This document shows, one piece after another, positions 1 to 64,000 of a stretch of DNA of 64,000 bases (position 1 is its first letter; every line of letters begins with the position of its first letter). The notes below the pieces were generated by a model, which worked only from the letters and a program-made list of their open reading frames with translations, searched no databases and was not told the origin of the DNA. Origin of the DNA: Yersinia frederiksenii ATCC 33641 (lineage in GTDB: Bacteria > Pseudomonadota > Gammaproteobacteria > Enterobacterales > Enterobacteriaceae); assembly GCF_000754805.1 (NCBI RefSeq), contig NZ_KN150731.1:824492-888491 (forward strand). Direction: 5' to 3'. Position numbers and translations under genes: made by a program.

Positions 1-2
1 AT

Positions 3-1511
3 TCCGGTGCCACCACGGTCAATGGCGGTATTATCAAAGCCGGAGCAGACAATGTGTTCAGCGCCAGCTCTGATTATATCACCCAGGCCGGCGGCTCGTT
101 GGATTTGGACGGCTACAACCAGACACTTCAGTCCCTCAATCACGGCGGCACGGTGAACTTTGGTGGGATTGGGGGCAATACCCTGACCATCACCGGCGAT
201 TATATTGGCAACGGTGGCCTGCTGAATATGAATTCAGTTTTAGAAGATGACGATTCTGTCACCGATAAACTGATTATCGGTGGCAATACCGCCGGTAACA
301 CCTTTGTGCAGGTGAATAATCTGGGGGGCAGCGGCGCGCAGACGTTGAACGGCATTGAGCTGATCACGGTGGGCGGGGTGTCGGAGGGCGAGTTTACTCA
401 GCAGGGACGTATTGTGGCCGGGGCCTATGACTACTATTTAGAGCGCGGCGTTGGCAGCAATAATGCTAACTGGTATCTGAGCAACGCGATCCCGACAGAG
501 ACCCCGGAAGTTCCGGGCGAGCCATCTCCCCCACTGGTTGAGCGGCCTGAAGCCAGTGGCTATAGCGCCAACCTGGCGGCGGCCAACAACCTGTTTGTCA
601 CTCGCCTGCATGATCGTCTGGGTGAAACTCACTACATTGATGCGCTGACCGGCGAGCAGAAAGTCACCAGTTTGTGGCTACGCAATGAAGGCGGCCATAA
701 CCGTTCCCGTGATTCTCAGGACCAGTTGCGCACGCAAAGTAACCGCTATGTGATGCAACTGGGGGGTGATATTGCTCAGTGGAGCCACACGGGTGCAGAC
801 CGTTTCCATCTGGGCCTGATGGCCGGTTATGGTAACAGCAAAAGCACCAGTGAATCACGTTTATCCGGTTACAGCGCCCGTGCCTCGGTGGACGGCTACA
901 GCACTGGGGTGTACGGCACCTGGTATGCCAATAGCGCCGATAAAACCGGCCTGTATGTGGACAGCTGGGCGCAATACAGCTGGTTCAATAACACTGTTAA
1001 TGGTCAGGGTTTGGCGGCTGAAGAGTACAAATCCAAAGGGGTCACCGCCTCACTGGAAAGCGGCTATACCTTTAAGGTGGGCGAAAATACCGCGAAAAAC
1101 GCCACGTATTTTATCCAGCCGAAAGCCCAGGTCACCTGGATGGGCGTCAAAGCCGACGAGCATCAAGAAGCTAATGGCACTCATGTTTCAGGCGAAGGCA
1201 ATGGCAATATCCAGACTCGCCTGGGGGTAAAAGCCTTTATGAACGGCTATGCGGAGCAGGATAAAGGTAAAGATCGGGTATTCCAGCCATTTGTCGAAGC
1301 CAACTGGATCCACAACACCAAAGACTTTGGCACCACCCTGAATGGGATCACCGTGAAACAGGACGGTGCGGCGAATATTGCTGAGCTGAAACTCGGAGTG
1401 GAAGGCCAGATTAATAAGAGCGTCAATCTGTGGGGTAATGTCGGCCAGCAGGTGGGTAATAAAGGCTACAGCGATACGGCGGTGATGTTGGGTGTGAAAT
1501 ATAACTTCTAA
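3..1511 (+). CDS. Autotransporter, C-terminal part (5' end outside window)
   Basis: This is the 3' portion of a type Va autotransporter; the frame is open from base 3, so the start lies upstream and about 502 residues are visible. The first ~110 residues are Gly/Asn/Thr-rich beta-helix passenger sequence. A Pro/Glu-rich linker (TPEVPGEPSPP) follows near nt 500-530, then an alpha-helical segment and a beta-barrel domain of about 270 residues with alternating aromatic strands. It ends in VKYNF, the terminal Phe expected of a BAM substrate. The protein should insert its barrel in the outer membrane and display or release the passenger. The passenger function cannot be read from this fragment. 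It lies next to integrase and transposase remnants, suggesting it was acquired with an island. Confidence 0.9.
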   Translation, partial: SGATTVNGGIIKAGADNVFSASSDYITQAGGSLDLDGYNQTLQSLNHGGTVNFGGIGGNTLTITGDYIGNGGLLNMNSVLEDDDSVTDKLIIGGNTAGNTFVQVNNLGGSGAQTLNGIELITVGGVSEGEFTQQGRIVAGAYDYYLERGVGSNNANWYLSNAIPTETPEVPGEPSPPLVERPEASGYSANLAAANNLFVTRLHDRLGETHYIDALTGEQKVTSLWLRNEGGHNRSRDSQDQLRTQSNRYVMQLGGDIAQWSHTGADRFHLGLMAGYGNSKSTSESRLSGYSARASVDGYSTGVYGTWYANSADKTGLYVDSWAQYSWFNNTVNGQGLAAEEYKSKGVTASLESGYTFKVGENTAKNATYFIQPKAQVTWMGVKADEHQEANGTHVSGEGNGNIQTRLGVKAFMNGYAEQDKGKDRVFQPFVEANWIHNTKDFGTTLNGITVKQDGAANIAELKLGVEGQINKSVNLWGNVGQQVGNKGYSDTAVMLGVKYNF

Positions 1512-1749
1512 TTGACGCTGCACTGATGAATATAAAAGGCGCATACATCAGCTATGCGCTGCTTAATTATAGGCTCTGTTGTCAAAATCTAGTGATAATA
1601 ATCTAACGACACCATGTCAGCTGAAGGTGTCGCCATTACATGCTTATCATTTTTCACGACAAGCTAGTTAGGAGATTATATGATCATTTTCTTTTTTTTT
1701 TTTTTTTGATATTTTTTATTCGCTAACGTTTTATTGCGAGGTTACTGCC
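1512..1749. other. Intergenic region with a 16-T tract
   Basis: This gap lies between the autotransporter stop and the transposase remnant. No convincing gene was seen. It contains a homopolymer of 16 T (1692-1707) in AT-rich surroundings. There is no strong hairpin directly before the T run, so it is not an obvious intrinsic terminator. Confidence 0.5.
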
Positions 1750-2001
1750 ATGATCACTTTATGGAATACGGTATATATTGAAAACGCGATTAACCGTCTG
1801 AAAAGAAAGGAACTGCATTTCGATGATAAATTGCTGTCATATATATCTCCACTGAGCTGGAAGCAAATGAATCTGACGGAAGATAATAGCTGGCGAAACA
1901 ATAAAAAACTGGCTGAAGAGAAGTATCGACCTTTGCAGCCAGCTGATATCAGTCAGTACAAAAAAAATCTTAATGTACAAAAATTCCGTTTCCCAAACTG
2001 A
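1750..2001 (+). pseudogene. Tn3-family transposase, C-terminal remnant
   Basis: The 83-residue frame reads like the extreme C-terminus of a Tn3-family TnpA. It has LWNTVYIENAINRLK near its start, then YISPLSWKQMNLTEDNSW, then KYRPLQP. This matches the family order 'LWNTVY...(L/I)SPL...HIN..G.Y.....LRPL'. Full TnpA proteins are close to 1000 residues and carry a DDE catalytic triad, all of which is missing, so the fragment cannot transpose. The similarity appears to run a few codons upstream of the ATG (VTAM before ITLWNT), so the ATG is probably internal to the old gene. No Tn3 terminal inverted repeat was recognised nearby. This is a family-level call by motif; a protein search would settle it. 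Confidence 0.72.
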
Positions 2002-2231
2002 TCCTTTATCGCTCGATCTCACACATTTACGTATGAATCTTTACCTCTGGCCAATTTAGGTTAACGACCCGCCGCTGTCCCTTTCTAGTTCCATTTAGAC
2101 TTCATGTAGTTCTTTGGAATTGCTCATGTGAATAGACCCGGATTTTCTAGAAGGTTCCGTCCCTCATGAACTAGGTACTTTCATAAACTGCAGGTGGTTG
2201 ATCTTCACTGGCACTGTGAAGATGTTTGGCA

Positions 2232-2650
2232 TTATAAAACATCTCTTTCCAACGATAGCCAGATATCTTCAGCATAATTTTCAGTTATGCAGGTTTCCTT
2301 CACGTTCCATCAACGTTCGGCAATCAATTTGAAAGTATTGGTTTTAGCCTCTTGTGAAGACCGGAGCTGCTCTTTTTGATACTTAAGAGGATCGAACTGT
2401 TTGCAAGTAACGCACGTGCTTTTGCTCTCAGTTTTCGTGCGTCAGAAAGTGTGACTGAGGGATAGGCTCCAAAACTCTGCTTAGTGCGTAGTTTGGTGAA
2501 AGGGCGATAGTAGCGAAATTGCCAAAGTTTATTGCCGCTCGATTTGATTAGCAGTGACAGGCCATTTCTATGATGCAGATGATAATCTGCGTCTTTGGAT
2601 TTTGCTGCTTTGATTTCCGTATCGGTCAACGGCTTGGTTTGTCTAGCCAT
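2232..2650 (-). pseudogene. P4-type tyrosine integrase, N-terminal part, frameshifted
   Basis: The minus frame from ATG 2650 encodes an integrase N-terminal arm-binding domain: MARQTKPLTDTEIKAAKSK, then QFRYYRPF, FGAYPSVTLSDARKLRAKAR and ALLAN. After about residue 82 this frame loses similarity. A different minus frame continues the protein, reading DPLKYQKEQLRSS, then FKLIAER, a TGA where the family has Trp, WNVKE, and AEDIWLSLERDVL followed by TAA at 2232-2234. So there is one frameshift near 2400 and at least two in-frame stops. The whole catalytic domain with the R-H-R-Y residues is missing. The start lies 202 bp from the ssrA 3' end and transcription runs away from it, the usual geometry of an integrase at its attachment site. 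Confidence 0.85.
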
Positions 2651-2775
2651 GATCAGTCTTCGCTCTTGTAGACCCAACGAAAACCATAATAGCTTTCATT
2701 GGGCCTATCAATGGGCCCAAAAGGATTGGATTTAATTAGGTTAGTTCAGACTTCGCGGGACAAATTGAAGGTACA

Positions 2776-2810
2776 AAAAAGCCCGCAAGGCTTGCGCCAT
2801 GCGGGCTTTT
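2776..2810 (-). terminator. Intrinsic terminator of ssrA
   Basis: The stem GCCCGCA (2781-2787) pairs with TGCGGGC (2800-2806). On the minus strand the hairpin is followed by a T run (the A's at 2775-2780 on plus). It lies about 45 bp past the mature tmRNA 3' end. Confidence 0.85.
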
Positions 2811-2852
2811 CGTACTTCATCGGCCTTATCTGGTAATAACCGATGTCTAAAT

Positions 2853-3215
2853 TGGTGGAGCTGGGGGGATTTGAACCCCCGTCCGAAATTACTACACCGT
2901 CGGTACTACATGCTTAGTCCAATCATTACATTCGCCGGCCAGCTGCGGATGGACACGCCACTGACAAACTATCCTGATTAGTTTTAATGCTTCCACCCCA
3001 GGCAAGGTTTCCACACGAGCTCTTTTAGTTTTGACCTCTCTTGATCCCCGTCCTAAGAGCGGAGGCTAGGGAGAGAGGGCTCTAAGCAGGGTATTAAGCT
3101 GCTAGTGCGTAGTTTTCGTCGTTTGCGACTATTTTTTTGCGGTTTTTTACGAGGCCACCGCACCTCGGCATGCACCTTGGGTTTCGCGAATCCCGTCGAA
3201 TCCAGAATCAGCCCC
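2853..3215 (-). ncRNA. ssrA: tmRNA (transfer-messenger RNA)
   Basis: tmRNA rescues stalled ribosomes with SmpB and tags the incomplete protein for proteolysis. The 5' end is GGGGCTGATTCTGGATTCGA (from 3215, minus strand). The 3' end is a tRNA-like acceptor with a T-arm GGTTCAAATCC and an encoded CCA ending at 2853. The length is 363 nt, the same as in E. coli. The resume frame at 3126-3094 encodes the tag ANDENYALAA followed by TAA. smpB lies immediately upstream on the same strand. The 3' end of ssrA is a common island and prophage attachment site, and the integrase remnant at 2232-2650 sits at that end. Confidence 0.98.
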
Positions 3216-3263
3216 AAAGAACTTCACTAGTATAACAGAACTATGTCCTGCTAAGCCAGTGAC

Positions 3264-3746
3264 TTAACGATTTGCGTGCTTCATGATGCGCGCTTTATCC
3301 AACTTCCATTCGCGATCACGAATATCATCGCGCTTGTCGTTGTCTTTCTTACCTTTGGCCACACCAATTTTAATTTTCGTCCATGCATTTTTCCAATACA
3401 TAGAGAGTGCGACCACAGTGTAACCTTCACGATTGACCCGTCCAAACAGAGAGTCTAATTCGCGTTTGTTCAGTAGCAGTTTACGAGTACGCATTGGCTC
3501 GCAGACAACATGAGTCGACGCCACGTTTAACGGCGTAATAGTGGCACCAAACAAGAATGCCTCACCGTTTTTAAACATAACATAGCTGTCACTGATGTTA
3601 GCTTTGCCCGCACGCAGTGATTTTACTTCCCAACCTTGCAATGCAAGACCCGCTTCGAATTCTTCTTCAATGAAGTATTCATGGCGGGCACGTTTATTTT
3701 GCGCAATGGTTGCGGAACCGGGTTTGTATGCTTTTTTCTTTGTCAT
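3264..3746 (-). CDS. smpB: SmpB, tmRNA-binding protein
   Basis: SmpB binds the tRNA-like domain of tmRNA and fills the empty decoding site of stalled ribosomes during trans-translation. The protein is 160 residues, the usual length. It starts [15 protein letters not shown], has the conserved core [14 protein letters not shown] and the [14 protein letters not shown] strand, and ends in the basic tail [14 protein letters not shown] that enters the mRNA channel. An upstream in-frame start four codons earlier (MINTMTKKK) is possible; MTKKK was chosen by family length. It lies 48 bp upstream of ssrA on the same strand, pairing the protein with its RNA partner. Confidence 0.97.
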
Positions 3747-3906
3747 AGTGTTGATCATTATACTGTATGCGCAGGCGAATGAAATCCTTTCCCGCAGGAT
3801 GTCAGTGCATTTTGTCTCATTTGTTGCACGGAATGCCTAGCAGATTTTTTGTATGGTGGTGGATAAATGGTATTATCAGTGCGTTTTATGTCTCACAGGA
3901 AATGTT

Positions 3907-4341
3907 ATGCCACAAATTAGCCGCTCTGCGTTGGTTCCGTTTAGCGTAGAACAGATGTATCAACTGGTTAATGATGTTCGCTCTTATCCAGAATTTTTAC
4001 CAGGTTGTACTGGAAGCCGGGTTCTTGATGCCACTGAAAATGAAATGACGGCCGCCGTCGATGTTGCTAAGGCCGGGATCAGTAAAACATTCACAACACG
4101 TAATACATTAACTGATAACCAGAGTATTGATATGCAGCTGGTTGATGGGCCGTTTCGTAAATTGATGGGCGGATGGCACTTTACCCCACTGAGTGCGGAT
4201 GCCTGTAAAGTTGAGTTGCACCTCGATTTTGAATTTACCAATAAGTTGATTGAGTTGGCTTTTGGTAAAATATTCAAGGAATTAGCTGGGAATATGGTGC
4301 AGGCATTCACCCAGCGGGCTAAAGAGGTTTACAGTGCCTGA
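3907..4341 (+). CDS. ratA: RatA, ribosome-associating START-like protein
   Basis: This is a 144-residue member of the Coq10/START (polyketide cyclase-like) family. In E. coli RatA binds the 50S subunit and hinders 70S association, and it has been described as a toxin; the related Coq10 proteins bind ubiquinone. The sequence [18 protein letters not shown] and the core [27 protein letters not shown] and LELAF-type C-terminal helix are characteristic. ATG 3907 has an AGGA ribosome site six bases upstream, preferred over an in-frame ATG at 3853. It is divergent from smpB and overlaps rnfH by 8 bp, indicating a two-gene operon. Whether it acts as a toxin here cannot be told. Confidence 0.93.
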
Positions 4342-4618
4342 TATCCGCGTTGAGGTGGTTTATGCCTTACCTGAACGCCAATACTTGCGCACTGTTTCCC
4401 TTGCTGCTGGAAGTACGGTTGAGGATGCTATCAATGCATCAGGTTTGCTTGAGTTGCGGCCAGATATTGACCTGACAAAGAATAAAGTGGGTGTCTATAG
4501 TCGCCCGGTAAAGCTTGGCGATAAAGTTAATGATGGTGATCGTGTTGAGATATACCGCCCATTAATTGCAGATCCTAAAGAACTGCGTCGGCAGCGCGCT
4601 GAGCAGGCAAAAAAATAA
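4334..4618 (+). CDS. rnfH: RnfH-family ubiquitin-like protein
   Basis: This is a 94-residue member of the UPF0125/RnfH family, a beta-grasp (ubiquitin/ThiS-like) fold. Visible family features are the N-terminal [11 protein letters not shown], the middle [13 protein letters not shown] and [11 protein letters not shown], and the C-terminal [19 protein letters not shown]. The GTG start at 4334 lies inside the last codons of ratA (overlap 8 bp), which suggests translational coupling. The family name comes from clusters with rnf electron-transport genes elsewhere; there are none here, and the ratA-rnfH pairing is the usual arrangement in enterobacteria. The biochemical role is not established. Confidence 0.92.
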
Positions 4619-4644
4619 GGCACAATTTGCGCCTTATTTTTTTG
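4612..4644. terminator. Bidirectional terminator between rnfH and bamE
   Basis: AAAATAAGGC (4612-4621) pairs with GCCTTATTTT (4631-4640), with A's before and T's after the stem. It sits at the end of rnfH and could serve both directions, although bamE ends about 130 bp further on. Confidence 0.8.
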
Positions 4645-4773
4645 TTGTAGCCCTGGACTGCTATTGAAGAAAAATGAGCACCATCATATGGCTGTATAAA
4701 CAGTAATAGGCTTAATGCCTAAAACCCTCATTAAGATTCGCTTCCTCAATCTACTCTGCAATCTTCGGATAAA

Positions 4774-5115
4774 TTAATTTCCTGCTAATGTTGGCTCGTT
4801 TTTGATATCAGTCAGCACACCACTGCTATCGAAGGTCAACGTTAGTGTTTGTTGCGTGACTTTCTCGTGGCCAGGTTGCTGGCGGAATACATAGAACCAG
4901 GTTTTTGTACCAAACGGGTCCTGTAACATTGGGGTGCCTAAGGTATATGCCACTTGTTGCTGGGTCATACCCTTATGAATTTTGGACGCGTCATTAGGTG
5001 ATAAATAGTTACCCTGATTAATATCAGGCCGGTAGACCACCTTCTCCAGCGTTGAACAACCCGCAGTAAGCATTGCAAGCATCACAGCGGCGGCAGTCAG
5101 CATTTTACAGCGCAT
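4774..5115 (-). CDS. bamE: BamE, outer-membrane assembly lipoprotein
   Basis: BamE is a small lipoprotein of the BAM complex that helps BamA and BamD fold and insert outer-membrane beta-barrels. The 113-residue protein has a short signal peptide ending in the lipobox LTAGC, so Cys20 should be lipidated. The conserved core follows: [42 protein letters not shown] and [10 protein letters not shown]. Start ATG 5115 matches the usual MRCK N-terminus; an in-frame GTG three codons upstream sits too close to the AGGA ribosome site. It is encoded just downstream of recN on the same strand. The autotransporter at the window start is the type of substrate this complex inserts. Confidence 0.96.
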
Positions 5116-5228
5116 AGTAATCACATTCCTTTAGGGCGTAGGATGACGATGATAATAGACCTTGCAGCAGTTGGAAACCTTTACAGGGCACCTGTATGAC
5201 CTCTGGAAAGGAAAAAAGTTAATCTTTT

Positions 5229-6890
5229 CTATGCTGCGAGCAATTCTTTTGCATTTGCCAAGGTGTTTTTCGTCACTTCACTACCGCCTAGAAGGCGCGC
5301 CAACTCTTGCAAGCGGGCTTTTTTATCTAGTCGATGCATATGTGTTTCGGTTTCAGTGCCATCAGTTTGTTTACTCACAAAGAAATGTTGATGACCACAA
5401 CCTGCAACTTGTGGAAGGTGGGTTACACACATAACCTGAGTTGATTCGCCTAATTGACGCAACAGGCGGCCCACTATGGCGGCCGTTGGTCCACTGATAC
5501 CCACATCAACTTCATCAAAGATAAGTGCAGGAGTGTCCATTTTACGCGCTGTAATGACCTGAATAGCCAATGCGATACGAGAAAGCTCACCACCTGAGGC
5601 CACTTTAGCTAGCGGTTGTAATGGCTGGCCTGGGTTAGTTGTCACACAGAATTCAATGCGGGTTGCTCCTTCAGCACTAAGGTGTTCAGGCTCAAATTGA
5701 GTTTCTATAGTAAATCTGCCGTGTGGCATAGAAAGCTCATGCATGCTTTCAGTAATCAGGGTCGCCAATTCAGTAGCATAATGTTGGCGTTCTTCATGCA
5801 ACCGTTTGGCAATAGCCAATGCGTACTGATAGTGAATATTGACTGCGTGACTGAGTTGCTCGTGATCATTTTCTTGCTGCGAGAGTTGTTCTTGCTCATC
5901 CAGTAACTGTTGGTGGAACTGTGGCAACTCTTCTGGTGCAACATGATGTTTGCGGGCCAAGTTTAATTGGCGAGATAGTCGCTGTTCCAGTTCATAGAGA
6001 CGATTGGGATCCATATCAAATTGCTCGGCGTAGTGGCGCAATTCATCACTGGCCTCACTGATTTGGATGGATGCCTCTTCCAACATGTTCAGTAGATTGT
6101 TAAATTGTTCGTCCATACCTGCCAGTTCAGTCAATTGATGCTTGGCTGAGTAAAGTTGGCTGAGGATATTATTTTGTTCATCATCCGATAATAACTGCAA
6201 CGTCTGTTGGCTGAGCGACAACAACTGCCCACTGTTTGCCAGGCGCTTATACTCAATATCAATTTGTTCATACTCCCCAGCTTGTGGGGAAAATGAATTG
6301 AGCTCTTTCAACTGATATTGCAGGAGTTCATGGCGAGCATTACGCTCCAGTGATTGTTGCTGATGCAATGCTAGCGTACGACAGCTTTGGTGCCAGATTT
6401 GATAGGCGGCTTTCATTTCAGCTAGCAGGGTAGACTGGTCGGCATAGGCATCTAATAATTGCTTTTGATGATCGGGTCTTAACAATAGTTGATGAGCATG
6501 TTGGCCGTGAATTTGAATCAGATGCTGGCCCAGTTCCCGTAATTGGGACAAAGGGACGGCGGTTCCATTAATAAATCCTCTTGAGCGGCCATCAGTGCCA
6601 ATAGCGCGTCGCAACAGGCATTCATTACTGTCGTCAAGATGGTTGTTTTCCAACCATTGGCGAGCCGATGGAGTATCTGCGAGTGAGAAGCGTGCGCAGA
6701 TATCAGCACGAGTAGCTCCCAAACGAACCATACTACCTTCTGACCGGCTGCCAAGGCACAACCCCAGAGCATCTATAGCAATGGATTTACCCGCCCCCGT
6801 CTCACCAGTGATTGCAGTCATTCCGGGTTGAAAATCAATTTCTAACTCTCGCACAATAGCAAAATTACTGATGGTTAATTGGGCCAGCAT
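5229..6890 (-). CDS. recN: RecN, SMC-like DNA repair ATPase
   Basis: RecN is a 553-residue SMC-family ATPase that acts early in recombinational repair of double-strand breaks. The N-terminus [13 protein letters not shown] is followed by Walker A GETGAGKS at residues 29-36. A long Gln/Leu/Glu-rich coiled-coil fills the middle (about 160-360). The C-terminal ATPase half carries the signature [12 protein letters not shown] and Walker [17 protein letters not shown] 6890 gives the family length and lies just downstream of three LexA-type boxes. It is the expected strongly SOS-induced gene, transcribed in the same direction as nadK, whose stop lies 86 bp upstream. Confidence 0.97.
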
Positions 6891-6900
6891 GGTAAATCTC

Positions 6901-6958
6901 CTGTACATAAACACATATCTGTATTTGAATACAGTATAGACTGGTTTTATATACAGTA
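6901..6958 (-). promoter_or_regulatory. LexA (SOS) boxes of recN
   Basis: Two good LexA sites of the form CTGT-N8-ACAG are visible. One is at 6919-6934 (CTGTATTTGAATACAG, perfect ends). The other is at 6939-6958, reading TACTGTATATAAAACCAGTC on the minus strand, which differs from the consensus in its right half. A weaker third element (CTGT...ACAT) lies at 6901-6916. Multiple boxes before recN match the E. coli arrangement and imply tight repression with strong induction after DNA damage. Confidence 0.9.
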
Positions 6959-6976
6959 AAGTGCTCGAGGCACTTT

Positions 6977-7858
6977 TTAGAATAATTTTTTTGACCAACC
7001 CAATTTGGTGCTTAACGTATTGAAATAGCTGTAGTCCTTAGGGTGAATGAGATTGAGATGAAAATCACTGCGTCGGATTAAAAGCTCTTCCCCTTCCTGA
7101 ATTGGTAGGGCTATCTGGCTATCACAGCTGATTTCCAGGTCGCTGGTAATTTGAGAAAACTTTAAGCGGATGGTGCTGCTACTATTAATAACTAGTGGGC
7201 GAGCAGTCAGCGTATGAGGGAACATGGGAACCAAGACGATGGCATCCAATGTTGGTGTTAAAATTGGGCCGCCCGCTGAGAGTGAATAAGCGGTAGAACC
7301 GGTAGGGGTGGCGATAATCAAGCCATCAGAACGTTGTGAAAATGCAAAGCGGTCATCGATATACACTTCGAACTCAATCATATGGGCCACTTTGCCTGGG
7401 TGCAAAACGACTTCATTGATTGCGGTACTGATACGACTTTGCTGATTGGTCCGTGTCACTTGGGCTTCCAGCAAGAAACGTTGCTCGCTGAGGTATTCGC
7501 CCTCCAGTACGTCCGAAAGTTGTTGCTGAGCATTATCCGGGTCTAAATCGGTCAAAAAGCCGAGATTACCTCGGTTGACACCGATCACTTTGATATCATA
7601 ACGGGCAAGGACTCGAGCGGCGCCAAGCATGTTGCCATCGCCGCCGACGACGACAGCTAAATCGGCTTTTTGACCGATATCAGCCAAACTACCGGTGACG
7701 GCGTCGGTTAAATTGAGATCTTTGGCTATCTGTTGTTCGACCATCACGTCATAACCTCTGGCGTTTAACCAGTGGTAGAGCATTTCATGGGTGGCAAGTG
7801 CAGCCGGATGCCGTGGGTGACCGACAATACCAATACAATTGAATCTTTTATTATTCAT
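6977..7858 (-). CDS. nadK: NAD kinase
   Basis: NadK phosphorylates NAD to NADP using ATP in the cytosol. The 293-residue protein has the family GGDGN motif ([14 protein letters not shown]), the [19 protein letters not shown] segment, the glycine-rich [16 protein letters not shown] loop of the NAD site, and ends in LGWSKKLF. The chosen ATG ([18 protein letters not shown]) gives the usual length; an in-frame codon six residues earlier is less likely. It is divergent from grpE and upstream of recN on the same strand, the usual enterobacterial order. Two other NAD genes (nadB, nadE) lie elsewhere in the window. Confidence 0.97.
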
Positions 7859-7911
7859 TGCCGTGATTTTCCTCAATGGGGCATCTTTTACCCCACATTA
7901 TGACCGGTTCC

Positions 7912-7940
7912 CTTGAATCCCCGGTTTTGATCCCCATAAT
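7912..7940 (+). promoter_or_regulatory. Sigma32 (heat-shock) promoter of grpE
   Basis: CTTGAA (7912-7917) and CCCCATAA (7932-7939) match the sigma32 -35 and -10 consensus (CTTGAAA, CCCCATNT) with a 14-base spacer. The promoter lies 42 bp before the grpE start, in the divergent gap with nadK. Confidence 0.88.
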
Positions 7941-7981
7941 AAGCCAAGTAGCGAGATTAATGCTAAAACGCGGAGATATCC

Positions 7982-8560
7982 ATGAGTAGTAAAGAACAGA
8001 AAACACCAAACGAGCAAGTCTCGGAAGAAATGGAAAATGCAGCAGAGCAGCAAGTGGAAGCAACACAAGAGACGGGTGAAGGTGTAGAACCGCGTGTTGC
8101 CGAGCTTGAAGCGCAGTTGGCTGCAGCCGTACAGCGTGAGCGCGAAAGCTTGCTACGCGCCAAGGCTGAAGTTGAGAATATCCGTCGTCGTACTGAATTG
8201 GATATAGAAAAAGCGCATAAGTTTGCTTTGGAACGATTCTCAGCTGAATTATTGCCAGTGATCGACAACTTAGAGCGTGCGCTGGATACAGCTGATAAGA
8301 GCAATGCCGAGTTGACGTCAATGATTGAAGGTGTCGAACTGACCCTAAAATCATTGCTTGATGCAGTAGGTAAATATGGTATTGAGGTGGTAGGTGACAC
8401 TAACGTGCCGTTTAATCCCGAAGTTCATCAGGCGATGACCATGCTTGAATCTGCTGATCATGAGCCAAATCAGGTCATGATGGTCATGCAGAAAGGTTAT
8501 ACATTGAATGGTCGTCTATTACGCCCAGCAATGGTTGCGGTATCTAAAGCGAAAGCTTAA
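7982..8560 (+). CDS. grpE: GrpE, nucleotide exchange factor of DnaK
   Basis: GrpE releases ADP from the Hsp70 chaperone DnaK and acts as a heat-shock thermosensor. The 192-residue protein has a charged, Glu/Gln-rich N-terminus and a long helical region with [16 protein letters not shown] (dimer coiled coil). The C-terminal beta domain includes [20 protein letters not shown] and [19 protein letters not shown], the GrpE signature. The ATG start follows a clear sigma32 promoter and the gene is followed by a terminator, so it is a single-gene heat-shock unit. dnaK/dnaJ are not in the window, as is normal for this clade. Confidence 0.97.
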
Positions 8561-8573
8561 GGTGTCCTGACAG

Positions 8574-8605
8574 TAAAAAGGCACCTTTGTGGTGCCTTTT
8601 TTTAT
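8574..8605. terminator. Bidirectional terminator between grpE and ung
   Basis: AAAAAGGCACC pairs with GGTGCCTTTTT around a short TTTGT loop (8576-8601), giving a compact stem with A/T tracts on both sides. It serves the convergent genes grpE and ung. Confidence 0.88.
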
Positions 8606-8629
8606 CTGCTTTTTTGAGTAAACGGCGTT

Positions 8630-9316
8630 TTATTCTGACGCAGGTAATTTAGGTTGCCAGTCAATCGGCGGCAGACCTTGTTGCTGTAATAGGTGATTAG
8701 CTTGTGAAAAGTGCTTACAGCCAAGAAAACCACGGTGCGCGGACAGTGGTGATGGATGTGGGGCTTTCAAAAGAAAATGGCGCAGGGCATCAATGATGCG
8801 GCCTTTTTTCTGGGCATGAGCTCCCCACAGCATAAAAATCACACCATCACGATGCTCATTCAGTGCCGCAATAACTTTATCGGTGAAGGTCTCCCAGCCA
8901 AGATTAGCGTGAGAATGCGCATTACCCGCTTCAACCGTTAGCACGGTATTCAGTAGCAGCACACCTTGCTCGGCCCAGCTTTGTAAATAGCCATGGTTGG
9001 GGCGTTGGAAGCCGGGAATGTCGGTAGCTAACTCTTTGTACATATTTACTAAAGAGGGCGGTGCAGGTACTCCGGGTAATACGGAAAATGATAATCCGTG
9101 AGCCTGGTTAGGGCCGTGATAAGGGTCTTGACCCAAAATAACCACTTTTACCTGATCTAATTCAGTCAGGCGAAATGCATTAAATACATCTTTTTGTGCC
9201 GGATAAATGGTTTTGCCAGCACTGCGTTGTGCTGCCACATAGGCCAACGTATCTTGAAAGTAAGGCTGTTCTTTTTCCTGGCCGATCACATCGTGCCAGC
9301 TAAGGGAGGCAGGCAT
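8630..9316 (-). CDS. ung: Uracil-DNA glycosylase
   Basis: Ung removes uracil from DNA by cleaving the N-glycosidic bond, starting base-excision repair. The 228-residue protein has the water-activating loop GQDPYHG with Asp64, the uracil-binding [12 protein letters not shown] segment, and the minor-groove loop [11 protein letters not shown] with His187, both catalytic residues at the E. coli positions. ATG 9316 was chosen because a GGAG ribosome site lies seven bases upstream; an in-frame GTG two codons earlier is less likely. It is a single-gene unit convergent with grpE. Confidence 0.97.
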
Positions 9317-9667
9317 AATCACTCTCCTTGTTTCGGTAAGGTATTGATGTGCGTTAGCTTACCGGTTCAATCCAGCGAGTGAAACTGTTAAACCTAAGTC
9401 TGTGACCCTAGCGGTGGTTTTTTGACCATTTAATGCAAAAAATGTTGAAAATTTACAAAAATAATTGCTATCAATCAGATTGATAAAATTGATATAAAAC
9501 ATAAATTTGCCAGTGTGGTGATTAGTGTGGTGGTGAAAAGATTGATTTAAGTCAAGGAATGGCGGCGGTCTGACTGGTATATAGAACAATAAGACAACAA
9601 TGGTTTTACCAAATAACCAAGATAGTATCTCTCCTTGGAATTTATAGCCGTATTATGGAGGCACCAA
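9317..9667. other. ung-grcA divergent intergenic region
   Basis: These 351 bp hold the divergent promoters of ung and grcA. The part nearest grcA carries the FNR-type promoter annotated separately. Near 9470-9495 there is a symmetrical ATCAA-N5-TTGAT motif plus a further TTGAT, which could form a weaker upstream FNR-like element. No gene was seen. Confidence 0.6.
9542..9590 (+). promoter_or_regulatory. FNR-dependent promoter of grcA
   Basis: TTGATTTAAGTCAA (9542-9555) matches the FNR box TTGATNNNNATCAA except for one base. A TATATA -10 box lies at 9578-9583. With a start near 9590, the FNR site centres at about -41.5, the class II activation position. E. coli grcA (yfiD) is strongly FNR-activated in the same way. 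The promoter positions are inferred from the sequence. Confidence 0.8.
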
Positions 9668-10051
9668 ATGATTACTGGTATTCAAATTACTAAAGCTAGC
9701 AATGAAGCCTTGCTGAACTCTTTCTGGTTGTTGGATGATGAAAAAGCTGAACTGCGCTGCGTTTGCGCTAAATCCGGCTATGCAGAAGATCAAATCGTTC
9801 CAGCAAGTGAATTGGGCCAGATCGAATACCGTGAAGTTCCACTGGAACTGCAACCGACTGTGCGTGTTGAAGGTGGTCAGCATTTGAACGTGAACGTTCT
9901 GCGCCGTGAAACCTTGGAAGATGCAGTTAAAAATCCAGAGAAATATCCTCAGTTGACGATTCGTGTATCCGGTTATGCCGTACGTTTCAACTCACTGACA
10001 CCTGAACAGCAACGTGATGTGATTACTCGTACTTTCACTGAAAGTCTGTAA
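9668..10051 (+). CDS. grcA: GrcA, stress-induced alternate glycyl-radical protein
   Basis: GrcA is a 127-residue spare glycyl-radical domain. In E. coli it replaces the oxygen-damaged C-terminus of pyruvate formate-lyase and restores activity. The C-terminal half carries [17 protein letters not shown] and the radical loop [12 protein letters not shown], whose Gly holds the radical. The N-terminal [10 protein letters not shown] is also typical. ATG 9668 has a TGGAG ribosome site; the longer in-frame start at 9635 is not supported. The FNR-type promoter upstream fits a role in micro-aerobic to anaerobic shifts. Confidence 0.97.
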
Positions 10052-10083
10052 TTCTTGTCATAACAATTAAGTCTCAAAATGTT

Positions 10084-10111
10084 AAGGGAGCCGCTTTGGC
10101 TCCCTTTTTTG
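10084..10111 (+). terminator. Terminator of grcA
   Basis: AAGGGAGCC pairs with GGCTCCCTT across a short loop, followed by TTTTTT (10084-10110). Confidence 0.88.
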
Positions 10112-10189
10112 TATCTGTAATTTATTCATCTATAAGTTAGACCGCGCTCACGTTCTTCAATTTATATAAATAAATCTTACCTATTTTAC

Positions 10190-10216
10190 TTAAGAACTCA
10201 TCCGATGTGTCGATAG
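10190..10216 (+). promoter_or_regulatory. Possible sigma28 (FliA) promoter of yplA
   Basis: TTAAGAAC (10190-10197), an 11-base spacer and GTCGATAG (10209-10216) resemble the flagellar sigma28 promoter TAAAGTTT-N11-GCCGATAA. The -10 element matches at six of eight positions and the -35 element only loosely. The site lies about 55 bp before yplA. Published work places Y. enterocolitica yplA in the flagellar regulon, which fits, but this promoter assignment is my inference. Confidence 0.45.
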
Positions 10217-10270
10217 ATAAGCCATTGAGCCTGACTCAATACGGGAATTATCTTTCGACAAGGAGTTGGC

Positions 10271-11239
10271 ATGAGTGTTTCTGTTAGTTTGGCCGGGCCT
10301 GTTTCATTGGCAGGATTGATAAGCCAAGTAAAATCATCGGAACAGGCACAGAAAGAGGGTGTCCCGCCGCTTGCCACAGTCGCTAAGCCTCAAGTGGAAA
10401 TCACTGCAACCACTCTGGCAGGTAATGAACTCTATTACAGTATGCTGGCCAGCCTTAATTTACCTCGTAGTGAAGGTGTCGTGGCGAACAGTCACCACGC
10501 ACCAATATCTAGTGGACGAGGATCACAGCAAGCAGACTATTCATTAGCATTGCTCGCTAAAGATGTTTACGCTCCAGTAATGGGCAGTATTGCTGGGTTT
10601 ACTCGCCTAAATGATGATGCATTACTCCGTGTCGGGATTGATCCTGCCAGTTTATCCGACACGGCTTCTGGTTTTCAGGCGGGAATTTACCATGATAGCC
10701 AGCAGTATGTTTTATCCTTTGCCGGGACTAATGATATGCGCGATTGGCTAAGTAATATCCGACAGGCGACTGGCTATGAAGATGTGCAATATAATCAGGC
10801 GGTTGCTTTGGCGAAAACGGCCAAGATGGCATTTGGCGATGCCATGGTGATTACCGGGCACTCATTAGGAGGGGGGTTGGCAACTACAGCGGCATTAGCC
10901 AGTGGGAGCTTTGCCGTGACATTTAATGCCGCAGGTGTTTCGGACCACACATTAAATCGGCTTGACTTGGATCCGGCTCTGGCGCGGCATTCGGCTGAAA
11001 GTGGCAGCATCCGGCGCTATAGCGAGCAATATGACTTGCTGACAGAATCTCAGGAGTCAACCTCACTTATTCCTGATGCTATCGGCCATAAAATCACTTT
11101 GGTAAATAGCGATAAACTCACTGGAATAAGTGATTGGCTGCCACACAAGCACCTTGAACGCAGCCTGGCAGCACATGGTATTGATAAAATACTCAGTTCT
11201 ATGAGTGAACAGCAACCTTGGGAGCGGCAGTATGCCTGA
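10271..11239 (+). CDS. yplA: YplA, secreted phospholipase A
   Basis: This 322-residue lipase-fold protein carries the nucleophile elbow GHSLGGG with Ser near residue 198 (nt 10862), then a downstream Asp/His-containing region (SEQYDLLTES, HKITLV, LPHKHLE). It matches YplA of Yersinia, a phospholipase A1 exported through the flagellar type III apparatus in Y. enterocolitica, and Serratia PhlA. There is no Sec signal peptide; the N-terminus MSVSVSLAGPVSLAG is Ser-rich and uncharged, as is common for type III substrates. It hydrolyses phospholipids outside the cell. Its stop overlaps the start of yplB by 8 bp. Identification of the family is firm; the export route is taken from the literature. 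Confidence 0.93.
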   Translation: MSVSVSLAGPVSLAGLISQVKSSEQAQKEGVPPLATVAKPQVEITATTLAGNELYYSMLASLNLPRSEGVVANSHHAPISSGRGSQQADYSLALLAKDVYAPVMGSIAGFTRLNDDALLRVGIDPASLSDTASGFQAGIYHDSQQYVLSFAGTNDMRDWLSNIRQATGYEDVQYNQAVALAKTAKMAFGDAMVITGHSLGGGLATTAALASGSFAVTFNAAGVSDHTLNRLDLDPALARHSAESGSIRRYSEQYDLLTESQESTSLIPDAIGHKITLVNSDKLTGISDWLPHKHLERSLAAHGIDKILSSMSEQQPWERQYA

Positions 11240-11984
11240 TTCAACACTGGTTACGAGGGTAAAACGCCATTTGCGTTACGCCATCTACGGTGTTCTGATG
11301 CCATTAATGAGCTTTGAGGGGCAGGCAATGACAAATATTACTACCGCTTTTACTGATCCATCAGTAATGCCGATCGTTGATGCGATTGTTCAGGGTGATG
11401 TGAAACAGATCCATCAGTTGGCAAATAAAACGTTGTTACAACAGCAAGGCGAGCAGTCAGTCACGTTGATGCAATGGGCTATTCTCAACCAGCAACCCGA
11501 AAGTTTGGCGGCCTTACTGCAAGAAAATGCTGATCCTTTTCAACCTGGATTGCAGGGTGATAGCGCATGGCACACTGCTGCAAGTGTGCAAGATGCACAT
11601 TACATGCAGATTCTACTGGAAAGTCGTATCCGGCCAGATGCCCGAAACAGTGTGACATTAGCCACTCCCTTGGCTGCGGCAGTGATGGCGGGACGCGAGA
11701 TCCAGGTGATCTTGCTACTGGTTCGTGGAGTTGATCCAAATCTTGCAGATCGGGTGGGGGATACGCCATTACATCTGGCGGGTAAGACAAATGCGCCAGA
11801 TTTGGCACTGCGCTTACTCAAAGCCGGTGCTGATCCCGATCGACGTAACAAGCAAGGGGCAACATTCCAACAATATTTGGCAATGACACCATTAAATATG
11901 CAAAGCGCTGAAATGCAGCAAAAATATCAGCAATTAAATACCTGGCTTCGTGGCAAAAAATTGGCAGAGGTTTATCAGCAATAG
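11232..11984 (+). CDS. yplB: YplB, accessory protein of YplA (ankyrin repeats)
   Basis: This 250-residue protein is encoded immediately after yplA with overlapping ends, indicating translational coupling. The N-terminus is basic, then hydrophobic (AIYGVLMPLMSFEGQAM), so it resembles a signal sequence or anchor. The body contains ankyrin-like repeats, such as VTLMQWAILNQQPESLAALL, TPLAAAVMAGREIQVILLL and TPLHLAGKTNAPDLALRLL. Serratia PhlB, in the same position beside PhlA, blocks or limits the lipase inside the producing cell, so YplB is probably an immunity or accessory factor. ATG 11232 was chosen over an in-frame upstream codon because of a GGAGCGG site. Confidence 0.88.
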   Translation: MPDSTLVTRVKRHLRYAIYGVLMPLMSFEGQAMTNITTAFTDPSVMPIVDAIVQGDVKQIHQLANKTLLQQQGEQSVTLMQWAILNQQPESLAALLQENADPFQPGLQGDSAWHTAASVQDAHYMQILLESRIRPDARNSVTLATPLAAAVMAGREIQVILLLVRGVDPNLADRVGDTPLHLAGKTNAPDLALRLLKAGADPDRRNKQGATFQQYLAMTPLNMQSAEMQQKYQQLNTWLRGKKLAEVYQQ

Positions 11985-12005
11985 TTTTAAATTTGGCTGA
12001 TAAAT

Positions 12006-12040
12006 AAAAAAGCCGCTATTGATATTAGCGGCTTTTTTGT
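12006..12040. terminator. Bidirectional terminator between yplB and srmB
   Basis: AGCCGCTA (12011-12018) pairs with TAGCGGCT (12026-12033), with an A tract before and a T tract after. It lies between convergent genes. Confidence 0.9.
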
Positions 12041-12064
12041 TCGTGTGCTGAATGAATCCGCACC

Positions 12065-13381
12065 TTACTTGGTATCAGGTTTATCCTTTGGTTGGCGGCG
12101 TTTACCAACATTTTTGGCATCACGATGACGAACCTTAACTTTTGCTTTCTCTTTACCGGCTTCTTTTAGCTCTTTGCGCTTCGCTAAAACTTTCTTGGAC
12201 GGTTTGCCAGTGGTTTTTTCGCTTGGTGCTTTGCTGCTTGGGCGTAATTCATCAACAACACGTGGCTTCAGCGGCTCTTTCAAATAACGGCCAATTTTGC
12301 CCAGCAATAAATGGTCATGCGCTTCAACCAATGAAATAGCGACACCTTTGCGCCCCGCACGGCCTGTACGACCAATACGGTGCAGATAGACGTCAGCGGT
12401 CAGCGGCAAGTCAAAGTTAAATACGTGGCTGATATCGTCGATATCCAAACCGCGTGACGCGACATCGGTCGCTACCAAGACATTAACCCGGCCATCACTT
12501 AAACGTATAACTGCTTCGGTTCGTTTGGCCTGGACCATTTCGCCTTCAAGGAACCAGGCGTTAATTCCAGCTTCGCGCAGCCAACTAACCAGTTGGTGTA
12601 CCTTTTCACGGGTACGGACAAAAATAATAGATTTTTGCACTTCCGGTTGCTTGAGCAGATGCACCAGCAGGGCGGTTTTATGTTCAATATTGTCCGCGCG
12701 GTAATACCATTGCAAAATCTTTTTGCGTTCGCGGCGTGATGGGTCGGCTTCCAGCTCTACCGGCTCATTCAGAATGCGCTCCGCAAATTCACGGATAGCT
12801 TCACCTTCCAGCGTGGCAGAGAACAGTAATGTCTGCTTACGCCAGCGGGTTTCTGCTGCAATGGTTTCAATATCCTGTGCAAAGCCCATATCTAGCATAC
12901 GGTCAGCTTCGTCCAGAATCAGGGTTTCTACGGCCCGGCAGTCAAAGTTTTCTTCTTTGATGTATTGCAGTAAGCGGCCGGTAGTCGCCACGACAATATC
13001 TTGGTTCTCACTAAAGACTTCCGCGTGGTTCATATAAGCCACACCACCGGTAATCGTCGCGATATCCAGCTGTGTATGCTTAGCCAGTTCACGCGCCTGA
13101 TCCGCAACCTGCATGGCCAATTCACGAGTTGGCGTCAGGATCAGGATGCGTGGTGGGCCAGATTTTTTGCGTGGGAAATCCAGCAAATGCTGCAAGGCAG
13201 GCAGCAAAAAGGCGGCAGTTTTGCCGGTACCTGTTGGTGCCGAACCCAATACATCGCGCCCATCCATAGCTGGCGGAATAGCCGCAGCTTGAATGGCAGT
13301 CGGGCGCTCATAGCCTTTGTCGCGCAGTGCGTCAATCAGGCGTTCATCGAGATCGAGTTCGGAAAAATTGGTTACAGTCAT
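12065..13381 (-). CDS. srmB: SrmB, DEAD-box RNA helicase
   Basis: SrmB is an ATP-dependent RNA helicase that helps assemble the large ribosomal subunit at an early step. The 438-residue protein has, in order, the Q motif region (GYERPTAIQ), motif I APTGTGKT, Ia PTRELA, Ib TTGRLL, II DEAD, III SAT, then in the second RecA domain IV IIFVRTR, V VATDVASRGLD and VI HRIGRTGR. A Lys/Arg-rich tail of about 60 residues follows, typical of SrmB and likely RNA-binding. The ATG at 13381 fits the family start. It is divergent from trmN6, the conserved enterobacterial arrangement. Confidence 0.96.
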   Translation of the reverse strand: MTVTNFSELDLDERLIDALRDKGYERPTAIQAAAIPPAMDGRDVLGSAPTGTGKTAAFLLPALQHLLDFPRKKSGPPRILILTPTRELAMQVADQARELAKHTQLDIATITGGVAYMNHAEVFSENQDIVVATTGRLLQYIKEENFDCRAVETLILDEADRMLDMGFAQDIETIAAETRWRKQTLLFSATLEGEAIREFAERILNEPVELEADPSRRERKKILQWYYRADNIEHKTALLVHLLKQPEVQKSIIFVRTREKVHQLVSWLREAGINAWFLEGEMVQAKRTEAVIRLSDGRVNVLVATDVASRGLDIDDISHVFNFDLPLTADVYLHRIGRTGRAGRKGVAISLVEAHDHLLLGKIGRYLKEPLKPRVVDELRPSSKAPSEKTTGKPSKKVLAKRKELKEAGKEKAKVKVRHRDAKNVGKRRQPKDKPDTK

Positions 13382-13504
13382 GGTCTTCCTCTACTTGGGG
13401 CGCCGATTATAGACGGGTTAGCCGAATTCTTCACCTGTTTAAGCGGTAATGATGTCTTTTCCCTTCAATCATATTGTCCTATGCTACGCCGGTTATAGAT
13501 TCTG

Positions 13505-14260
13505 GTGACTAATGTGGGCGTACAATTGAAAAAAAAACCGGCGTTGCGTGGTGGTGGTTTCACTTTTAAACAGTTCTTTGTGGCGCATGATCGTTGTGCG
13601 ATGAAAGTGGGTACTGATGGTGTCCTGCTGGGTGCCTGGGTACCGATAGAGAAAGCCCGCAAAGTGCTGGATATTGGCTGTGGTAGTGGGCTTATCGCCC
13701 TGATGATTGCCCAGCGCTCCGCTCCAGATGTGGAAATTGACGGTGTAGAGCTGGAACCCGAGGCCGCACAACAAGCGAGCAGCAATGCGGCGCAATCACC
13801 TTGGGCTGAGCGAGTTCATATTTACGCGCAAGATATCCACCAGTTTGCTGAAAACCATCCCCATCAGTACGACCTGATTGTCAGCAACCCACCTTACTTT
13901 GCTCCGGCGGTGGCTTGCCGCGATGAAGCCCGTGATACCGCACGTTACACCGGATCACTAACTCATGACGCCTTACTTAATTGCGCAGAGAAGCTTATCA
14001 CAAAAGAGGGTGTTTTTTGTGTGGTTTTACCCCACGATTTGGGGGGGGAACTTGCTCATCTTGCAGTGCAACAAGATTGGTTTGTTCACTGCCAGGTTGA
14101 TATCAGAGATCGCCCCGGTAAGCCGCTACACCGCATGCTGCTAACGTTATCGCGCCAACCGGCAGAGACTCAGTATCAGCATTTGGACCTGCGCCAATCA
14201 GAAGGGGTGTATTCGCCGGAGTTCTGTGTGCTCATTAGCGAGTTTTATCTAAACTACTAG
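13505..14260 (+). CDS. trmN6: TrmN6, tRNA1(Val) adenine-37 N6-methyltransferase
   Basis: This 251-residue class I SAM methyltransferase modifies A37 of tRNA1(Val). It begins with a short basic N-terminus, then GGFTFKQFFVAHDRCAMKVGTDG. The SAM-binding glycine motif is LDIGCGSGLIALMIAQ and the N6-adenine catalytic motif is SNPPYF. The start is a GTG at 13505 with a weak ribosome site; a second in-frame GTG at 13514 is an alternative. An ATG at 13512 is out of frame. It sits between srmB and nadB, as in E. coli (yfiC). Confidence 0.93.
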   Translation: MTNVGVQLKKKPALRGGGFTFKQFFVAHDRCAMKVGTDGVLLGAWVPIEKARKVLDIGCGSGLIALMIAQRSAPDVEIDGVELEPEAAQQASSNAAQSPWAERVHIYAQDIHQFAENHPHQYDLIVSNPPYFAPAVACRDEARDTARYTGSLTHDALLNCAEKLITKEGVFCVVLPHDLGGELAHLAVQQDWFVHCQVDIRDRPGKPLHRMLLTLSRQPAETQYQHLDLRQSEGVYSPEFCVLISEFYLNY

Positions 14261-14345
14261 CTGGAGCTGTGGAGATAAGGTGTGAAGGTGGGCTAATAAG
14301 GCGCGAAACCCTGAACTTGAAAAGAAATCGCGCCCTGAAAAGCCA

Positions 14346-15947
14346 TTACGGATGAAGAATAGTTGGTTTTGGATTCTCAATTTGCTCAGGGTAGTCGAGG
14401 GTATAGTGCAACCCCCGGCTCTCTTTACGGTCCATAGCACAACGCACAATTAACTCTGCGACCTGCACCAAGTTACGTAATTCCAGCAGATTATTTGAGA
14501 TGCGGAAATTGGCATAATATTCGTCAATCTCTTGCTGCAAGGTATTAATCCGGCGCAAGGCTCGCTCTAAGCGCTTGGTTGTACGAACAATCCCGACGTA
14601 GTCCCACATAAACAGACGCAATTCATGCCAGTTATGTTGAATGACAACTCGTTCATCCGAGTTATCAACACGGCTTTCATCCCAATCTGGCAAATGTTTA
14701 GCCAACTTGGCAGTAGGCAAGCGCGTCAGGATATCTTCGGCGGCAGACCAACCATAGACCAGACATTCCAGTAACGAGTTGGATGCCATACGGTTCGCGC
14801 CGTGCAAGCCGGTATAGCTGACCTCGCCAATGGCATATAGCCCATCAAGATCCGTACGGCCATGTTGGTCTACCATTACACCACCGCAGGTATAATGAGC
14901 GGCAGGAACGATAGGAATGGCTTCCTTGGTCAGATCGATGCCCAATGACAGCAGTTTTTCATAGATCATCGGGAAGTGCTGCATCACGAAATCAGTAGGT
15001 TTATGACTGATATCCAGATACATGCAATCAGCACCCAGGCGTTTCATTTCATGGTCGATGGCACGTGCCACGATATCTCGCGGGGCCAGTTCGCCGCGAG
15101 GGTCGAAATCAAGCATGAAGCGGGAGCCATCAGGACGTTTAAGGTAAGCACCTTCACCGCGTAATGCTTCGGTCAGCAAAAAATTTCGAGCTTGCGGATG
15201 AAACAGACAGGTCGGATGGAATTGGTTAAATTCTAGATTAGCGACCCGGCACCCGGCACGCCACGCCATGGCAATGCCATCTCCAGATGAGATATCCGGG
15301 TTGGTAGTATATTGATAGACTTTAGCGGCTCCCCCTGTGGCTAAAACGACAGCTTTGGCGCGGAAGGTTTCAACTTTCTCAAGCTCTCTGTTCCAAATAT
15401 AAGCACCGACAACGCGCTTGGTTCCCGCCAAACCAATTTTATTTGACGTAATAAGATCGACTGCATTGCAGCGCTCTTTAACTAAAATATTAGGGTGAGT
15501 ACTTGCTTTGCCTACTAGGGTGGTCTCTACTTCTTTACCTGTAGCATCCGCAGTATGTAGTATACGGCGGTGACTGTGGCCACCTTCACGGGTAAGGTGA
15601 TAACGTTCTTCGCCGCTGGCATTGGTTTCGGTATCGAAAAGGACACCTTGATCAATCAGCCATTGCACGCAAGAGCGAGCGTTACTGGCGATAAACTCTA
15701 CGGCATCTTTGTCGCAAAGCCCGGCCCCGGCAATCAGGGTGTCCTCTACATGTGAGCTGATGCTGTCAGTTTCATCAAAAACGGCAGCAATACCTCCCTG
15801 AGCATAGAAAGTGGCACCTTCATTAAGAGGCCCTTTGCTCAGAACAGTGACTTGACAATGTGGCGCAAGACGTAAAGCCAGTGATAAACCGGCAGCGCCA
15901 CTCCCGATGATCAATACATCGCTAACGTGTTCAGATGATGATTGCAT
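14346..15947 (-). CDS. nadB: L-aspartate oxidase
   Basis: NadB is an FAD enzyme that oxidises L-aspartate to iminoaspartate, the first step of de novo NAD synthesis, with NadA. The protein has the FAD dinucleotide motif [15 protein letters not shown], the flavin loop [11 protein letters not shown], the active-site HSHRRILH and [12 protein letters not shown] segments, [13 protein letters not shown], and the C-terminal helical domain. The chosen start ([15 protein letters not shown]) gives 533 residues; an in-frame ATG twelve codons upstream at 15983 is also possible and neither has a strong ribosome site. It is divergent from rseD-rpoE. Confidence 0.95.
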
Positions 15948-16010
15948 ATCGTATGATGTGTGCAGAAGAAGAGTGAAATTCATGTTAGCCTATCTGCCAG
16001 AGCAAAAGCT

Positions 16011-16175
16011 ATGGCTATAAGATGTCTAAAGAATATTCAGACAAATAATCTGGCAACATGGAACTTTGCACTTTTTATAAACTCCAAGCGTGTGCTTGCT
16101 CAGGAAAATAAAGATATGGCTGGCAGTACAACTTTTAGCGTGGGGATAGATTTCGGGAGAGTTCACCTCGGATGA
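16011..16175 (+). CDS. rseD: RseD-like leader peptide of rpoE
   Basis: A small frame of 54 codons (MAIRCLKNIQTNNLATWN... ending RVHLG) stops at 16173-16175 with its TGA overlapping the rpoE ATG at 16172 (ATGA). E. coli has a leader peptide of similar size, RseD, whose translation is coupled to rpoE and is the point where CsrA represses it. The overlap and position fit the same role here. In-frame starts upstream (GTG 15960) or inside (ATG 16113) are possible. The sigmaE promoter at 16061-16087 lies within this frame, so transcripts from it would lack most of the leader. Confidence 0.6.
   Translation: MAIRCLKNIQTNNLATWNFALFINSKRVLAQENKDMAGSTTFSVGIDFGRVHLG
16061..16087 (+). promoter_or_regulatory. 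SigmaE-dependent promoter of rpoE
   Basis: GAACTT (16061-16066), a 16-base spacer and TCCAA (16083-16087) fit the sigmaE consensus GAACTT-N16-TCTRA. The expected start is about 80 bp before rpoE, close to the E. coli distance. It implies positive autoregulation. Confidence 0.8.
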
Positions 16176-16747
16176 GCGAGCAGTTAACGGATCAGATGCT
16201 GGTTGAACGGGTCCAGAAAGGTGATCAGCAATCGTTCAATTTACTGGTAATTAGATACCAGCATAAGGTTGCGAGCCTCGTATCCCGATATGTGCCTCAG
16301 GGCGATGTTCCTGATGTAGTTCAGGAATCTTTTATTAAGGCCTATCGCGCACTCGAGTCATTTCGTGGTGATAGTGCTTTTTATACTTGGCTGTACCGTA
16401 TCGCTGTTAATACAGCAAAAAATTACTTAGTTGCTCAGGGGCGACGTCCGCCATCCAGTGATGTGGATGCAAATGATGCTGAAAATTACGAAAATGCGGG
16501 TGCATTGAAAGAAATATCGAACCCTGAGAACTTAATGTTGTCTGAAGAATTGAGGCAGATAGTTTTTAAAACCATAGAGTCACTTCCTGAAGATCTCCGC
16601 ATGGCGATTACACTCAGGGAGTTAGATGGTCTAAGCTATGAAGAGATAGCTGTAATTATGGACTGTCCGGTTGGTACTGTTCGTTCCCGTATCTTCCGTG
16701 CCAGAGAGGCTATCGATAATAAAGTTCAGCCGCTGATTCAGCGATAA
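16172..16747 (+). CDS. rpoE: RNA polymerase sigmaE factor
   Basis: RpoE is the ECF sigma factor of the envelope-stress response. The 191-residue protein has region 2 (RVQKGDQQSFNLLV, DVVQESFIKAYRALESFRGDSAFYTWLYRIAVNTAKN) and region 4 with the helix-turn-helix LDGLSYEEIAVIMDCPVGTVRSRIFRAREAI. It is held at the inner membrane by RseA and released when RseA is cleaved. It is the first gene of rpoE-rseA-rseB-rseC; the ATG overlaps the upstream leader-peptide stop. It should control bamE and other outer-membrane assembly genes. Confidence 0.98.
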   Translation: MSEQLTDQMLVERVQKGDQQSFNLLVIRYQHKVASLVSRYVPQGDVPDVVQESFIKAYRALESFRGDSAFYTWLYRIAVNTAKNYLVAQGRRPPSSDVDANDAENYENAGALKEISNPENLMLSEELRQIVFKTIESLPEDLRMAITLRELDGLSYEEIAVIMDCPVGTVRSRIFRAREAIDNKVQPLIQR

Positions 16748-16771
16748 GCGGACACATAAAGGGTATTTGGC

Positions 16772-17419
16772 ATGCAGAAAGAAAAGCTTTCCGCTCTGAT
16801 GGACGGAGAAACTCTTGACAGTGAGCTGATAGGTTCTTTATCGAAAGATAAAACCTTGCAGCAAAGCTGGCAGAGCTATCATTTAATCCGTGATACCCTG
16901 CGGGGGGATGTTGGTGAAGTCTTGCATCTGGATATCGCCAGCCGCGTCGCAGAGGCCCTTAAAAAGGAGCCTGCTCGTTTTGTTCCTATTGCTGTGCCTG
17001 AATCTCAGCCACAACCCCATGTCTGGCAGAAAATGCCTTTCTGGCAAAAAGTGCGTCCGTGGGCCAGCCAACTTACTCAAGTTGGGGTTGCCGCATGTGT
17101 TTCTCTCGCTGTCATTGTGGGGGTTCAGCAATATAACCAACCTGCATCCAGTAATTTACAGTCAGAAGCACCTGCATTTAACACATTGCCGATGATGGGT
17201 AAAGCATCACCAGTCAGCTTTGGCGCGCCTGCTGGCGATTCTTTAGACAAGACTCAAGTCGGTGGAGAGCAACGTCACCTTGTTAACATGTTGACTCAGT
17301 TGCAAGATTTTGAATTGCAACGTCGTTTACCACAAACTGATGTATTGCAGGAATCTTCATCAACGACAAAAATAATGTCTCAGGTCCCTGGAAATCAGTC
17401 CTTCGGAACAAAGCAGTAG
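16772..17419 (+). CDS. rseA: RseA, anti-sigmaE factor
   Basis: RseA is an inner-membrane protein that binds and inactivates sigmaE through its cytoplasmic N-terminal domain. The start MQKEKLSALMDGETLDSEL and QSWQSYHLIRDTLRGD are the sigma-binding helices. A single membrane segment near residues 110-125 (GVAACVSLAVIVGVQ) follows, then a periplasmic tail of about 85 residues that contacts RseB. DegS and RseP cleavage releases sigmaE under stress. The length is 215 residues. It lies 24 bp after rpoE and 2 bp before rseB. Confidence 0.97.
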   Translation: MQKEKLSALMDGETLDSELIGSLSKDKTLQQSWQSYHLIRDTLRGDVGEVLHLDIASRVAEALKKEPARFVPIAVPESQPQPHVWQKMPFWQKVRPWASQLTQVGVAACVSLAVIVGVQQYNQPASSNLQSEAPAFNTLPMMGKASPVSFGAPAGDSLDKTQVGGEQRHLVNMLTQLQDFELQRRLPQTDVLQESSSTTKIMSQVPGNQSFGTKQ

Positions 17420-17421
17420 CA

Positions 17422-18378
17422 ATGAAGCAACTTTGGTTTTCCGTCTGTTTAATGGCGGGCAGCCTGCTTATGCCAACAATTGCATCGGCGGAAACTACGC
17501 CGATAGCAATGTTGAAAGAGATGAGCAGTGCCAGCCAGTCGCTCAATTATGAGCTATCGTACATCAACGTAAACAAGCAAGGGATTGATTCTCTTCGCTA
17601 TCGTCATGCTATCCAAGATAAAAAAACGCTAGCGCAGTTATTGCGTATGGATGGTCCGCGTACTGAGATTATTCAACGTGGTAATGAAATAAGTTATTTC
17701 GAACCAGGTTTTGACTCTTTCACGTTGAGCGGCGAGCATATTGTTGATGCCTTACCTTCTGTCGTATTCCCCGATTTTGATAAACTGTCAAAATACTATA
17801 ACTATATTGCTTTAGGTCGTGCGCGCGTTGCTGACCGGCCATGTCAAGTTATTAGAGTTGTACCCCGTGACAGCTCACGATACAGCTACATTATTTGGAT
17901 GGATGAGACAACAAAACTCCCTATGCGGATAGATCTTTTAGATCGCGATGGTGAAACACTTGAGCAATTTCGGGTGATTTCTTTTGCTGTTGGTGATCCT
18001 ATTCAAGAGATTTTGCAAGGCGTGTTAAAACTGTCTTTGCCGCCATTACTTGCTTTACCTGCCAAAACTAAGGTGAACTTTAGCTGGACTCCGCGTTGGT
18101 TGCCGGAAGGAGTGACTGAAGTTTCACGTAGTCGCCGTACGTTGCCTAACATGGATGCGCCAACTGAGTCACGGTTATATGCTGATGGCCTGTTTAGTTT
18201 CTCAATTAATGTTAATCCGATTGAGAAAGGTACCCCTTCAGAGCAGTCTCTGCGTCAGGGGCGTCGTACAATTCATACCGAAGCACGTAATAATGTAGAA
18301 ATTACCGTGGTAGGTGAACTACCTCCTTCAACTGCGAAGCGTATTGCCGATAGTATAGTTTTGGAATCTGCAAAATGA
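17422..18378 (+). CDS. rseB: RseB, periplasmic regulator of RseA
   Basis: RseB binds the periplasmic part of RseA and shields it from DegS; LPS intermediates release it. The 318-residue protein has a signal peptide (MKQLWFSVCLMAGSLLMPTIASA) and the MucB/RseB fold: a LolA-like N-terminal domain of about 200 residues (MDGPRTEIIQRGNEISYF) joined to a smaller C-terminal domain (VNFSWTPRWLPEGVTEVS). The start is 2 bp after the rseA stop. Its 3' end overlaps rseC by 4 bp. Confidence 0.97.
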   Translation: MKQLWFSVCLMAGSLLMPTIASAETTPIAMLKEMSSASQSLNYELSYINVNKQGIDSLRYRHAIQDKKTLAQLLRMDGPRTEIIQRGNEISYFEPGFDSFTLSGEHIVDALPSVVFPDFDKLSKYYNYIALGRARVADRPCQVIRVVPRDSSRYSYIIWMDETTKLPMRIDLLDRDGETLEQFRVISFAVGDPIQEILQGVLKLSLPPLLALPAKTKVNFSWTPRWLPEGVTEVSRSRRTLPNMDAPTESRLYADGLFSFSINVNPIEKGTPSEQSLRQGRRTIHTEARNNVEITVVGELPPSTAKRIADSIVLESAK

Positions 18379-18836
18379 TGAAAGAGTGGGCAACTGTTAT
18401 CTCATGGCAAAATGGGGTGGCGCTTTTGCGCTGTGAACCCCATTCTGGCTGTGGGAGCTGTAATGCTCGTTCTGGATGCGGTAGCCATCTGTTGAATGAA
18501 TTAGGGCCAGAATCCGAGCATCAATTAAAAATCGCAATTTCGCAGCCACTTGAACCAGGGCAAAAAGTTGAAGTTGGGATCAGTGAAGGTAGTTTATTAC
18601 GATCGGCTTCTTTGGTTTATTTAACACCATTAGCCGGGTTAATAGCGGGTGGAGCACTATTTCAGGCTTTATTTATTACCGATGCTTTTACTGCTCTTGG
18701 CTCTATTTTAGGTGCGGGTTTGGGCTTTTTATTGGCTAGGACATTAGCTGCGAGGATTGAAGGAAAAAGTGATTATCAACCCACTGTCTTGCAGATTGGT
18801 TTGCCACCCACGGCGATACGTATCCAGCAAGAGTGA
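18375..18836 (+). CDS. rseC: RseC, SoxR-reducing system protein
   Basis: This is a 153-residue inner-membrane protein of the RseC/MucC family. It has a Cys-rich N-terminal domain with four close cysteines (GCGSCNARSGCGS) and two membrane segments in the second half (SASLVYLTPLAGLIAGGALF and AFTALGSILGAGLGFLLA). In E. coli RseC acts with the Rsx/Rnf-type complex in reducing SoxR, with a minor effect on sigmaE. The start ATG overlaps the rseB stop; an ATG one codon later is equally possible. It ends the rpoE operon. Confidence 0.95.
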   Translation: MMKEWATVISWQNGVALLRCEPHSGCGSCNARSGCGSHLLNELGPESEHQLKIAISQPLEPGQKVEVGISEGSLLRSASLVYLTPLAGLIAGGALFQALFITDAFTALGSILGAGLGFLLARTLAARIEGKSDYQPTVLQIGLPPTAIRIQQE

Positions 18837-18838
18837 TT

Positions 18839-19675
18839 TTAGCCATGGTAGGCTGGAATTCGGTTTTGTATCATATGTTCTAGTAGTGCAATAAAAAGAT
18901 CTGCGCTAATGAGAGACGAGTAGTCTACTGAAAAAATCACATTACCCTTGGCGTCAAATAAACGTATCTTGTCATGACGAGCTTCACGGAGTGTTTCGAT
19001 ACGTAGGATATCCTCAATATTAATTGTACCTTTTGTTGTAATTAATGATTGAGCACTGAGTGATAGTGGGCATGTGTCTATCTGAATTTTTTTCATCTTA
19101 ATGAAATCTAAAGTGAGTAATTTCAAACAATTATCATTGTTTTTTACTATATCAAATATGATGGATTTCCCTCGAGATAAAGTTTCTAAGTTTATTAATC
19201 CGACATTCATAACTTGTTGGTGAATTATTGTGTTTATGAGCGGGTAAGCATTGGTTATATTATTTATAATAATATTCCAAGGCTGGTTTTTTGATGTGCG
19301 AAACGCCATAGAGTTGATTTGTCCATTAGGGTTTAACCCTGTGTGGTACTTATAAATATATTCTATTTTATTAAATGAAATGAAATAAACGTTCCCATTG
19401 TTATGATTGAAAACACGCACGCCTTTCTCATATAGAAAATAGGTAAACATTGGACTGTTGTACAAACGTAAATAGAGTAATGCACTCAATGATATACCCG
19501 CGATGGCAACGCATAAAATAGAAAGAATTGAGGGGGTTGAAAAAATAGATGTGGTTATTGATAGTGTAATAACCAAGAAGCTTAATACTAATATAAATAC
19601 TATCGTGGCAATGTTTATCTTTGAGTTTTCATTTCTTAATTCATGGCGGCTAAGTATTTTTCCTTCGTCGATCAT
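18839..19675 (-). CDS. Unrecognised membrane protein with two N-terminal TM segments
   Basis: I do not recognise this 278-residue protein. The N-terminus (MIDEGKILSRHELRNENSK) is hydrophilic. Two hydrophobic segments follow (IATIVFILVLSFLVITLSI and ILSILCVAIAGISLSALLYL), then a soluble part rich in Ile, Asn and Lys. This soluble part has an alternating beta-strand pattern (GVRVFNHNNGNVYFISFNKIEYIYKY) reminiscent of PH-like or YcxB-type domains. The start at 19675 has GGAG six bases upstream; an in-frame ATG four codons earlier lacks it. The gene is AT-rich compared with its neighbours and lies tail-to-tail with rseC with a 2 bp gap, interrupting the usual rseC-lepA adjacency. That suggests a later insertion. 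Function unknown. Confidence 0.75.
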   Translation of the reverse strand: MIDEGKILSRHELRNENSKINIATIVFILVLSFLVITLSITTSIFSTPSILSILCVAIAGISLSALLYLRLYNSPMFTYFLYEKGVRVFNHNNGNVYFISFNKIEYIYKYHTGLNPNGQINSMAFRTSKNQPWNIIINNITNAYPLINTIIHQQVMNVGLINLETLSRGKSIIFDIVKNNDNCLKLLTLDFIKMKKIQIDTCPLSLSAQSLITTKGTINIEDILRIETLREARHDKIRLFDAKGNVIFSVDYSSLISADLFIALLEHMIQNRIPAYHG

Positions 19676-20040
19676 AATATTCTCCATTTGCCGCCAAGAG
19701 GATATTTCACTTGGTTTTGATTAAATAATATTAATACTCTATGTTATTTGTACCTTGGGTAAATGAGCATTTTCCTAAAGTGATTTAATCGATATTCATC
19801 CTGAAATAGCCACATCAGAGCCATTGGGTTAGAGTTTGCCCACTTGATGGCGACGAGCGGAAAGGCGCAGATACATTTTAACAGGATAAATCAGGTAACA
19901 AGCTAAGTGTGATGCCTTTCACGAGGCAGACTTACAGTGTAAGATGCGTGCATATTTATGTGGGTAGTTTTGGGTTTGAGTCCATCGCTGTGTCCACCAA
20001 TAATTAATTAAAGACAACGACTAGAGAAAAATTCATATAA
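19676..20040. other. Intergenic region upstream of lepA
   Basis: These 365 bp separate the unknown membrane gene from lepA, which are divergent. No convincing gene or known repeat was seen. The lepA promoter must lie here, but I could not pick it with confidence. Confidence 0.5.
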
Positions 20041-21840
20041 ATGAAGCACATAAGAAACTTTTCTATTATTGCCCATATTGACCACGGTAAGTCGACACTG
20101 TCGGACCGTATTATTCAGATCTGTGGCGGTTTATCTGAGCGTGAAATGGCCGCTCAAGTACTGGATTCCATGGATCTAGAGCGTGAGCGCGGTATCACTA
20201 TCAAGGCACAGAGTGTGACACTTGATTACCACGCTAAAGATGGTCAAACCTATCAACTTAACTTTATCGATACTCCCGGTCACGTTGACTTCTCTTATGA
20301 AGTTTCCCGCTCATTGGCGGCTTGTGAAGGGGCTTTATTGGTGGTTGATGCAGGGCAGGGCGTGGAAGCACAAACGCTGGCGAACTGTTACACCGCGATG
20401 GAAATGAATCTGGAAGTGGTTCCAGTTCTGAATAAAATCGACTTGCCAGCAGCCGATCCTGAGCGTGTTGCTGAAGAAATTGAAGATATTGTCGGTATCG
20501 ATGCAACTGATGCCGTCCGTTGCTCGGCAAAAACTGGCGTCGGTGTTCCTGACATTCTCGAGCGTTTAGTTCGTGATATCCCACCGCCTAAAGGTGATCC
20601 AGACGGGCCATTGCAGGCACTGATTATTGATTCATGGTTTGATAACTATCTGGGTGTGGTGTCATTAATCCGCATCAAGAATGGTTCGCTGCGTAAAGGC
20701 GATAAAGTTAAGGTGATGAGTACCGGCCAAAGCTATAACGCGGATCGCCTGGGTATCTTTACACCAAAACGTGTTGACCGTGATGTACTCAATTGCGGTG
20801 AAGTAGGCTGGTTGGTGTGTGCAATAAAAGACATTCTGGGTGCGCCAGTCGGCGATACGCTGACATTAGCCCGTAACCCGGCTGAAAAATCTTTACCTGG
20901 TTTTAAAAAAGTAAAACCACAGGTTTACGCCGGTCTATTCCCCATTAGCTCGGATGATTATGAAGCTTTCCGTGATGCATTGGGCAAGTTGAGTCTTAAT
21001 GACGCCTCTTTGTTCTATGAACCAGAGAGTTCGACTGCATTAGGTTTTGGTTTCCGCTGTGGTTTCCTTGGCTTGTTGCATATGGAAATCATTCAGGAGC
21101 GCTTGGAGCGTGAATACGATCTGGAGCTTATCACCACGGCACCCACAGTGGTGTATGAGGTGATTACGACCGCTCAGGAAACGATTTATGTTGATAGCCC
21201 CTCTAAGCTTCCGGCACTGAACAATATTGAAGAACTGCGCGAACCTATTGCTGAATGTCATATGTTGTTGCCACAGGAATACCTCGGTAACGTCATTACA
21301 TTGTGTATTGAAAAACGCGGTATGCAGACCAATATGGTTTACCACGGTAACCAAGTGGCATTGACGTATGAGATTCCGATGGCTGAAGTGGTGCTCGACT
21401 TCTTCGACCGCCTGAAATCGACATCTCGTGGTTATGCTTCATTGGATTACAACTTTAAACGTTTCCAGACCTCTGACATGGTGCGTGTTGATGTGTTAAT
21501 CAACAATGAGCGCGTAGATGCGCTGGCACTTATTACTCACCGTGATAATGCTCAGTACCGTGGTCGTGATTTGGTTGAAAAAATGAAAGAGCTGATCCCA
21601 CGCCAGCAATTTGATATTGCGATTCAGGCGGCTATTGGCAATCACATCATTGCCCGCTCAACTGTGAAACAGTTACGTAAAAACGTGCTGGCGAAGTGTT
21701 ATGGCGGTGATGTTAGCCGTAAGAAGAAACTTCTGCAGAAACAGAAAGATGGTAAAAAACGGATGAAGCAGGTCGGTAACGTTGAATTACCGCAAGAAGC
21801 TTTCCTGGCTATTCTGCATGTCGGAAAAGACAGTAAATAA
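20041..21840 (+). CDS. lepA: LepA (elongation factor 4)
   Basis: LepA/EF4 is a ribosome-dependent GTPase with roles in 30S maturation and translation under stress. The 599-residue protein starts [19 protein letters not shown] (G1), has the switch-I Thr region [11 protein letters not shown]3 DTPGHVDF and G4 NKIDLP, then domain II, EF-G-like domains III and V ([31 protein letters not shown]) and the LepA-specific C-terminal domain rich in Lys ([19 protein letters not shown]). It is followed after 9 bp by lepB, the usual pair. Confidence 0.98.
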
Positions 21841-21849
21841 GGAGTTTTG

Positions 21850-22848
21850 ATGGCTAACATGTTTGCCTTGATTTTAGCGATAGCAACGTTGGTGACTGGG
21901 GTTATTTGGTGCTTCGAGCGTTTTAAATGGGGCCCGGCCCGTCAGGCAAAAATTGCGGCTGTTAATGCGCAAACTGCGGCGATTAAGGCACAAACGGGTA
22001 GCGCTGTAGATAACAAGACTTTGGCACCGGCAGCAAAACAGCCGGGCTGGATTGAGACTTGCGCCTCGGTGTTCCCGGTGTTAGCTCTGGTATTCATCGT
22101 GCGTTCGTTTATTTACGAACCTTTTCAGATTCCTTCTGGCTCGATGATGCCAACGCTATTGATCGGTGATTTTATTCTGGTTGAGAAGTTTGCTTACGGT
22201 ATTAAAGACCCTATTACTCAGACCACGTTGATTCCTACGGGACATCCTAAACGCGGTGATATCGCGGTGTTTAAATATCCACTAGACCCACGGTTAGACT
22301 ATATCAAACGTGTAGTGGGGTTGCCGGGTGACCGGGTAAGTTATAATCCAATCAGCAAAGAAGTGACGGTTCAACCAGCTTGTAATACCGGTACCTCTTG
22401 TGACAGCGCACTGCCAATTACTTACAGTCCGTCTGCGCCAAGTGTCTTTGTGCAGACATTCAGTTATAGCGGTAATGGCGAGGCCTCTGCCGGGTTCTTC
22501 CAGATCCCGACTGATCAGGCTGTGCCAGATGGTGGTGTGCGTCTACGCGAACGTACCGAGAGCCTTGGGCCGGTGGCACATCAAATTCTGACAGTCCCTG
22601 GGCGTCAGGAGCAGCTCGGCGCTTATTATCAGCAACCTAATCAACCATTGGGGGTTTGGGTTGTTCCTGAAGGCCATTATTTTATGATGGGCGACAATCG
22701 GGATAATAGTGCAGATAGCCGCTACTGGGGTTTTGTGCCAGAACGTAATTTAGTGGGTAAAGCCACGGCTATTTGGATGAGTTTTGAAAAGCAAGAAGGT
22801 GAGTGGCCAACGGGAGTACGTTTAAGTCGGATTGGTGGAATTCATTAA
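21850..22848 (+). CDS. lepB: Signal peptidase I
   Basis: LepB removes signal peptides from Sec and Tat exported proteins at the periplasmic face of the inner membrane. The 332-residue protein has an N-terminal membrane helix (MANMFALILAIATLVTGVIW), a cytoplasmic basic loop, and a second helix (VFPVLALVFIVRSFIYEPF). It then has box B PSGSMMPTLL with nucleophile Ser98, box D RLDYIKRVVGLPGD with general base Lys153, and box E MMGDNRDNSADSRYWG. ATG 21850 follows a GGAG; an in-frame TTG one codon before is unlikely. It would process RseB, ZevA and the small exported proteins of this window. Confidence 0.97.
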   Translation: MANMFALILAIATLVTGVIWCFERFKWGPARQAKIAAVNAQTAAIKAQTGSAVDNKTLAPAAKQPGWIETCASVFPVLALVFIVRSFIYEPFQIPSGSMMPTLLIGDFILVEKFAYGIKDPITQTTLIPTGHPKRGDIAVFKYPLDPRLDYIKRVVGLPGDRVSYNPISKEVTVQPACNTGTSCDSALPITYSPSAPSVFVQTFSYSGNGEASAGFFQIPTDQAVPDGGVRLRERTESLGPVAHQILTVPGRQEQLGAYYQQPNQPLGVWVVPEGHYFMMGDNRDNSADSRYWGFVPERNLVGKATAIWMSFEKQEGEWPTGVRLSRIGGIH

Positions 22849-24740
<1,892 letters not shown>

Positions 24741-24749
24741 GGTTCGCCT

Positions 24750-25475
24750 ATGGAAGGTTGGCAACGCGCATTTGTCCTGCATGGGCGACCTTACAGTGAG
24801 ACCAGTTTAATGCTGGATTTGTTCACTGAAGGGGAAGGCCGCATGCGGGTATTAGCTAAAGGTGCGCGGGGTCGTCGCTCCAATTTAAAAGGCTGCTTGC
24901 AGCCTTTTACACCATTACTGGTCCGCTGGACGGGGCGTGGTGAAGTCAAAACATTACGCAGTGCTGAACCGGTATCCCTCGCTCTCCCATTGAGTGGCTC
25001 TATGTTGTACAGCGGCTTATATGTCAACGAGCTGCTCTCGCGGGTGCTGGAACATCAAACGAATTACTCTGCTTTATTCTTCGATTATCTGCATTGTTTG
25101 CAATCATTAGCGGGTAGTGATGGCTCGCCTGAATATGCGTTGCGTCAGTTTGAATTGGCGATACTGGCCCATCTGGGTTATGGCGTTGATTTTCTCCATT
25201 GCGCGGGCAGCGGTCAGCCAGTATCAGACAGCATGACCTACCGGTATCGGGAAGAGAAAGGCTTTATTGCCAGCTTGGTGGTCGATCACTACAGTTTTAC
25301 TGGCCGGCAATTATTGGCTCTGGCAAATCGTGAATTTCCTGATGCTGATACATTGCGCGCCGCCAAGCGATTTACGCGTATTGCCTTGAAACCTTATCTA
25401 GGCGGTAAGCCACTAAAAAGTCGCGAACTGTTTCGCCAATTTGTCATTAAACCACCCGCCGAACCCTTACCCTAG
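24750..25475 (+). CDS. recO: RecO, recombination mediator
   Basis: RecO works with RecF and RecR to load RecA onto SSB-coated gaps. The 241-residue protein has the N-terminal OB fold ([38 protein letters not shown]) and a helical C-terminal domain. The family zinc-finger cysteines are not evident in this enterobacterial form, which is normal. It follows era by 9 bp and probably shares its transcript. Confidence 0.96.
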
Positions 25476-25567
25476 CGCCTATATCCCCACGGTTTACACT
25501 GCCCGCCTTCAACTTTCCCATTCTGTAACCTATCCGCTGGCACTCTACTCGGTGTAAACTGCGAGGC

Positions 25568-25594
25568 ACTTATACCCGTCATCTTTCAAGATGT
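25568..25594. repeat. ERIC end fragment
   Basis: TTATACCCGTCATCTTTCAA closely resembles the terminal part of ERIC elements (TATACCCGTCATACTTCAAG). Only the end is recognisable, so this is a degenerate or partial copy just before pdxJ. Confidence 0.4.
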
Positions 25595-25615
25595 ATCCCT
25601 ATCTGGAGGGCTGTT

Positions 25616-26347
25616 ATGGCTGATTTGTTGCTGGGCGTTAACATTGATCACATTGCGACGCTACGAAATGCACGTGGAACCATTTATCCCGATCCTGTTC
25701 AGGCCGCTTTTATCGCCGAACAAGCTGGTGCTGACGGTATTACAGTACATTTACGTGAAGACCGCCGTCATATTACTGATCGAGATGTGCGTATCTTGCG
25801 TCAAACCATCCAGACTCGCATGAATTTGGAAATGGCGGTGACCGATGAAATGGTAGATATCGCTTGCGAGTTGCAACCCCATTTTTGCTGTTTAGTACCG
25901 GAAAAACGCCAGGAAGTGACTACCGAAGGTGGGCTGGATGTTGCGGGTCAAATTGATAAAATGACCATCGCAGTTAGCCGATTATCCGAGGCGGGTATTC
26001 TGGTTTCTCTATTTATTGATGCTGATATGCGCCAGATTGATGCCGCAGTGACTGTCGGGGCGCCTTATATTGAAATCCATACGGGTGCTTACGCAGATGC
26101 CACTTCAGATTTAGCCCGGCAGGCCGAATTAGTGCGGATCGCGAAGGCTGCAACTTATGCCGCCGGTAAAGGGCTAAAAGTGAATGCGGGCCACGGTCTG
26201 ACCTACCACAATGTGCAGCCGATAGCGGCCTTACCAGAAATGCATGAGCTAAATATTGGTCATGCAATCATTGGTCAGGCGGTCATGTCTGGTCTTGCTA
26301 CCGCGGTCACCGAGATGAAAGTATTGATGCGGGAAGCGCGTCGTTAA
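25616..26347 (+). CDS. pdxJ: Pyridoxine 5'-phosphate synthase
   Basis: PdxJ condenses 1-deoxyxylulose 5-phosphate with 3-amino-1-hydroxyacetone 1-phosphate to give pyridoxine 5'-phosphate, the ring-closing step of vitamin B6 synthesis. The 243-residue TIM-barrel protein has [34 protein letters not shown], a [12 protein letters not shown] phosphate loop and [11 protein letters not shown]. The ATG follows GGAGGGC. Its stop overlaps the acpS ATG by one base. The PLP made serves GlyA, IscS and YhfX in this window. Confidence 0.98.
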
Positions 26348-26727
26348 TGGCTATCCTGGGCTTAGGCACTGATATTGTTGAGATCTCCCGAATAGAAGCG
26401 GTGGTTGAGCGTACGGGGGAAAAACTGGCGCGGCGTATTCTCAGCCCCTCTGAATGGCAACATTATCAGCAGCATCAGCAGCCGATTCGTTTTTTGGCTA
26501 AACGTTTTGCTGTTAAAGAGGCGGCCGCTAAAGCCTTTGGCACCGGTATCCGTAATGGTTTGGCATTTAATCAGTTCGAAGTGGTTAACGATGCATTGGG
26601 TAAGCCGACGCTGCGTTTACATCAACGTGCGGCAGAATTGGCGGTCGAACTGGGCGTCAAATCGTTGCATGTGACTCTAGCTGATGAGCGGCGTTATGCC
26701 TGTGCAACCGTCATTATTGAAAGCTAA
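26347..26727 (+). CDS. acpS: Holo-[acyl-carrier-protein] synthase
   Basis: AcpS transfers 4'-phosphopantetheine from CoA to the Ser of acyl carrier protein. The 126-residue protein has the N-terminal [15 protein letters not shown] with the metal-binding Asp and the WNKFAVKEA-type motif [19 protein letters not shown], plus the C-terminal [18 protein letters not shown]. It overlaps pdxJ, the usual pair, and is followed by a terminator. Confidence 0.97.
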
Positions 26728-26781
26728 CATTATTAAAAACTGAAACGACCCTCTTTAGTAAAATAAAGTGGTTAGGAACGG

Positions 26782-26816
26782 AAGGGCGAGCATGAAAATG
26801 CCGCCCTTTTTTTTTG
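26782..26816 (+). terminator. Terminator of acpS
   Basis: AAGGGCG pairs with CGCCCTT and an inner GCAT pairs with ATGC around a GAAA loop; a run of nine T follows. Confidence 0.92.
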
Positions 26817-26820
26817 TTGC

Positions 26821-27036
26821 TTACTCTCTCCTGCCATCGGTTCGCACTCTATCACTGCTTTCTCTTTTTCTACCCATAAATGGTGTACTCGGTCCCTCGG
26901 CTATTAAGAAAATCCCTAGAATAAATCTTAATTTTGCGATCTGTTCGACAAGTTGGTTAACCAATACTTCATTTGGTCGTCCAATTAATGCTACTTGTAA
27001 TACCAAATAGTTAGATGCAGTGAGTAATTTGCTCAT
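26821..27036 (-). CDS. Possible small protein, 71 residues
   Basis: I do not recognise this frame (MSKLLTASNYLVLQVALIG... ending RTDGRRE). A GGAA ribosome-like site lies about seven bases before ATG 27036. The first half is amphipathic or hydrophobic and the tail is Arg-rich. The stop abuts the acpS terminator hairpin, and no terminator of its own is evident. A plus-strand frame of similar length overlaps it. It could be chance. Confidence 0.3.
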   Translation of the reverse strand: MSKLLTASNYLVLQVALIGRPNEVLVNQLVEQIAKLRFILGIFLIAEGPSTPFMGRKRESSDRVRTDGRRE

Positions 27037-27172
27037 GTGATTTCCAAATGAAAGCAAAAAATCAAGCTATACAGGCGTTTTTTTAGCCACAAAAGTTACT
27101 GGCTTTGGTCTGACCAATATAAGAATCGAGATACTAGAAAAAATTAATTTTTAACTACTGGGGAAATAAAAG

Positions 27173-28516
27173 ATGGAATGGATCAATATCCTATGGGTGG
27201 TATTGGGCATTGGCTTAATGCTAGTGCTCAATATCCGCTATCAGATTAACTCAATGATTGCATTGCTGTTAGCGGCTCTGTTGGTGGGGACTCTCGCTGG
27301 CATGGACCTGCTCAAACTTCTGCACACCATTAAAGCGGGGTTTGGCGGCACGCTCGGTGAACTGGCAATAATTGTGGTGTTTGGTGCCGTTATCGGCAAA
27401 CTCATGGTCGATTCTGGTGCTGCTCATCAGATAGCTCAGACACTATTGCGCCGATTTGGGCTGAAGTATGTTGAGTTTGCCGTCATCATCATTGGTCTGA
27501 TCTTTGGTTTGGCAATGTTCTATGAAGTTGCCTTTATTATTTTAGCGCCACTGATCATCGCGATTGCGGTCGAAGCCAAGATCCCATTCCTCAAACTGGC
27601 CATTCCGGCTGTTGCTGCTGCCACTACTGCGCACTCACTTTTCCCACCACAGCCGGGGCCGGTTGCGTTGGTTAGTGCCTATGGCGCGGATATGGGGATG
27701 GTTTATATCTACGGTGTTTTGGTTGCCATTCCTTCCGTAGTTTGTGCCGGTCTGATCTTGCCGAAATTCTTGGGTAACTTAGAGCGGCCAATTCCGACTT
27801 TCTTAAAGTCGGATGATCCTATTGATGAAAATAATTTGCCGTCATTCGGTACTTCAATTTTAGTCCCGTTGATCCCTGCTTTTATTATGATTTTTACGAC
27901 AGTCGCCAACATCTGGTTAGTGAAAGGGACAACGTCGTACACCATCCTCAACTTCTTGGGGTCATCGCCGATTGCCATGTTTATCGCGATGCTGGTTGCC
28001 TTTGTTCTTTTCGGCACCGGGCGTGGTCATAAGATGGAATGGGTCATGCACTCATTTGAAGGGGCGGTTAAAGGGATAGCCATGGTCATCTTGATCATTG
28101 GTGCCGGTGGTGCGCTGAAGCAAGTCATCATTGATACCGGGATTGGTGACACTATTGGTATGTTGATGTCAGCTGGTGGCGTGTCGCCTTATATCATGGC
28201 CTGGCTGATTACAGTGCTTATCCGCTTGTCTACCGGGCAGGGTGTGGTGTCGGCAATGACCGCTGCGGGGATTATTGGTGCCGCAGTCATGGACCCAGTT
28301 ACCCATACCATTACGTCAGTGGACCCGGCGTTGTTAGTTCTGGCGACAGCCGCAGGTTCTAATACCTTCACCCATATCAATGACGCATCATTCTGGTTGT
28401 TCAAAGGCTATTTTGATTTGTCGATTAAAGACACGCTGAAAACCTGGGGCTTGCTTGAACTGACTAACTCAGTAGTCGGTCTGGCGATGGTGCTGTTGAT
28501 CAGCCTGTTTATTTAG
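27173..28516 (+). CDS. GntP-family permease (gluconate / D-serine type)
   Basis: This 447-residue inner-membrane protein has about 12 hydrophobic segments and belongs to the GntP family of H+ symporters (gluconate GntT/GntU/GntP, D-serine DsdX). Family landmarks are the N-terminal [40 protein letters not shown], the conserved [12 protein letters not shown] and the C-terminal [14 protein letters not shown]. The sequence does not fix the substrate and no catabolic gene sits beside it. It lies between acpS and yfhL, which are close neighbours in E. coli, so it looks like an insertion. A ribosome site GGGGAA precedes the ATG. Confidence 0.9.
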
Positions 28517-28542
28517 CCGTAGATTGATTATTAAGTTGATTT

Positions 28543-28576
28543 AATTATCAGTGCTTCAGTGGAGGCACTGATAATT
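28543..28576. repeat. Perfect 12-bp inverted repeat
   Basis: AATTATCAGTGC (28543-28554) and GCACTGATAATT (28565-28576) are exact inverted repeats around a 10-base loop. They sit between the convergent permease gene and yfhL. The stem could act as a terminator, but there is no T run on either side. Confidence 0.75.
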
Positions 28577-28600
28577 CGCTGCATAGAGGAACCGCAGAGA

Positions 28601-28861
28601 TTACAGGCGATCAGCGTGATGCAGTTGGACAAATTTATCCCACAGCTGTTCATTGGTTTCAACCCAGGCAGGATCGATAGCAATGGTATTATCAATGGGG
28701 CAAACCAACTGACAAGTTGGGGTTTCGTAATGACCAACGCATTCTGTGCAGCGTGTTGGGTCAATCTCATAGATTTCTGCACCCATGGAAATTGCCTCAT
28801 TGGGGCATTCCGGCTCGCACATGTCGCAATTAATACATTTACGAGTGATTAACAGGGCCAT
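28601..28861 (-). CDS. yfhL: YfhL, [4Fe-4S] ferredoxin
   Basis: YfhL is an 86-residue ferredoxin with two 4Fe-4S motifs: CINCDMCEPECP near the start, and CTECVGHYETPTCQLVCP with a longer loop between the second and third cysteines, typical of the Alvin/YfhL type. The C-terminus ends WDKFVQLHHADRL. It serves as a low-potential electron donor. The start MALLITRKCINC at 28861 matches the family; an in-frame upstream codon would add 11 residues. It is on the same strand as, and downstream of, the RpiR-family regulator. Confidence 0.95.
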   Translation of the reverse strand: MALLITRKCINCDMCEPECPNEAISMGAEIYEIDPTRCTECVGHYETPTCQLVCPIDNTIAIDPAWVETNEQLWDKFVQLHHADRL

Positions 28862-28923
28862 GATTTCTCTTACCTTAAGCTTGAGTATTCTCAACAGCGC
28901 AGGATTATACCCCTCTGGAGTCC

Positions 28924-29766
28924 TTAGACCAGTTTTTTCACCAGCGCTTCACTGTGTTTAATATGATCCTGAGCACTTTCAAGATTTTGCTGGATCATTG
29001 CCATAAACAGCAGGTCTGTTAGTGCATATTGCGCGGTACTGGAAGAAATGGCGGCACTGCGAATCACCGGTTCTTCTGAGATAGTATACAAACAGTGGTC
29101 CGCGCGTTGCTGCAAGCTATTTGGCGTAAAACTGGTCAGTGCCAGTACTTTGGCGCCACATCTCTGGGCTTCTTCTGCCGCCAAATTGATCTCACGGCGT
29201 TCACCACTAAATGAAATAGCCAGAAGCAAATCCCGCGTATCCAGTGCCTGTACTGCAGCTAATTGCGCATGCATATCAGTTTCAGAAACCGCCATTACAC
29301 CAATTTTCAATAGTTTATAGGCAAGGTCTTTCGCCACTAATCCAGAAGCACCAAGGCCCGTTAAAATCACTCTTTGCGCGCCTTTTAACATTTCCAGTGC
29401 TTGGGCAAGGCGCTGTTCACTATTGATATCCAAAGTTGCGCGTAATGCGGCGCTTTTTTCACTGAGTAGCTTTTCGCCGACTATTTTTAAGCTGTCAGTA
29501 CTCAAAATTTGGTTGTGGAGGGTAACGGCTTGCTCGGGGGCGGCGACAATGTCACCGAGAGCCTGCTTTAATGCCGGGAAGCCCTTATAACCTAACTTCT
29601 GGGCGAATTTGACCACCGCCGATTGGCTGACGCCAGTTTCTTGTGCCAGTTTTTGTGAACTGAGGTGCTGTGCCAGCTCGGGATTGGTCAGCAGAAAATC
29701 AGCTAACTTACGATCATTATGTGCCAGTGTGGGATAGAGCTGACGGATGCGAAGAAGGCTGCTCAT
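28924..29766 (-). CDS. RpiR/MurR-family regulator (YfhH type)
   Basis: This 280-residue regulator has an N-terminal RpiR helix-turn-helix domain (SSQKLAQETGVSQSAVVKFAQKLGYKGF, residues about 35-63) and a C-terminal SIS sugar-phosphate-binding domain (GLGASGLVAKDLAYKL, AISFSGERREINLAAEEA). In position and sequence it matches E. coli YfhH beside yfhL. Here it is divergent from murQ, the gene that makes GlcNAc 6-phosphate from MurNAc 6-phosphate. That is the geometry of murR-murQ, so it may control murQ in response to MurNAc-6-P. This role is inferred from context. Confidence 0.88.
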   Translation of the reverse strand: MSSLLRIRQLYPTLAHNDRKLADFLLTNPELAQHLSSQKLAQETGVSQSAVVKFAQKLGYKGFPALKQALGDIVAAPEQAVTLHNQILSTDSLKIVGEKLLSEKSAALRATLDINSEQRLAQALEMLKGAQRVILTGLGASGLVAKDLAYKLLKIGVMAVSETDMHAQLAAVQALDTRDLLLAISFSGERREINLAAEEAQRCGAKVLALTSFTPNSLQQRADHCLYTISEEPVIRSAAISSSTAQYALTDLLFMAMIQQNLESAQDHIKHSEALVKKLV

Positions 29767-29965
29767 AAATCAGTTCCTGAATAGGGAAGTTATTCTGCCA
29801 AGTTGGTAATAATACCCATAAATAATTAAGTCAAAGACCAAGCCATAGAGCATAGCACTCTTTTTTTAAGTGAATCCGATGATTGGAACAAGAAAATAGG
29901 TGTTTTTGATCCCTTTCAATGACAACTAAATTATGATGAGTTAAAAATCCAATGAGGAAAAAATC

Positions 29966-30853
29966 ATGAATTTGGGCGCTTTGATTTCTGAAAGTCGCAA
30001 TCCGGCTACGATGGAGTTGGATAAACTCTCTACATTGGAGATGTTAGCCTGCATTAATGATGAGGACCGTAAAGTACCCGAAGCGATTCGTTTGGTGATC
30101 CCGGCTATTGCTCAAGCCGTTGATCTTGCCGCCACCGCCTTAAGCCAAGGTGGGCGGCTCATTTACCTTGGTGCGGGAACCAGTGGGCGGCTTGGGGTTT
30201 TGGATGCCTCTGAGTGTCCGCCAACCTTTGGTGTCCCTCATGGTATGGTCATCGGATTGATTGCGGGTGGTCCGGGGGCATTGCTCAAAGCGGTAGAAGG
30301 TGCTGAAGATGACATGTCACTCGGTGAACGAGATCTGCAAGATTTAAAACTGACGCCAACGGATATGGTCGTTGGGTTGGCGGCCTCGGGTCGTACCCCT
30401 TATGTTATTGGCGCGCTGCGTTATGCCCGTCAACTCGGTTGCCCGACAGCGGCAATTTCCTGTAATCCGGATTCCCCTATTGCACAAGAAGCTCAAGTGG
30501 CGATTTCTCCTGTTGTCGGGCCGGAGGCGCTTACCGGCTCTACTCGCATGAAGTCGGGGACAGCCCAGAAGTTAGTGCTAAATATGTTATCCACTGGCGT
30601 GATGGTCAAACTCGGTAAGGTTTATCAAAATTTGATGGTTGATGTGAAAGCGACTAATGAGAAATTAGTCGATCGTGCTTGCCGCATTGTGGTTGAAGCC
30701 ACGGGTGCCAGCCGTGTTGAGGCTGAACACGCGTTGTCGCAAACTGAATTTGAAGTCAAACCGGCTATTTTGATGATCTTAAAAGACGTCAGTGCCGAGC
30801 AAGCGCGTCAGAGTCTACAGCAGCATAATGGCTATCTGCGCGCAGCGTTGTAA
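29966..30853 (+). CDS. murQ: N-acetylmuramic acid 6-phosphate etherase
   Basis: MurQ cleaves the lactyl ether of MurNAc 6-phosphate to GlcNAc 6-phosphate and D-lactate, in recycling of cell-wall muramic acid. The 295-residue SIS-domain protein has [23 protein letters not shown] (shown in parts: [18 protein letters not shown]), [13 protein letters not shown], and [24 protein letters not shown] precedes ATG 29966. No murP (PTS importer) or anmK is next to it, so the substrate may come from another importer or from anhydro-MurNAc recycling. It is followed 34 bp later by pgpC. Confidence 0.96.
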
Positions 30854-30887
30854 GATTCACATGAGATTTAACAATAGGAGTTACGTT

Positions 30888-31571
30888 TTGAGTGCAAAGC
30901 ACGCCACATCGGCCTTTGAGCACCCGGCTGAGTCGCCGTCCGAAAGTACCCAACGTGTGGTCTTCTTTGATTTAGATGGCACTTTGCATCAGGAGGATAT
31001 GTTTGGCAGCTTTTTGCGTTTTTTGTTGCGTCATTTGCCCCTGAATCTATTGTTGGTCATTCCGTTACTACCGGTGATTGGTTTAGGGTTATTGGTGGGA
31101 GGGCGCTGTGCTCGGTGGCCAATAAGCTTGTTGCTGTGGGCGATAACTTTCGGGCGATCTGAAGCACATCTGAAAGACTTGGAATTGCGTTTTGTGAATG
31201 ATTTTCGGCAGAAGGTAACGGAATTTCCAGTAGTCATGATGCGTTTACGTCAATATCTGGACAGTACTGATGCTCAGGTATGGTTGATCACCGGATCGCC
31301 ACAGCGGTTAGTTGAACAGGTTTATCACGATTCAGAATTTATTCACCACCTGCGGCTGGTCGGGAGCCGTATGGCACGACGCAATGGCGGCTGGGTATTG
31401 CCACTGCGCTGTTTAGGGCCAGAGAAAGTGGTGCAGTTGGAACAGCGCTTGGGGTCGCCATTGAAACTTTACAGTGGATACAGCGACAGTAAGCAGGATA
31501 ACCCGCTGCTAAAGTTCTGCGAACATCGCTGGCGGGTGAGTAAGACGGGTGAATTGCAGCAGTTGGAATAA
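30888..31571 (+). CDS. pgpC: PgpC, phosphatidylglycerophosphatase C
   Basis: PgpC is one of three phosphatases that remove phosphate from phosphatidylglycerophosphate to make phosphatidylglycerol at the inner membrane. The protein has the HAD nucleophile motif VVFFDLDGTLHQEDMFG, a hydrophobic segment (LPLNLLLVIPLLPVIGLGLL), motif II LITGSP, and the C-terminal LYSGYSDSKQDNPLL with motif IV aspartates. I chose the TTG at 30888 because AGGAG lies seven bases upstream; an ATG at 30861 has a poor site. The 227-residue product carries about 16 extra N-terminal residues compared with E. coli YfhB. Confidence 0.9.
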   Translation: MSAKHATSAFEHPAESPSESTQRVVFFDLDGTLHQEDMFGSFLRFLLRHLPLNLLLVIPLLPVIGLGLLVGGRCARWPISLLLWAITFGRSEAHLKDLELRFVNDFRQKVTEFPVVMMRLRQYLDSTDAQVWLITGSPQRLVEQVYHDSEFIHHLRLVGSRMARRNGGWVLPLRCLGPEKVVQLEQRLGSPLKLYSGYSDSKQDNPLLKFCEHRWRVSKTGELQQLE

Positions 31572-31574
31572 TCC

Positions 31575-31695
<121 letters not shown>

Positions 31696-31703
31696 CTACA
31701 CGT

Positions 31704-32753
31704 CTAGTGCGTCACATCATCCTCATGATGCCCTAATCGCCATATCCGTTCGGCATGCCTGCCAAGCAACCATAAGCTAATGCCCAGCAGCAAGAAGAAA
31801 ATGGTTTTTGGCATCGCGTCCCAAAAGAACTCGAAAAAGCGGGTATAGAGATTGATGGCCAGGAATGTCAGGCCAAAGCCGCGCAGCATGGCATCATCTC
31901 GTTTTAGCCCCAGCCAGATAGCCACACCGGCTGCGATGGCAAACAAGAAGCTCCAATGAAGCAGCTCAATTTGGCGCACTTGATACCAATGGTCTATATC
32001 GCCGTAATTGCCAAAAATAGACAGCAGCCACAGGGCAATAAACAGGTAAAGCAGCCCCATAGCCTGTGAAACTCGGTCGAGCCTGCGAGCGGCCAGTTGA
32101 GGTTGCAACGCTAGAGCCGAGGCACAAATCAACAAACCGAAGGCAATAAAGCGGATAGGGTAGCTCATACCTAGCCAGTAAGCGCCCCAACCAGACAGAT
32201 AGCCGGTTTCTGCACCAAAGGCATTCCCCAACGAAAGCAAGGCAAACAGCCATACCAGTGGCGAGCGACCAAACCAGCCAACCAGCGCGTAGATGACCGT
32301 GCCGAGTAGCAACAATACCGAAACTCGGCCACTGCCATTATCTAGCCACATGCCAAGTTGAGTGATGGCCGCGGCGGTCATAATCACGCCAAGAAATAAT
32401 ACCGCTTCATTGCTATAGATCTTGCTGGCGTCTTGCCGACGGCGGTGAAAACCCCAGCCGTAAAAAGCGGCGGCTAATAGGCCAGTAACAACCACACGTA
32501 CTGGAGGATCAAAGCGGAAGAACTGGCTAATCCAGGCTAATAAGAAGGTATCCGCCATAAGGCTGCCAATAGCGATGACCAGTGATGCCAATGCGGCAAG
32601 AAAGGCATAACCCGCTAGCCGTCGCCAGTCGAAAGGCTGGACATCAATCTTTGCCAATAGGCGCTGATGCTCTTCCTGCTCAATGACCCCTTCGTTGACC
32701 CACCCATTGAGGGTTTTGCGCACAATGGCGGCATTTTTTTTGCTGAGTTTCAT
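31704..32753 (-). CDS. DUF2157 multi-pass membrane protein
   Basis: This 349-residue protein begins with a short soluble region (MKLSKKNAAIVRKTLNGWVNEGVIEQEEHQRLLAKI) that resembles the DUF2157 N-terminal domain. About nine hydrophobic segments follow (for example LAGYAFLAALASLVIAIGSL, VVVTGLLAAAFYGWGF, VLFLGVIMTAAAITQLGMWL). Function is unknown. The MKLSKK start was preferred because an in-frame start seven codons earlier lacks a ribosome site. It lies between pgpC and tadA, which are adjacent in E. coli, and is divergent from tadA. Confidence 0.85.
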   Translation of the reverse strand: MKLSKKNAAIVRKTLNGWVNEGVIEQEEHQRLLAKIDVQPFDWRRLAGYAFLAALASLVIAIGSLMADTFLLAWISQFFRFDPPVRVVVTGLLAAAFYGWGFHRRRQDASKIYSNEAVLFLGVIMTAAAITQLGMWLDNGSGRVSVLLLLGTVIYALVGWFGRSPLVWLFALLSLGNAFGAETGYLSGWGAYWLGMSYPIRFIAFGLLICASALALQPQLAARRLDRVSQAMGLLYLFIALWLLSIFGNYGDIDHWYQVRQIELLHWSFLFAIAAGVAIWLGLKRDDAMLRGFGLTFLAINLYTRFFEFFWDAMPKTIFFLLLGISLWLLGRHAERIWRLGHHEDDVTH

Positions 32754-32821
32754 TTGTCTGGCTTCCCTTAGCACGAGTGATTGCTATCCTGTCGAAACAT
32801 TAGCTGATCATTATGTGCTGA

Positions 32822-33430
<609 letters not shown>

Positions 33431-33431
33431 C

Positions 33432-34892
33432 TTAATTATTGATTGACCAACCGGGCCCAACCACCGGATAAGCTTTGCCCAGTTCTGCTTCAATAGCCGC
33501 ATGTTGGGCTGCTTTCTTCTCTTTTTCCTGCAAATATCCCACTAAACTGACCTGATAACGACGAATGTTTTCGACATAATTATAGGCTTCATGCCCGCGA
33601 GCATAGCCATAAGTGGTGCTTGGGTAGTAGCGCTTTTGGCTCAACATCGGCAGCCGCATTTTGACATCAACCCAGCTATCCGGATTGCCATTCTGATTTT
33701 TGGTCAAGCGGCGGGCATCCAGCATATGACCATAACCCAAGTTATAGGCCGCCAATGCAAACCAGATTCGCTCATCTTCCGGGATGGTGTCGGGTACTTT
33801 TTGCATCAGTCGCTGCAAGTATATCGAACCACCTTTAATGCTCTCCTCGGGATCAACCCGATCTTTGACCCCTAACCCACTGGCGGTGGCGCGGGTTAAC
33901 ATCATCAGACCTCGAACCCCGGTGGGCGAGGTTGCTTGCGGGTTCCAGTGAGATTCCTGATAAGCAATTGCGGCCAATAACCTCCAGTCGATTTCGCCCG
34001 CATGTTTTTCAAACAGCGGCTGGAAAGAGGGCAATACATTGTCGATGGCAGAGAGGAAAGTTTTGGTGTCGACATAATCAAAGCTGCCGACATGGCCCAG
34101 ATATTTTTCCTCCAGACGCGCCAAACTGCCGTCTTCTACCATCTGGCTGTAGAAGTCGAGCATGGCTGCATACAGGCTGTCATCATTGCTTTGCTGGAAA
34201 TACCAGGTTACTGGCTCTTCATCCGTGACGTCGAAAGCCACCGCCAATTGCGGATGGATGCGTTGCAGTAGGGCAATGGTGACTGAGTCGCCAAGGGTAT
34301 AGTCGAGCTTACCGTCGGCAACTTGCTCCAGTAGCTCTTTTCCGGAACGGTCAATGGATGAACCCCAGTTAAGATCCGGATATTTGGTCTGTTTAAGCTG
34401 CTTCAAGGTGGTCATATGGGCCGAGCCGGAGGCCACAATCAACTGACCTTTTAAATCACTGAATGATTTTGGTCGTGGCTGACCCAGCCGATACACCAAT
34501 TGTTGCGATACAGAATAGTAGGCAGGGCCGGTGCGCGCCCGGTTAAGGCGTTCACTATTATAAATCAGCCCGGCGGCCAGCATGTCAGCATCATCGCTAT
34601 CTAAAGCATCAAACAAATCGTTAATATTATGCTGTGGGGTCATCACCAACTTCACCCCTAGGTAGTCAGCAAAACGTTTTGCCAGCTCATAGTCGAGACC
34701 GGAAGGGCCATCCTTTCCGGTAGAGTAAATCAGTGGTGAACTTATTGTGCTAACTCGTAGTTCACCACGGGCTTTTATACGGTCCAGTTGCCCCTCCTGG
34801 CCATTGCGCCAAGGAATATTGGGCCACAGCGCGAGAGCCAGAAGGATGGCAACTACACCGATAACAAAGTAATTTAATTTTATGCGCGTCAA
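33432..34892 (-). CDS. mltF: Membrane-bound lytic murein transglycosylase F
   Basis: MltF cuts peptidoglycan glycan strands with formation of 1,6-anhydroMurNAc. The 486-residue protein has an N-terminal hydrophobic segment ([16 protein letters not shown]). A solute-binding-like regulatory domain follows ([30 protein letters not shown]), and then a C-terminal Slt-type lysozyme domain with catalytic Glu in [23 protein letters not shown] and [10 protein letters not shown]. The start is TTG at 34892 with GAGAG about seven bases upstream, and no ATG is better placed. It converges with tadA (stops one base apart) and is divergent from purL. Confidence 0.95.
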
Positions 34893-35078
34893 ATAGTTAT
34901 CTCTCGGCAGCGCTCTTTATATGTGTGTCGTAAAGCAGAAATCGACATGGTTAAATCCCCAGTGGAGTGGCATTTTGCGCAACAAATCGTCAGTGTGCAA
35001 CTTTATTGCGTGCTTATTTATCTGCTATTCGATGCATATCGCTGGCAGAGGTTTCTTACGCAATTATTAATAATAGAT

Positions 35079-35094
35079 ACGCAAACGGTTTCGT
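35079..35094 (+). promoter_or_regulatory. PurR operator of purL
   Basis: ACGCAAACGGTTTCGT matches the PurR box ACGCAAACGTTTGCGT at 12-13 of 16 bases. It lies 97 bp before purL, consistent with purine repression. Confidence 0.8.
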
Positions 35095-35190
35095 CGGAGG
35101 CTTAGATTCACTATAATGGCGCGCGTTTTCCCCTGTTGCGCCCAATGAAGTGCTGTTCCAGTCGCTTCGAAGACGAGAGAAACTTAGATT

Positions 35191-38100
35191 ATGGAAATAC
35201 TGCGTGGTTCGCCCGCTTTGTCGGCTTTTCGCATTACCAAACTGCTGTCCCGTTGCCAGGACGCTAACCTGCCGGTTGATGATATCTACGCCGAATATGT
35301 TCACTTTGCCGATGTCAGCGCCCCACTGAGTGCTGATGAACACGCCAGACTCCAGCGGCTGCTTCAATATGGGCCATCTCTCCCTGAACATGCGCCGCAA
35401 GGGCGTCTATTACTGGTGACGCCAAGACCGGGGATAATCTCTCCGTGGTCTTCCAAAGCGACGGATATTGCACATAACTGTGCTTTGCCACAGGTTCTGC
35501 GTTTGGAGCGCGGTCTGGCTTTCTATATCCAGAGCCCAGATCTGAATGACAGCCAATGGCAACAATTATCAGCACTGCTGCATGACCGCATGATGGAAAC
35601 GGTCTTCACCGATTTGCAGCAAGCCGAGCAACTGTTCTCTCATCATCAGCCAGCCCCGGTACAACGGGTGGATATTTTGGCTCAAGGTCGCAGTGCACTG
35701 GAGCAGGCTAACGCTAAATTGGGCCTGGCACTGGCACCGGATGAAATCGATTATCTGCTGGCCGCCTTTACTGGCCTTGGGCGCAACCCAACAGATATTG
35801 AGCTGTATATGTTTGCTCAGGCCAACTCTGAGCACTGCCGGCATAAAATTTTTAATGCGGATTGGATAATTGACGGTGTGGCTCAGCCTAAAACACTGTT
35901 TAAAATGATTAAAAATACCTTTGAACATACACCGGATTACGTGCTGTCTGCTTATAAAGACAATGCGGCGGTGATGGAAGGTTCTCAGGTTGGGCGCTTC
36001 TTTGCCGCACCGGAAAACGGTGTTTATGGCTACCATCAGGAAGCGGCACATATCCTGATGAAAGTTGAAACCCATAACCACCCAACGGCAATTTCACCGT
36101 GGCCGGGTGCTGCTACCGGTTCTGGTGGTGAAATCCGTGATGAGGGTGCCACCGGGCGTGGTGCAAAACCTAAAGCTGGATTGGTGGGTTTCTCGGTTTC
36201 TAACTTGCGTATCCCAGGCTTTGAACAGCCGTGGGAAGAGAATTTCGGCAAGCCGGACCGCATTGTGACTGCGCTGGATATCATGACCGAAGGCCCATTG
36301 GGCGGCGCGGCATTTAATAACGAATTTGGTCGTCCGGCGCTGCTGGGCTACTTCCGTACCTATGAAGAGCGCGTCAACAGCCATAACGGCACTGAGTTGC
36401 GTGGCTACCATAAGCCAATCATGTTGGCTGGTGGGATTGGTAATATCCGAGCTGACCATGTGCAAAAAGGCGAGATAGTGGTCGGTGCCAAGCTGGTGGT
36501 GCTCGGTGGTCCGTCGATGAATATCGGTTTGGGCGGCGGTGCAGCCTCTTCCATGGCCTCTGGCCAATCAGATGCGGATCTGGATTTTGCTTCAGTCCAG
36601 CGCGATAACCCAGAAATGGAACGTCGTTGTCAGGAAGTGATCGACCGCTGCTGGCAGTTAGGTGACCATAACCCGATTCTGTTTATTCATGACGTTGGCG
36701 CGGGCGGCTTGTCTAATGCCATGCCGGAGTTGGTCAGCGATGGTGGCCGTGGTGGTCGCTTTGAGCTACGCGACATCCTTAACGACGAGCCGGGCATGAG
36801 CCCGCTGGAAGTGTGGTGTAACGAATCTCAGGAACGTTATGTTCTGGCAGTTGCTCCTGCGCAGATGGCGCAATTTGATGAGATTTGCCGCCGTGAACGT
36901 GCTCCTTATGCGGTTATCGGTGAAGCCACCGAAGAGATGCATCTGACCCTGAATGACCGCCATTTCGACAATCAGCCAATCGATATGCCGCTGGATGTGC
37001 TGTTAGGTAAAACCCCGAAAATGCTGCGCGATGTTACCCGCCTTCAGGCTCAGGGTGAGGCACTGCAACGGACTGAAATCAGCATTGCTGATGCAGTAAA
37101 ACGTATTATGCATTTGCCAGCGGTGGCGGAGAAAACCTTCCTGATCACCATTGGCGACCGCACTGTAACCGGTATGGTGACTCGTGATCAGATGGTAGGT
37201 CCATGGCAGATTCCGGTGGCTGACTGTGCAGTCACCAGTGCCAGTCTGGACAGTTACTATGGTGAAACGATGTCATTGGGTGAACGTGCGCCAGTGGCCT
37301 TGCTGGACTTCGCCGCCTCTGCCCGTCTGGCTGTGGGTGAAGCACTGACTAACATTGCTGCGACCCAAATTGGCGAACTCAAACGCATTAAATTGTCGGC
37401 TAACTGGATGTCCGCAGCCGGGCATCCGGGGGAAGATGCTGGCTTGTATGAAGCAGTACGCGCCGTGGGTGAAGAGTTATGTCCAGCGCTGGATATTACC
37501 ATCCCGGTGGGCAAAGACTCTATGTCGATGAAAACCCGCTGGCAGGAAGGTGACGAGCAGCGCGAAATGACGTCGCCGCTGTCACTGGTGATTACCGCAT
37601 TTGCTCGTGTCGAAGATGTCCGCCATACCGTCACACCGCAATTGCGTACGGATAAGGGTGATAATGCCCTGTTGCTGATTGATTTAGGCGCAGGTCACAA
37701 TGCTCTGGGGGCCACCGCACTGACACAGGTTTATCGTCAGCTCGGGGATAAACCTGCTGATGTGCGCGATGTGCAGCAATTGGCTGGCTTCTTCAATGCG
37801 ATGCAGCGTTTGGTTGCCGATCAGGCTCTGTTGGCGTATCACGACCGCTCTGATGGTGGTTTGCTGGTAACTCTCGCTGAAATGGCCTTTGCCGGTCATT
37901 GTGGTGTACAAGCGGATATTCAGGCCTTAGGTGATGATACTCTGGCTGCGCTGTTTAACGAGGAACTGGGCGCAGTGATTCAGGTGCGTGCCGAGCAACA
38001 AGCCGCGGTAGAAAAAGTGCTGGCAGACCATGGTTTGGCGAACTGTGTTCACTATCTGGGCCGTGCTGTTGAGGGGGATAGTTTTGATATCCGCAGTGAT

Positions 38101-39081
38101 ACTGAGGTGGTATACAGCGAAAAACGTAGCACTCTGCGCTTATGGTGGGCTGAAACCACTTGGCAGATGCAGCGTCTGCGTGATAACCCAGACTGCGCCG
38201 ATCAAGAACATCAGGCGAAACAGGATGAACGTGACCCTGGCTTGAATGTGAAACTGACCTTTGATCCTGCCGAAGATATTGCTGCACCTTATATCATCAA
38301 GCAGGCGCGACCAAAAGTCGCGGTGCTACGTGAGCAAGGGGTTAACTCCCATGTTGAGATGGCGGCCGCCTTCCACCGTGCCGGTTTTGATGCGGTCGAT
38401 GTGCATATGAGTGACTTGCTGGCGGGGCGCACGGACTTGCAATCCTTCCAGACTTTAGTGGCTTGTGGTGGTTTCTCTTACGGCGACGTACTGGGGGCTG
38501 GGGAAGGCTGGGCGAAGTCCATTTTGTTCAATAACCGCGTGCGTGATGAGTTTGAAGCTTTCTTCCAGCGCCCTGAAACACTGGCTCTGGGGGTTTGTAA
38601 CGGTTGCCAGATGATGTCTAATTTGCGCGAGCTTATCCCCGGTGCTGAGCACTGGCCACGTTTTGTCCGTAACCTGTCTGATCGCTTTGAAGCACGTTTC
38701 AGTCTGGTTGAAGTGGCCAATAGCCCATCACTGTTTATGCAGGATATGGCCGGCTCCCGTATGCCAATTGCTGTTTCACATGGTGAAGGGCGAGTGGAAG
38801 TCCGTGATGCTGCACATTTGGCAACATTAGAACAGAGCAATCTGGTGGCATTGCGCTTTGTGAATAACCAAGGTGTGGTAACCGAGCAATACCCAGCTAA
38901 CCCGAATGGTTCAGCTCATGGTATTACGGCGGTGACCAGTGTTAGTGGTCGTGCAACCGTGATGATGCCGCATCCTGAGCGTGTTTTCCGTACTGTGAGT
39001 AACTCATGGCATCCGGAAGAGTGGGGTGAGGATAGCCCGTGGATGCGCATGTTCCGTAATGCACGTAAGCAATTGGGTTAA
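35191..39081 (+). CDS. purL: Phosphoribosylformylglycinamidine synthase
   Basis: PurL (FGAM synthase) converts FGAR, ATP and glutamine to FGAM in purine synthesis. The 1296-residue large form has an N-terminal PurS-like region and a helical linker. Two AIR-synthase-like halves follow ([48 protein letters not shown]). The C-terminal glutaminase domain has [19 protein letters not shown], nucleophile [10 protein letters not shown], and the His/Glu of PHPERVFR. The ATG is at 35191. Expression should be PurR-controlled from the box at 35079. Confidence 0.98.
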
Positions 39082-39085
39082 TCAA

Positions 39086-39114
39086 TGGAGGGGGCATTAC
39101 GCCCCCTTTTTTTC
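39086..39114 (+). terminator. Terminator of purL
   Basis: GGGGGC and GCCCCC form a stem around ATTA, followed by TTTTTTT. Confidence 0.9.
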
Positions 39115-39133
39115 GTATGCGATTCTTCATTAT

Positions 39134-39604
39134 TTATGGAATAATTATGGTGTGAGCCATTTCTTTCATCTGCTTTTTATTATCAATAATCTCAATAATG
39201 AATTGATATGTCCCTGGTTGAACATTGAGCATTTTTAAATTCACCTCTTTTTTGCTGTTATTAACAAAACCAGTCTCATTATCCATTTCAATATTGTTAC
39301 TGTTGAAGATAGATGCGTTGTAATTTAACATTGCTTCTGATTCCAGCGAAAATGAAATGCCATATTCATAAATTTCCGCATGATAAAATGAATAATTTAA
39401 AGTGAGAGTAAAGTCAGGGAAGTCATCATGGCTATTATAATTAATTAAATAACGACTATCATGGCTTATCGCGGGTAGATATGTCTGGCCAGTATTAATG
39501 AAGTTGTGGGGTGTTATTGTACTGAAAGCCTTATCTAGGCTCGATGCCGATGGGGGAGCGAAAAGGACAAAACTGGAAAGTAAAAGGGCAGTGGTTTTTA
39601 GCAT
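39134..39604 (-). CDS. Small exported protein, unknown (member A)
   Basis: I do not recognise this 156-residue protein. It starts with a clear Sec signal peptide (MLKTTALLLSSFVLFAPPSAS). The mature part is rich in Asn, Tyr and Ser with no cysteine, and its C-terminal half has an alternating pattern of a beta-sandwich: MLNYNASIFN, VNLKMLNVQPGTYQFIIEII, AHTIII. This half aligns without gaps with the end of the protein encoded upstream (39635-40069), so the two are probably divergent duplicates. Low GC and an intergenic position between purL and glmY suggest acquired DNA. It is probably the second gene of a two-gene operon, 30 bp after the first. Confidence 0.78.
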   Translation of the reverse strand: MLKTTALLLSSFVLFAPPSASSLDKAFSTITPHNFINTGQTYLPAISHDSRYLINYNSHDDFPDFTLTLNYSFYHAEIYEYGISFSLESEAMLNYNASIFNSNNIEMDNETGFVNNSKKEVNLKMLNVQPGTYQFIIEIIDNKKQMKEMAHTIIIP

Positions 39605-39634
39605 AGTTATATTCCTTTGTATGATAATGCAATA

Positions 39635-40069
39635 TTAATAAGACAAATCCTCACTGGTCATATTCGTTAATGCCATATAGTAAGTTTTAATCACAAGTTG
39701 ATGCTGCGTATTTAATGATGTCACCACTAACCGATAGTTTCCGGCGGAAAAATCCTCTAATAGTAAAGTCATCCCCTTGGCACGATTATTAATCAGTGTG
39801 GCAGTTTGCGCTTTTTCATTGTTATATTGATCGTAGATATAAACTGTGATCAGTAAATTCTCTTGCGTTGTTACCGTCATGGGAATTTCCCCCTGACTAT
39901 TTTCGAGCCAATAGTTTGTTTGAATGCCATATACAGAAAAGTTATCAGAGCTGGGGTTTTTACTGAATGACATCAGGTTTACATGGAGGTAATCGAGGGG
40001 AGGCGGTTGGGCGGTGGCAAAGAAACTTGTCAGCAGCGTACCGATCAAAGCGATATAGCTGATTTGCAT
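39635..40069 (-). CDS. Small exported protein, unknown (member B)
   Basis: This 144-residue protein begins with a signal peptide (MQISYIALIGTLLTSFFATA, cleavage probably after ATA) and a Pro-rich start of the mature chain (QPPPLDYLHVNL). The C-terminal half (LLITVYIYDQYNNE, TLLLEDFSAGNYRLVVTSL, VIKTYYMAL) aligns position by position with member A at weak identity, sharing the NN turn and the G-x-Y strand. This pattern is typical of Ig-like extracellular beta-sandwiches. No cysteines, lipobox or anchor were seen, so it is likely periplasmic or secreted. No known function. Confidence 0.76.
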   Translation of the reverse strand: MQISYIALIGTLLTSFFATAQPPPLDYLHVNLMSFSKNPSSDNFSVYGIQTNYWLENSQGEIPMTVTTQENLLITVYIYDQYNNEKAQTATLINNRAKGMTLLLEDFSAGNYRLVVTSLNTQHQLVIKTYYMALTNMTSEDLSY

Positions 40070-40351
40070 ATGAGTACCTTCCTAATAATAGGTCAGTGAA
40101 ACTCCGTCACCTCTATGGGCATGAGCCGTTGTTGGTGTTCTGAACTTTGGCGACCTGTTCATCAGCGACCAGAGCCAGATAATGAGCGTGACTCATTTGC
40201 TGCAGTGATTAAATCTCATAATTTATAACGTGATAATTATTTAATCAGTTGCCTGTCGCGTGAAGTAAGGGCTGATAGTGAAAGAGAAACAGGACGGTAA
40301 TATCAGACCTAACTTTAATTAATTATCTGATTTTAAAGGTTATTAATTTTT
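40070..40351. other. Promoter-side gap upstream of the exported pair
   Basis: About 280 bp of AT-rich DNA between the first exported-protein gene and the GlrR sites. No gene seen. It probably holds the promoter for the minus-strand pair. Confidence 0.5.
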
Positions 40352-40369
40352 TGTCGGGAAATTGCGACA
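40352..40369. promoter_or_regulatory. GlrR binding site 1
   Basis: TGTCGGGAAATTGCGACA is a perfect TGTC-N10-GACA, the known GlrR (YfhA) recognition sequence upstream of glmY. Confidence 0.92.
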
Positions 40370-40383
40370 ACAGAGATATTAAC

Positions 40384-40401
40384 TGTCTCAAAAAAGAGAC
40401 A
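40384..40401. promoter_or_regulatory. GlrR binding site 2
   Basis: TGTCTCAAAAAAGAGACA is a perfect TGTC-N10-GACA. Its centre is 32 bp (three helical turns) from site 1. Confidence 0.92.
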
Positions 40402-40446
40402 TTTAACTAATTGATTTATAGCTACTTTATTTTAATGGGTATTGTG

Positions 40447-40464
40447 TGTCGGGTAATAGCGACA
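40447..40464. promoter_or_regulatory. GlrR binding site 3
   Basis: TGTCGGGTAATAGCGACA is a perfect TGTC-N10-GACA, nearly identical to site 1. Its centre is 63 bp (six turns) from site 2, so all three lie on one face of the helix. Confidence 0.92.
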
Positions 40465-40539
40465 AAAGCGGGGTTAATCACTCGATTTGACTAATGTGTT
40501 TATGGCTAAAATTTGTTGATAAATTTTATTTTCATTAAT

Positions 40540-40552
40540 AATCAATGTCTTA
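40540..40552 (+). promoter_or_regulatory. IHF binding site
   Basis: AATCAATGTCTTA fits the IHF consensus WATCAANNNNTTR exactly. It lies between the GlrR sites and the sigma54 promoter, where DNA bending would bring GlrR to the polymerase. Confidence 0.8.
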
Positions 40553-40569
40553 ATTTATTTTCATCAGAA

Positions 40570-40586
40570 TTGGCACGCTACCTGCA
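40570..40586 (+). promoter_or_regulatory. Sigma54 promoter of glmY
   Basis: TTGGCACGCTACCTGCA has the -24 GG (40572-40573) and -12 GC (40584-40585) separated by exactly 10 bases and matches the consensus TGGCAC-N5-TTGCW closely. The start is expected at about 40598. Confidence 0.93.
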
Positions 40587-40597
40587 TTATCTCTATC

Positions 40598-40800
40598 AGT
40601 TGCTCATTCACTTTTTATGATAGTCCCGCCGTAAAGCGGAATATGCGCTTCATAAGCCACCGAATGATGCCTAAGACTGGTGCCTATCGTCCACCTAAAC
40701 CGATATTGTGTGAATGCACATTATCAAACATCGGACGACACGTTGAGTGAGGCGCCGCCTATGTCCTACTGTGATGAATGGTTCATCAATTTTGGACATG
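40598..40800 (+). ncRNA. glmY: GlmY small RNA (3' end uncertain)
   Basis: GlmY is an sRNA that sequesters the RNase adaptor RapZ, thereby protecting GlmZ and raising glmS expression when glucosamine 6-phosphate is low. The 5' sequence AGTTGCTCATTCAC resembles the E. coli start AGTGGCTCATTCAC and lies 12 nt after the sigma54 -12 element. Stem-loop 1 pairs TCATTC (40604-40609) with GAATGA (40662-40667) and TTATGA with TCATAA inside it. Stem-loop 2 pairs TCGTCC (40687-40692) with GGACGA (40733-40738). A third stem pairs ATGTCC (40761-40766) with GGACAT (40794-40799). No T run follows, so the natural 3' end is not clear. The location between purL and glrK is conserved. Confidence 0.85.
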
Positions 40801-40915
40801 TCTGGATGCTATTCGTCTCATCCTCCCGATGATTGCCTCGGCTTCATCAAACTGGAGACGATGTTTAAGGGCATCCACATATTCTGCGACGGGGCAATTT
40901 ATTGCCCCGTTGTCA
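40801..40915 (+). ncRNA. Unassigned structured RNA region downstream of GlmY
   Basis: Nested complementary segments predict a long hairpin: TGGATGC (40803-40809) with GCATCCA (40871-40877), TCGTCTC (40813-40819) with GAGACGA (40855-40861), and GATGA (40828-40832) with TCATC (40844-40848). Directly after it, ACGGGGCAAT and ATTGCCCCGT (40889-40910) form a 10-bp stem with a 2-base loop. This could be an extension of GlmY, the leader of glrK, or a separate sRNA. No promoter of its own was identified. Confidence 0.45.
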
Positions 40916-41036
40916 CATCTGATGGTTGTAAAAGACAGTTATTTTAAGCTAGATAATGCTCTCCATTTTCGCTGCAACTTATTATAAAAGCAGGTCTGAT
41001 GATGATTCTGACGATAATGGACCAGGCACATTAATT

Positions 41037-41073
41037 AAAAGCACTTCGCTCAATGCCAAGTGCTTTTTTTTTA
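41037..41073 (+). terminator. Terminator before glrK
   Basis: AGCACTT (41040-41046) pairs with AAGTGCT (41058-41064), preceded by A's and followed by nine T's. It probably ends the glmY-region transcript. glrK starts about 95 bp on, so partial read-through could feed glrK. Confidence 0.88.
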
Positions 41074-41166
41074 TCTCTACTTTGGGTATGACGGCGTTAA
41101 TTGGATAACAGGCATTGTAATCCTGACAAAGTCAGTTAGCATCACAACAGAATGATAGGTAATGAG

Positions 41167-42603
41167 ATGATTTCGTTGAAAAGATGGCGTTTGTTCCCTC
41201 GGTCTTTACGTCAATTGGTGCTCATGGCGTTTCTGTTGGTGCTACTCCCTTTATTGGTGCTGGCATACCAGGCTTATCAAAGTCTTGACCACCTGAGTAC
41301 CCAAGCGGCTGATATTAACCGCACTACGTTGGCTGATGCCCGGCGCAGTGAGGCTATGACCAGTGTGGCACTCGAAATGGAGCGCAGTTATCGTCAATAC
41401 TGTGTATTAGATGATGCAACACTGGCCAAGCTCTATCAGCATCAGCGTAAACAGTATGCTCAGATGCTTGATACCCATGCACCTATCCTGCCTGATGCTC
41501 GTTATTACCAGACTCTGCGTGACCTGTTGACTCAACTTTCTGATATTCAATGTAAAAACAGTGGCCCGGAACAGAATGCTGCCATCTTGCTAGAGCAGTT
41601 TTCTCGCTCAAATGCTGAAATGGTGCAAGCCACCCGTGATGTTATCTTCTCTCGTGGTCAGCAATTACAGAAAGATATCGCCGAGCGTGGGCAATTCTTT
41701 GGCTGGCAATCCCTATTGCTGTTTTTGGTCAGTGTGCTGCTGGTGGTGTTATTCACCCGTATGATTATCGGGCCAGTTAAAGGCATTGAACGAATGATTA
41801 ATCGTCTGGGAGAAGGGCGACCGCTGGGGAATACCGCCTTGTTCAAAGGGCCGCGTGAGTTACGTTCATTAGCACAACGTATTATTTGGCTTAGTGAACG
41901 TTTAGCCTGGCTAGAATCACAACGTCATGAGTTCTTGCGCCATATCTCGCATGAGTTGAAAACGCCATTAGCCAGTATGCGCGAAGGAACCGAATTGTTA
42001 GCCGATGAGGTTGCCGGGCCATTGACTCAAGATCAAAAAGAGGTGGTTGCTATCCTGGATAACAGTAGCCGCCATCTACAATTATTGATTGAGCAATTAT
42101 TAGACTATAACCGCAAGTTGGCTGATGGCCCCGGTGAACTTGAAAATGTTGAACTGGTCGAAATGGTCGAAGATGTGATTGCGGCCCACAGTCTGCCAGC
42201 CCGAGCAAAGATGATTCGTACTGAGACGGATCTTCAGGCGGACATTTGTTGGGCAGATCCAACATTATTGATGCGAGTATTAGATAATCTCTACTCCAAT
42301 GCGGTGCACTATGGCGAGGAATCCGGTACCATTTGGATTCGTAGCCGTCAGGTGAATAACCGCGTGCAAATTGATATCGCTAATACTGGGGCGTCGATCC
42401 CGGTATCAGAAGAAACCATGATATTTGAGCCTTTTTTCCAGGGAAGCCATCAGCGAAAAGGGGCCGTCAAAGGCAGCGGGTTGGGGCTGAGTATTGCTCA
42501 GGACTGTATCAAACGTATGCAGGGCGACTTGCAATTGGTGTCCGTTGATTACGCCCCAGTCTGTTTCCGTATTGAATTGCCATTAACCGCTGAGAATGAA
42601 TAA
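41167..42603 (+). CDS. glrK: GlrK (QseE) sensor histidine kinase
   Basis: GlrK is the membrane kinase of the GlrK/GlrR two-component system controlling glmY and, through sigma54, rpoE in some species. The 478-residue protein has TM1 near residues 15-35 (LVLMAFLLVLLPLLVLA) and a periplasmic domain of about 140 residues. TM2 lies near 180-202, followed by a HAMP region (IIGPVKGIERMINRL), a HisKA box RHISHELKTPLASM with His262, and the HATPase N, F and G boxes (LDNLYSNAVHYG, FEPFFQG, GSGLGLSI). ATG 41167 was chosen for its AGG site; an ATG at 41152 would add five residues. It is followed by qseG after 3 bp. Confidence 0.95.
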   Translation: MISLKRWRLFPRSLRQLVLMAFLLVLLPLLVLAYQAYQSLDHLSTQAADINRTTLADARRSEAMTSVALEMERSYRQYCVLDDATLAKLYQHQRKQYAQMLDTHAPILPDARYYQTLRDLLTQLSDIQCKNSGPEQNAAILLEQFSRSNAEMVQATRDVIFSRGQQLQKDIAERGQFFGWQSLLLFLVSVLLVVLFTRMIIGPVKGIERMINRLGEGRPLGNTALFKGPRELRSLAQRIIWLSERLAWLESQRHEFLRHISHELKTPLASMREGTELLADEVAGPLTQDQKEVVAILDNSSRHLQLLIEQLLDYNRKLADGPGELENVELVEMVEDVIAAHSLPARAKMIRTETDLQADICWADPTLLMRVLDNLYSNAVHYGEESGTIWIRSRQVNNRVQIDIANTGASIPVSEETMIFEPFFQGSHQRKGAVKGSGLGLSIAQDCIKRMQGDLQLVSVDYAPVCFRIELPLTAENE

Positions 42604-42606
42604 ATA

Positions 42607-43677
42607 ATGTACAAATGGTCTATGGGTAGCATCATTAAAAAGACCGCCTTTTTAACATCAACAACCTCAACTGCGGCAGTTATGCCTGCGGGCAGGATGG
42701 GTTCGAGTATTTTTTGGCGAGCTTTATTGCTGGCCCCTCTATTACTGACAGGGTGTAGTGATAATCCGAGCGCTGGCCGTTTTTCGCAGGCGGTCCAAAT
42801 GGTGATACCGGAAACGAAAATCGTCGATTATCGAACCTTGTCCTGTGATGTACTGTGGGATCTTGATGATAAAGAGACACTTGAAAACTCCCTCTACTGG
42901 TTAAGAGCGATGGATTGTGCTGAGCGACTGGGCTCAACTCAAGCACGGGCATTAGCGAAAACATTACCGGTAGTGACATGGTCAGCCGCCTTTAAACAGG
43001 GCATTTTGCTGAGCAGCTCGGAGCCGTCAATTGCGGAGCGTCGTCAGGTGGTTGAACGGCTGAACAGTTATAGCCAAAGCTTCCCTGGTGCGGTACGCCC
43101 ACTGATTCAACTATGGCGTGAGCAGCAGGTTCTGCGCATCTCGCTGGCGGAAGAGCGCACGCGCTATCAGCGCCTGCAAGAGGAATCAGACGCACAGATT
43201 GATAGGCTGCGGGAGAGCCAGGTTCGCTTGCAATACAACTTGCTGGACACCACCCGTAAGTTAGAAAACCTAACGGACATTGAGCGCCAGCTTTCATCGC
43301 GCAAGCAGCTACAAAATGAAATTCCTGAGACTGATGCTGATAGCAAAGCCCCCGCATCAGCGGTGCCGAAACCTCAGCCCAAAGTGGAGCCAGTCAAACC
43401 TGCTGAAGTTAAACCGGTAGAAAACAAACCGCTAGAGGCTAAACCAGCTGAAACCAAGCCTGCGGAAAACAAACCCGCGGAGGCCAAACCAACTGAAACT
43501 AAGCCAGCGGAAGCTAAACCTGCAGAACCTCAGATAGAGAGTAAACCTGCGCCGCAATCGGTAGAAAAACCGGCTGATACTTACACACCACCAGTCGTAC
43601 CGCCAACGGATGTCCCACCTGTGACTAATAAGGAATCCCATGACGCCACGCAAACCGGCCAATCTACTGCTGGTTGA
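42607..43677 (+). CDS. qseG: QseG, outer-membrane lipoprotein with KPAE-repeat tail
   Basis: QseG is a lipoprotein encoded between the kinase and regulator; in E. coli it interacts with GlrK and modulates its activity. A lipobox LLTGC ends at Cys50 counted from this start; starting at ATG 42697 (MGSSIFWRALLLAPLLLTGC) would give an ordinary 19-residue signal peptide, and neither start has a clear ribosome site. The middle resembles QseG (CDVLWDLDDKETLENSLYWLRAMDCAERL in parts, LIQLWREQQ, coiled-coil after residue 180). The C-terminal ~120 residues are a Lys-Pro-Ala-Glu-rich tail with nine consecutive xKPxE pentads, absent from E. coli QseG (about 237 residues). It overlaps glrR by 38 bp. Confidence 0.88.
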   Translation: MYKWSMGSIIKKTAFLTSTTSTAAVMPAGRMGSSIFWRALLLAPLLLTGCSDNPSAGRFSQAVQMVIPETKIVDYRTLSCDVLWDLDDKETLENSLYWLRAMDCAERLGSTQARALAKTLPVVTWSAAFKQGILLSSSEPSIAERRQVVERLNSYSQSFPGAVRPLIQLWREQQVLRISLAEERTRYQRLQEESDAQIDRLRESQVRLQYNLLDTTRKLENLTDIERQLSSRKQLQNEIPETDADSKAPASAVPKPQPKVEPVKPAEVKPVENKPLEAKPAETKPAENKPAEAKPTETKPAEAKPAEPQIESKPAPQSVEKPADTYTPPVVPPTDVPPVTNKESHDATQTGQSTAG

Positions 43678-44977
43678 TGACGACCCCAGCTTACTTAAGC
43701 TGCTGGGGATGCGTTTAACCAGTGAAGGTTTTAATGTCACCACCGCTGAAAGCGGGCAGGAAGCATTGCGTCTGTTACTGCGTGAGAAGATTGATTTAGT
43801 TATCAGTGACTTACGGATGGATGAAATGGACGGTATGGCCCTGTTTGCTGAAATCCAGAAGCATCAACCGGGTATGCCGGTGATTATTTTGACCGCCCAC
43901 GGCTCAATTCCGGATGCTGTCGCTGCCACTCAGCAGGGGGTGTTTAGTTTTCTGACTAAACCAGTGGATCGCGATGCTTTATATAAAGCTATCGATGCAG
44001 CTTTAGAGCTTTCTATTCCTGCCGGAGATGATACCTGGCGTGAAGAGATCGTGACCCGCAGCCCGGTGATGTTGCGCTTGCTTGAGCAGGCTAAAATGGT
44101 GGCGCAATCTGATGTCAGCGTACTGATTAATGGGCAAAGTGGCACCGGTAAAGAGGTGCTGGCTCAAGCTATTCATGCTGCCAGCCCACGGGCAAAAAAA
44201 GCGTTTATCGCGATAAACTGTGGCGCATTACCCGAACAGTTACTGGAATCAGAACTCTTTGGGCATGCTAAAGGGGCGTTTACCGGGGCGGTGAGTAGCC
44301 GTGAAGGGCTATTTCAGGCTGCTGAAGGTGGCACACTGTTTCTGGATGAAATCGGCGATATGCCGCTGTCTTTGCAGGTGAAACTGCTGCGAGTATTGCA
44401 AGAGCGAAAAGTGCGTCCATTGGGCAGCAACCGTGATCTAAGTATTGATGTGCGCGTGATTTCAGCCACCCACCGTGACTTGCCAAAAGCGATGGCAAAG
44501 AATGAATTTCGTGAAGATCTCTACTATCGTTTGAATGTCGTCAATCTAAAAATTCCGGCGCTACATGAGCGCTCAGAAGATATTCCGCTGCTGGCTAATC
44601 ATTTGTTACGTGAATCAGCCAAACGCCATAAGCCCTTTGTCCGTAGCTTCTCAACTGATGCCATGAAACGGCTGATGACCGCCAGTTGGCCAGGTAACGT
44701 GCGCCAGTTGGTGAACGTAATTGAACAATGTGTGGCATTAACCTCAGCCCCGGTTATCAGTGAAGCGCTGGTTGAACAGGCGCTGGAAGGGGAAAACACG
44801 GCATTACCGACCTTTGTCGAGGCACGTAATCAATTCGAGTTGAATTATTTGCGTAAACTACTGCAAATCACCAAAGGCAATGTGACTCAGGCGGCACGGA
44901 TGGCTGGGCGTAACCGGACTGAATTTTACAAACTGTTGTCACGCCATGAGCTAGATGCTAATGATTTTAAAGAATAA
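43640..44977 (+). CDS. glrR: GlrR (QseF) sigma54-dependent response regulator
   Basis: GlrR activates sigma54 promoters, chiefly glmY, after phosphorylation by GlrK. The 445-residue protein has a receiver domain with acidic pocket DDD at residues 13-15 and phospho-acceptor Asp57 (LVISDLRMDEMDG), and a AAA+ domain with Walker A GQSGTGKE, the sigma54-contact loop GAFTGA and Walker B GGTLFLDEIGDMP. A C-terminal Fis-type helix-turn-helix (LRKLLQITKGNVTQAARMAGRNRTEFYKLL) follows. AAGGA precedes the ATG. Its target sites TGTC-N10-GACA occur three times upstream of glmY, 3 kb away, closing the circuit within this window. Confidence 0.97.
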   Translation: MTPRKPANLLLVDDDPSLLKLLGMRLTSEGFNVTTAESGQEALRLLLREKIDLVISDLRMDEMDGMALFAEIQKHQPGMPVIILTAHGSIPDAVAATQQGVFSFLTKPVDRDALYKAIDAALELSIPAGDDTWREEIVTRSPVMLRLLEQAKMVAQSDVSVLINGQSGTGKEVLAQAIHAASPRAKKAFIAINCGALPEQLLESELFGHAKGAFTGAVSSREGLFQAAEGGTLFLDEIGDMPLSLQVKLLRVLQERKVRPLGSNRDLSIDVRVISATHRDLPKAMAKNEFREDLYYRLNVVNLKIPALHERSEDIPLLANHLLRESAKRHKPFVRSFSTDAMKRLMTASWPGNVRQLVNVIEQCVALTSAPVISEALVEQALEGENTALPTFVEARNQFELNYLRKLLQITKGNVTQAARMAGRNRTEFYKLLSRHELDANDFKE

Positions 44978-45031
44978 TAGCGGTTGTTAACCACCTCTAT
45001 TGTTCCCTGACAAAACAGAGTTTAAATACAA

Positions 45032-46654
45032 ATGAGCAGAAAACTTTCCATTGCACTAGCCCAGTTGAATTGGCTGGTCGGCGATATCGAAGGCAACACT
45101 GAACGTATGTTGCAAACCTTACATGAGCAGCAGAAGGCGGGAGCCGATCTGGTCATGTTTTCCGAGCTGGCTCTGTCGGGGTATCCGCCCGAAGATCTGC
45201 TGTACCGTAATGATTTCTATCAACGCTGCGAAGCACAACTGGATCGTTTGCAGGCGGCGGCGCAGCAAACGGCGGTGTTGGTCGGGCATCCATGGCGCGA
45301 AGAGGGCAATCTCTATAATGCACTGTCGCTGTTTGCTGATGGCAAATTGCAAGCGCGCTATTTCAAGCAGCAATTACCCAACTACGGTGTTTTCGACGAG
45401 AAACGCTACTTCTCTGCTGGCCATGATACCTGCGTGGTGGAGCTAAAAGGCTACCGTTTGGGCCTGCTTATTTGTGAAGATCTCTGGTTTGATGGCCCGA
45501 TAGATGCGGTCAAAGCGGCTGGCGCAGAAGTGGTGCTGTCGATCAATGCCTCGCCGTATAACCGCGAAAAACCCTATGTTCGCAAAACCCTAATGGCTGC
45601 CCATTGCCAGCGTACCGGCTTGCCACTGGTGTATCTCAACCAGATTGGTGGGCAGGATGAGCTGATTTTTGATGGCTGTTCTAAAGTATTTGATGCTGCG
45701 GGCAATATGACTCATCGCTTGGCGGCCTTTGCTGAACAAACCACGCTGTTGCAGTTTAATGAGTGTGAAGTCGTGCCGATGATGGCGCCAGCCGCAGAGC
45801 TACCCCCACTGGCGCAAGTCTATGAAGCACTGGTATTGGCGGTGCGTGATTACGTCACTAAAAATGGGTTTAATGGCGCGGTTCTGGGCCTTTCCGGTGG
45901 GATTGACTCGGCACTAACATTGGCCATTGCTGTCGATGCGCTAGGTAAAGATAAGGTCCAGGCATTGATGATGCCGTTCCGTTACACCGCAGATATCAGC
46001 ATTGCTGATGCTAAAGAAGAAGCTGAAATTCTGGGCATCGAATTTGATGTGCTCTCCATCGAGCCGATGTTTGATGCTTTTATGGGCCAATTATCGCCGA
46101 TGTTTGCTGGCACTGCGCGTGATACGACGGAAGAAAATCTTCAGGCGCGTTGTCGTGGCGTGGTGTTGATGGCCTTGTCGAACAAGCGCCGCAGCATTGT
46201 ATTAACCACCGGTAACAAAAGCGAAATGGCGGTAGGCTACGCCACACTGTACGGTGATATGGCCGGTGGTTTTGATGTCCTGAAAGATGTGCCCAAGACG
46301 TTGGTATTCAAATTATCAGAATATCGCAATACCGTTTCATATGTGATTCCGCAACGGGTTATCACCCGGCCACCTTCTGCGGAGCTGGCGCCTGATCAGA
46401 AAGATGAGGATAGCCTGCCACCTTATGATATTTTGGACGCTATTCTCCAAGGGTATGTCGAACAGGATAAGTCAGTGGCTGATTTGGTTGCTGACGGTTT
46501 TGATGAAACTATCGTGCGTAAAGTCATCCGCCTGGTAGATATCAATGAATACAAACGGCGTCAGTCAGCTGTTGGGCCGCGTATCACCGCCCGCAATTTT
46601 GGCAAAGATAGACGCTATCCGATTACATCAGGCTTTGGCCGCAAGAATTGGTAA
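45032..46654 (+). CDS. nadE: Glutamine-dependent NAD+ synthetase
   Basis: This two-domain 540-residue enzyme makes NAD from nicotinic acid adenine dinucleotide using glutamine as nitrogen source. The N-terminal nitrilase-like glutaminase has the Glu-Lys-Cys triad in FSELALSGYPPEDLL, KQQLPNYGVFDEKRYF and LGLLICEDLW. The C-terminal ATP-pyrophosphatase domain has the P-loop GLSGGIDSALTLAIAVDALG and TTGNKSEMAVGYATLYGDM. E. coli uses a shorter ammonia-dependent NadE at a different locus, so this gene is an addition between glrR and glnB in this lineage. glnB follows by 15 bp and is probably co-transcribed. Confidence 0.96.
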   Translation: MSRKLSIALAQLNWLVGDIEGNTERMLQTLHEQQKAGADLVMFSELALSGYPPEDLLYRNDFYQRCEAQLDRLQAAAQQTAVLVGHPWREEGNLYNALSLFADGKLQARYFKQQLPNYGVFDEKRYFSAGHDTCVVELKGYRLGLLICEDLWFDGPIDAVKAAGAEVVLSINASPYNREKPYVRKTLMAAHCQRTGLPLVYLNQIGGQDELIFDGCSKVFDAAGNMTHRLAAFAEQTTLLQFNECEVVPMMAPAAELPPLAQVYEALVLAVRDYVTKNGFNGAVLGLSGGIDSALTLAIAVDALGKDKVQALMMPFRYTADISIADAKEEAEILGIEFDVLSIEPMFDAFMGQLSPMFAGTARDTTEENLQARCRGVVLMALSNKRRSIVLTTGNKSEMAVGYATLYGDMAGGFDVLKDVPKTLVFKLSEYRNTVSYVIPQRVITRPPSAELAPDQKDEDSLPPYDILDAILQGYVEQDKSVADLVADGFDETIVRKVIRLVDINEYKRRQSAVGPRITARNFGKDRRYPITSGFGRKNW

Positions 46655-47008
<354 letters not shown>

Positions 47009-47025
47009 GTTCTGCCCGTCATACA

Positions 47026-47066
47026 GTAAAAAGCCCGTTTCGTTTTGCGACGAACGGGCTTTTTAA
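47026..47066. terminator. Terminator of glnB / yhfT
   Basis: AAAAGCCCGTTTCG pairs with CGACGAACGGGCTTTTT. It lies between convergent genes and has A and T tracts suited to both directions. Confidence 0.9.
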
Positions 47067-47085
47067 CGTTATATCTCTTGCGGGA

Positions 47086-48381
47086 TTAGGCAGGAACAAA
47101 TAGCCCCAGCCAATAGAACAGGTTAAGCACAATACCGGTGATAATGACCGCCACCACAGGGGCAGCAATTTTCATGACCGGGCGGCCAATAGCTTCATTG
47201 AGGAAATACAGCGCTGTCGTGATAGTAAAACCGGTATAACCGGCCATTTTGATCGATGCAAAAATCGCCCCGATTAACAGTGCATATTCCATCAGCAAGT
47301 TCATGGCGTTACGAATATTGTCGGAGGCATTACGCACCGAAGGGAAGCGGCCCAGCCACTTGCCGATTGAGCGCAACATCAACACTTCCAGCGATATTAC
47401 AACCGCGCCAATTATCCCTGCCAGCAATGGGTTAGGGACCAAATAACCGACCACAAACACAAATGTGAAGCCCGCAACTGCATATACACCCGTCGCCAGC
47501 GCAGTGGTGGCTATCAATGGCACAAAACCGAGGCCACGCATAAACTCGGCCAATGATGCTTGATGGATTAATGCTAATGACTCTTCTGGTGTGATACCCG
47601 GCGCATAGGCTTTAGCCAGGGTGTAAATCGACACTTCACTACCGCCGAATATCTTCATACTTGCTACTGCAGAAATTAACCCGCCGACAATCGCCAGCAT
47701 GGGCAAATTTTTAATTATTCGCTGGGTTCGCTCTTCGAAAACAGAGTGCCCGCCACCACCTCCCAGGTGGGTTTTGGCCCGTAAATCTTGTGCGATGGCG
47801 ATACCGATAAGCAGAATCATACCGACAAAAATTTCAATAGATTCAGGGAATAGGCCGGTGAAACGGGTGATAAGTAAGCGAGTCAGCAGCACGATAAAGG
47901 CGGAAACAACGGCAGTTTTCCAGCCAAATTGATAGAAAATAGCCACTAGAGGGAACAGGGCAAAGGCGGAAATCACCGGGCTACTCAGTTCCCCCAGAGA
48001 GCCAATAAAGTTCACCGGTAATGAGGTCAGGGCGGTGTTGACTGCGGGCAAGCTGGTAAGAGCCAAAATACCCCAAGCGGCACCCAGCGCGAAGGCCAGA
48101 TAGCTATTGATCGCCAATACGCCAATGATGTCTGTCGGCAGGAACAGTAACCAAGAGTTAAGCAGGCCGGTGGAGAGGGTAAATGAGATACCGACGGATG
48201 CAATAAAGCCAACACTCAGGCCAAAAGCGATACTGCCTGCTTCACGGCGGCTCATGTTACCTTCAACCAATTGCGGAAGAATAGGACGAATGCCGTCATG
48301 GAACACGGCGACAGAACGGTGAGAAAGCAGCGCGGTCATCCCTGTCAACAAGGCAACCACGACAATATGAATATAATCCAC
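47086..48381 (-). CDS. yhfT: YhfT-family multi-pass membrane protein
   Basis: YhfT is a 431-residue inner-membrane protein with about 10-12 hydrophobic segments (MDYIHIVVVALLTGMTALLS, TDIIGVLAINSYLAFALGAAWGIL, GFTFVFVVGYLVP, TGFTITTALYFLNEAIGRP). It resembles transporters but its substrate is unknown. It is the last gene of the minus-strand cluster yhfZ-Y-X-php-U-T, 10 bp after yhfU. In E. coli the operon continues with yhfS (an aminotransferase-like protein), which is absent here. Confidence 0.9.
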   Translation of the reverse strand: MDYIHIVVVALLTGMTALLSHRSVAVFHDGIRPILPQLVEGNMSRREAGSIAFGLSVGFIASVGISFTLSTGLLNSWLLFLPTDIIGVLAINSYLAFALGAAWGILALTSLPAVNTALTSLPVNFIGSLGELSSPVISAFALFPLVAIFYQFGWKTAVVSAFIVLLTRLLITRFTGLFPESIEIFVGMILLIGIAIAQDLRAKTHLGGGGGHSVFEERTQRIIKNLPMLAIVGGLISAVASMKIFGGSEVSIYTLAKAYAPGITPEESLALIHQASLAEFMRGLGFVPLIATTALATGVYAVAGFTFVFVVGYLVPNPLLAGIIGAVVISLEVLMLRSIGKWLGRFPSVRNASDNIRNAMNLLMEYALLIGAIFASIKMAGYTGFTITTALYFLNEAIGRPVMKIAAPVVAVIITGIVLNLFYWLGLFVPA

Positions 48382-48391
48382 GGTGGTCCCC

Positions 48392-48745
48392 TTAGCGCAG
48401 TTGCGTAATCAGCAGCGGGATAGCATGTTCAATATGTTCGACCGACAAGCCAAACGCCACTTTGCCTTCAGTGACAAACTTATCGATTTGCTCAGGTTTT
48501 GCTTTAATACCGGGCTTAGCAATAGTGGCACTTTTGTTATAACCAATGATCGCGATAGCCATTGATAATGCGGCCCCAGCACCGGTATTACAGGCACCGA
48601 TATAATAATCCAACTGGCCTTCTTTGACTTTTATGGCGGCATCCATATCCGAGAGAATAAATGTCTCGAAAGTATTCGGTGCCGTCCGCTCAATCATTTC
48701 GCGTATTAACTCTCGTTGCAGCCCGGCAATGCCAATCTTCTTCAT
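48392..48745 (-). CDS. yhfU: YhfU-family protein (DUF2620)
   Basis: YhfU is a 117-residue cytosolic protein of unknown function. It has the conserved core LDYYIGACNTGAGAALSMAIAIIGY, a glycine/alanine-rich nucleotide-like loop, and KPGIKAKPEQIDKFV, then VAFGLSVEHIEHAIPLLI. The start at 48745 has GGAAAG five bases upstream and lies 2 bp after the php stop, so coupling is likely. Confidence 0.9.
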   Translation of the reverse strand: MKKIGIAGLQRELIREMIERTAPNTFETFILSDMDAAIKVKEGQLDYYIGACNTGAGAALSMAIAIIGYNKSATIAKPGIKAKPEQIDKFVTEGKVAFGLSVEHIEHAIPLLITQLR

Positions 48746-48747
48746 AA

Positions 48748-49635
48748 TCACTTTCCTTGCGTCTTGAAAAATTTATTAGGATTGTGGCGTAACATCATTT
48801 CCACCTGATCGTGGGAAATCCCTGCGGCCAGTAACATGGGAACAAACGAATCAACTAAATAGCTAAATCCACTGCCGCCATTGGCTTTTAAATGTGAACG
48901 ACGGGTGATATCCATTGAAAGCATGACTCTATCTAATAGCCCATGTTCGGCGAGAGTGACTAACATGGCGACACGGCGCTCATCCGGGAAATAGCTATTT
49001 TTACCAATGGTATCGAATTGGACATACACGCCCATATCGATCATTTTCATAATAAGGTCTGGCTGTTCTTTCAGGTCACAATGGCCAATAACCACTCGAT
49101 CCAGTGGGACCGCATGCTGCTTGAGCAGGGCTATTTGTTGTAACCCCATGGTACTAAAACTGGTATGGGTAGATATAGAAAGGCCAGTGGCATGGTGAGC
49201 CAGCGCCGCGGCATGAAAGACTTTTGCTTCGTCAGGAGTAATCACTCCCTCACTGGTACCAATTTCAGCAATAACACCGGCTTTCAGTTCAGTTCCATCA
49301 ATACCTATCTCAATTTCATCAATCATGGTCTGTGCCAATTGTTGCGCGCTACTCTCGCGCACCATCGGCGGATAGAAACTATCGGTGTAATATCCGGTTG
49401 AAGCGATAACGTTTATGCCACTGTCGCGCATCAAATTCAATAAAAACTGCGGGTTGCGGCCCATATATCGATTGGTGACTTCGACGATATTTGTCACACC
49501 TTTACTGACTAATTCACGCATTTCGGCGCAAATGGGCTGATATTGGTCCAATCGACAGTCCAGATTATTTTTAAATCCGGACAAATCAATATGAAGATGT
49601 TCGTGGGCGTAGGTATATCCATTGGGATTGATCAT
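48748..49635 (-). CDS. php: Phosphotriesterase homology protein
   Basis: Php (YhfV) is a 295-residue metal-dependent hydrolase of the amidohydrolase superfamily. The visible metal ligands are the HxH motif in TYAHEHLHID, Glu in GVIAEIGTS (the position of the carbamylated Lys in true phosphotriesterases is occupied by Glu), His in STHTSF and VIGHCDL, and Asp in MLSMDITRRS. Natural substrates of E. coli Php are unknown; the related PLL lactonases cleave lactones. It is part of a cluster with a racemase-like protein and a transporter, suggesting a small catabolic pathway. Confidence 0.93.
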   Translation of the reverse strand: MINPNGYTYAHEHLHIDLSGFKNNLDCRLDQYQPICAEMRELVSKGVTNIVEVTNRYMGRNPQFLLNLMRDSGINVIASTGYYTDSFYPPMVRESSAQQLAQTMIDEIEIGIDGTELKAGVIAEIGTSEGVITPDEAKVFHAAALAHHATGLSISTHTSFSTMGLQQIALLKQHAVPLDRVVIGHCDLKEQPDLIMKMIDMGVYVQFDTIGKNSYFPDERRVAMLVTLAEHGLLDRVMLSMDITRRSHLKANGGSGFSYLVDSFVPMLLAAGISHDQVEMMLRHNPNKFFKTQGK

Positions 49636-49696
49636 CGGGCAGGCTCCGAAGAAAGTCAGTCATTATACGAAAGATTAATTCTATTAGTATCACTTA

Positions 49697-50869
49697 CTAT
49701 TCCGGCAACTTATTACCCTGGCTGTCATAGCGGCCAATTATGCGCGGGTTTCCACTTTGGATGCCATCAATCAAAACAACGTCACTGCGGGTGACAAATA
49801 TTTGGGTGCGGAAACACATAATAACCGGGCTGCTGACCGGAAACTGTCCAGCGAGTCGCAGGCAATAATCGATACTGTCATCATCAATCGGTAATATCGT
49901 GCTTTGGCTAAATTGGTTATCGTGCCAAATCAATGCATTCTGCAAATGGCCGCGACGGTAGTGGCCGCCACCAAATAAATAACTGTTATTCGCAAAGTGA
50001 TGAGAAATCTCAGACAGATAGAGCATGGATATCTGTTCTGGTTGGTTGCCATGCTGATTGGCGGGAATGGTGCCGGTGAGGGCATGGCCTGGTTCGCTGT
50101 GTGTCACCCCCCATTGAGCCAATTGAGGCAGGGTGGTGCAACTGGTTGCTGAGGGGGCATTCACCTGCTCAATACTCACCCCTTGTGCTTGTAAAATATT
50201 CCGTGCGGCCAGCAGGGTATGCATGTTGGCTGTTGGCGAGGTCCGCTGTGACTGGGTGTCATACAGCATGCAGGGAAAATGGGTTATCCCGACTAATCGT
50301 ACCGCCGGCATCTCTCTCAAAGCAGCAATCACGGCGGGTAGCTGGCTTAATTCAAAACCGGCTTCCTGCCCGGCATATAATAAGTCGCCAGATTGGCAAA
50401 CTTTCAGCATGAGTGGTTGGATAATATGTTGACGGTGGGCGGCTTGGGATATCTCCAGCGCTTTTTCTAATGAGAACACAGTAATGACTTCAGGCCGCTG
50501 ACGGACAACCTCATCCACCATGCCAGAAGGTGGTTGGACCAAATGCCCAATATGAGCAACAGGAATTGCGTGGCGATAAAGCTGGCGTGCTTCTTTAAAA
50601 TCAACGGCTACCATGCCCTGATAGCGTTCGCCCTGATATTGGCAGGCTAGCAGACGACGACATAACTGCGGATTTCGTCCAAATTGCTTGCTCATCAAAT
50701 ACAGTTTTATCTGGTAACGACTCGCTGTTTCAAGCAGCAGGCGAGCATTCGCTTCTGTCTGTTCAACATCGATGACATAGCTATCAGGAGAAATTTTTCC
50801 CTGGTGCCAAAAAGAAATCGCCGCGTCAATTAATTGAGTATTTTGTTTTAACAGGGTTTTTAAAAACAT
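49697..50869 (-). CDS. yhfX: YhfX-family PLP-dependent racemase-like protein
   Basis: This 390-residue protein has an alanine-racemase-type PLP barrel. It contains SPDSYVIDVEQTEANARLLLETA, the Lys-bearing LYLMSKQFGRNPQLCRRLL, MVAVDFKEARQLY, LVGITHFPCMLYD and SEPGHALTGTIP. The Lys in MSKQFGRN is in the position expected for the PLP Schiff base. YhfX is annotated as a putative amino-acid racemase or epimerase; the substrate is unknown. It is part of the yhf cluster; yhfW (phosphopentomutase-like), which sits between php and yhfX in E. coli, is missing and only 61 bp separate the two genes. Confidence 0.9.
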   Translation of the reverse strand: MFLKTLLKQNTQLIDAAISFWHQGKISPDSYVIDVEQTEANARLLLETASRYQIKLYLMSKQFGRNPQLCRRLLACQYQGERYQGMVAVDFKEARQLYRHAIPVAHIGHLVQPPSGMVDEVVRQRPEVITVFSLEKALEISQAAHRQHIIQPLMLKVCQSGDLLYAGQEAGFELSQLPAVIAALREMPAVRLVGITHFPCMLYDTQSQRTSPTANMHTLLAARNILQAQGVSIEQVNAPSATSCTTLPQLAQWGVTHSEPGHALTGTIPANQHGNQPEQISMLYLSEISHHFANNSYLFGGGHYRRGHLQNALIWHDNQFSQSTILPIDDDSIDYCLRLAGQFPVSSPVIMCFRTQIFVTRSDVVLIDGIQSGNPRIIGRYDSQGNKLPE

Positions 50870-50986
50870 TTTATGTCCTGATTGTCCACGGCGTCACAGA
50901 TTTAATTAAATTATCATTATTTTGAATATTTATTATAAAAGTACCCTGATGCTGTATTTCCAATAACTATGCCCTAAAAAATTAAC

Positions 50987-51367
50987 TTAACGCAAAATGG
51001 GCATGTCACTGGAAAGGTATAGACCGTAAAGGTTGGCGAGTAAATATCCAATTTCATTTTCTGCTGGTTTTAGCGAAAAATAAGCCAAAAGATCCTGATT
51101 GATCTCACGAATATAGTGGATGTCTTCGCTTTGGGTAATTTCCGCTAAAATTGCTGGGTCCAGTGCATTAATCTCTTCACCTCGGCGGGTTCGCATCAAT
51201 GCGTTTGCCATATGGGTAATGGCCATAACGCCTTGAGATCCATGAACCGGCAGCTGCCAAAAATGTTCTAACCGGTTGATAACCTGATCGAGCCCTTGGC
51301 CAATATCGGGGTCGATAACCCCTGACTGACACAGAATATTGAGACGCTCATCAATACAAATCTCCAA
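50987..51367 (-). CDS. yhfY: YhfY-like PRD-domain protein
   Basis: This 126-residue protein has a PTS-regulation-domain (PRD) character (ITHMANALMRTRRGEEINAL, then IGYLLANLYGL). The start is TTG 51367, supported by a strong GGAGGT six bases upstream. It lies 47 bp after the yhfZ regulator. PRDs are usually phosphorylated by PTS proteins, so this may link the cluster to sugar transport; there is no PTS gene here. Position in the cluster matches yhfY, although similarity to the E. coli protein is not strong by eye. Confidence 0.75.
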   Translation of the reverse strand: MEICIDERLNILCQSGVIDPDIGQGLDQVINRLEHFWQLPVHGSQGVMAITHMANALMRTRRGEEINALDPAILAEITQSEDIHYIREINQDLLAYFSLKPAENEIGYLLANLYGLYLSSDMPILR

Positions 51368-51414
51368 AGAGTGACCTCCAGAAAATAGTCCGGCTTATCG
51401 CCAGATTGTTATGA

Positions 51415-52314
51415 TTAATAGCGAGGTTCTATCTCGCCATTCTGTACCGCCCGCTGGTGGTTAAGCAGCAATGTTTCATTAATGCCTTTTTCCAGCAGCA
51501 ATTTTATCGGGTGATTATCAGGTCGGATAAGGATAACCGCCTGTGAAGCTTGGATATAACGCTCATCGCCCTGTAACTTGATGGCCTGCAAATCTTCATG
51601 GGGGATATTATCCGCCAGATTCCAAATCGCAGCATCGATATCACCACGGTTAATATGAGCAATACAATCACTATAAGGTAATTCGACTAACTCGATAGCT
51701 TGTCCGGCAAACTTAATCTCAGTCAGTAGGCATTGATCCGGTGAGCGCGGATCTAGCCCGACACGGCGGATATTATGTTGTTGACCACGACGACAAATCA
51801 GTTGATGGCCGTCCACGTAAGAGCCATTTCCCAGATTCAGAGCTAGTGACACTTTCCCTTGTGCCAGATAATTTTTTGCCGCCAAATGTGAGACAACAGC
51901 CATATCGTAAATACCATCTATCAGGCATTCGATACGCACTTCAGCGCCGCGCATATGGGCAAAATAAAGGGGAAGTAAGGTAAATTGTTGCCTTAAGCCG
52001 CTCGCCAGACCTTCATAAAGTTTGGTGTAGGGCAGTGGCATAGCACACACCATATTACCCAGATCGGCCTGTTGCAGTAACAGCGGCATATTCAGATCAA
52101 TCAGCAAGGTTCCGTTGCGGCCTCGGCGTTCCACGATAATCGCATCATCGGCTTCCAGCACTTTTAATGCGTGCTGTACCACACCGACAGAGATACCGAA
52201 ATCATCGGATAACTCATCTATGGTTTTTAGCCGATTACCGGGACGTTCGCCAATTAAATAGCGCGCCATGGAGACTAACGCCAACCCTTCTTTTTTTATG
52301 AATTTCTTACTCAT
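51415..52314 (-). CDS. yhfZ: YhfZ-like transcriptional regulator
   Basis: This 299-residue regulator starts with a GntR-type winged helix (LKTIDELSDDFGISVGVVQHALKVLEADDAI, residues about 29-59) and has a C-terminal periplasmic-binding-protein-like sensor domain (VGLDPRSPDQC, DCIAHINRGDIDAAIW). It is the first gene of the cluster yhfZ-yhfY-yhfX-php-yhfU-yhfT and probably its regulator. The ligand is unknown. The upstream 274 bp to hmp contain no recognised operator. Confidence 0.88.
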   Translation of the reverse strand: MSKKFIKKEGLALVSMARYLIGERPGNRLKTIDELSDDFGISVGVVQHALKVLEADDAIIVERRGRNGTLLIDLNMPLLLQQADLGNMVCAMPLPYTKLYEGLASGLRQQFTLLPLYFAHMRGAEVRIECLIDGIYDMAVVSHLAAKNYLAQGKVSLALNLGNGSYVDGHQLICRRGQQHNIRRVGLDPRSPDQCLLTEIKFAGQAIELVELPYSDCIAHINRGDIDAAIWNLADNIPHEDLQAIKLQGDERYIQASQAVILIRPDNHPIKLLLEKGINETLLLNHQRAVQNGEIEPRY

Positions 52315-52588
52315 GGTAGGTCAATTCAGCCTTAATTCACCCGGCAATACGTTCGGTTACCGAGTAATAAATAGTAAGGGGATAATTTTAGTCGCACGAT
52401 AAATTTTCAGTTATACGGATATTTAGACATTCATCTGAATATCTCATCGTGGCAATATTAAATTAGGATATATGAGATCTAAATCACGTTCTACCAAATT
52501 TAAAAGCAATAAGTAAACGGATTTTTTATAACCGATATGTTGGGGAGGCCGAATAGCCTCCCCGGAGAAATTAAATAAAATTCAATAA

Positions 52589-53779
52589 TTAAATGACTTT
52601 ATGCGGGCCGAAACACTCATAGTGAATCCGTTCGGATGCCACCCCTTGTGCCAATAACTGACGGCCAGCAAATTGCATAAAGGCGAATGGACCACAGAAG
52701 TAATAATGCCTGTTGGGGTCTGCAGCCAGCCACTGATGTGAACTGAGGTCCATCAGCCCCTGGCTGTGATAATCCTGCCCTTTATTATCCTGGTCGCTCG
52801 GCTCGCGGTACCACACATGGCGGCTGAGATTTGGCATATTCTCTGCAATAGCCGAAACTTCATTAGCAAAAGCATGAACCCGCCCATTTTCAGCCGCATG
52901 CAGCCAATGCACCGGGGCGGAATGCCGTTGGTTATGCAATGTATTGAGCATGCTTAACATGGGTGTTTGACCAACACCGGCAGAAATCAATGCCACTGGT
53001 GTCTCTGGCGAAATATCGAGGAAGAAATCACCACGAGGCGGGGCAACACGGACGTTATCGCCTTCGTTAAGTTGTTGGTGTAGATAATTAGAAACCGTAC
53101 CTTGCTCTTCTCGTTTTACCGCAATACGGTATGTTTTGCCGTTTGGTGCCGCCGTCAGAGAGTATTGGCGGATTTCCTGATATTCGAGACGCTCGTCTTC
53201 AATATAGATCCCCAGATATTGGCCCGGTTTGAAATCCAGCACCTGGCCACCATCTTCCGGTGCGAGCTCGAAGCTGCAAATAACCTCACTCTGCATCTCT
53301 TTTTTGATAATGCGGAAACGGCGCAACGTTCTCCAACCCCCAGAGCTAGTTTCACCCTGCTCATAAATCTGGCTTTCTCGCGTAATAAAGACATCTGCCA
53401 GCACCGCGTAGGCTTTCGCCCAAGCATCGAGTACCTCCTGACCAGGGGAAAACATTTCATCCAGAGTACATATCAAATGGTGGCCAACTACAGAATAGTG
53501 CTCAGGTTGAATATTTAGGCTGGTATGTTTCTGGGCAATACGTTCCACAGCGGGCAGTAACGCTGCCAAATTCTCAAGATTCGCCGCATAAGCACAAATA
53601 GCGTTGAATAGGGCTTCGCGTTGGTCCCCATTAAACTGGTTACTCATATTAAAAATGTGCTTGAGCTCAGGGTTATGTTCAAACATACGGTCATAGAAAT
53701 GCGCGGTCAGTTTGGGTCCGGTGGCGGCAAGTAATGGGATGGTAGATTGAACGGTAGCGATGGTTTGGTGGTCCAGCAT
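52589..53779 (-). CDS. hmp: Flavohemoglobin, nitric oxide dioxygenase
   Basis: Hmp oxidises NO to nitrate using O2 and NAD(P)H. The 396-residue protein has an N-terminal globin domain with proximal His85 (IAQKHTSL), distal Tyr29 (AHFYDRMF) and Gln53. A ferredoxin-reductase domain follows: FAD-binding [32 protein letters not shown]-binding [16 protein letters not shown], and C-terminal [19 protein letters not shown] with ECFGPHKVI. The promoter has an NsrR site. It is divergent from glyA, the conserved order. Confidence 0.97.
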
Positions 53780-53858
53780 GTGGTGCTCCTTTACTATTTT
53801 TTCCCCTTTATCCTTGCCTGCAGCAATGCTAAAGATTTTGGGTTATAAGTTATAAATT

Positions 53859-53883
53859 AATACATGTATTTTAAATGCATCTT
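53859..53883 (-). promoter_or_regulatory. NsrR operator of hmp
   Basis: On the minus strand AAGATGCATTT (53883-53873) followed by AAAATACATGTATT gives a two-half-site NsrR element very like the E. coli hmp operator (AAGATGCATTT and ATACATC). It implies derepression by nitric oxide. Confidence 0.85.
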
Positions 53884-54039
53884 ATAGGGCGATCGCGAAC
53901 TTGTAAATCTACATTGCTCTTATAATGGATGACTCCACACTGTCTGCTCAGCGAATGTGAAAATATTACACAATGAATATGAGGATAATTCCGTTGCTCT
54001 GGATGAACTCTGAGCAGGTCAAAGCCTTACGCAGTCTGG

Positions 54040-54055
54040 AGCCAATCGTTTGCGT
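54040..54055 (+). promoter_or_regulatory. PurR operator of glyA
   Basis: AGCCAATCGTTTGCGT matches the PurR box ACGCAAACGTTTGCGT at 13 of 16 bases. E. coli glyA has a PurR site at the same place. Confidence 0.78.
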
Positions 54056-54145
54056 AAAAACCTCTGTCAAGACCTATCATAACGGGGGGGAAACAGTTTA
54101 CACTGTGGCATAGACCCCAAATGTTAGCTAAGTCAGGAGAGCCGG

Positions 54146-55399
54146 ATGTTAAAGCGTGAAATGAACATTGCCGATTATGATGCAGATCTATGGCGTGCAA
54201 TGGAGCAAGAAGTGGTGCGCCAGGAAGAGCACATCGAACTGATTGCCTCAGAGAACTACACTAGCCCGCGTGTTATGCAGGCTCAAGGTTCTCAGTTGAC
54301 GAACAAATATGCTGAAGGCTATCCAGGCAAGCGTTATTACGGTGGCTGTGAATATGTCGACATCGTTGAGCAATTGGCAATTGATCGTGCTAAAGAATTG
54401 TTCGGCGCTGATTACGCAAACGTTCAGCCGCACTCCGGTTCTCAGGCGAACGTGGCGGTTTATTCTGCTTTGCTGCAACCCGGCGACACTGTGCTGGGGA
54501 TGAACCTGGCGCACGGCGGCCATTTGACCCACGGCTCACCGGTTAACTTCTCCGGTAAACTGTACAACATCGTCCCTTACGGTATCGATGAGTCCGGCAA
54601 GATTGATTATGAAGACATGGCACGTCAGGCTGAAATTCATAAACCAAAAATGATCATCGGTGGCTTCTCGGCTTATTCCGGTATTGTTGATTGGGCAAAA
54701 ATGCGCGAAATCGCCGACAGTATCGGCGCATGGTTCTTCGTGGATATGGCTCACGTAGCCGGTCTGGTCGCGGCAGGCGTTTATCCTAACCCAGTTCCAC
54801 ATGCACACGTTGTCACCACCACCACGCACAAAACACTGGCTGGCCCACGCGGCGGTTTGATTTTGGCGAAAGGCGGTGATGAAGATCTGTATAAGAAACT
54901 GAACTCCTCAGTGTTCCCAGCCAACCAAGGCGGCCCATTGATGCATGTTATCGCGGGTAAAGCGGTCGCGCTGAAAGAAGCCATGGAACCTGAGTTCAAG
55001 ATTTACCAGCAACAAGTGGCTAAGAACGCGAAAGCAATGGTGTCTGTATTCCTGGAACGCGGCTACAAAGTGGTGTCTGGCGGCACTGATAACCACCTGT
55101 TCTTGCTTGATCTGGTGGATAAAAATATCACCGGTAAAGATGCGGATGCAGCCTTGGGCCGTGCCAATATTACCGTGAACAAAAACAGCGTTCCTAACGA
55201 CCCGAAAAGCCCGTTTGTGACTTCTGGTGTGCGTATCGGTAGCCCAGCAATTACACGTCGTGGTTTCAAAGAAGATGAATCTCGCGAGCTGGCAGGTTGG
55301 ATGTGTGATGTGTTGGATAACATCAACGACGAAGCCACCATCGAACGTATCAAACAGAAAGTTCTAGCCATCTGCGCGCGTTTCCCTGTTTACGCATAA
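54146..55399 (+). CDS. glyA: Serine hydroxymethyltransferase
   Basis: GlyA interconverts serine and glycine with tetrahydrofolate, the main source of one-carbon units. The 417-residue PLP enzyme is the same length as in E. coli. It has [44 protein letters not shown], the PLP loop [14 protein letters not shown] with Lys229, and [20 protein letters not shown] precedes the ATG. It is PurR-regulated by the box upstream, linking it to purL. A terminator follows. Confidence 0.98.
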
Positions 55400-55423
55400 T
55401 ATCGTCAGATTGATGTAGGTTTA

Positions 55424-55452
55424 TAAAACCCGCGAAATGCGGGTTTTTTTGT
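55424..55452 (+). terminator. Terminator of glyA
   Basis: AAAACCCGC pairs with GCGGGTTTT around GAAAT, then TTTT. Confidence 0.9.
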
Positions 55453-55540
55453 GCCTATGGCAGGCGGATAAAAATGCCATGGATGACATGCGGGGGCTAT
55501 CGAATCCGTTGTTGGTAATCTGTAACTCGTATGATTTAAA

Positions 55541-55556
55541 TGTGAATTTAATCACA
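55541..55556. promoter_or_regulatory. CRP binding site upstream of hcaT
   Basis: TGTGAATTTAATCACA matches the CRP core TGTGA-N6-TCACA exactly. It is centred about 86 bp before the hcaT start. It suggests cAMP-dependent expression. Confidence 0.85.
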
Positions 55557-55634
55557 AACTGTATGTTTGCATGATTACAACATTGCTAGCAGACGAGGCC
55601 TCTGTCACAGTAACGGCTGACCTCGGAGGGATTC

Positions 55635-56792
55635 ATGGTATTGCAATCAACACGTTGGCTGTCGCTCAGCTATTTCACCTATTTCTTTTCTTATGGTATT
55701 TTCCTGCCTTTCTGGGGCATTTGGTTGCAAGGGGAAGGAATACCGCCTGAAACCATTGGTATTTTGCTTGGTGCTGGGTTAATTTCCCGCTTTCTCGGTA
55801 GTCTGATTATTGCTCCTGGCGTTAAAGACCCTTCCCATCTGGTTACCGCAATCCGAATTTTGGCACTCCTGACATTGGCTTTTGCCATTGGCTTTTGGTT
55901 CGGTAATGGTTGGGCCTGGCTGATGATCATTATTGCCGGTTTTAACCTATTTTTTGGCCCATTGGTGCCACTGACCGATGCGCTGGCAGCGACCTGGCAA
56001 AAACAGCTAACCATGGATTACGGCAAAGTCCGGCTATGGGGGTCGCTCGCCTTTGTTATTGGTTCTGCACTAACCGGGAAGCTGGTTTCCGTTTGGGGCC
56101 ATCCAGCCATTCTCTACAGCTTGCTTTTCGGTGTTTCAGCCATGTTAGTGGGAGCCTTGCTGAAACCCAGCGTCATGCCGCAGGGGGAGGTTAAGCACCG
56201 TAATGTGGCCGCAACTCGCTGGAAAGAGTTGCTGTCTGAGCCGCAGGTGTGGCGATTTTTACTCTGCGTAACTCTATTGCAGGGCGCGCACGCCGGTTAT
56301 TACAGCTTCAGCTCAATTTACTGGAAAGATGCAGGTTACTCGGCAGCCACTATTGGCTATTTATGGTCGTTGGGAGTGGTGGCCGAGATTCTGGTCTTCG
56401 CATTCAGTAATGTCCTTTTCCGCCGCTGGACTGCTCGCAGTTTGTTACTGCTTTCCGCGATCAGTGGCATTATTCGCTGGAGCTTGATGGCCTCAACCAC
56501 AGAACTGTCGTGGCTCATCTTGATTCAAATCTTGCACTGCGGCTCGTTCACTGTTTGCCATCTGGCGGCGATGCGTTTTATTGCTGCCCGACGAGGGCCA
56601 GATGTGATCCGTTTGCAGTCGGTTTACTCGGCACTGGCGATGGGCGGGGGTATTGCGGTAATGACGGTCATCTCTGGTTTCCTGTTCGAGCATTATCAGG
56701 GGGGAGTATTCTGGGTCATGGCATTGATTGTGATCCCCGCGCTGTTTATTCGCCCACGAGTGGTCGCAGCATCAGAAAATATGACCCACTAG
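55635..56792 (+). CDS. hcaT: HcaT-type MFS transporter (3-phenylpropionate permease family)
   Basis: This 385-residue major-facilitator protein has 12 hydrophobic segments. The N-terminus MVLQSTRWLSLSYFTYFFSYGIFLPFWGIW, LTDALAATWQ, DYGKVRLWGSLAFVIGSALTGKL and QILHCGSFTVCHLAAMRFIAA match E. coli HcaT closely. HcaT is a putative 3-phenylpropionate transporter, but the hca degradation genes are not in this window, so the true substrate is open. Its stop overlaps that of the convergent csiE at CTAG. Confidence 0.92.
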   Translation: MVLQSTRWLSLSYFTYFFSYGIFLPFWGIWLQGEGIPPETIGILLGAGLISRFLGSLIIAPGVKDPSHLVTAIRILALLTLAFAIGFWFGNGWAWLMIIIAGFNLFFGPLVPLTDALAATWQKQLTMDYGKVRLWGSLAFVIGSALTGKLVSVWGHPAILYSLLFGVSAMLVGALLKPSVMPQGEVKHRNVAATRWKELLSEPQVWRFLLCVTLLQGAHAGYYSFSSIYWKDAGYSAATIGYLWSLGVVAEILVFAFSNVLFRRWTARSLLLLSAISGIIRWSLMASTTELSWLILIQILHCGSFTVCHLAAMRFIAARRGPDVIRLQSVYSALAMGGGIAVMTVISGFLFEHYQGGVFWVMALIVIPALFIRPRVVAASENMTH

Positions 56793-58087
56793 GGCAATTC
56801 TAACAAATTGCGTAACTGCTTGTTTTGTTGTGCCGTGAGTGGCAATAACACCTGAATTAATGGGGGGATTGATTCAGGTTGGCGCACAGCATAAGGGGTT
56901 AGCACTACCGCTGTACCGGCAGGAGCCCCAGCTTGTAAATACACATCATGCGGCAAGTACTTAATATGCAGTGGCAGCAGAGTCAGTTCACGAATCTGCT
57001 GTTCAACTTGCTCTTCCAATACCGGATTATTCCGCGTCAGCAGTAAAATCTGCTTTTCCTGTAATGCATTCTCCTGCATCAGCCAGGCACCAAAACTAAT
57101 GGCTATGAGAGCAACTTCGTCAGCAGAAAATTGGATTTGATACTCTTGCTCAAATGCAACCAGCGCCTGCTGGGTGGTACGTAACAGCCGCGGATATTGG
57201 CGGTTAACTTCTTTCAGTGATGAATTATCAATACCGATATTGAAATAACAGCGCTCAATAGCAGGGGCCAGATGGGCAAAAAGCTGGTTCGTCAGCATTT
57301 CGTTGCGACTTCGAGTCATACCGGAAAGCTGTTGAAAATGCATAATTAACTGGCTGATAGCATTAGCCAGACGCGAATCTTCCGCTGATTGAGTACTGTG
57401 ATAACTGTGTGCCTTAATCATCGTCAGCATCAGTATTAGCACGTCTCGTTCGACTTTATCGAGTGGGCTACCTAACAGCGGATTAAATGAATCAAACAAA
57501 CTGTCAGCGGCAGCCTGTGCTGGTTTACAGGCTAGCCATTGTCGCTGGGCCGGGGAGAGCTCTGGTAGAGCATGTTGTCGATTCTCCCAAGCACAATAGG
57601 CCAAATAGAGTTGTAAAAACTGGCGGTCTTTTTCATTGAGCTGACGATTCAGATAAGGTTCGCATTGGGCAACTATTTTAGGCAATTCTTTGGATATCAG
57701 ATGGTTATCCCACGAGAGTGCCTCATATAAATTGGGGGCAAAATGATACTCAACAAATTCAGGGCAATAACGTAATCCACGGCGTAGCCAGTGGATGAAG
57801 CAGAGCCTTTTATCGAGCCGATTGCCATGAATCAAGCAGGGGCCATCGACATTGGCACTGAGCTGCAAATGGTAGAAACGCTGGATTTCATTGGCAACCT
57901 CGGCTATATCTTGCCGGGTAGTTGGCAACCCGACACCGTTTAATTGGCTAATCGTGTCCAATTGTACTGTGCGTGCCGGCATAAATAGCATCAGTAACAT
58001 ATGACAACGGCGTTGTTGACCGGATAGCTGTTGTTCGGAAAACTTTTTATCGGGTAACCGGGGCACAGAAGAAGTGTCCAAGTGCAT
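56789..58087 (-). CDS. csiE: CsiE, stationary-phase PRD protein
   Basis: CsiE is a 432-residue cytosolic protein induced in stationary phase under sigmaS in E. coli; its role is unknown. It has an N-terminal helix-turn-helix-like region (QRRCHMLLMLFM, TISQLNGVGLPTTRQDIAEV), then PRD-like domains (HWLRRGLRYCPEFVEYHF, LLRTTQQALVAFEQEYQIQFSADEVALIAISFGAWLMQEN in parts) as in BglG/LicR antiterminators. The ATG at 58087 has GGAAGG at four bases spacing; the longer in-frame start at 58138 lacks one. Convergent with hcaT, with a 4 bp overlap. Confidence 0.92.
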   Translation of the reverse strand: MHLDTSSVPRLPDKKFSEQQLSGQQRRCHMLLMLFMPARTVQLDTISQLNGVGLPTTRQDIAEVANEIQRFYHLQLSANVDGPCLIHGNRLDKRLCFIHWLRRGLRYCPEFVEYHFAPNLYEALSWDNHLISKELPKIVAQCEPYLNRQLNEKDRQFLQLYLAYCAWENRQHALPELSPAQRQWLACKPAQAAADSLFDSFNPLLGSPLDKVERDVLILMLTMIKAHSYHSTQSAEDSRLANAISQLIMHFQQLSGMTRSRNEMLTNQLFAHLAPAIERCYFNIGIDNSSLKEVNRQYPRLLRTTQQALVAFEQEYQIQFSADEVALIAISFGAWLMQENALQEKQILLLTRNNPVLEEQVEQQIRELTLLPLHIKYLPHDVYLQAGAPAGTAVVLTPYAVRQPESIPPLIQVLLPLTAQQNKQLRNLLELP

Positions 58088-58230
58088 ATAACCTTCCGTG
58101 ATGGATGTGTCGTTATTCATCATTCTTAAGCATAGCAAAGGAGATTCTATTCGGTTTACTGAGGCGAGGGGCTTTTACATCGACTTACAACTTACATCAC
58201 AGTTATCGTGGAATTTCCAAGGATTGATTC

Positions 58231-58905
58231 ATGCATGATATGTTATGTTATAACAAATCAGCCGTAGTTAAACGACTAACAGCCTTGCTGTTAGCGGGTG
58301 GCGTTCTTATTTATAGCCAGTTAGCACACGCCCATCCCCACAGTTTTATCGATATGGATGCTACTTTTGTCAGCGAAAAACAGACAGTGGTGGGAATAAA
58401 AATGGTCTGGACGATGGATGAAATCACTTCTGCAGATCTGTTATATGACGCAGAAAATGCCAAAAGTGATTCTGAAATCTGGAAGAAACTGGCAGCCGAA
58501 GTGATGGCCAATGTGCTGGGGCAACATTATTTCACTGATATATACCGTGATGGTAAACCGGTGAAATATAAAAACTTGCCGACAGAATATCATTTATCAC
58601 GCAAGGGCCATCAGGCGGTTTTGGAGTTTGTTTTGCCATTGGCTGAGCCACAACCTTTGGTGGGGAAACCTTTTATTATCTCGACTTACGACCCTACCTA
58701 TTTTGTGGATATGACTTATGCCGGAGAGAAGGCTGTCAGGTTATCGCCAGAAATGGAGAAAAGCTGCAAATTAACCTTATTCACCCCAAATCCGAATGCT
58801 TCATTACAGGCTTATGCGCTGTCATTAGATAAAAGTGACTCACCGGGAGAAGATATGGAGCTTGGGAAACAATTCGCACAACGGGTAACGGTGCAATGTC
58901 AGTAG
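58231..58905 (+). CDS. ZevA-like periplasmic metal-uptake protein (DUF1007)
   Basis: This 224-residue protein has a signal peptide (KRLTALLLAGGVLIYSQLAHA) and a mature part starting HPHSFIDMDATF, the DUF1007 signature with early histidines able to bind metal. It pairs with a NicO-family permease and resembles ZevA of the Haemophilus influenzae ZevAB zinc-uptake system. The ATG at 58231 has AAGGA seven bases before it. A Zur-like palindrome covers codons 3-10, so the gene is probably zinc-repressed. The 3' end overlaps the permease gene by 10 bp. The metal (Zn, Ni or Co) cannot be fixed from sequence alone. Confidence 0.85.
   Translation: MHDMLCYNKSAVVKRLTALLLAGGVLIYSQLAHAHPHSFIDMDATFVSEKQTVVGIKMVWTMDEITSADLLYDAENAKSDSEIWKKLAAEVMANVLGQHYFTDIYRDGKPVKYKNLPTEYHLSRKGHQAVLEFVLPLAEPQPLVGKPFIISTYDPTYFVDMTYAGEKAVRLSPEMEKSCKLTLFTPNPNASLQAYALSLDKSDSPGEDMELGKQFAQRVTVQCQ
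58237..58259. promoter_or_regulatory. Zur-like operator within the zevA start codons
   Basis: The 23-bp palindrome has arms GATATGTTAT and ATAACAAATC, and differs from the Zur consensus (GAAATGTTAT-A-W-ATAACATTTC) at four positions. It overlaps the first codons of the ZevA-like gene rather than lying before the start. Zur bound here would block elongation or the start region. Confidence 0.7.
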
Positions 58906-59912
58906 AGATCGCCACGGCTTCGCGCCACAAACACTGGTTAATAAATTTATGGCCACTGTTGCTGTTTTTAGTGCTTCTGGCTGGTGCTGCCCATGTTGCC
59001 TGGCTCTATTGGCCGGAACTGCTGTTCAAGACGGTGGTCTGGCAAAAAAATATGCATCTGCAGATGGCCCAGCTACTGCAACAGGTTAAAGCTAATCCAC
59101 ATCAGACCGGTTTTGCGCTGATGATGTTCAGCCTGATTTATGGGGTGCTACATGCAGTGGGGCCGGGGCATGGTAAAGTCGTGATTGTGACCTATTTAGC
59201 CACTCACCCGGCACAGTTAAAAAGCAGTTTGAAGCTGACTTTTGCCGCCTCAATACTGCAAGGTGCGGTAGCAATTTTGCTGGTGACTGTGTTGCTGGGT
59301 ATGTTGCAACTTTCTTCCCGCTATTTGCACCAAAGCAGTTTCTGGTTGGAAAAGGGCAGTTTCCTATTGGTTATTGCCCTTGGGGTCCTGCTGTGTTATA
59401 GGGCAATAAAGCGACTTTATCAGCAGATAAAAATGCTTAAGCCGCAAAAAATTACCATCCAACGTATACAACCACTGAGTGCGGATCACGTTCATAGCGA
59501 TAACTGTGGTTGTGGGCACCGTCATATGCCGAGCACTCAAGAGCTACAAGCGGGGGATGATTGGCGTACTCGGCTGGCGATTGTTCTGGCCATGGGAATG
59601 CGGCCTTGTTCAGGGGCCATCATGGTGCTGCTGTTTGCTAAAGTGATTGGTGTCTACGGGTGGGGGATTTTGTCTGCCATCGCCATGGCGATAGGAACAT
59701 CATTGACTATCTCGTTACTGGCATTGTTTGTCCACTATGCGCGGCGGTTAGCGGTGCGTTTAAGCCACAAACGCGCGCCAGCGGCTTGGGGAGCCATCGC
59801 TTGGGGAACATTGGCATTAACTGGCGGTCTGATTTTGCTGTTTGCCGGGGTTTTGCTTTATCTTTCCAGCCAGCCAGGTTTCATTGGTGGCATTCGGCCC
59901 TTTGGTCGCTAA
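58896..59912 (+). CDS. ZevB-like NicO-family metal permease
   Basis: This 338-residue inner-membrane protein is a NicO/RcnA-superfamily transporter with about seven hydrophobic segments. The family landmarks are the early HAVGPGHGKVVIVTYLATH and the later GMRPCSGAIMVLLFA. A His/Cys-rich cytoplasmic loop (HVHSDNCGCGHRHM, residues about 195-210) probably binds or senses metal. It is coupled to the upstream DUF1007 gene by a 10 bp overlap, the ZevAB arrangement, so uptake of zinc (or nickel) is more likely than RcnA-type efflux. Confidence 0.87.
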   Translation: MSVEIATASRHKHWLINLWPLLLFLVLLAGAAHVAWLYWPELLFKTVVWQKNMHLQMAQLLQQVKANPHQTGFALMMFSLIYGVLHAVGPGHGKVVIVTYLATHPAQLKSSLKLTFAASILQGAVAILLVTVLLGMLQLSSRYLHQSSFWLEKGSFLLVIALGVLLCYRAIKRLYQQIKMLKPQKITIQRIQPLSADHVHSDNCGCGHRHMPSTQELQAGDDWRTRLAIVLAMGMRPCSGAIMVLLFAKVIGVYGWGILSAIAMAIGTSLTISLLALFVHYARRLAVRLSHKRAPAAWGAIAWGTLALTGGLILLFAGVLLYLSSQPGFIGGIRPFGR

Positions 59913-59921
59913 ATATTCCCA

Positions 59922-59958
59922 CAAAAAAAGCCAGTCGGTTAACCCAGACTGGCTTTTG
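59922..59958. terminator. Bidirectional terminator, zevB / suhB
   Basis: AAAAGCCAGTC pairs with GACTGGCTTTT across GGTTAACCCA, with A and T tracts on both sides. Confidence 0.9.
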
Positions 59959-59983
59959 ATTTAAAACGGTTATTCGCGAGGAA

Positions 59984-60787
59984 TTAACGTTTCAATGCAT
60001 CACTGATTTCATCGCTCATTGCTTGAACGATAGATTTCACGATACGTGGGTTACCCGCAACAACATTCCCAGAGCTGAAATGGTTATGACCGCCCGCAAA
60101 GTCGGTCACGATACCGCCAGACTCACGCACTAACAGTTCGCCACCAGCAAAATCCCAAGGCTTCAAACCAATCTCAAAGAAACCATCTACACGGCCTGCG
60201 GCAACATAAGCCAGATCCAGCGCCGCAGAACCGGTGCGGCGGAAGTCTGCACACTGTTCAAACAGTTTACCTACGACACGGATATAGGCCGGTGCGTGTT
60301 GTTTAACTTTGAATGGGAAACCGGTCGCCAGAATAGTACCGTCTAAATCTTTCGCGTTGGTACCGCGCAGACGATAGCCGTTTAACTGAGCGCCCTGACC
60401 ACGGGTAGCAGTAAACAGTTCGTTACGCATTGGGTCATAAACCACAGCAACTTCAGTACGGCCTTTGATGCGTACTGCAATAGAAACTGCGAAATGAGGG
60501 AGACGCTTGATGAAGTTGGTGGTGCCATCCAGTGGATCAATAACCCATTGTACATCATCGTCTTCGCCAACTAACTCACCGCACTCTTCACCAATAATGG
60601 TGTGTTTTGGATAAGATTTACGGATAACGTCAACAATCAGACTTTCTGATTCACGGTCAACGTTGGTAACAAAGTCATTACTGCCTTTCTGGCTCGCTTC
60701 GACAGCGTCCGGGGTTTCATAATTTTTGGCAATCAGGTTACCGGCCTTACGCGCAGCGCGTATGGCGATAGTCAGCATCGGATGCAT
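59984..60787 (-). CDS. suhB: SuhB, inositol-1-monophosphatase / Nus factor
   Basis: SuhB has inositol monophosphatase activity and in E. coli also acts as a subunit of the rRNA antitermination complex with NusA. The 267-residue protein has the metal motifs IIGEECGE, WVIDPLDGTTNF and KPWDFAGGELLVRESGG, plus GSAALDLAYVAAGRVDGFFE. The start MHPMLTIAIRAARKAG is the family one. It is divergent from trmJ, as in other enterobacteria. Confidence 0.97.
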   Translation of the reverse strand: MHPMLTIAIRAARKAGNLIAKNYETPDAVEASQKGSNDFVTNVDRESESLIVDVIRKSYPKHTIIGEECGELVGEDDDVQWVIDPLDGTTNFIKRLPHFAVSIAVRIKGRTEVAVVYDPMRNELFTATRGQGAQLNGYRLRGTNAKDLDGTILATGFPFKVKQHAPAYIRVVGKLFEQCADFRRTGSAALDLAYVAAGRVDGFFEIGLKPWDFAGGELLVRESGGIVTDFAGGHNHFSSGNVVAGNPRIVKSIVQAMSDEISDALKR

Positions 60788-60905
60788 GGGTATCTTCCAC
60801 TAGGATGTTAAAGAACGAGAAACGGCGCGTAGTATAGCAGGGGATCTGATAAATGCCTATGTCTGTGTTAAGATATGGTGATTCCCCGTTATCTTCAGAG
60901 TTTGT

Positions 60906-61676
60906 ATGTTAGACAATATTCGCATCGTTTTGGTTGAGACTTCACACACCGGCAATATGGGTTCGACAGCCAGGGCCATGAAAACAATGGGATTAACCAA
61001 TCTGTATCTGGTCAATCCTTTGGTAAAACCGGATTCACAAGCCATTGCCTTATCCGCGGGTGCCAGTGATGTGATTGGCAATGCCACCATCGTTGACACC
61101 TTGGATGAAGCCTTGGCTGGGTGCAGCTTGGTGGTTGGCACCAGCGCTCGCTCCCGTACCTTGCCATGGCCAATGCTGGAACCGCGTGAATGCGGCGTTC
61201 GCAGCGCGCGTGAGGCAGAGCATGCCCCGGTAGCCTTAGTGTTTGGCCGTGAACGAGTTGGCCTCACTAATGATGAACTGCAAAAATGCCATTATCATGT
61301 AGCCATCCCGGCCAACCCGGAATACAGCTCACTAAATTTAGCCATGGCGGTACAAATTTTAGCCTATGAAGTGCGGGTAGCCTTCCTTGATCGCCAGCAG
61401 GCGGCACCAATAGTAGAAGAAGAGGAAGCTCCTTATCCATTAGTGGATGATCTGGAGCGTTTCTATCTGCATCTGGAACAGGTTTTATCCCATAGTGGTT
61501 TTATTCGTCAGGCACATCCGGGCCAGATTATGAGCAAACTGCGCCGTCTATTTACCCGCGCGCGCCCAGAGGCTCAAGAGCTCAATATTTTGCGTGGAAT
61601 GCTGACATCTATTGAAAAACAAGATAAATATCCGCAACGTAGTGCAGATTCCAGTGGGCATGACGATAAAAATTAA
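60906..61676 (+). CDS. trmJ: TrmJ, tRNA 2'-O-methyltransferase
   Basis: TrmJ methylates the ribose of C32/U32 in tRNA. The 256-residue SpoU/SPOUT protein has motif 1 [20 protein letters not shown], motif 2 [17 protein letters not shown] and motif 3 [19 protein letters not shown], which form the SAM-binding knot. A C-terminal helical dimer region follows. It lies upstream of iscR with a 156 bp gap containing IscR sites, the conserved order. Confidence 0.96.
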
Positions 61677-61740
61677 TGCTTTATATCAATTGGTTATTAT
61701 GAAATCCGTCTCATATTATCGAAAATGAGATAGATAAATA

Positions 61741-61790
61741 ATACTTGAGTAAATTACTAGGTTAAATAGTTGACTAAAATACTCAAGAAT
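61741..61790 (+). promoter_or_regulatory. Two tandem IscR type 1 sites of iscR
   Basis: Two abutting 25-bp sites (61741-61765 and 61766-61790) match the type 1 motif ATASYYGACTRWWWYAGTCRRSTAT, with 20 and 23 matches respectively. Site 2 begins ATAGTTGACTAAAAT. They lie within 95 bp of the iscR ATG and fit repression of the isc operon by [2Fe-2S]-IscR. Confidence 0.85.
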
Positions 61791-61832
61791 GTCAGAATTC
61801 TGGCTTGTTTTCACCAACAGGTAACTTTAGCT

Positions 61833-62327
61833 ATGAGACTGACTTCCAAAGGCCGTTATGCCGTGACCGCCATGCTTGATGTGGCATTACATTCCCAGGA
61901 CGGGCCAGTTCCTCTGGCAGATATTTCTGAGCGTCAGGGGATTTCATTATCCTACTTGGAACAGCTTTTTTCACGGTTACGCAAAAATGGCTTAGTGGCC
62001 AGCGTTCGTGGTCCAGGTGGCGGTTACTTGTTGGGTAAAGATGCATCAGCAATCGCGGTCGGTGCCGTAATCACTGCCGTTGACGAATCTGTTGATGCAA
62101 CCCGTTGCCAGGGTAAAGAAGGTTGTCAGGGTGGCGATCGTTGCCTCACTCATACCTTGTGGCGTGATTTGAGTGAGCGTATCAGCAGCTTCCTCAACAA
62201 CATCACATTGGCAGAACTGGTGAATAACCAAGATATTCTTGAGGTAGCGGATCGTCAAAATAACGATACGCGCCGTACGGCCAATGGCCGACCGCAAGAG
62301 ACGATTAACGTCAATCTGCGCGCATAA
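61833..62327 (+). CDS. iscR: IscR, Fe-S cluster-sensing regulator
   Basis: IscR is an Rrf2-family regulator that binds a [2Fe-2S] cluster and represses isc when clusters are plentiful; apo-IscR activates other genes. The 164-residue protein has [19 protein letters not shown], wing [10 protein letters not shown] and the cluster ligands Cys92, Cys98, Cys104 and His107 ([17 protein letters not shown]). In Yersinia IscR also controls the type III secretion regulator lcrF. ATG 61833 is the family start; an upstream in-frame codon at 61770 would fall in the operator. Confidence 0.97.
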
Positions 62328-62380
62328 GCAGAATCTGCGGAATTTTACGTTTTGGAAGTGATGTACGGAGCATAAGAGCA

Positions 62381-63610
62381 ATGACCGAATCAAAAGTAAA
62401 GACACCGATCTATCTGGATTATGCAGCCACGACCCCGGTAGATCCTCGTGTCGCTGAAAAAATGATGCAGTACCTGACTCTGGACGGCATTTTCGGTAAC
62501 CCGGCCTCTCGTTCTCATAAGTTCGGCTGGCAGGCAGAAGAAGCTGTTGATATTGCACGTAATGATATTGCCGCATTAGTCGGTGCAGACCCTCGCGAGA
62601 TAGTCTTCACCTCTGGTGCCACTGAGTCTGATAACCTCGCAATTAAAGGTGCAGCTAACTTCTACCAGAAGAAAGGCAAGCACATCATCACCTGTAAGAC
62701 CGAGCATAAAGCTGTGCTGGATACCTGTCGCCAATTGGAGCGTGAAGGCTTCGAAGTGACTTATCTGGCACCGCAGTCTAACGGTATTATCGACCTGAAA
62801 CAGCTGGACGCGGCAATGCGTGAAGATACCATTTTGGTTTCTATCATGCATGTGAACAATGAGATCGGTGTGGTGCAGGATATCGCTGAAATCGGCGAAA
62901 TGTGCCGTAGTCGCGGAATCATTTTCCACGTCGATGCTACTCAGAGCGTGGGTAAATTACCGATTGACCTGAGCCAATTAAAAGTCGATTTGATGTCCTT
63001 CTCTGCCCATAAAGTTTATGGCCCGATGGGCATTGGCGCGCTGTTTGTTCGTCGTAAACCACGTATTCGCATCGAAGCTCAGCAGCACGGTGGTGGTCAT
63101 GAACGTGGCATGCGTTCTGGTACCTTGCCAGTGCACCAGATCGTTGGCATGGGTGAAGCTTACCGTATTGCCAAAGAAGAGATGGAAAGTGAAGCTGCAC
63201 GCCTGCGCTCGTTGCGTCTGCGTCTGTGGAACGGTATCAAAGATATCGAAGAAGTTTACCTGAATGGCGATTTAGAGAATGGCGCACCTGGCATTCTTAA
63301 CGTCAGCTTCAACTATGTTGAAGGGGAATCGCTGATTATGGCATTGAAAGATTTGGCTGTTTCATCTGGTTCAGCCTGTACCTCCGCGAGTCTGGAACCT
63401 TCTTATGTGTTGCGTGCGTTGGGTATGAACGACGAACTGGCTCACAGTTCAATTCGTTTCTCTCTGGGGCGTTTCACCACAGAAGAAGAGATCGACTACG
63501 CCATTGCACTGGTACGTAAATCCATTGGTCGTCTGCGTGATTTGTCTCCGTTATGGGATATGTTCAAACAGGGCGTGGATATCAGCAGCATTGAATGGTC
63601 TCACCATTAA
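62381..63610 (+). CDS. iscS: Cysteine desulfurase IscS
   Basis: IscS takes sulfur from L-cysteine as an enzyme persulfide and delivers it to IscU, TusA and ThiI. The 409-residue PLP enzyme has [30 protein letters not shown], a [10 protein letters not shown] substrate loop, the PLP Lys211 in [10 protein letters not shown], and the active Cys333 in [13 protein letters not shown]. The start at 62381 ([14 protein letters not shown]) is five residues longer than in E. coli; no in-frame start codon exists at the E. coli position. It lies 53 bp after iscR and 30 bp before iscU. Confidence 0.97.
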
Positions 63611-63640
63611 TTCCAGACTTTAAGAATCAGGAGTAATCAC

Positions 63641-64000
63641 ATGGCTTACAGCGAAAAAGTAATCGATCATTACGAAAACCCACGCAACGTTGGATCATTC
63701 GACAATGCAGACCCTAGCATCGGTAGTGGCATGGTTGGCGCACCTGCTTGTGGTGACGTTATGAAATTGCAGATCAAAGTCAACGATGCCGGTATCATTG
63801 AAGATGCTCGTTTTAAGACTTATGGCTGCGGCTCTGCCATTGCTTCCAGCTCGCTGGTAACTGAATGGATGAAAGGCAAGTCTCTCGAGCAAGCTGAAGC
63901 AATCAAGAATACCCAGATTGCGGAAGAGCTAGAGTTACCGCCAGTCAAAATTCACTGCTCAATTTTGGCTGAAGATGCCATTAAAGCAGCTATCGCCGAC
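63641..64000 (+). CDS. iscU: IscU, Fe-S scaffold protein (3' end outside window)
   Basis: IscU is the scaffold on which Fe-S clusters are assembled from IscS sulfur. The visible 120 residues start MAYSEKVIDHYENPRNVG and contain all three cluster cysteines: GAPACGDVMKLQI, KTYGCGSAIASSS and LPPVKIHCSILAEDAI. The family length is about 128, so only the last codons and the stop are cut off by the window edge. AGGAG precedes the ATG. hscB/hscA/fdx should follow outside. Confidence 0.97.
   Translation, partial: MAYSEKVIDHYENPRNVGSFDNADPSIGSGMVGAPACGDVMKLQIKVNDAGIIEDARFKTYGCGSAIASSSLVTEWMKGKSLEQAEAIKNTQIAEELELPPVKIHCSILAEDAIKAAIAD

Follow-up and report, generated by a model that had tools for sequence, protein, structure and literature searches.

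How long is GlmY in Yersinia, and what lies between it and glrK? In Escherichia coli this small RNA is under 200 nt, as a preliminary description of the present locus had stated (the MG1655 annotation gives 184 nt), and a short linker joins its stem-loop II to the terminator hairpin. The stretch of Yersinia frederiksenii ATCC 33641 DNA analysed here (64,000 nt, termed the window; positions count from its first letter, and features are on the plus strand unless stated otherwise) departs from that form. Stem-loop II is not followed at once by a terminator hairpin at ~184 nt; hairpins H3 and H4 intervene, and there is a further U-run terminator. The preliminary description left a choice between a longer GlmY precursor and a second structured RNA next to GlmY. 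The sequence favours a longer GlmY, be it a precursor or a stable long RNA.

The glmY locus and the extent of its transcript

The locus is built like that of E. coli, with the same stem-loops I and II (RF00128), a terminal hairpin and the order purL-glmY-glrK. Rfam matches GlmY at 40598-40761 with 164.8 bits, against a gathering score of 33; stem-loop I occupies 40601..40670 (60.5 bits with model R3) and stem-loop II 40679..40756 (78.7 bits with model R2). The downstream neighbour, outside the RNA, is an ORF at 41152..42603, which we take to be glrK (qseE) from synteny with E. coli. Upstream are three TGTC...GACA palindromes (~40352-40372, 40384-40404 and 40447-40466, spanning 40352..40466), presumably GlrR/QseF activator sites, whose pairwise identities among 25 genomes are 85.2, 91.4 and 83.6%, against 49-50% in nearby non-site DNA. 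The putative assignment to GlrR leans on PMC4585118. A sigma54-type promoter is recognized by pattern: TGGCACG-N5-TGCA at 40571..40586 is the sole exact match within the 64 kb, where 0.07 would be expected, and 40570-40590 shows 88.1% identity in the 25 genomes. E. coli glmY is under sigma54 control (PMC6075780). A simple scan for promoters of the sigma70 type found none within 40590-41160.

Past GlmY proper, three well-formed hairpins had been proposed, and folding each singly against 200 dinucleotide shuffles bears this out. H3 (40760..40800, z -3.8) consists of an outer stem, a 5x5 internal loop and an inner stem, and stands in place of a second stem-loop I. H4 (40803..40877, z -3.6), which appears to be a paralogue of stem-loop II, folds with the three nested pairing segments originally read by eye. 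H5 is GC-rich, with a stem of 12 pairs (z -6.7); the third hairpin of the preliminary description is real, but its limits of 40889-40910 were too short, and H5 spans 40886..40913. It stands where E. coli GlmY has its terminator stem-loop III, a correspondence that had been overlooked. The short linker between H4 and H5 (ACATATTCT, 40877..40885) corresponds in place to the linker that joins stem-loops II and III of E. coli GlmY, and by that analogy it may be a site for RNase E. Taken as one unit, 40598-41078 has a folding z of -5.1, and folding finds no structure in 40920-41035 (z +0.2). A search of 40756-40925 with Rfam 15 gave nothing above cut-offs, the best score being 13 bits (E 1.5), far below its cut-off. 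As the RF00128 match ends at 40761 and Rfam has nothing beyond it, transcriptome studies of these genera may overlook or misassign sequencing reads that fall within 40762-41072.

Where does the transcript end? The absence of any T-run terminator before about 41073, some 475 nt from the sigma54 start, was read correctly: the first U-run terminator is an intrinsic one at 41037..41072, a hairpin followed by 9 T (z -6.7), which was missed by a simple terminator pattern scan and caught by a second, separate scan. All 25 genomes of the genus, this one included, have a T-run hairpin here whose stem is likewise of the AAGCACTT type. Similar T-run hairpins follow H5 in six loci of other genera that carry H3-H4, hereafter the module, with the AAGCACTT stem in L117, L119, L120, L121 and L132 and AGGCACTT in L133. 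In seven loci without the module a related T-run hairpin comes soon after stem-loop II (AAGCACTT in L110 and L116, AAGGCACTT or AAGGTACTT in L089, L097, L106, L107 and L114). Because module-less loci share a related terminator at that point, the comparison suggests that the U-run terminator is an old feature of GlmY in this part of the order, and that the module was inserted ahead of it. If the terminator is that of GlmY, the RNA of the window would therefore be 475 nt, in line with the first estimate. A clear terminator after H5 is not seen in the Serratia-like loci L036, L044, L048 and L057, and L040 offers a weak candidate only. In L037, L038 and L061 a short T run lies at the end of H5 or just after it, and here H5 may be a terminator in its own right.

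Across the genus glrK lies 517 to 1902 nt from the GlmY 5' end, and the start of H4 is steady at 205-209 nt. In L010, probably Yersinia rohdei, a transporter-like gene (family judged by eye; 212-1183 of that locus), co-oriented with GlmY, lies between the terminator and glrK; GlmY, the module and the terminator remain together despite the extra gene. Given the variable distance, the terminator in 25 of 25 genomes and the extra gene of L010, the block belongs with glmY and not with glrK. The anatomy of the transcript, a long GlmY that would run through H5 to the terminator, is well supported by these sequence comparisons.

Conservation and distribution of the hairpins

A DNA search found the glmY region in all 25 genomes of the genus, including that of the window. 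The best match ends within H5 or at its end (query end at or before 401, i.e. 40920) in 11 of these and reaches toward glrK in 14, and GlmY through H5 can be aligned in every one, with an altered H5 sequence in L023-L025. Mean pairwise identity is 92.9% for stem-loop I, 91.6% for stem-loop II, 91.5% for H3, 95.7% for H4 and 83.5% for H5. As these values are GlmY-like and non-site upstream DNA has 49-50%, H3 and H4 are under constraint equal to that on GlmY proper.

An element ahead of the terminator (AAAAGCAGGTCTGATGATGATTCTGACGATAATGGAC..., 40985..41034) is kept in most Yersinia loci, though not in L023-L025. Within it is a possible ORF of 11 codons (40999-41034) with a GCAGG-like sequence upstream, and most of the 25 loci, the L023-L025 group excepted, allow a similar short peptide to be read. 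In eight loci (L009, L011, L013-L015, L017, L021 and L022) longer spacers open alike directly after H5, with ATAtCCC or ATACC(C), then TCATA or CCATA, and in several of them GCTGCATG next; this shared start looks as if a repeat had been inserted.

Is the block confined to Yersinia? With 40757-40920 as the query, a DNA search across the order (295 genomes) matched two genomes only, both Yersinia, so that by sequence alone the block looks limited to the genus. Reading the DNA downstream of GlmY showed otherwise. GlmY was found in 121 of 198 genomes, and the downstream DNA of 109 GlmY loci was examined (30 loci and 80 more, minus L041, which the anchor pattern missed; its genome, G336, has a strong match to model R1). 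The H4 motif is present in 17 of the 109. Three of these are Yersinia; in the remaining 14 the order H3-H4-H5 and the fold are kept, and the sequence is much changed. Counts of module loci leave out L033-L035, which are duplicates of the genus set.

Run on the GTDB family (392 genomes from 154 genera), model R1, a covariance model of the H3-H4 module, matches 40 genomes in 17 genera, with one match per genome. In G363, which has the lowest score (29.5 bits), the match is not at the GlmY of the genome and is probably false, and those in G507 and G636 are unplaced with respect to glmY. A genome-wide pattern scan also gave 40 matches, and GlmY precedes 38 of them; the carriers are Yersinia, Serratia, Budvicia, Limnobaculum, Leminorella, Enterobacillus and two further Enterobacteriaceae. 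Of the two matches without GlmY before them, L154 is truncated at the edge of its record, and L182, which is in a Bacteroidetes MAG and has no GlmY beside it, was rejected as a chance match. When R1 was run on 100 loci (L036-L136 without L041), 16 matches above 41 bits fell at the module position, including the diverged L065 (51.5 bits) and L100 (41.2 bits), and L063 gave a doubtful 17-bit match there. The modules of L065 and L100, and the doubtful one of L063, are possibly intermediates or decaying copies. Since only 17 of the 154 sampled genera carry the module, GlmY works elsewhere without it; E. coli MG1655 GlmY, for example, has no H3-H4-like hairpins between stem-loop II and the terminator.

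Are these hairpins kept as structures? In an alignment of 37 distinct module loci (A1, over H3-H4), 97.6% of cells are paired, 11 pairs are altered on both sides and 45 cells are changed on both sides, against 9.8 in shuffles; none of 500 shuffles reaches any of these values, although relatedness among the sequences inflates such tests. The signal is lost, at far lower values, in controls with slid partners. A measure of further pair types is not special, as 54 of 500 shuffles reach it. Compensatory changes occur across genera in both H3 and H4; the constancy of the 5' strand of H4 is partly a product of selection of the loci, because they were picked by a motif on that strand. H5 is conserved in another manner. 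A hairpin begins 6-11 nt past H4 in 39 of 39 module loci, with energies of -11.0 to -23.7 kcal/mol that carry no per-locus shuffle comparison, and the H5 sequences are unrelated between groups of loci, yet the fold is kept. Covariation over 40800-40915, whose absence the preliminary description would have held against itself, is thus present in H4, and the fold of H5 survives a complete change of sequence.

Origin of H4 and H3

How did H3 and H4 originate? Stem-loop II and H4 looked alike side by side, a likeness that the preliminary description had overlooked, and the idea that H4 is a copy was tested for that reason. Model R2 is a covariance model whose input was limited to 76 stem-loop II sequences (A2), with H4 excluded. 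In an unfiltered search of the 64-kb window it places stem-loop II first and H4 second (23.5 bits, E 5.5e-4, 40805-40875), the next best score being 10.8. Of 27 module loci, 20 yield an H4 match with R2 and seven do not; besides stem-loop II, the model has no other match on the sense strand. In a whole-genome search with R2, where the background rises to 20.6 bits, H4 was reported in one of 14 genomes, presumably an effect of the first-look filter. The converse comparison agrees in direction: outside modules R1 has 48 sense-strand matches, 47 of them on stem-loop II (best 21.7 bits) and one at the module position of L063, with 15 further matches on the opposite strand. In each of the 39 loci the alignment of stem-loop II with the H4 of that locus outscores shuffles (z 2.2-5.6, mean 4.05). 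A sequence-only nhmmer profile scored three of 18 H4s, and the link between stem-loop II and H4 rests for this reason on structure-aware models and pairwise alignments. These comparisons give good support to the conclusion that H4 is a diverged paralogue of GlmY stem-loop II.

Part of the likeness has a wider source. Alignments of stem-loop I with H4 are intermediate (mean z 1.45), and in eight GlmZ-like loci R1 gives weak matches, with up to 20.4 bits on stem-loop I, close to its best of 21.7 on stem-loop II. Because R1 also matches stem-loop I of GlmZ-like loci, part of the likeness of H4 reflects a fold common to these stem-loops, hinting that stem-loops I and II and H4 share one ancestral repeat. 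In the GlmZ-like loci L146, L147 and L148, stem-loop I, near 307-358, matches the H4 part of R1 with 14.4 to 20.4 bits. One stretch sets H4 apart: ACGUNGAGU is present in 131 of 131 stem-loop II sequences and missing from 38 of 39 H4s, with a remnant in L133. With the loss of ACGUNGAGU, H4 may not be used in the way that stem-loop II is.

Did H3 arise in parallel as a copy of stem-loop I? This was tested three ways and is unsupported: model R3, for stem-loop I, does not recognise H3, and the alignment of stem-loop I with H3 indicates no kinship (mean z 0.82). By sequence, H3 is an added hairpin in the stem-loop I position, without shown kinship to it.

A possible second docking unit and rival explanations

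What could such an extension do? In E. coli, the two dimers of C-terminal domains in the RapZ tetramer each take one stem-loop of GlmZ, one dimer stem-loop I and the other dimer stem-loop II; stem-loop III has no part in RapZ binding (PMC9841335). E. coli GlmY is trimmed from 184 to ~148 nt, and the trimmed form sequesters RapZ (PMC7073468). All 13 module genomes that were tested have a RapZ-like gene (PF03668), and the genome of the window carries a GlmZ-like locus elsewhere. In the model proposed here, stem-loop II was duplicated to give H4, and H3, a hairpin of two stems, was added in place of a second stem-loop I. RNA polymerase starting at the sigma54 promoter would read stem-loops I and II and then H3, H4 and H5; in Yersinia it would continue to the U-run terminator, giving a primary RNA of ~475 nt, of which ~316 nt extend to the end of H5. 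Trimming near H5, comparable with that of E. coli GlmY, would leave a stable form with four stem-loops. A RapZ tetramer would also bind H3-H4, so that one GlmY could sequester two tetramers, or one more tightly, and more GlmZ would be freed per GlmY transcript for glmS activation.

Considered as a separate claim, H3-H4 is probably a second docking unit for RapZ. The reading as a whole, in which GlmY of the Yersinia, Serratia and Budvicia group is extended by the module, H4 derives from stem-loop II and RapZ docks on H3-H4, has in our estimate about an even chance of being right. The further proposal that GlmY of Yersinia, Serratia, Budvicia and their kin acts as a bivalent decoy, with I-II and H3-H4 binding two RapZ tetramers or cross-linking them, is more tentative and would fall somewhat short of that. 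Base pairing between the block and the glmS leader was not significant, nor was that of the GlmZ positive control.

Might H3-H4-H5 instead be a separate small RNA, cut from the GlmY primary transcript and having its own targets or protein partner, so that its likeness to stem-loop II tells of origin only? The H3-H5 fold is self-contained and ends in a strong hairpin, and the loss of ACGUNGAGU from H4 in nearly every locus fits such a change of role. The scan for sigma70-like promoters across 40590-41160 gives it no start of its own, however, and with ~3 nt between stem-loop II and H3 in the window there is little room for a cut. The block is met away from GlmY only as the chance match of L182 and as weak or unplaced matches, and the loop of H3 is variable and offers no obvious conserved pairing seed; we regard a separate RNA as unlikely. 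A passive role, in which H3-H5 would be a nuclease-resistant tail or a platform that sets GlmY half-life or 3' trimming and does not bind RapZ, would suit an H5 that is kept as structure and not as sequence, and E. coli GlmY is likewise trimmed at its 3' end (PMC7073468). From such a tail one would not expect H4 to be more conserved than stem-loop II itself, nor to be a copy of it, which makes this explanation distinctly unlikely.

The block could also be a leader or attenuator of glrK and no part of GlmY, given its place between the two genes, the glmY-qseE-qseG-qseF operon detected by RT-PCR in Proteus mirabilis (PMC8745638) and the Serratia-like loci in which no clear terminator follows H5. 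This is very improbable, as the intrinsic terminator before glrK is conserved throughout the genus, L010 has a co-oriented gene between that terminator and glrK, and H4 keeps its distance from the GlmY start while glrK does not; in E. coli, moreover, there is virtually no read-through (PMC6075780). Are the hairpins an accident of some other kind? They might have come together by chance, belong to a mobile palindromic repeat or lie in coding DNA: one frame from 40772 looks protein-like in the window, and palindromic repeats do occur in Yersinia intergenic DNA. The mobile repeat was rejected on the single R1 match per genome and the coding reading on single-base indels that break the frame in L023, L024 and L025, and the folding z-scores and compensatory changes speak against chance, which leaves this group of explanations barely credible.

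To which known systems does an extended GlmY with an H3-H4 docking unit compare? Sponges of CsrA, such as CsrB and RsmZ, are decoy RNAs in which a protein-binding hairpin is repeated, there as many short GGA hairpins; by analogy, the present RNA would be a decoy with a single duplication of one structured stem-loop and with putative protein binding. Tandem riboswitch aptamers (e.g. tandem SAM-II/SAM-V) also carry a duplicated RNA receptor domain in one transcript, but they are cis-acting ligand sensors and not trans-acting, protein-sequestering RNAs. The GlmY homologue GlmZ likewise has two stem-loops bound by RapZ, with an RNase E site between its stem-loops II and III (PMC9841335); the eight GlmZ-like loci matched weakly by R1 have no H3-H4 module.

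GlmY, GlmZ and RapZ serve as a model for RNA decoys and for the control of cell-envelope precursors, and a second docking unit, if real, would change the dose response of the GlmY-RapZ-GlmZ-glmS switch. The specificity of RapZ for GlmZ has been explained by a protein symmetry that matches two RNA stem-loops (PMC9841335). A GlmY with a duplicated stem-loop II would be a natural test of this symmetry match, be it in stoichiometry, in avidity or in the set point of glmS.

We call the GlmY that bears H3-H4 a new form of a known RNA, for which an earlier published size is possible. For transcription of Yersinia glmY the key study is Gopel 2011 (NAR), and a published size may stand there or in Koo 2011; the excerpts of the literature searched hold no mention of a longer GlmY or of a duplicated stem-loop, and those of PMC4585118, PMC4376681, PMC3493969, PMC4773443, PMC6635623, PMC12112432 and PMC4114697 do not state the length of Yersinia GlmY, nor did a term search of PMC3770706 bring it up.

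Two observations concern other parts of the window. Between purL and glmY lie two small minus-strand ORFs (39134-39604 and 39635-40069) whose starts look, by eye, like signal peptides, and one of them is weakly similar to the third domain of GlcNAc-binding protein A (25.6 bits against a Pfam cut-off of 27). At 62228-62410 Rfam matches the IscS-1 thermometer family with 222.6 bits.
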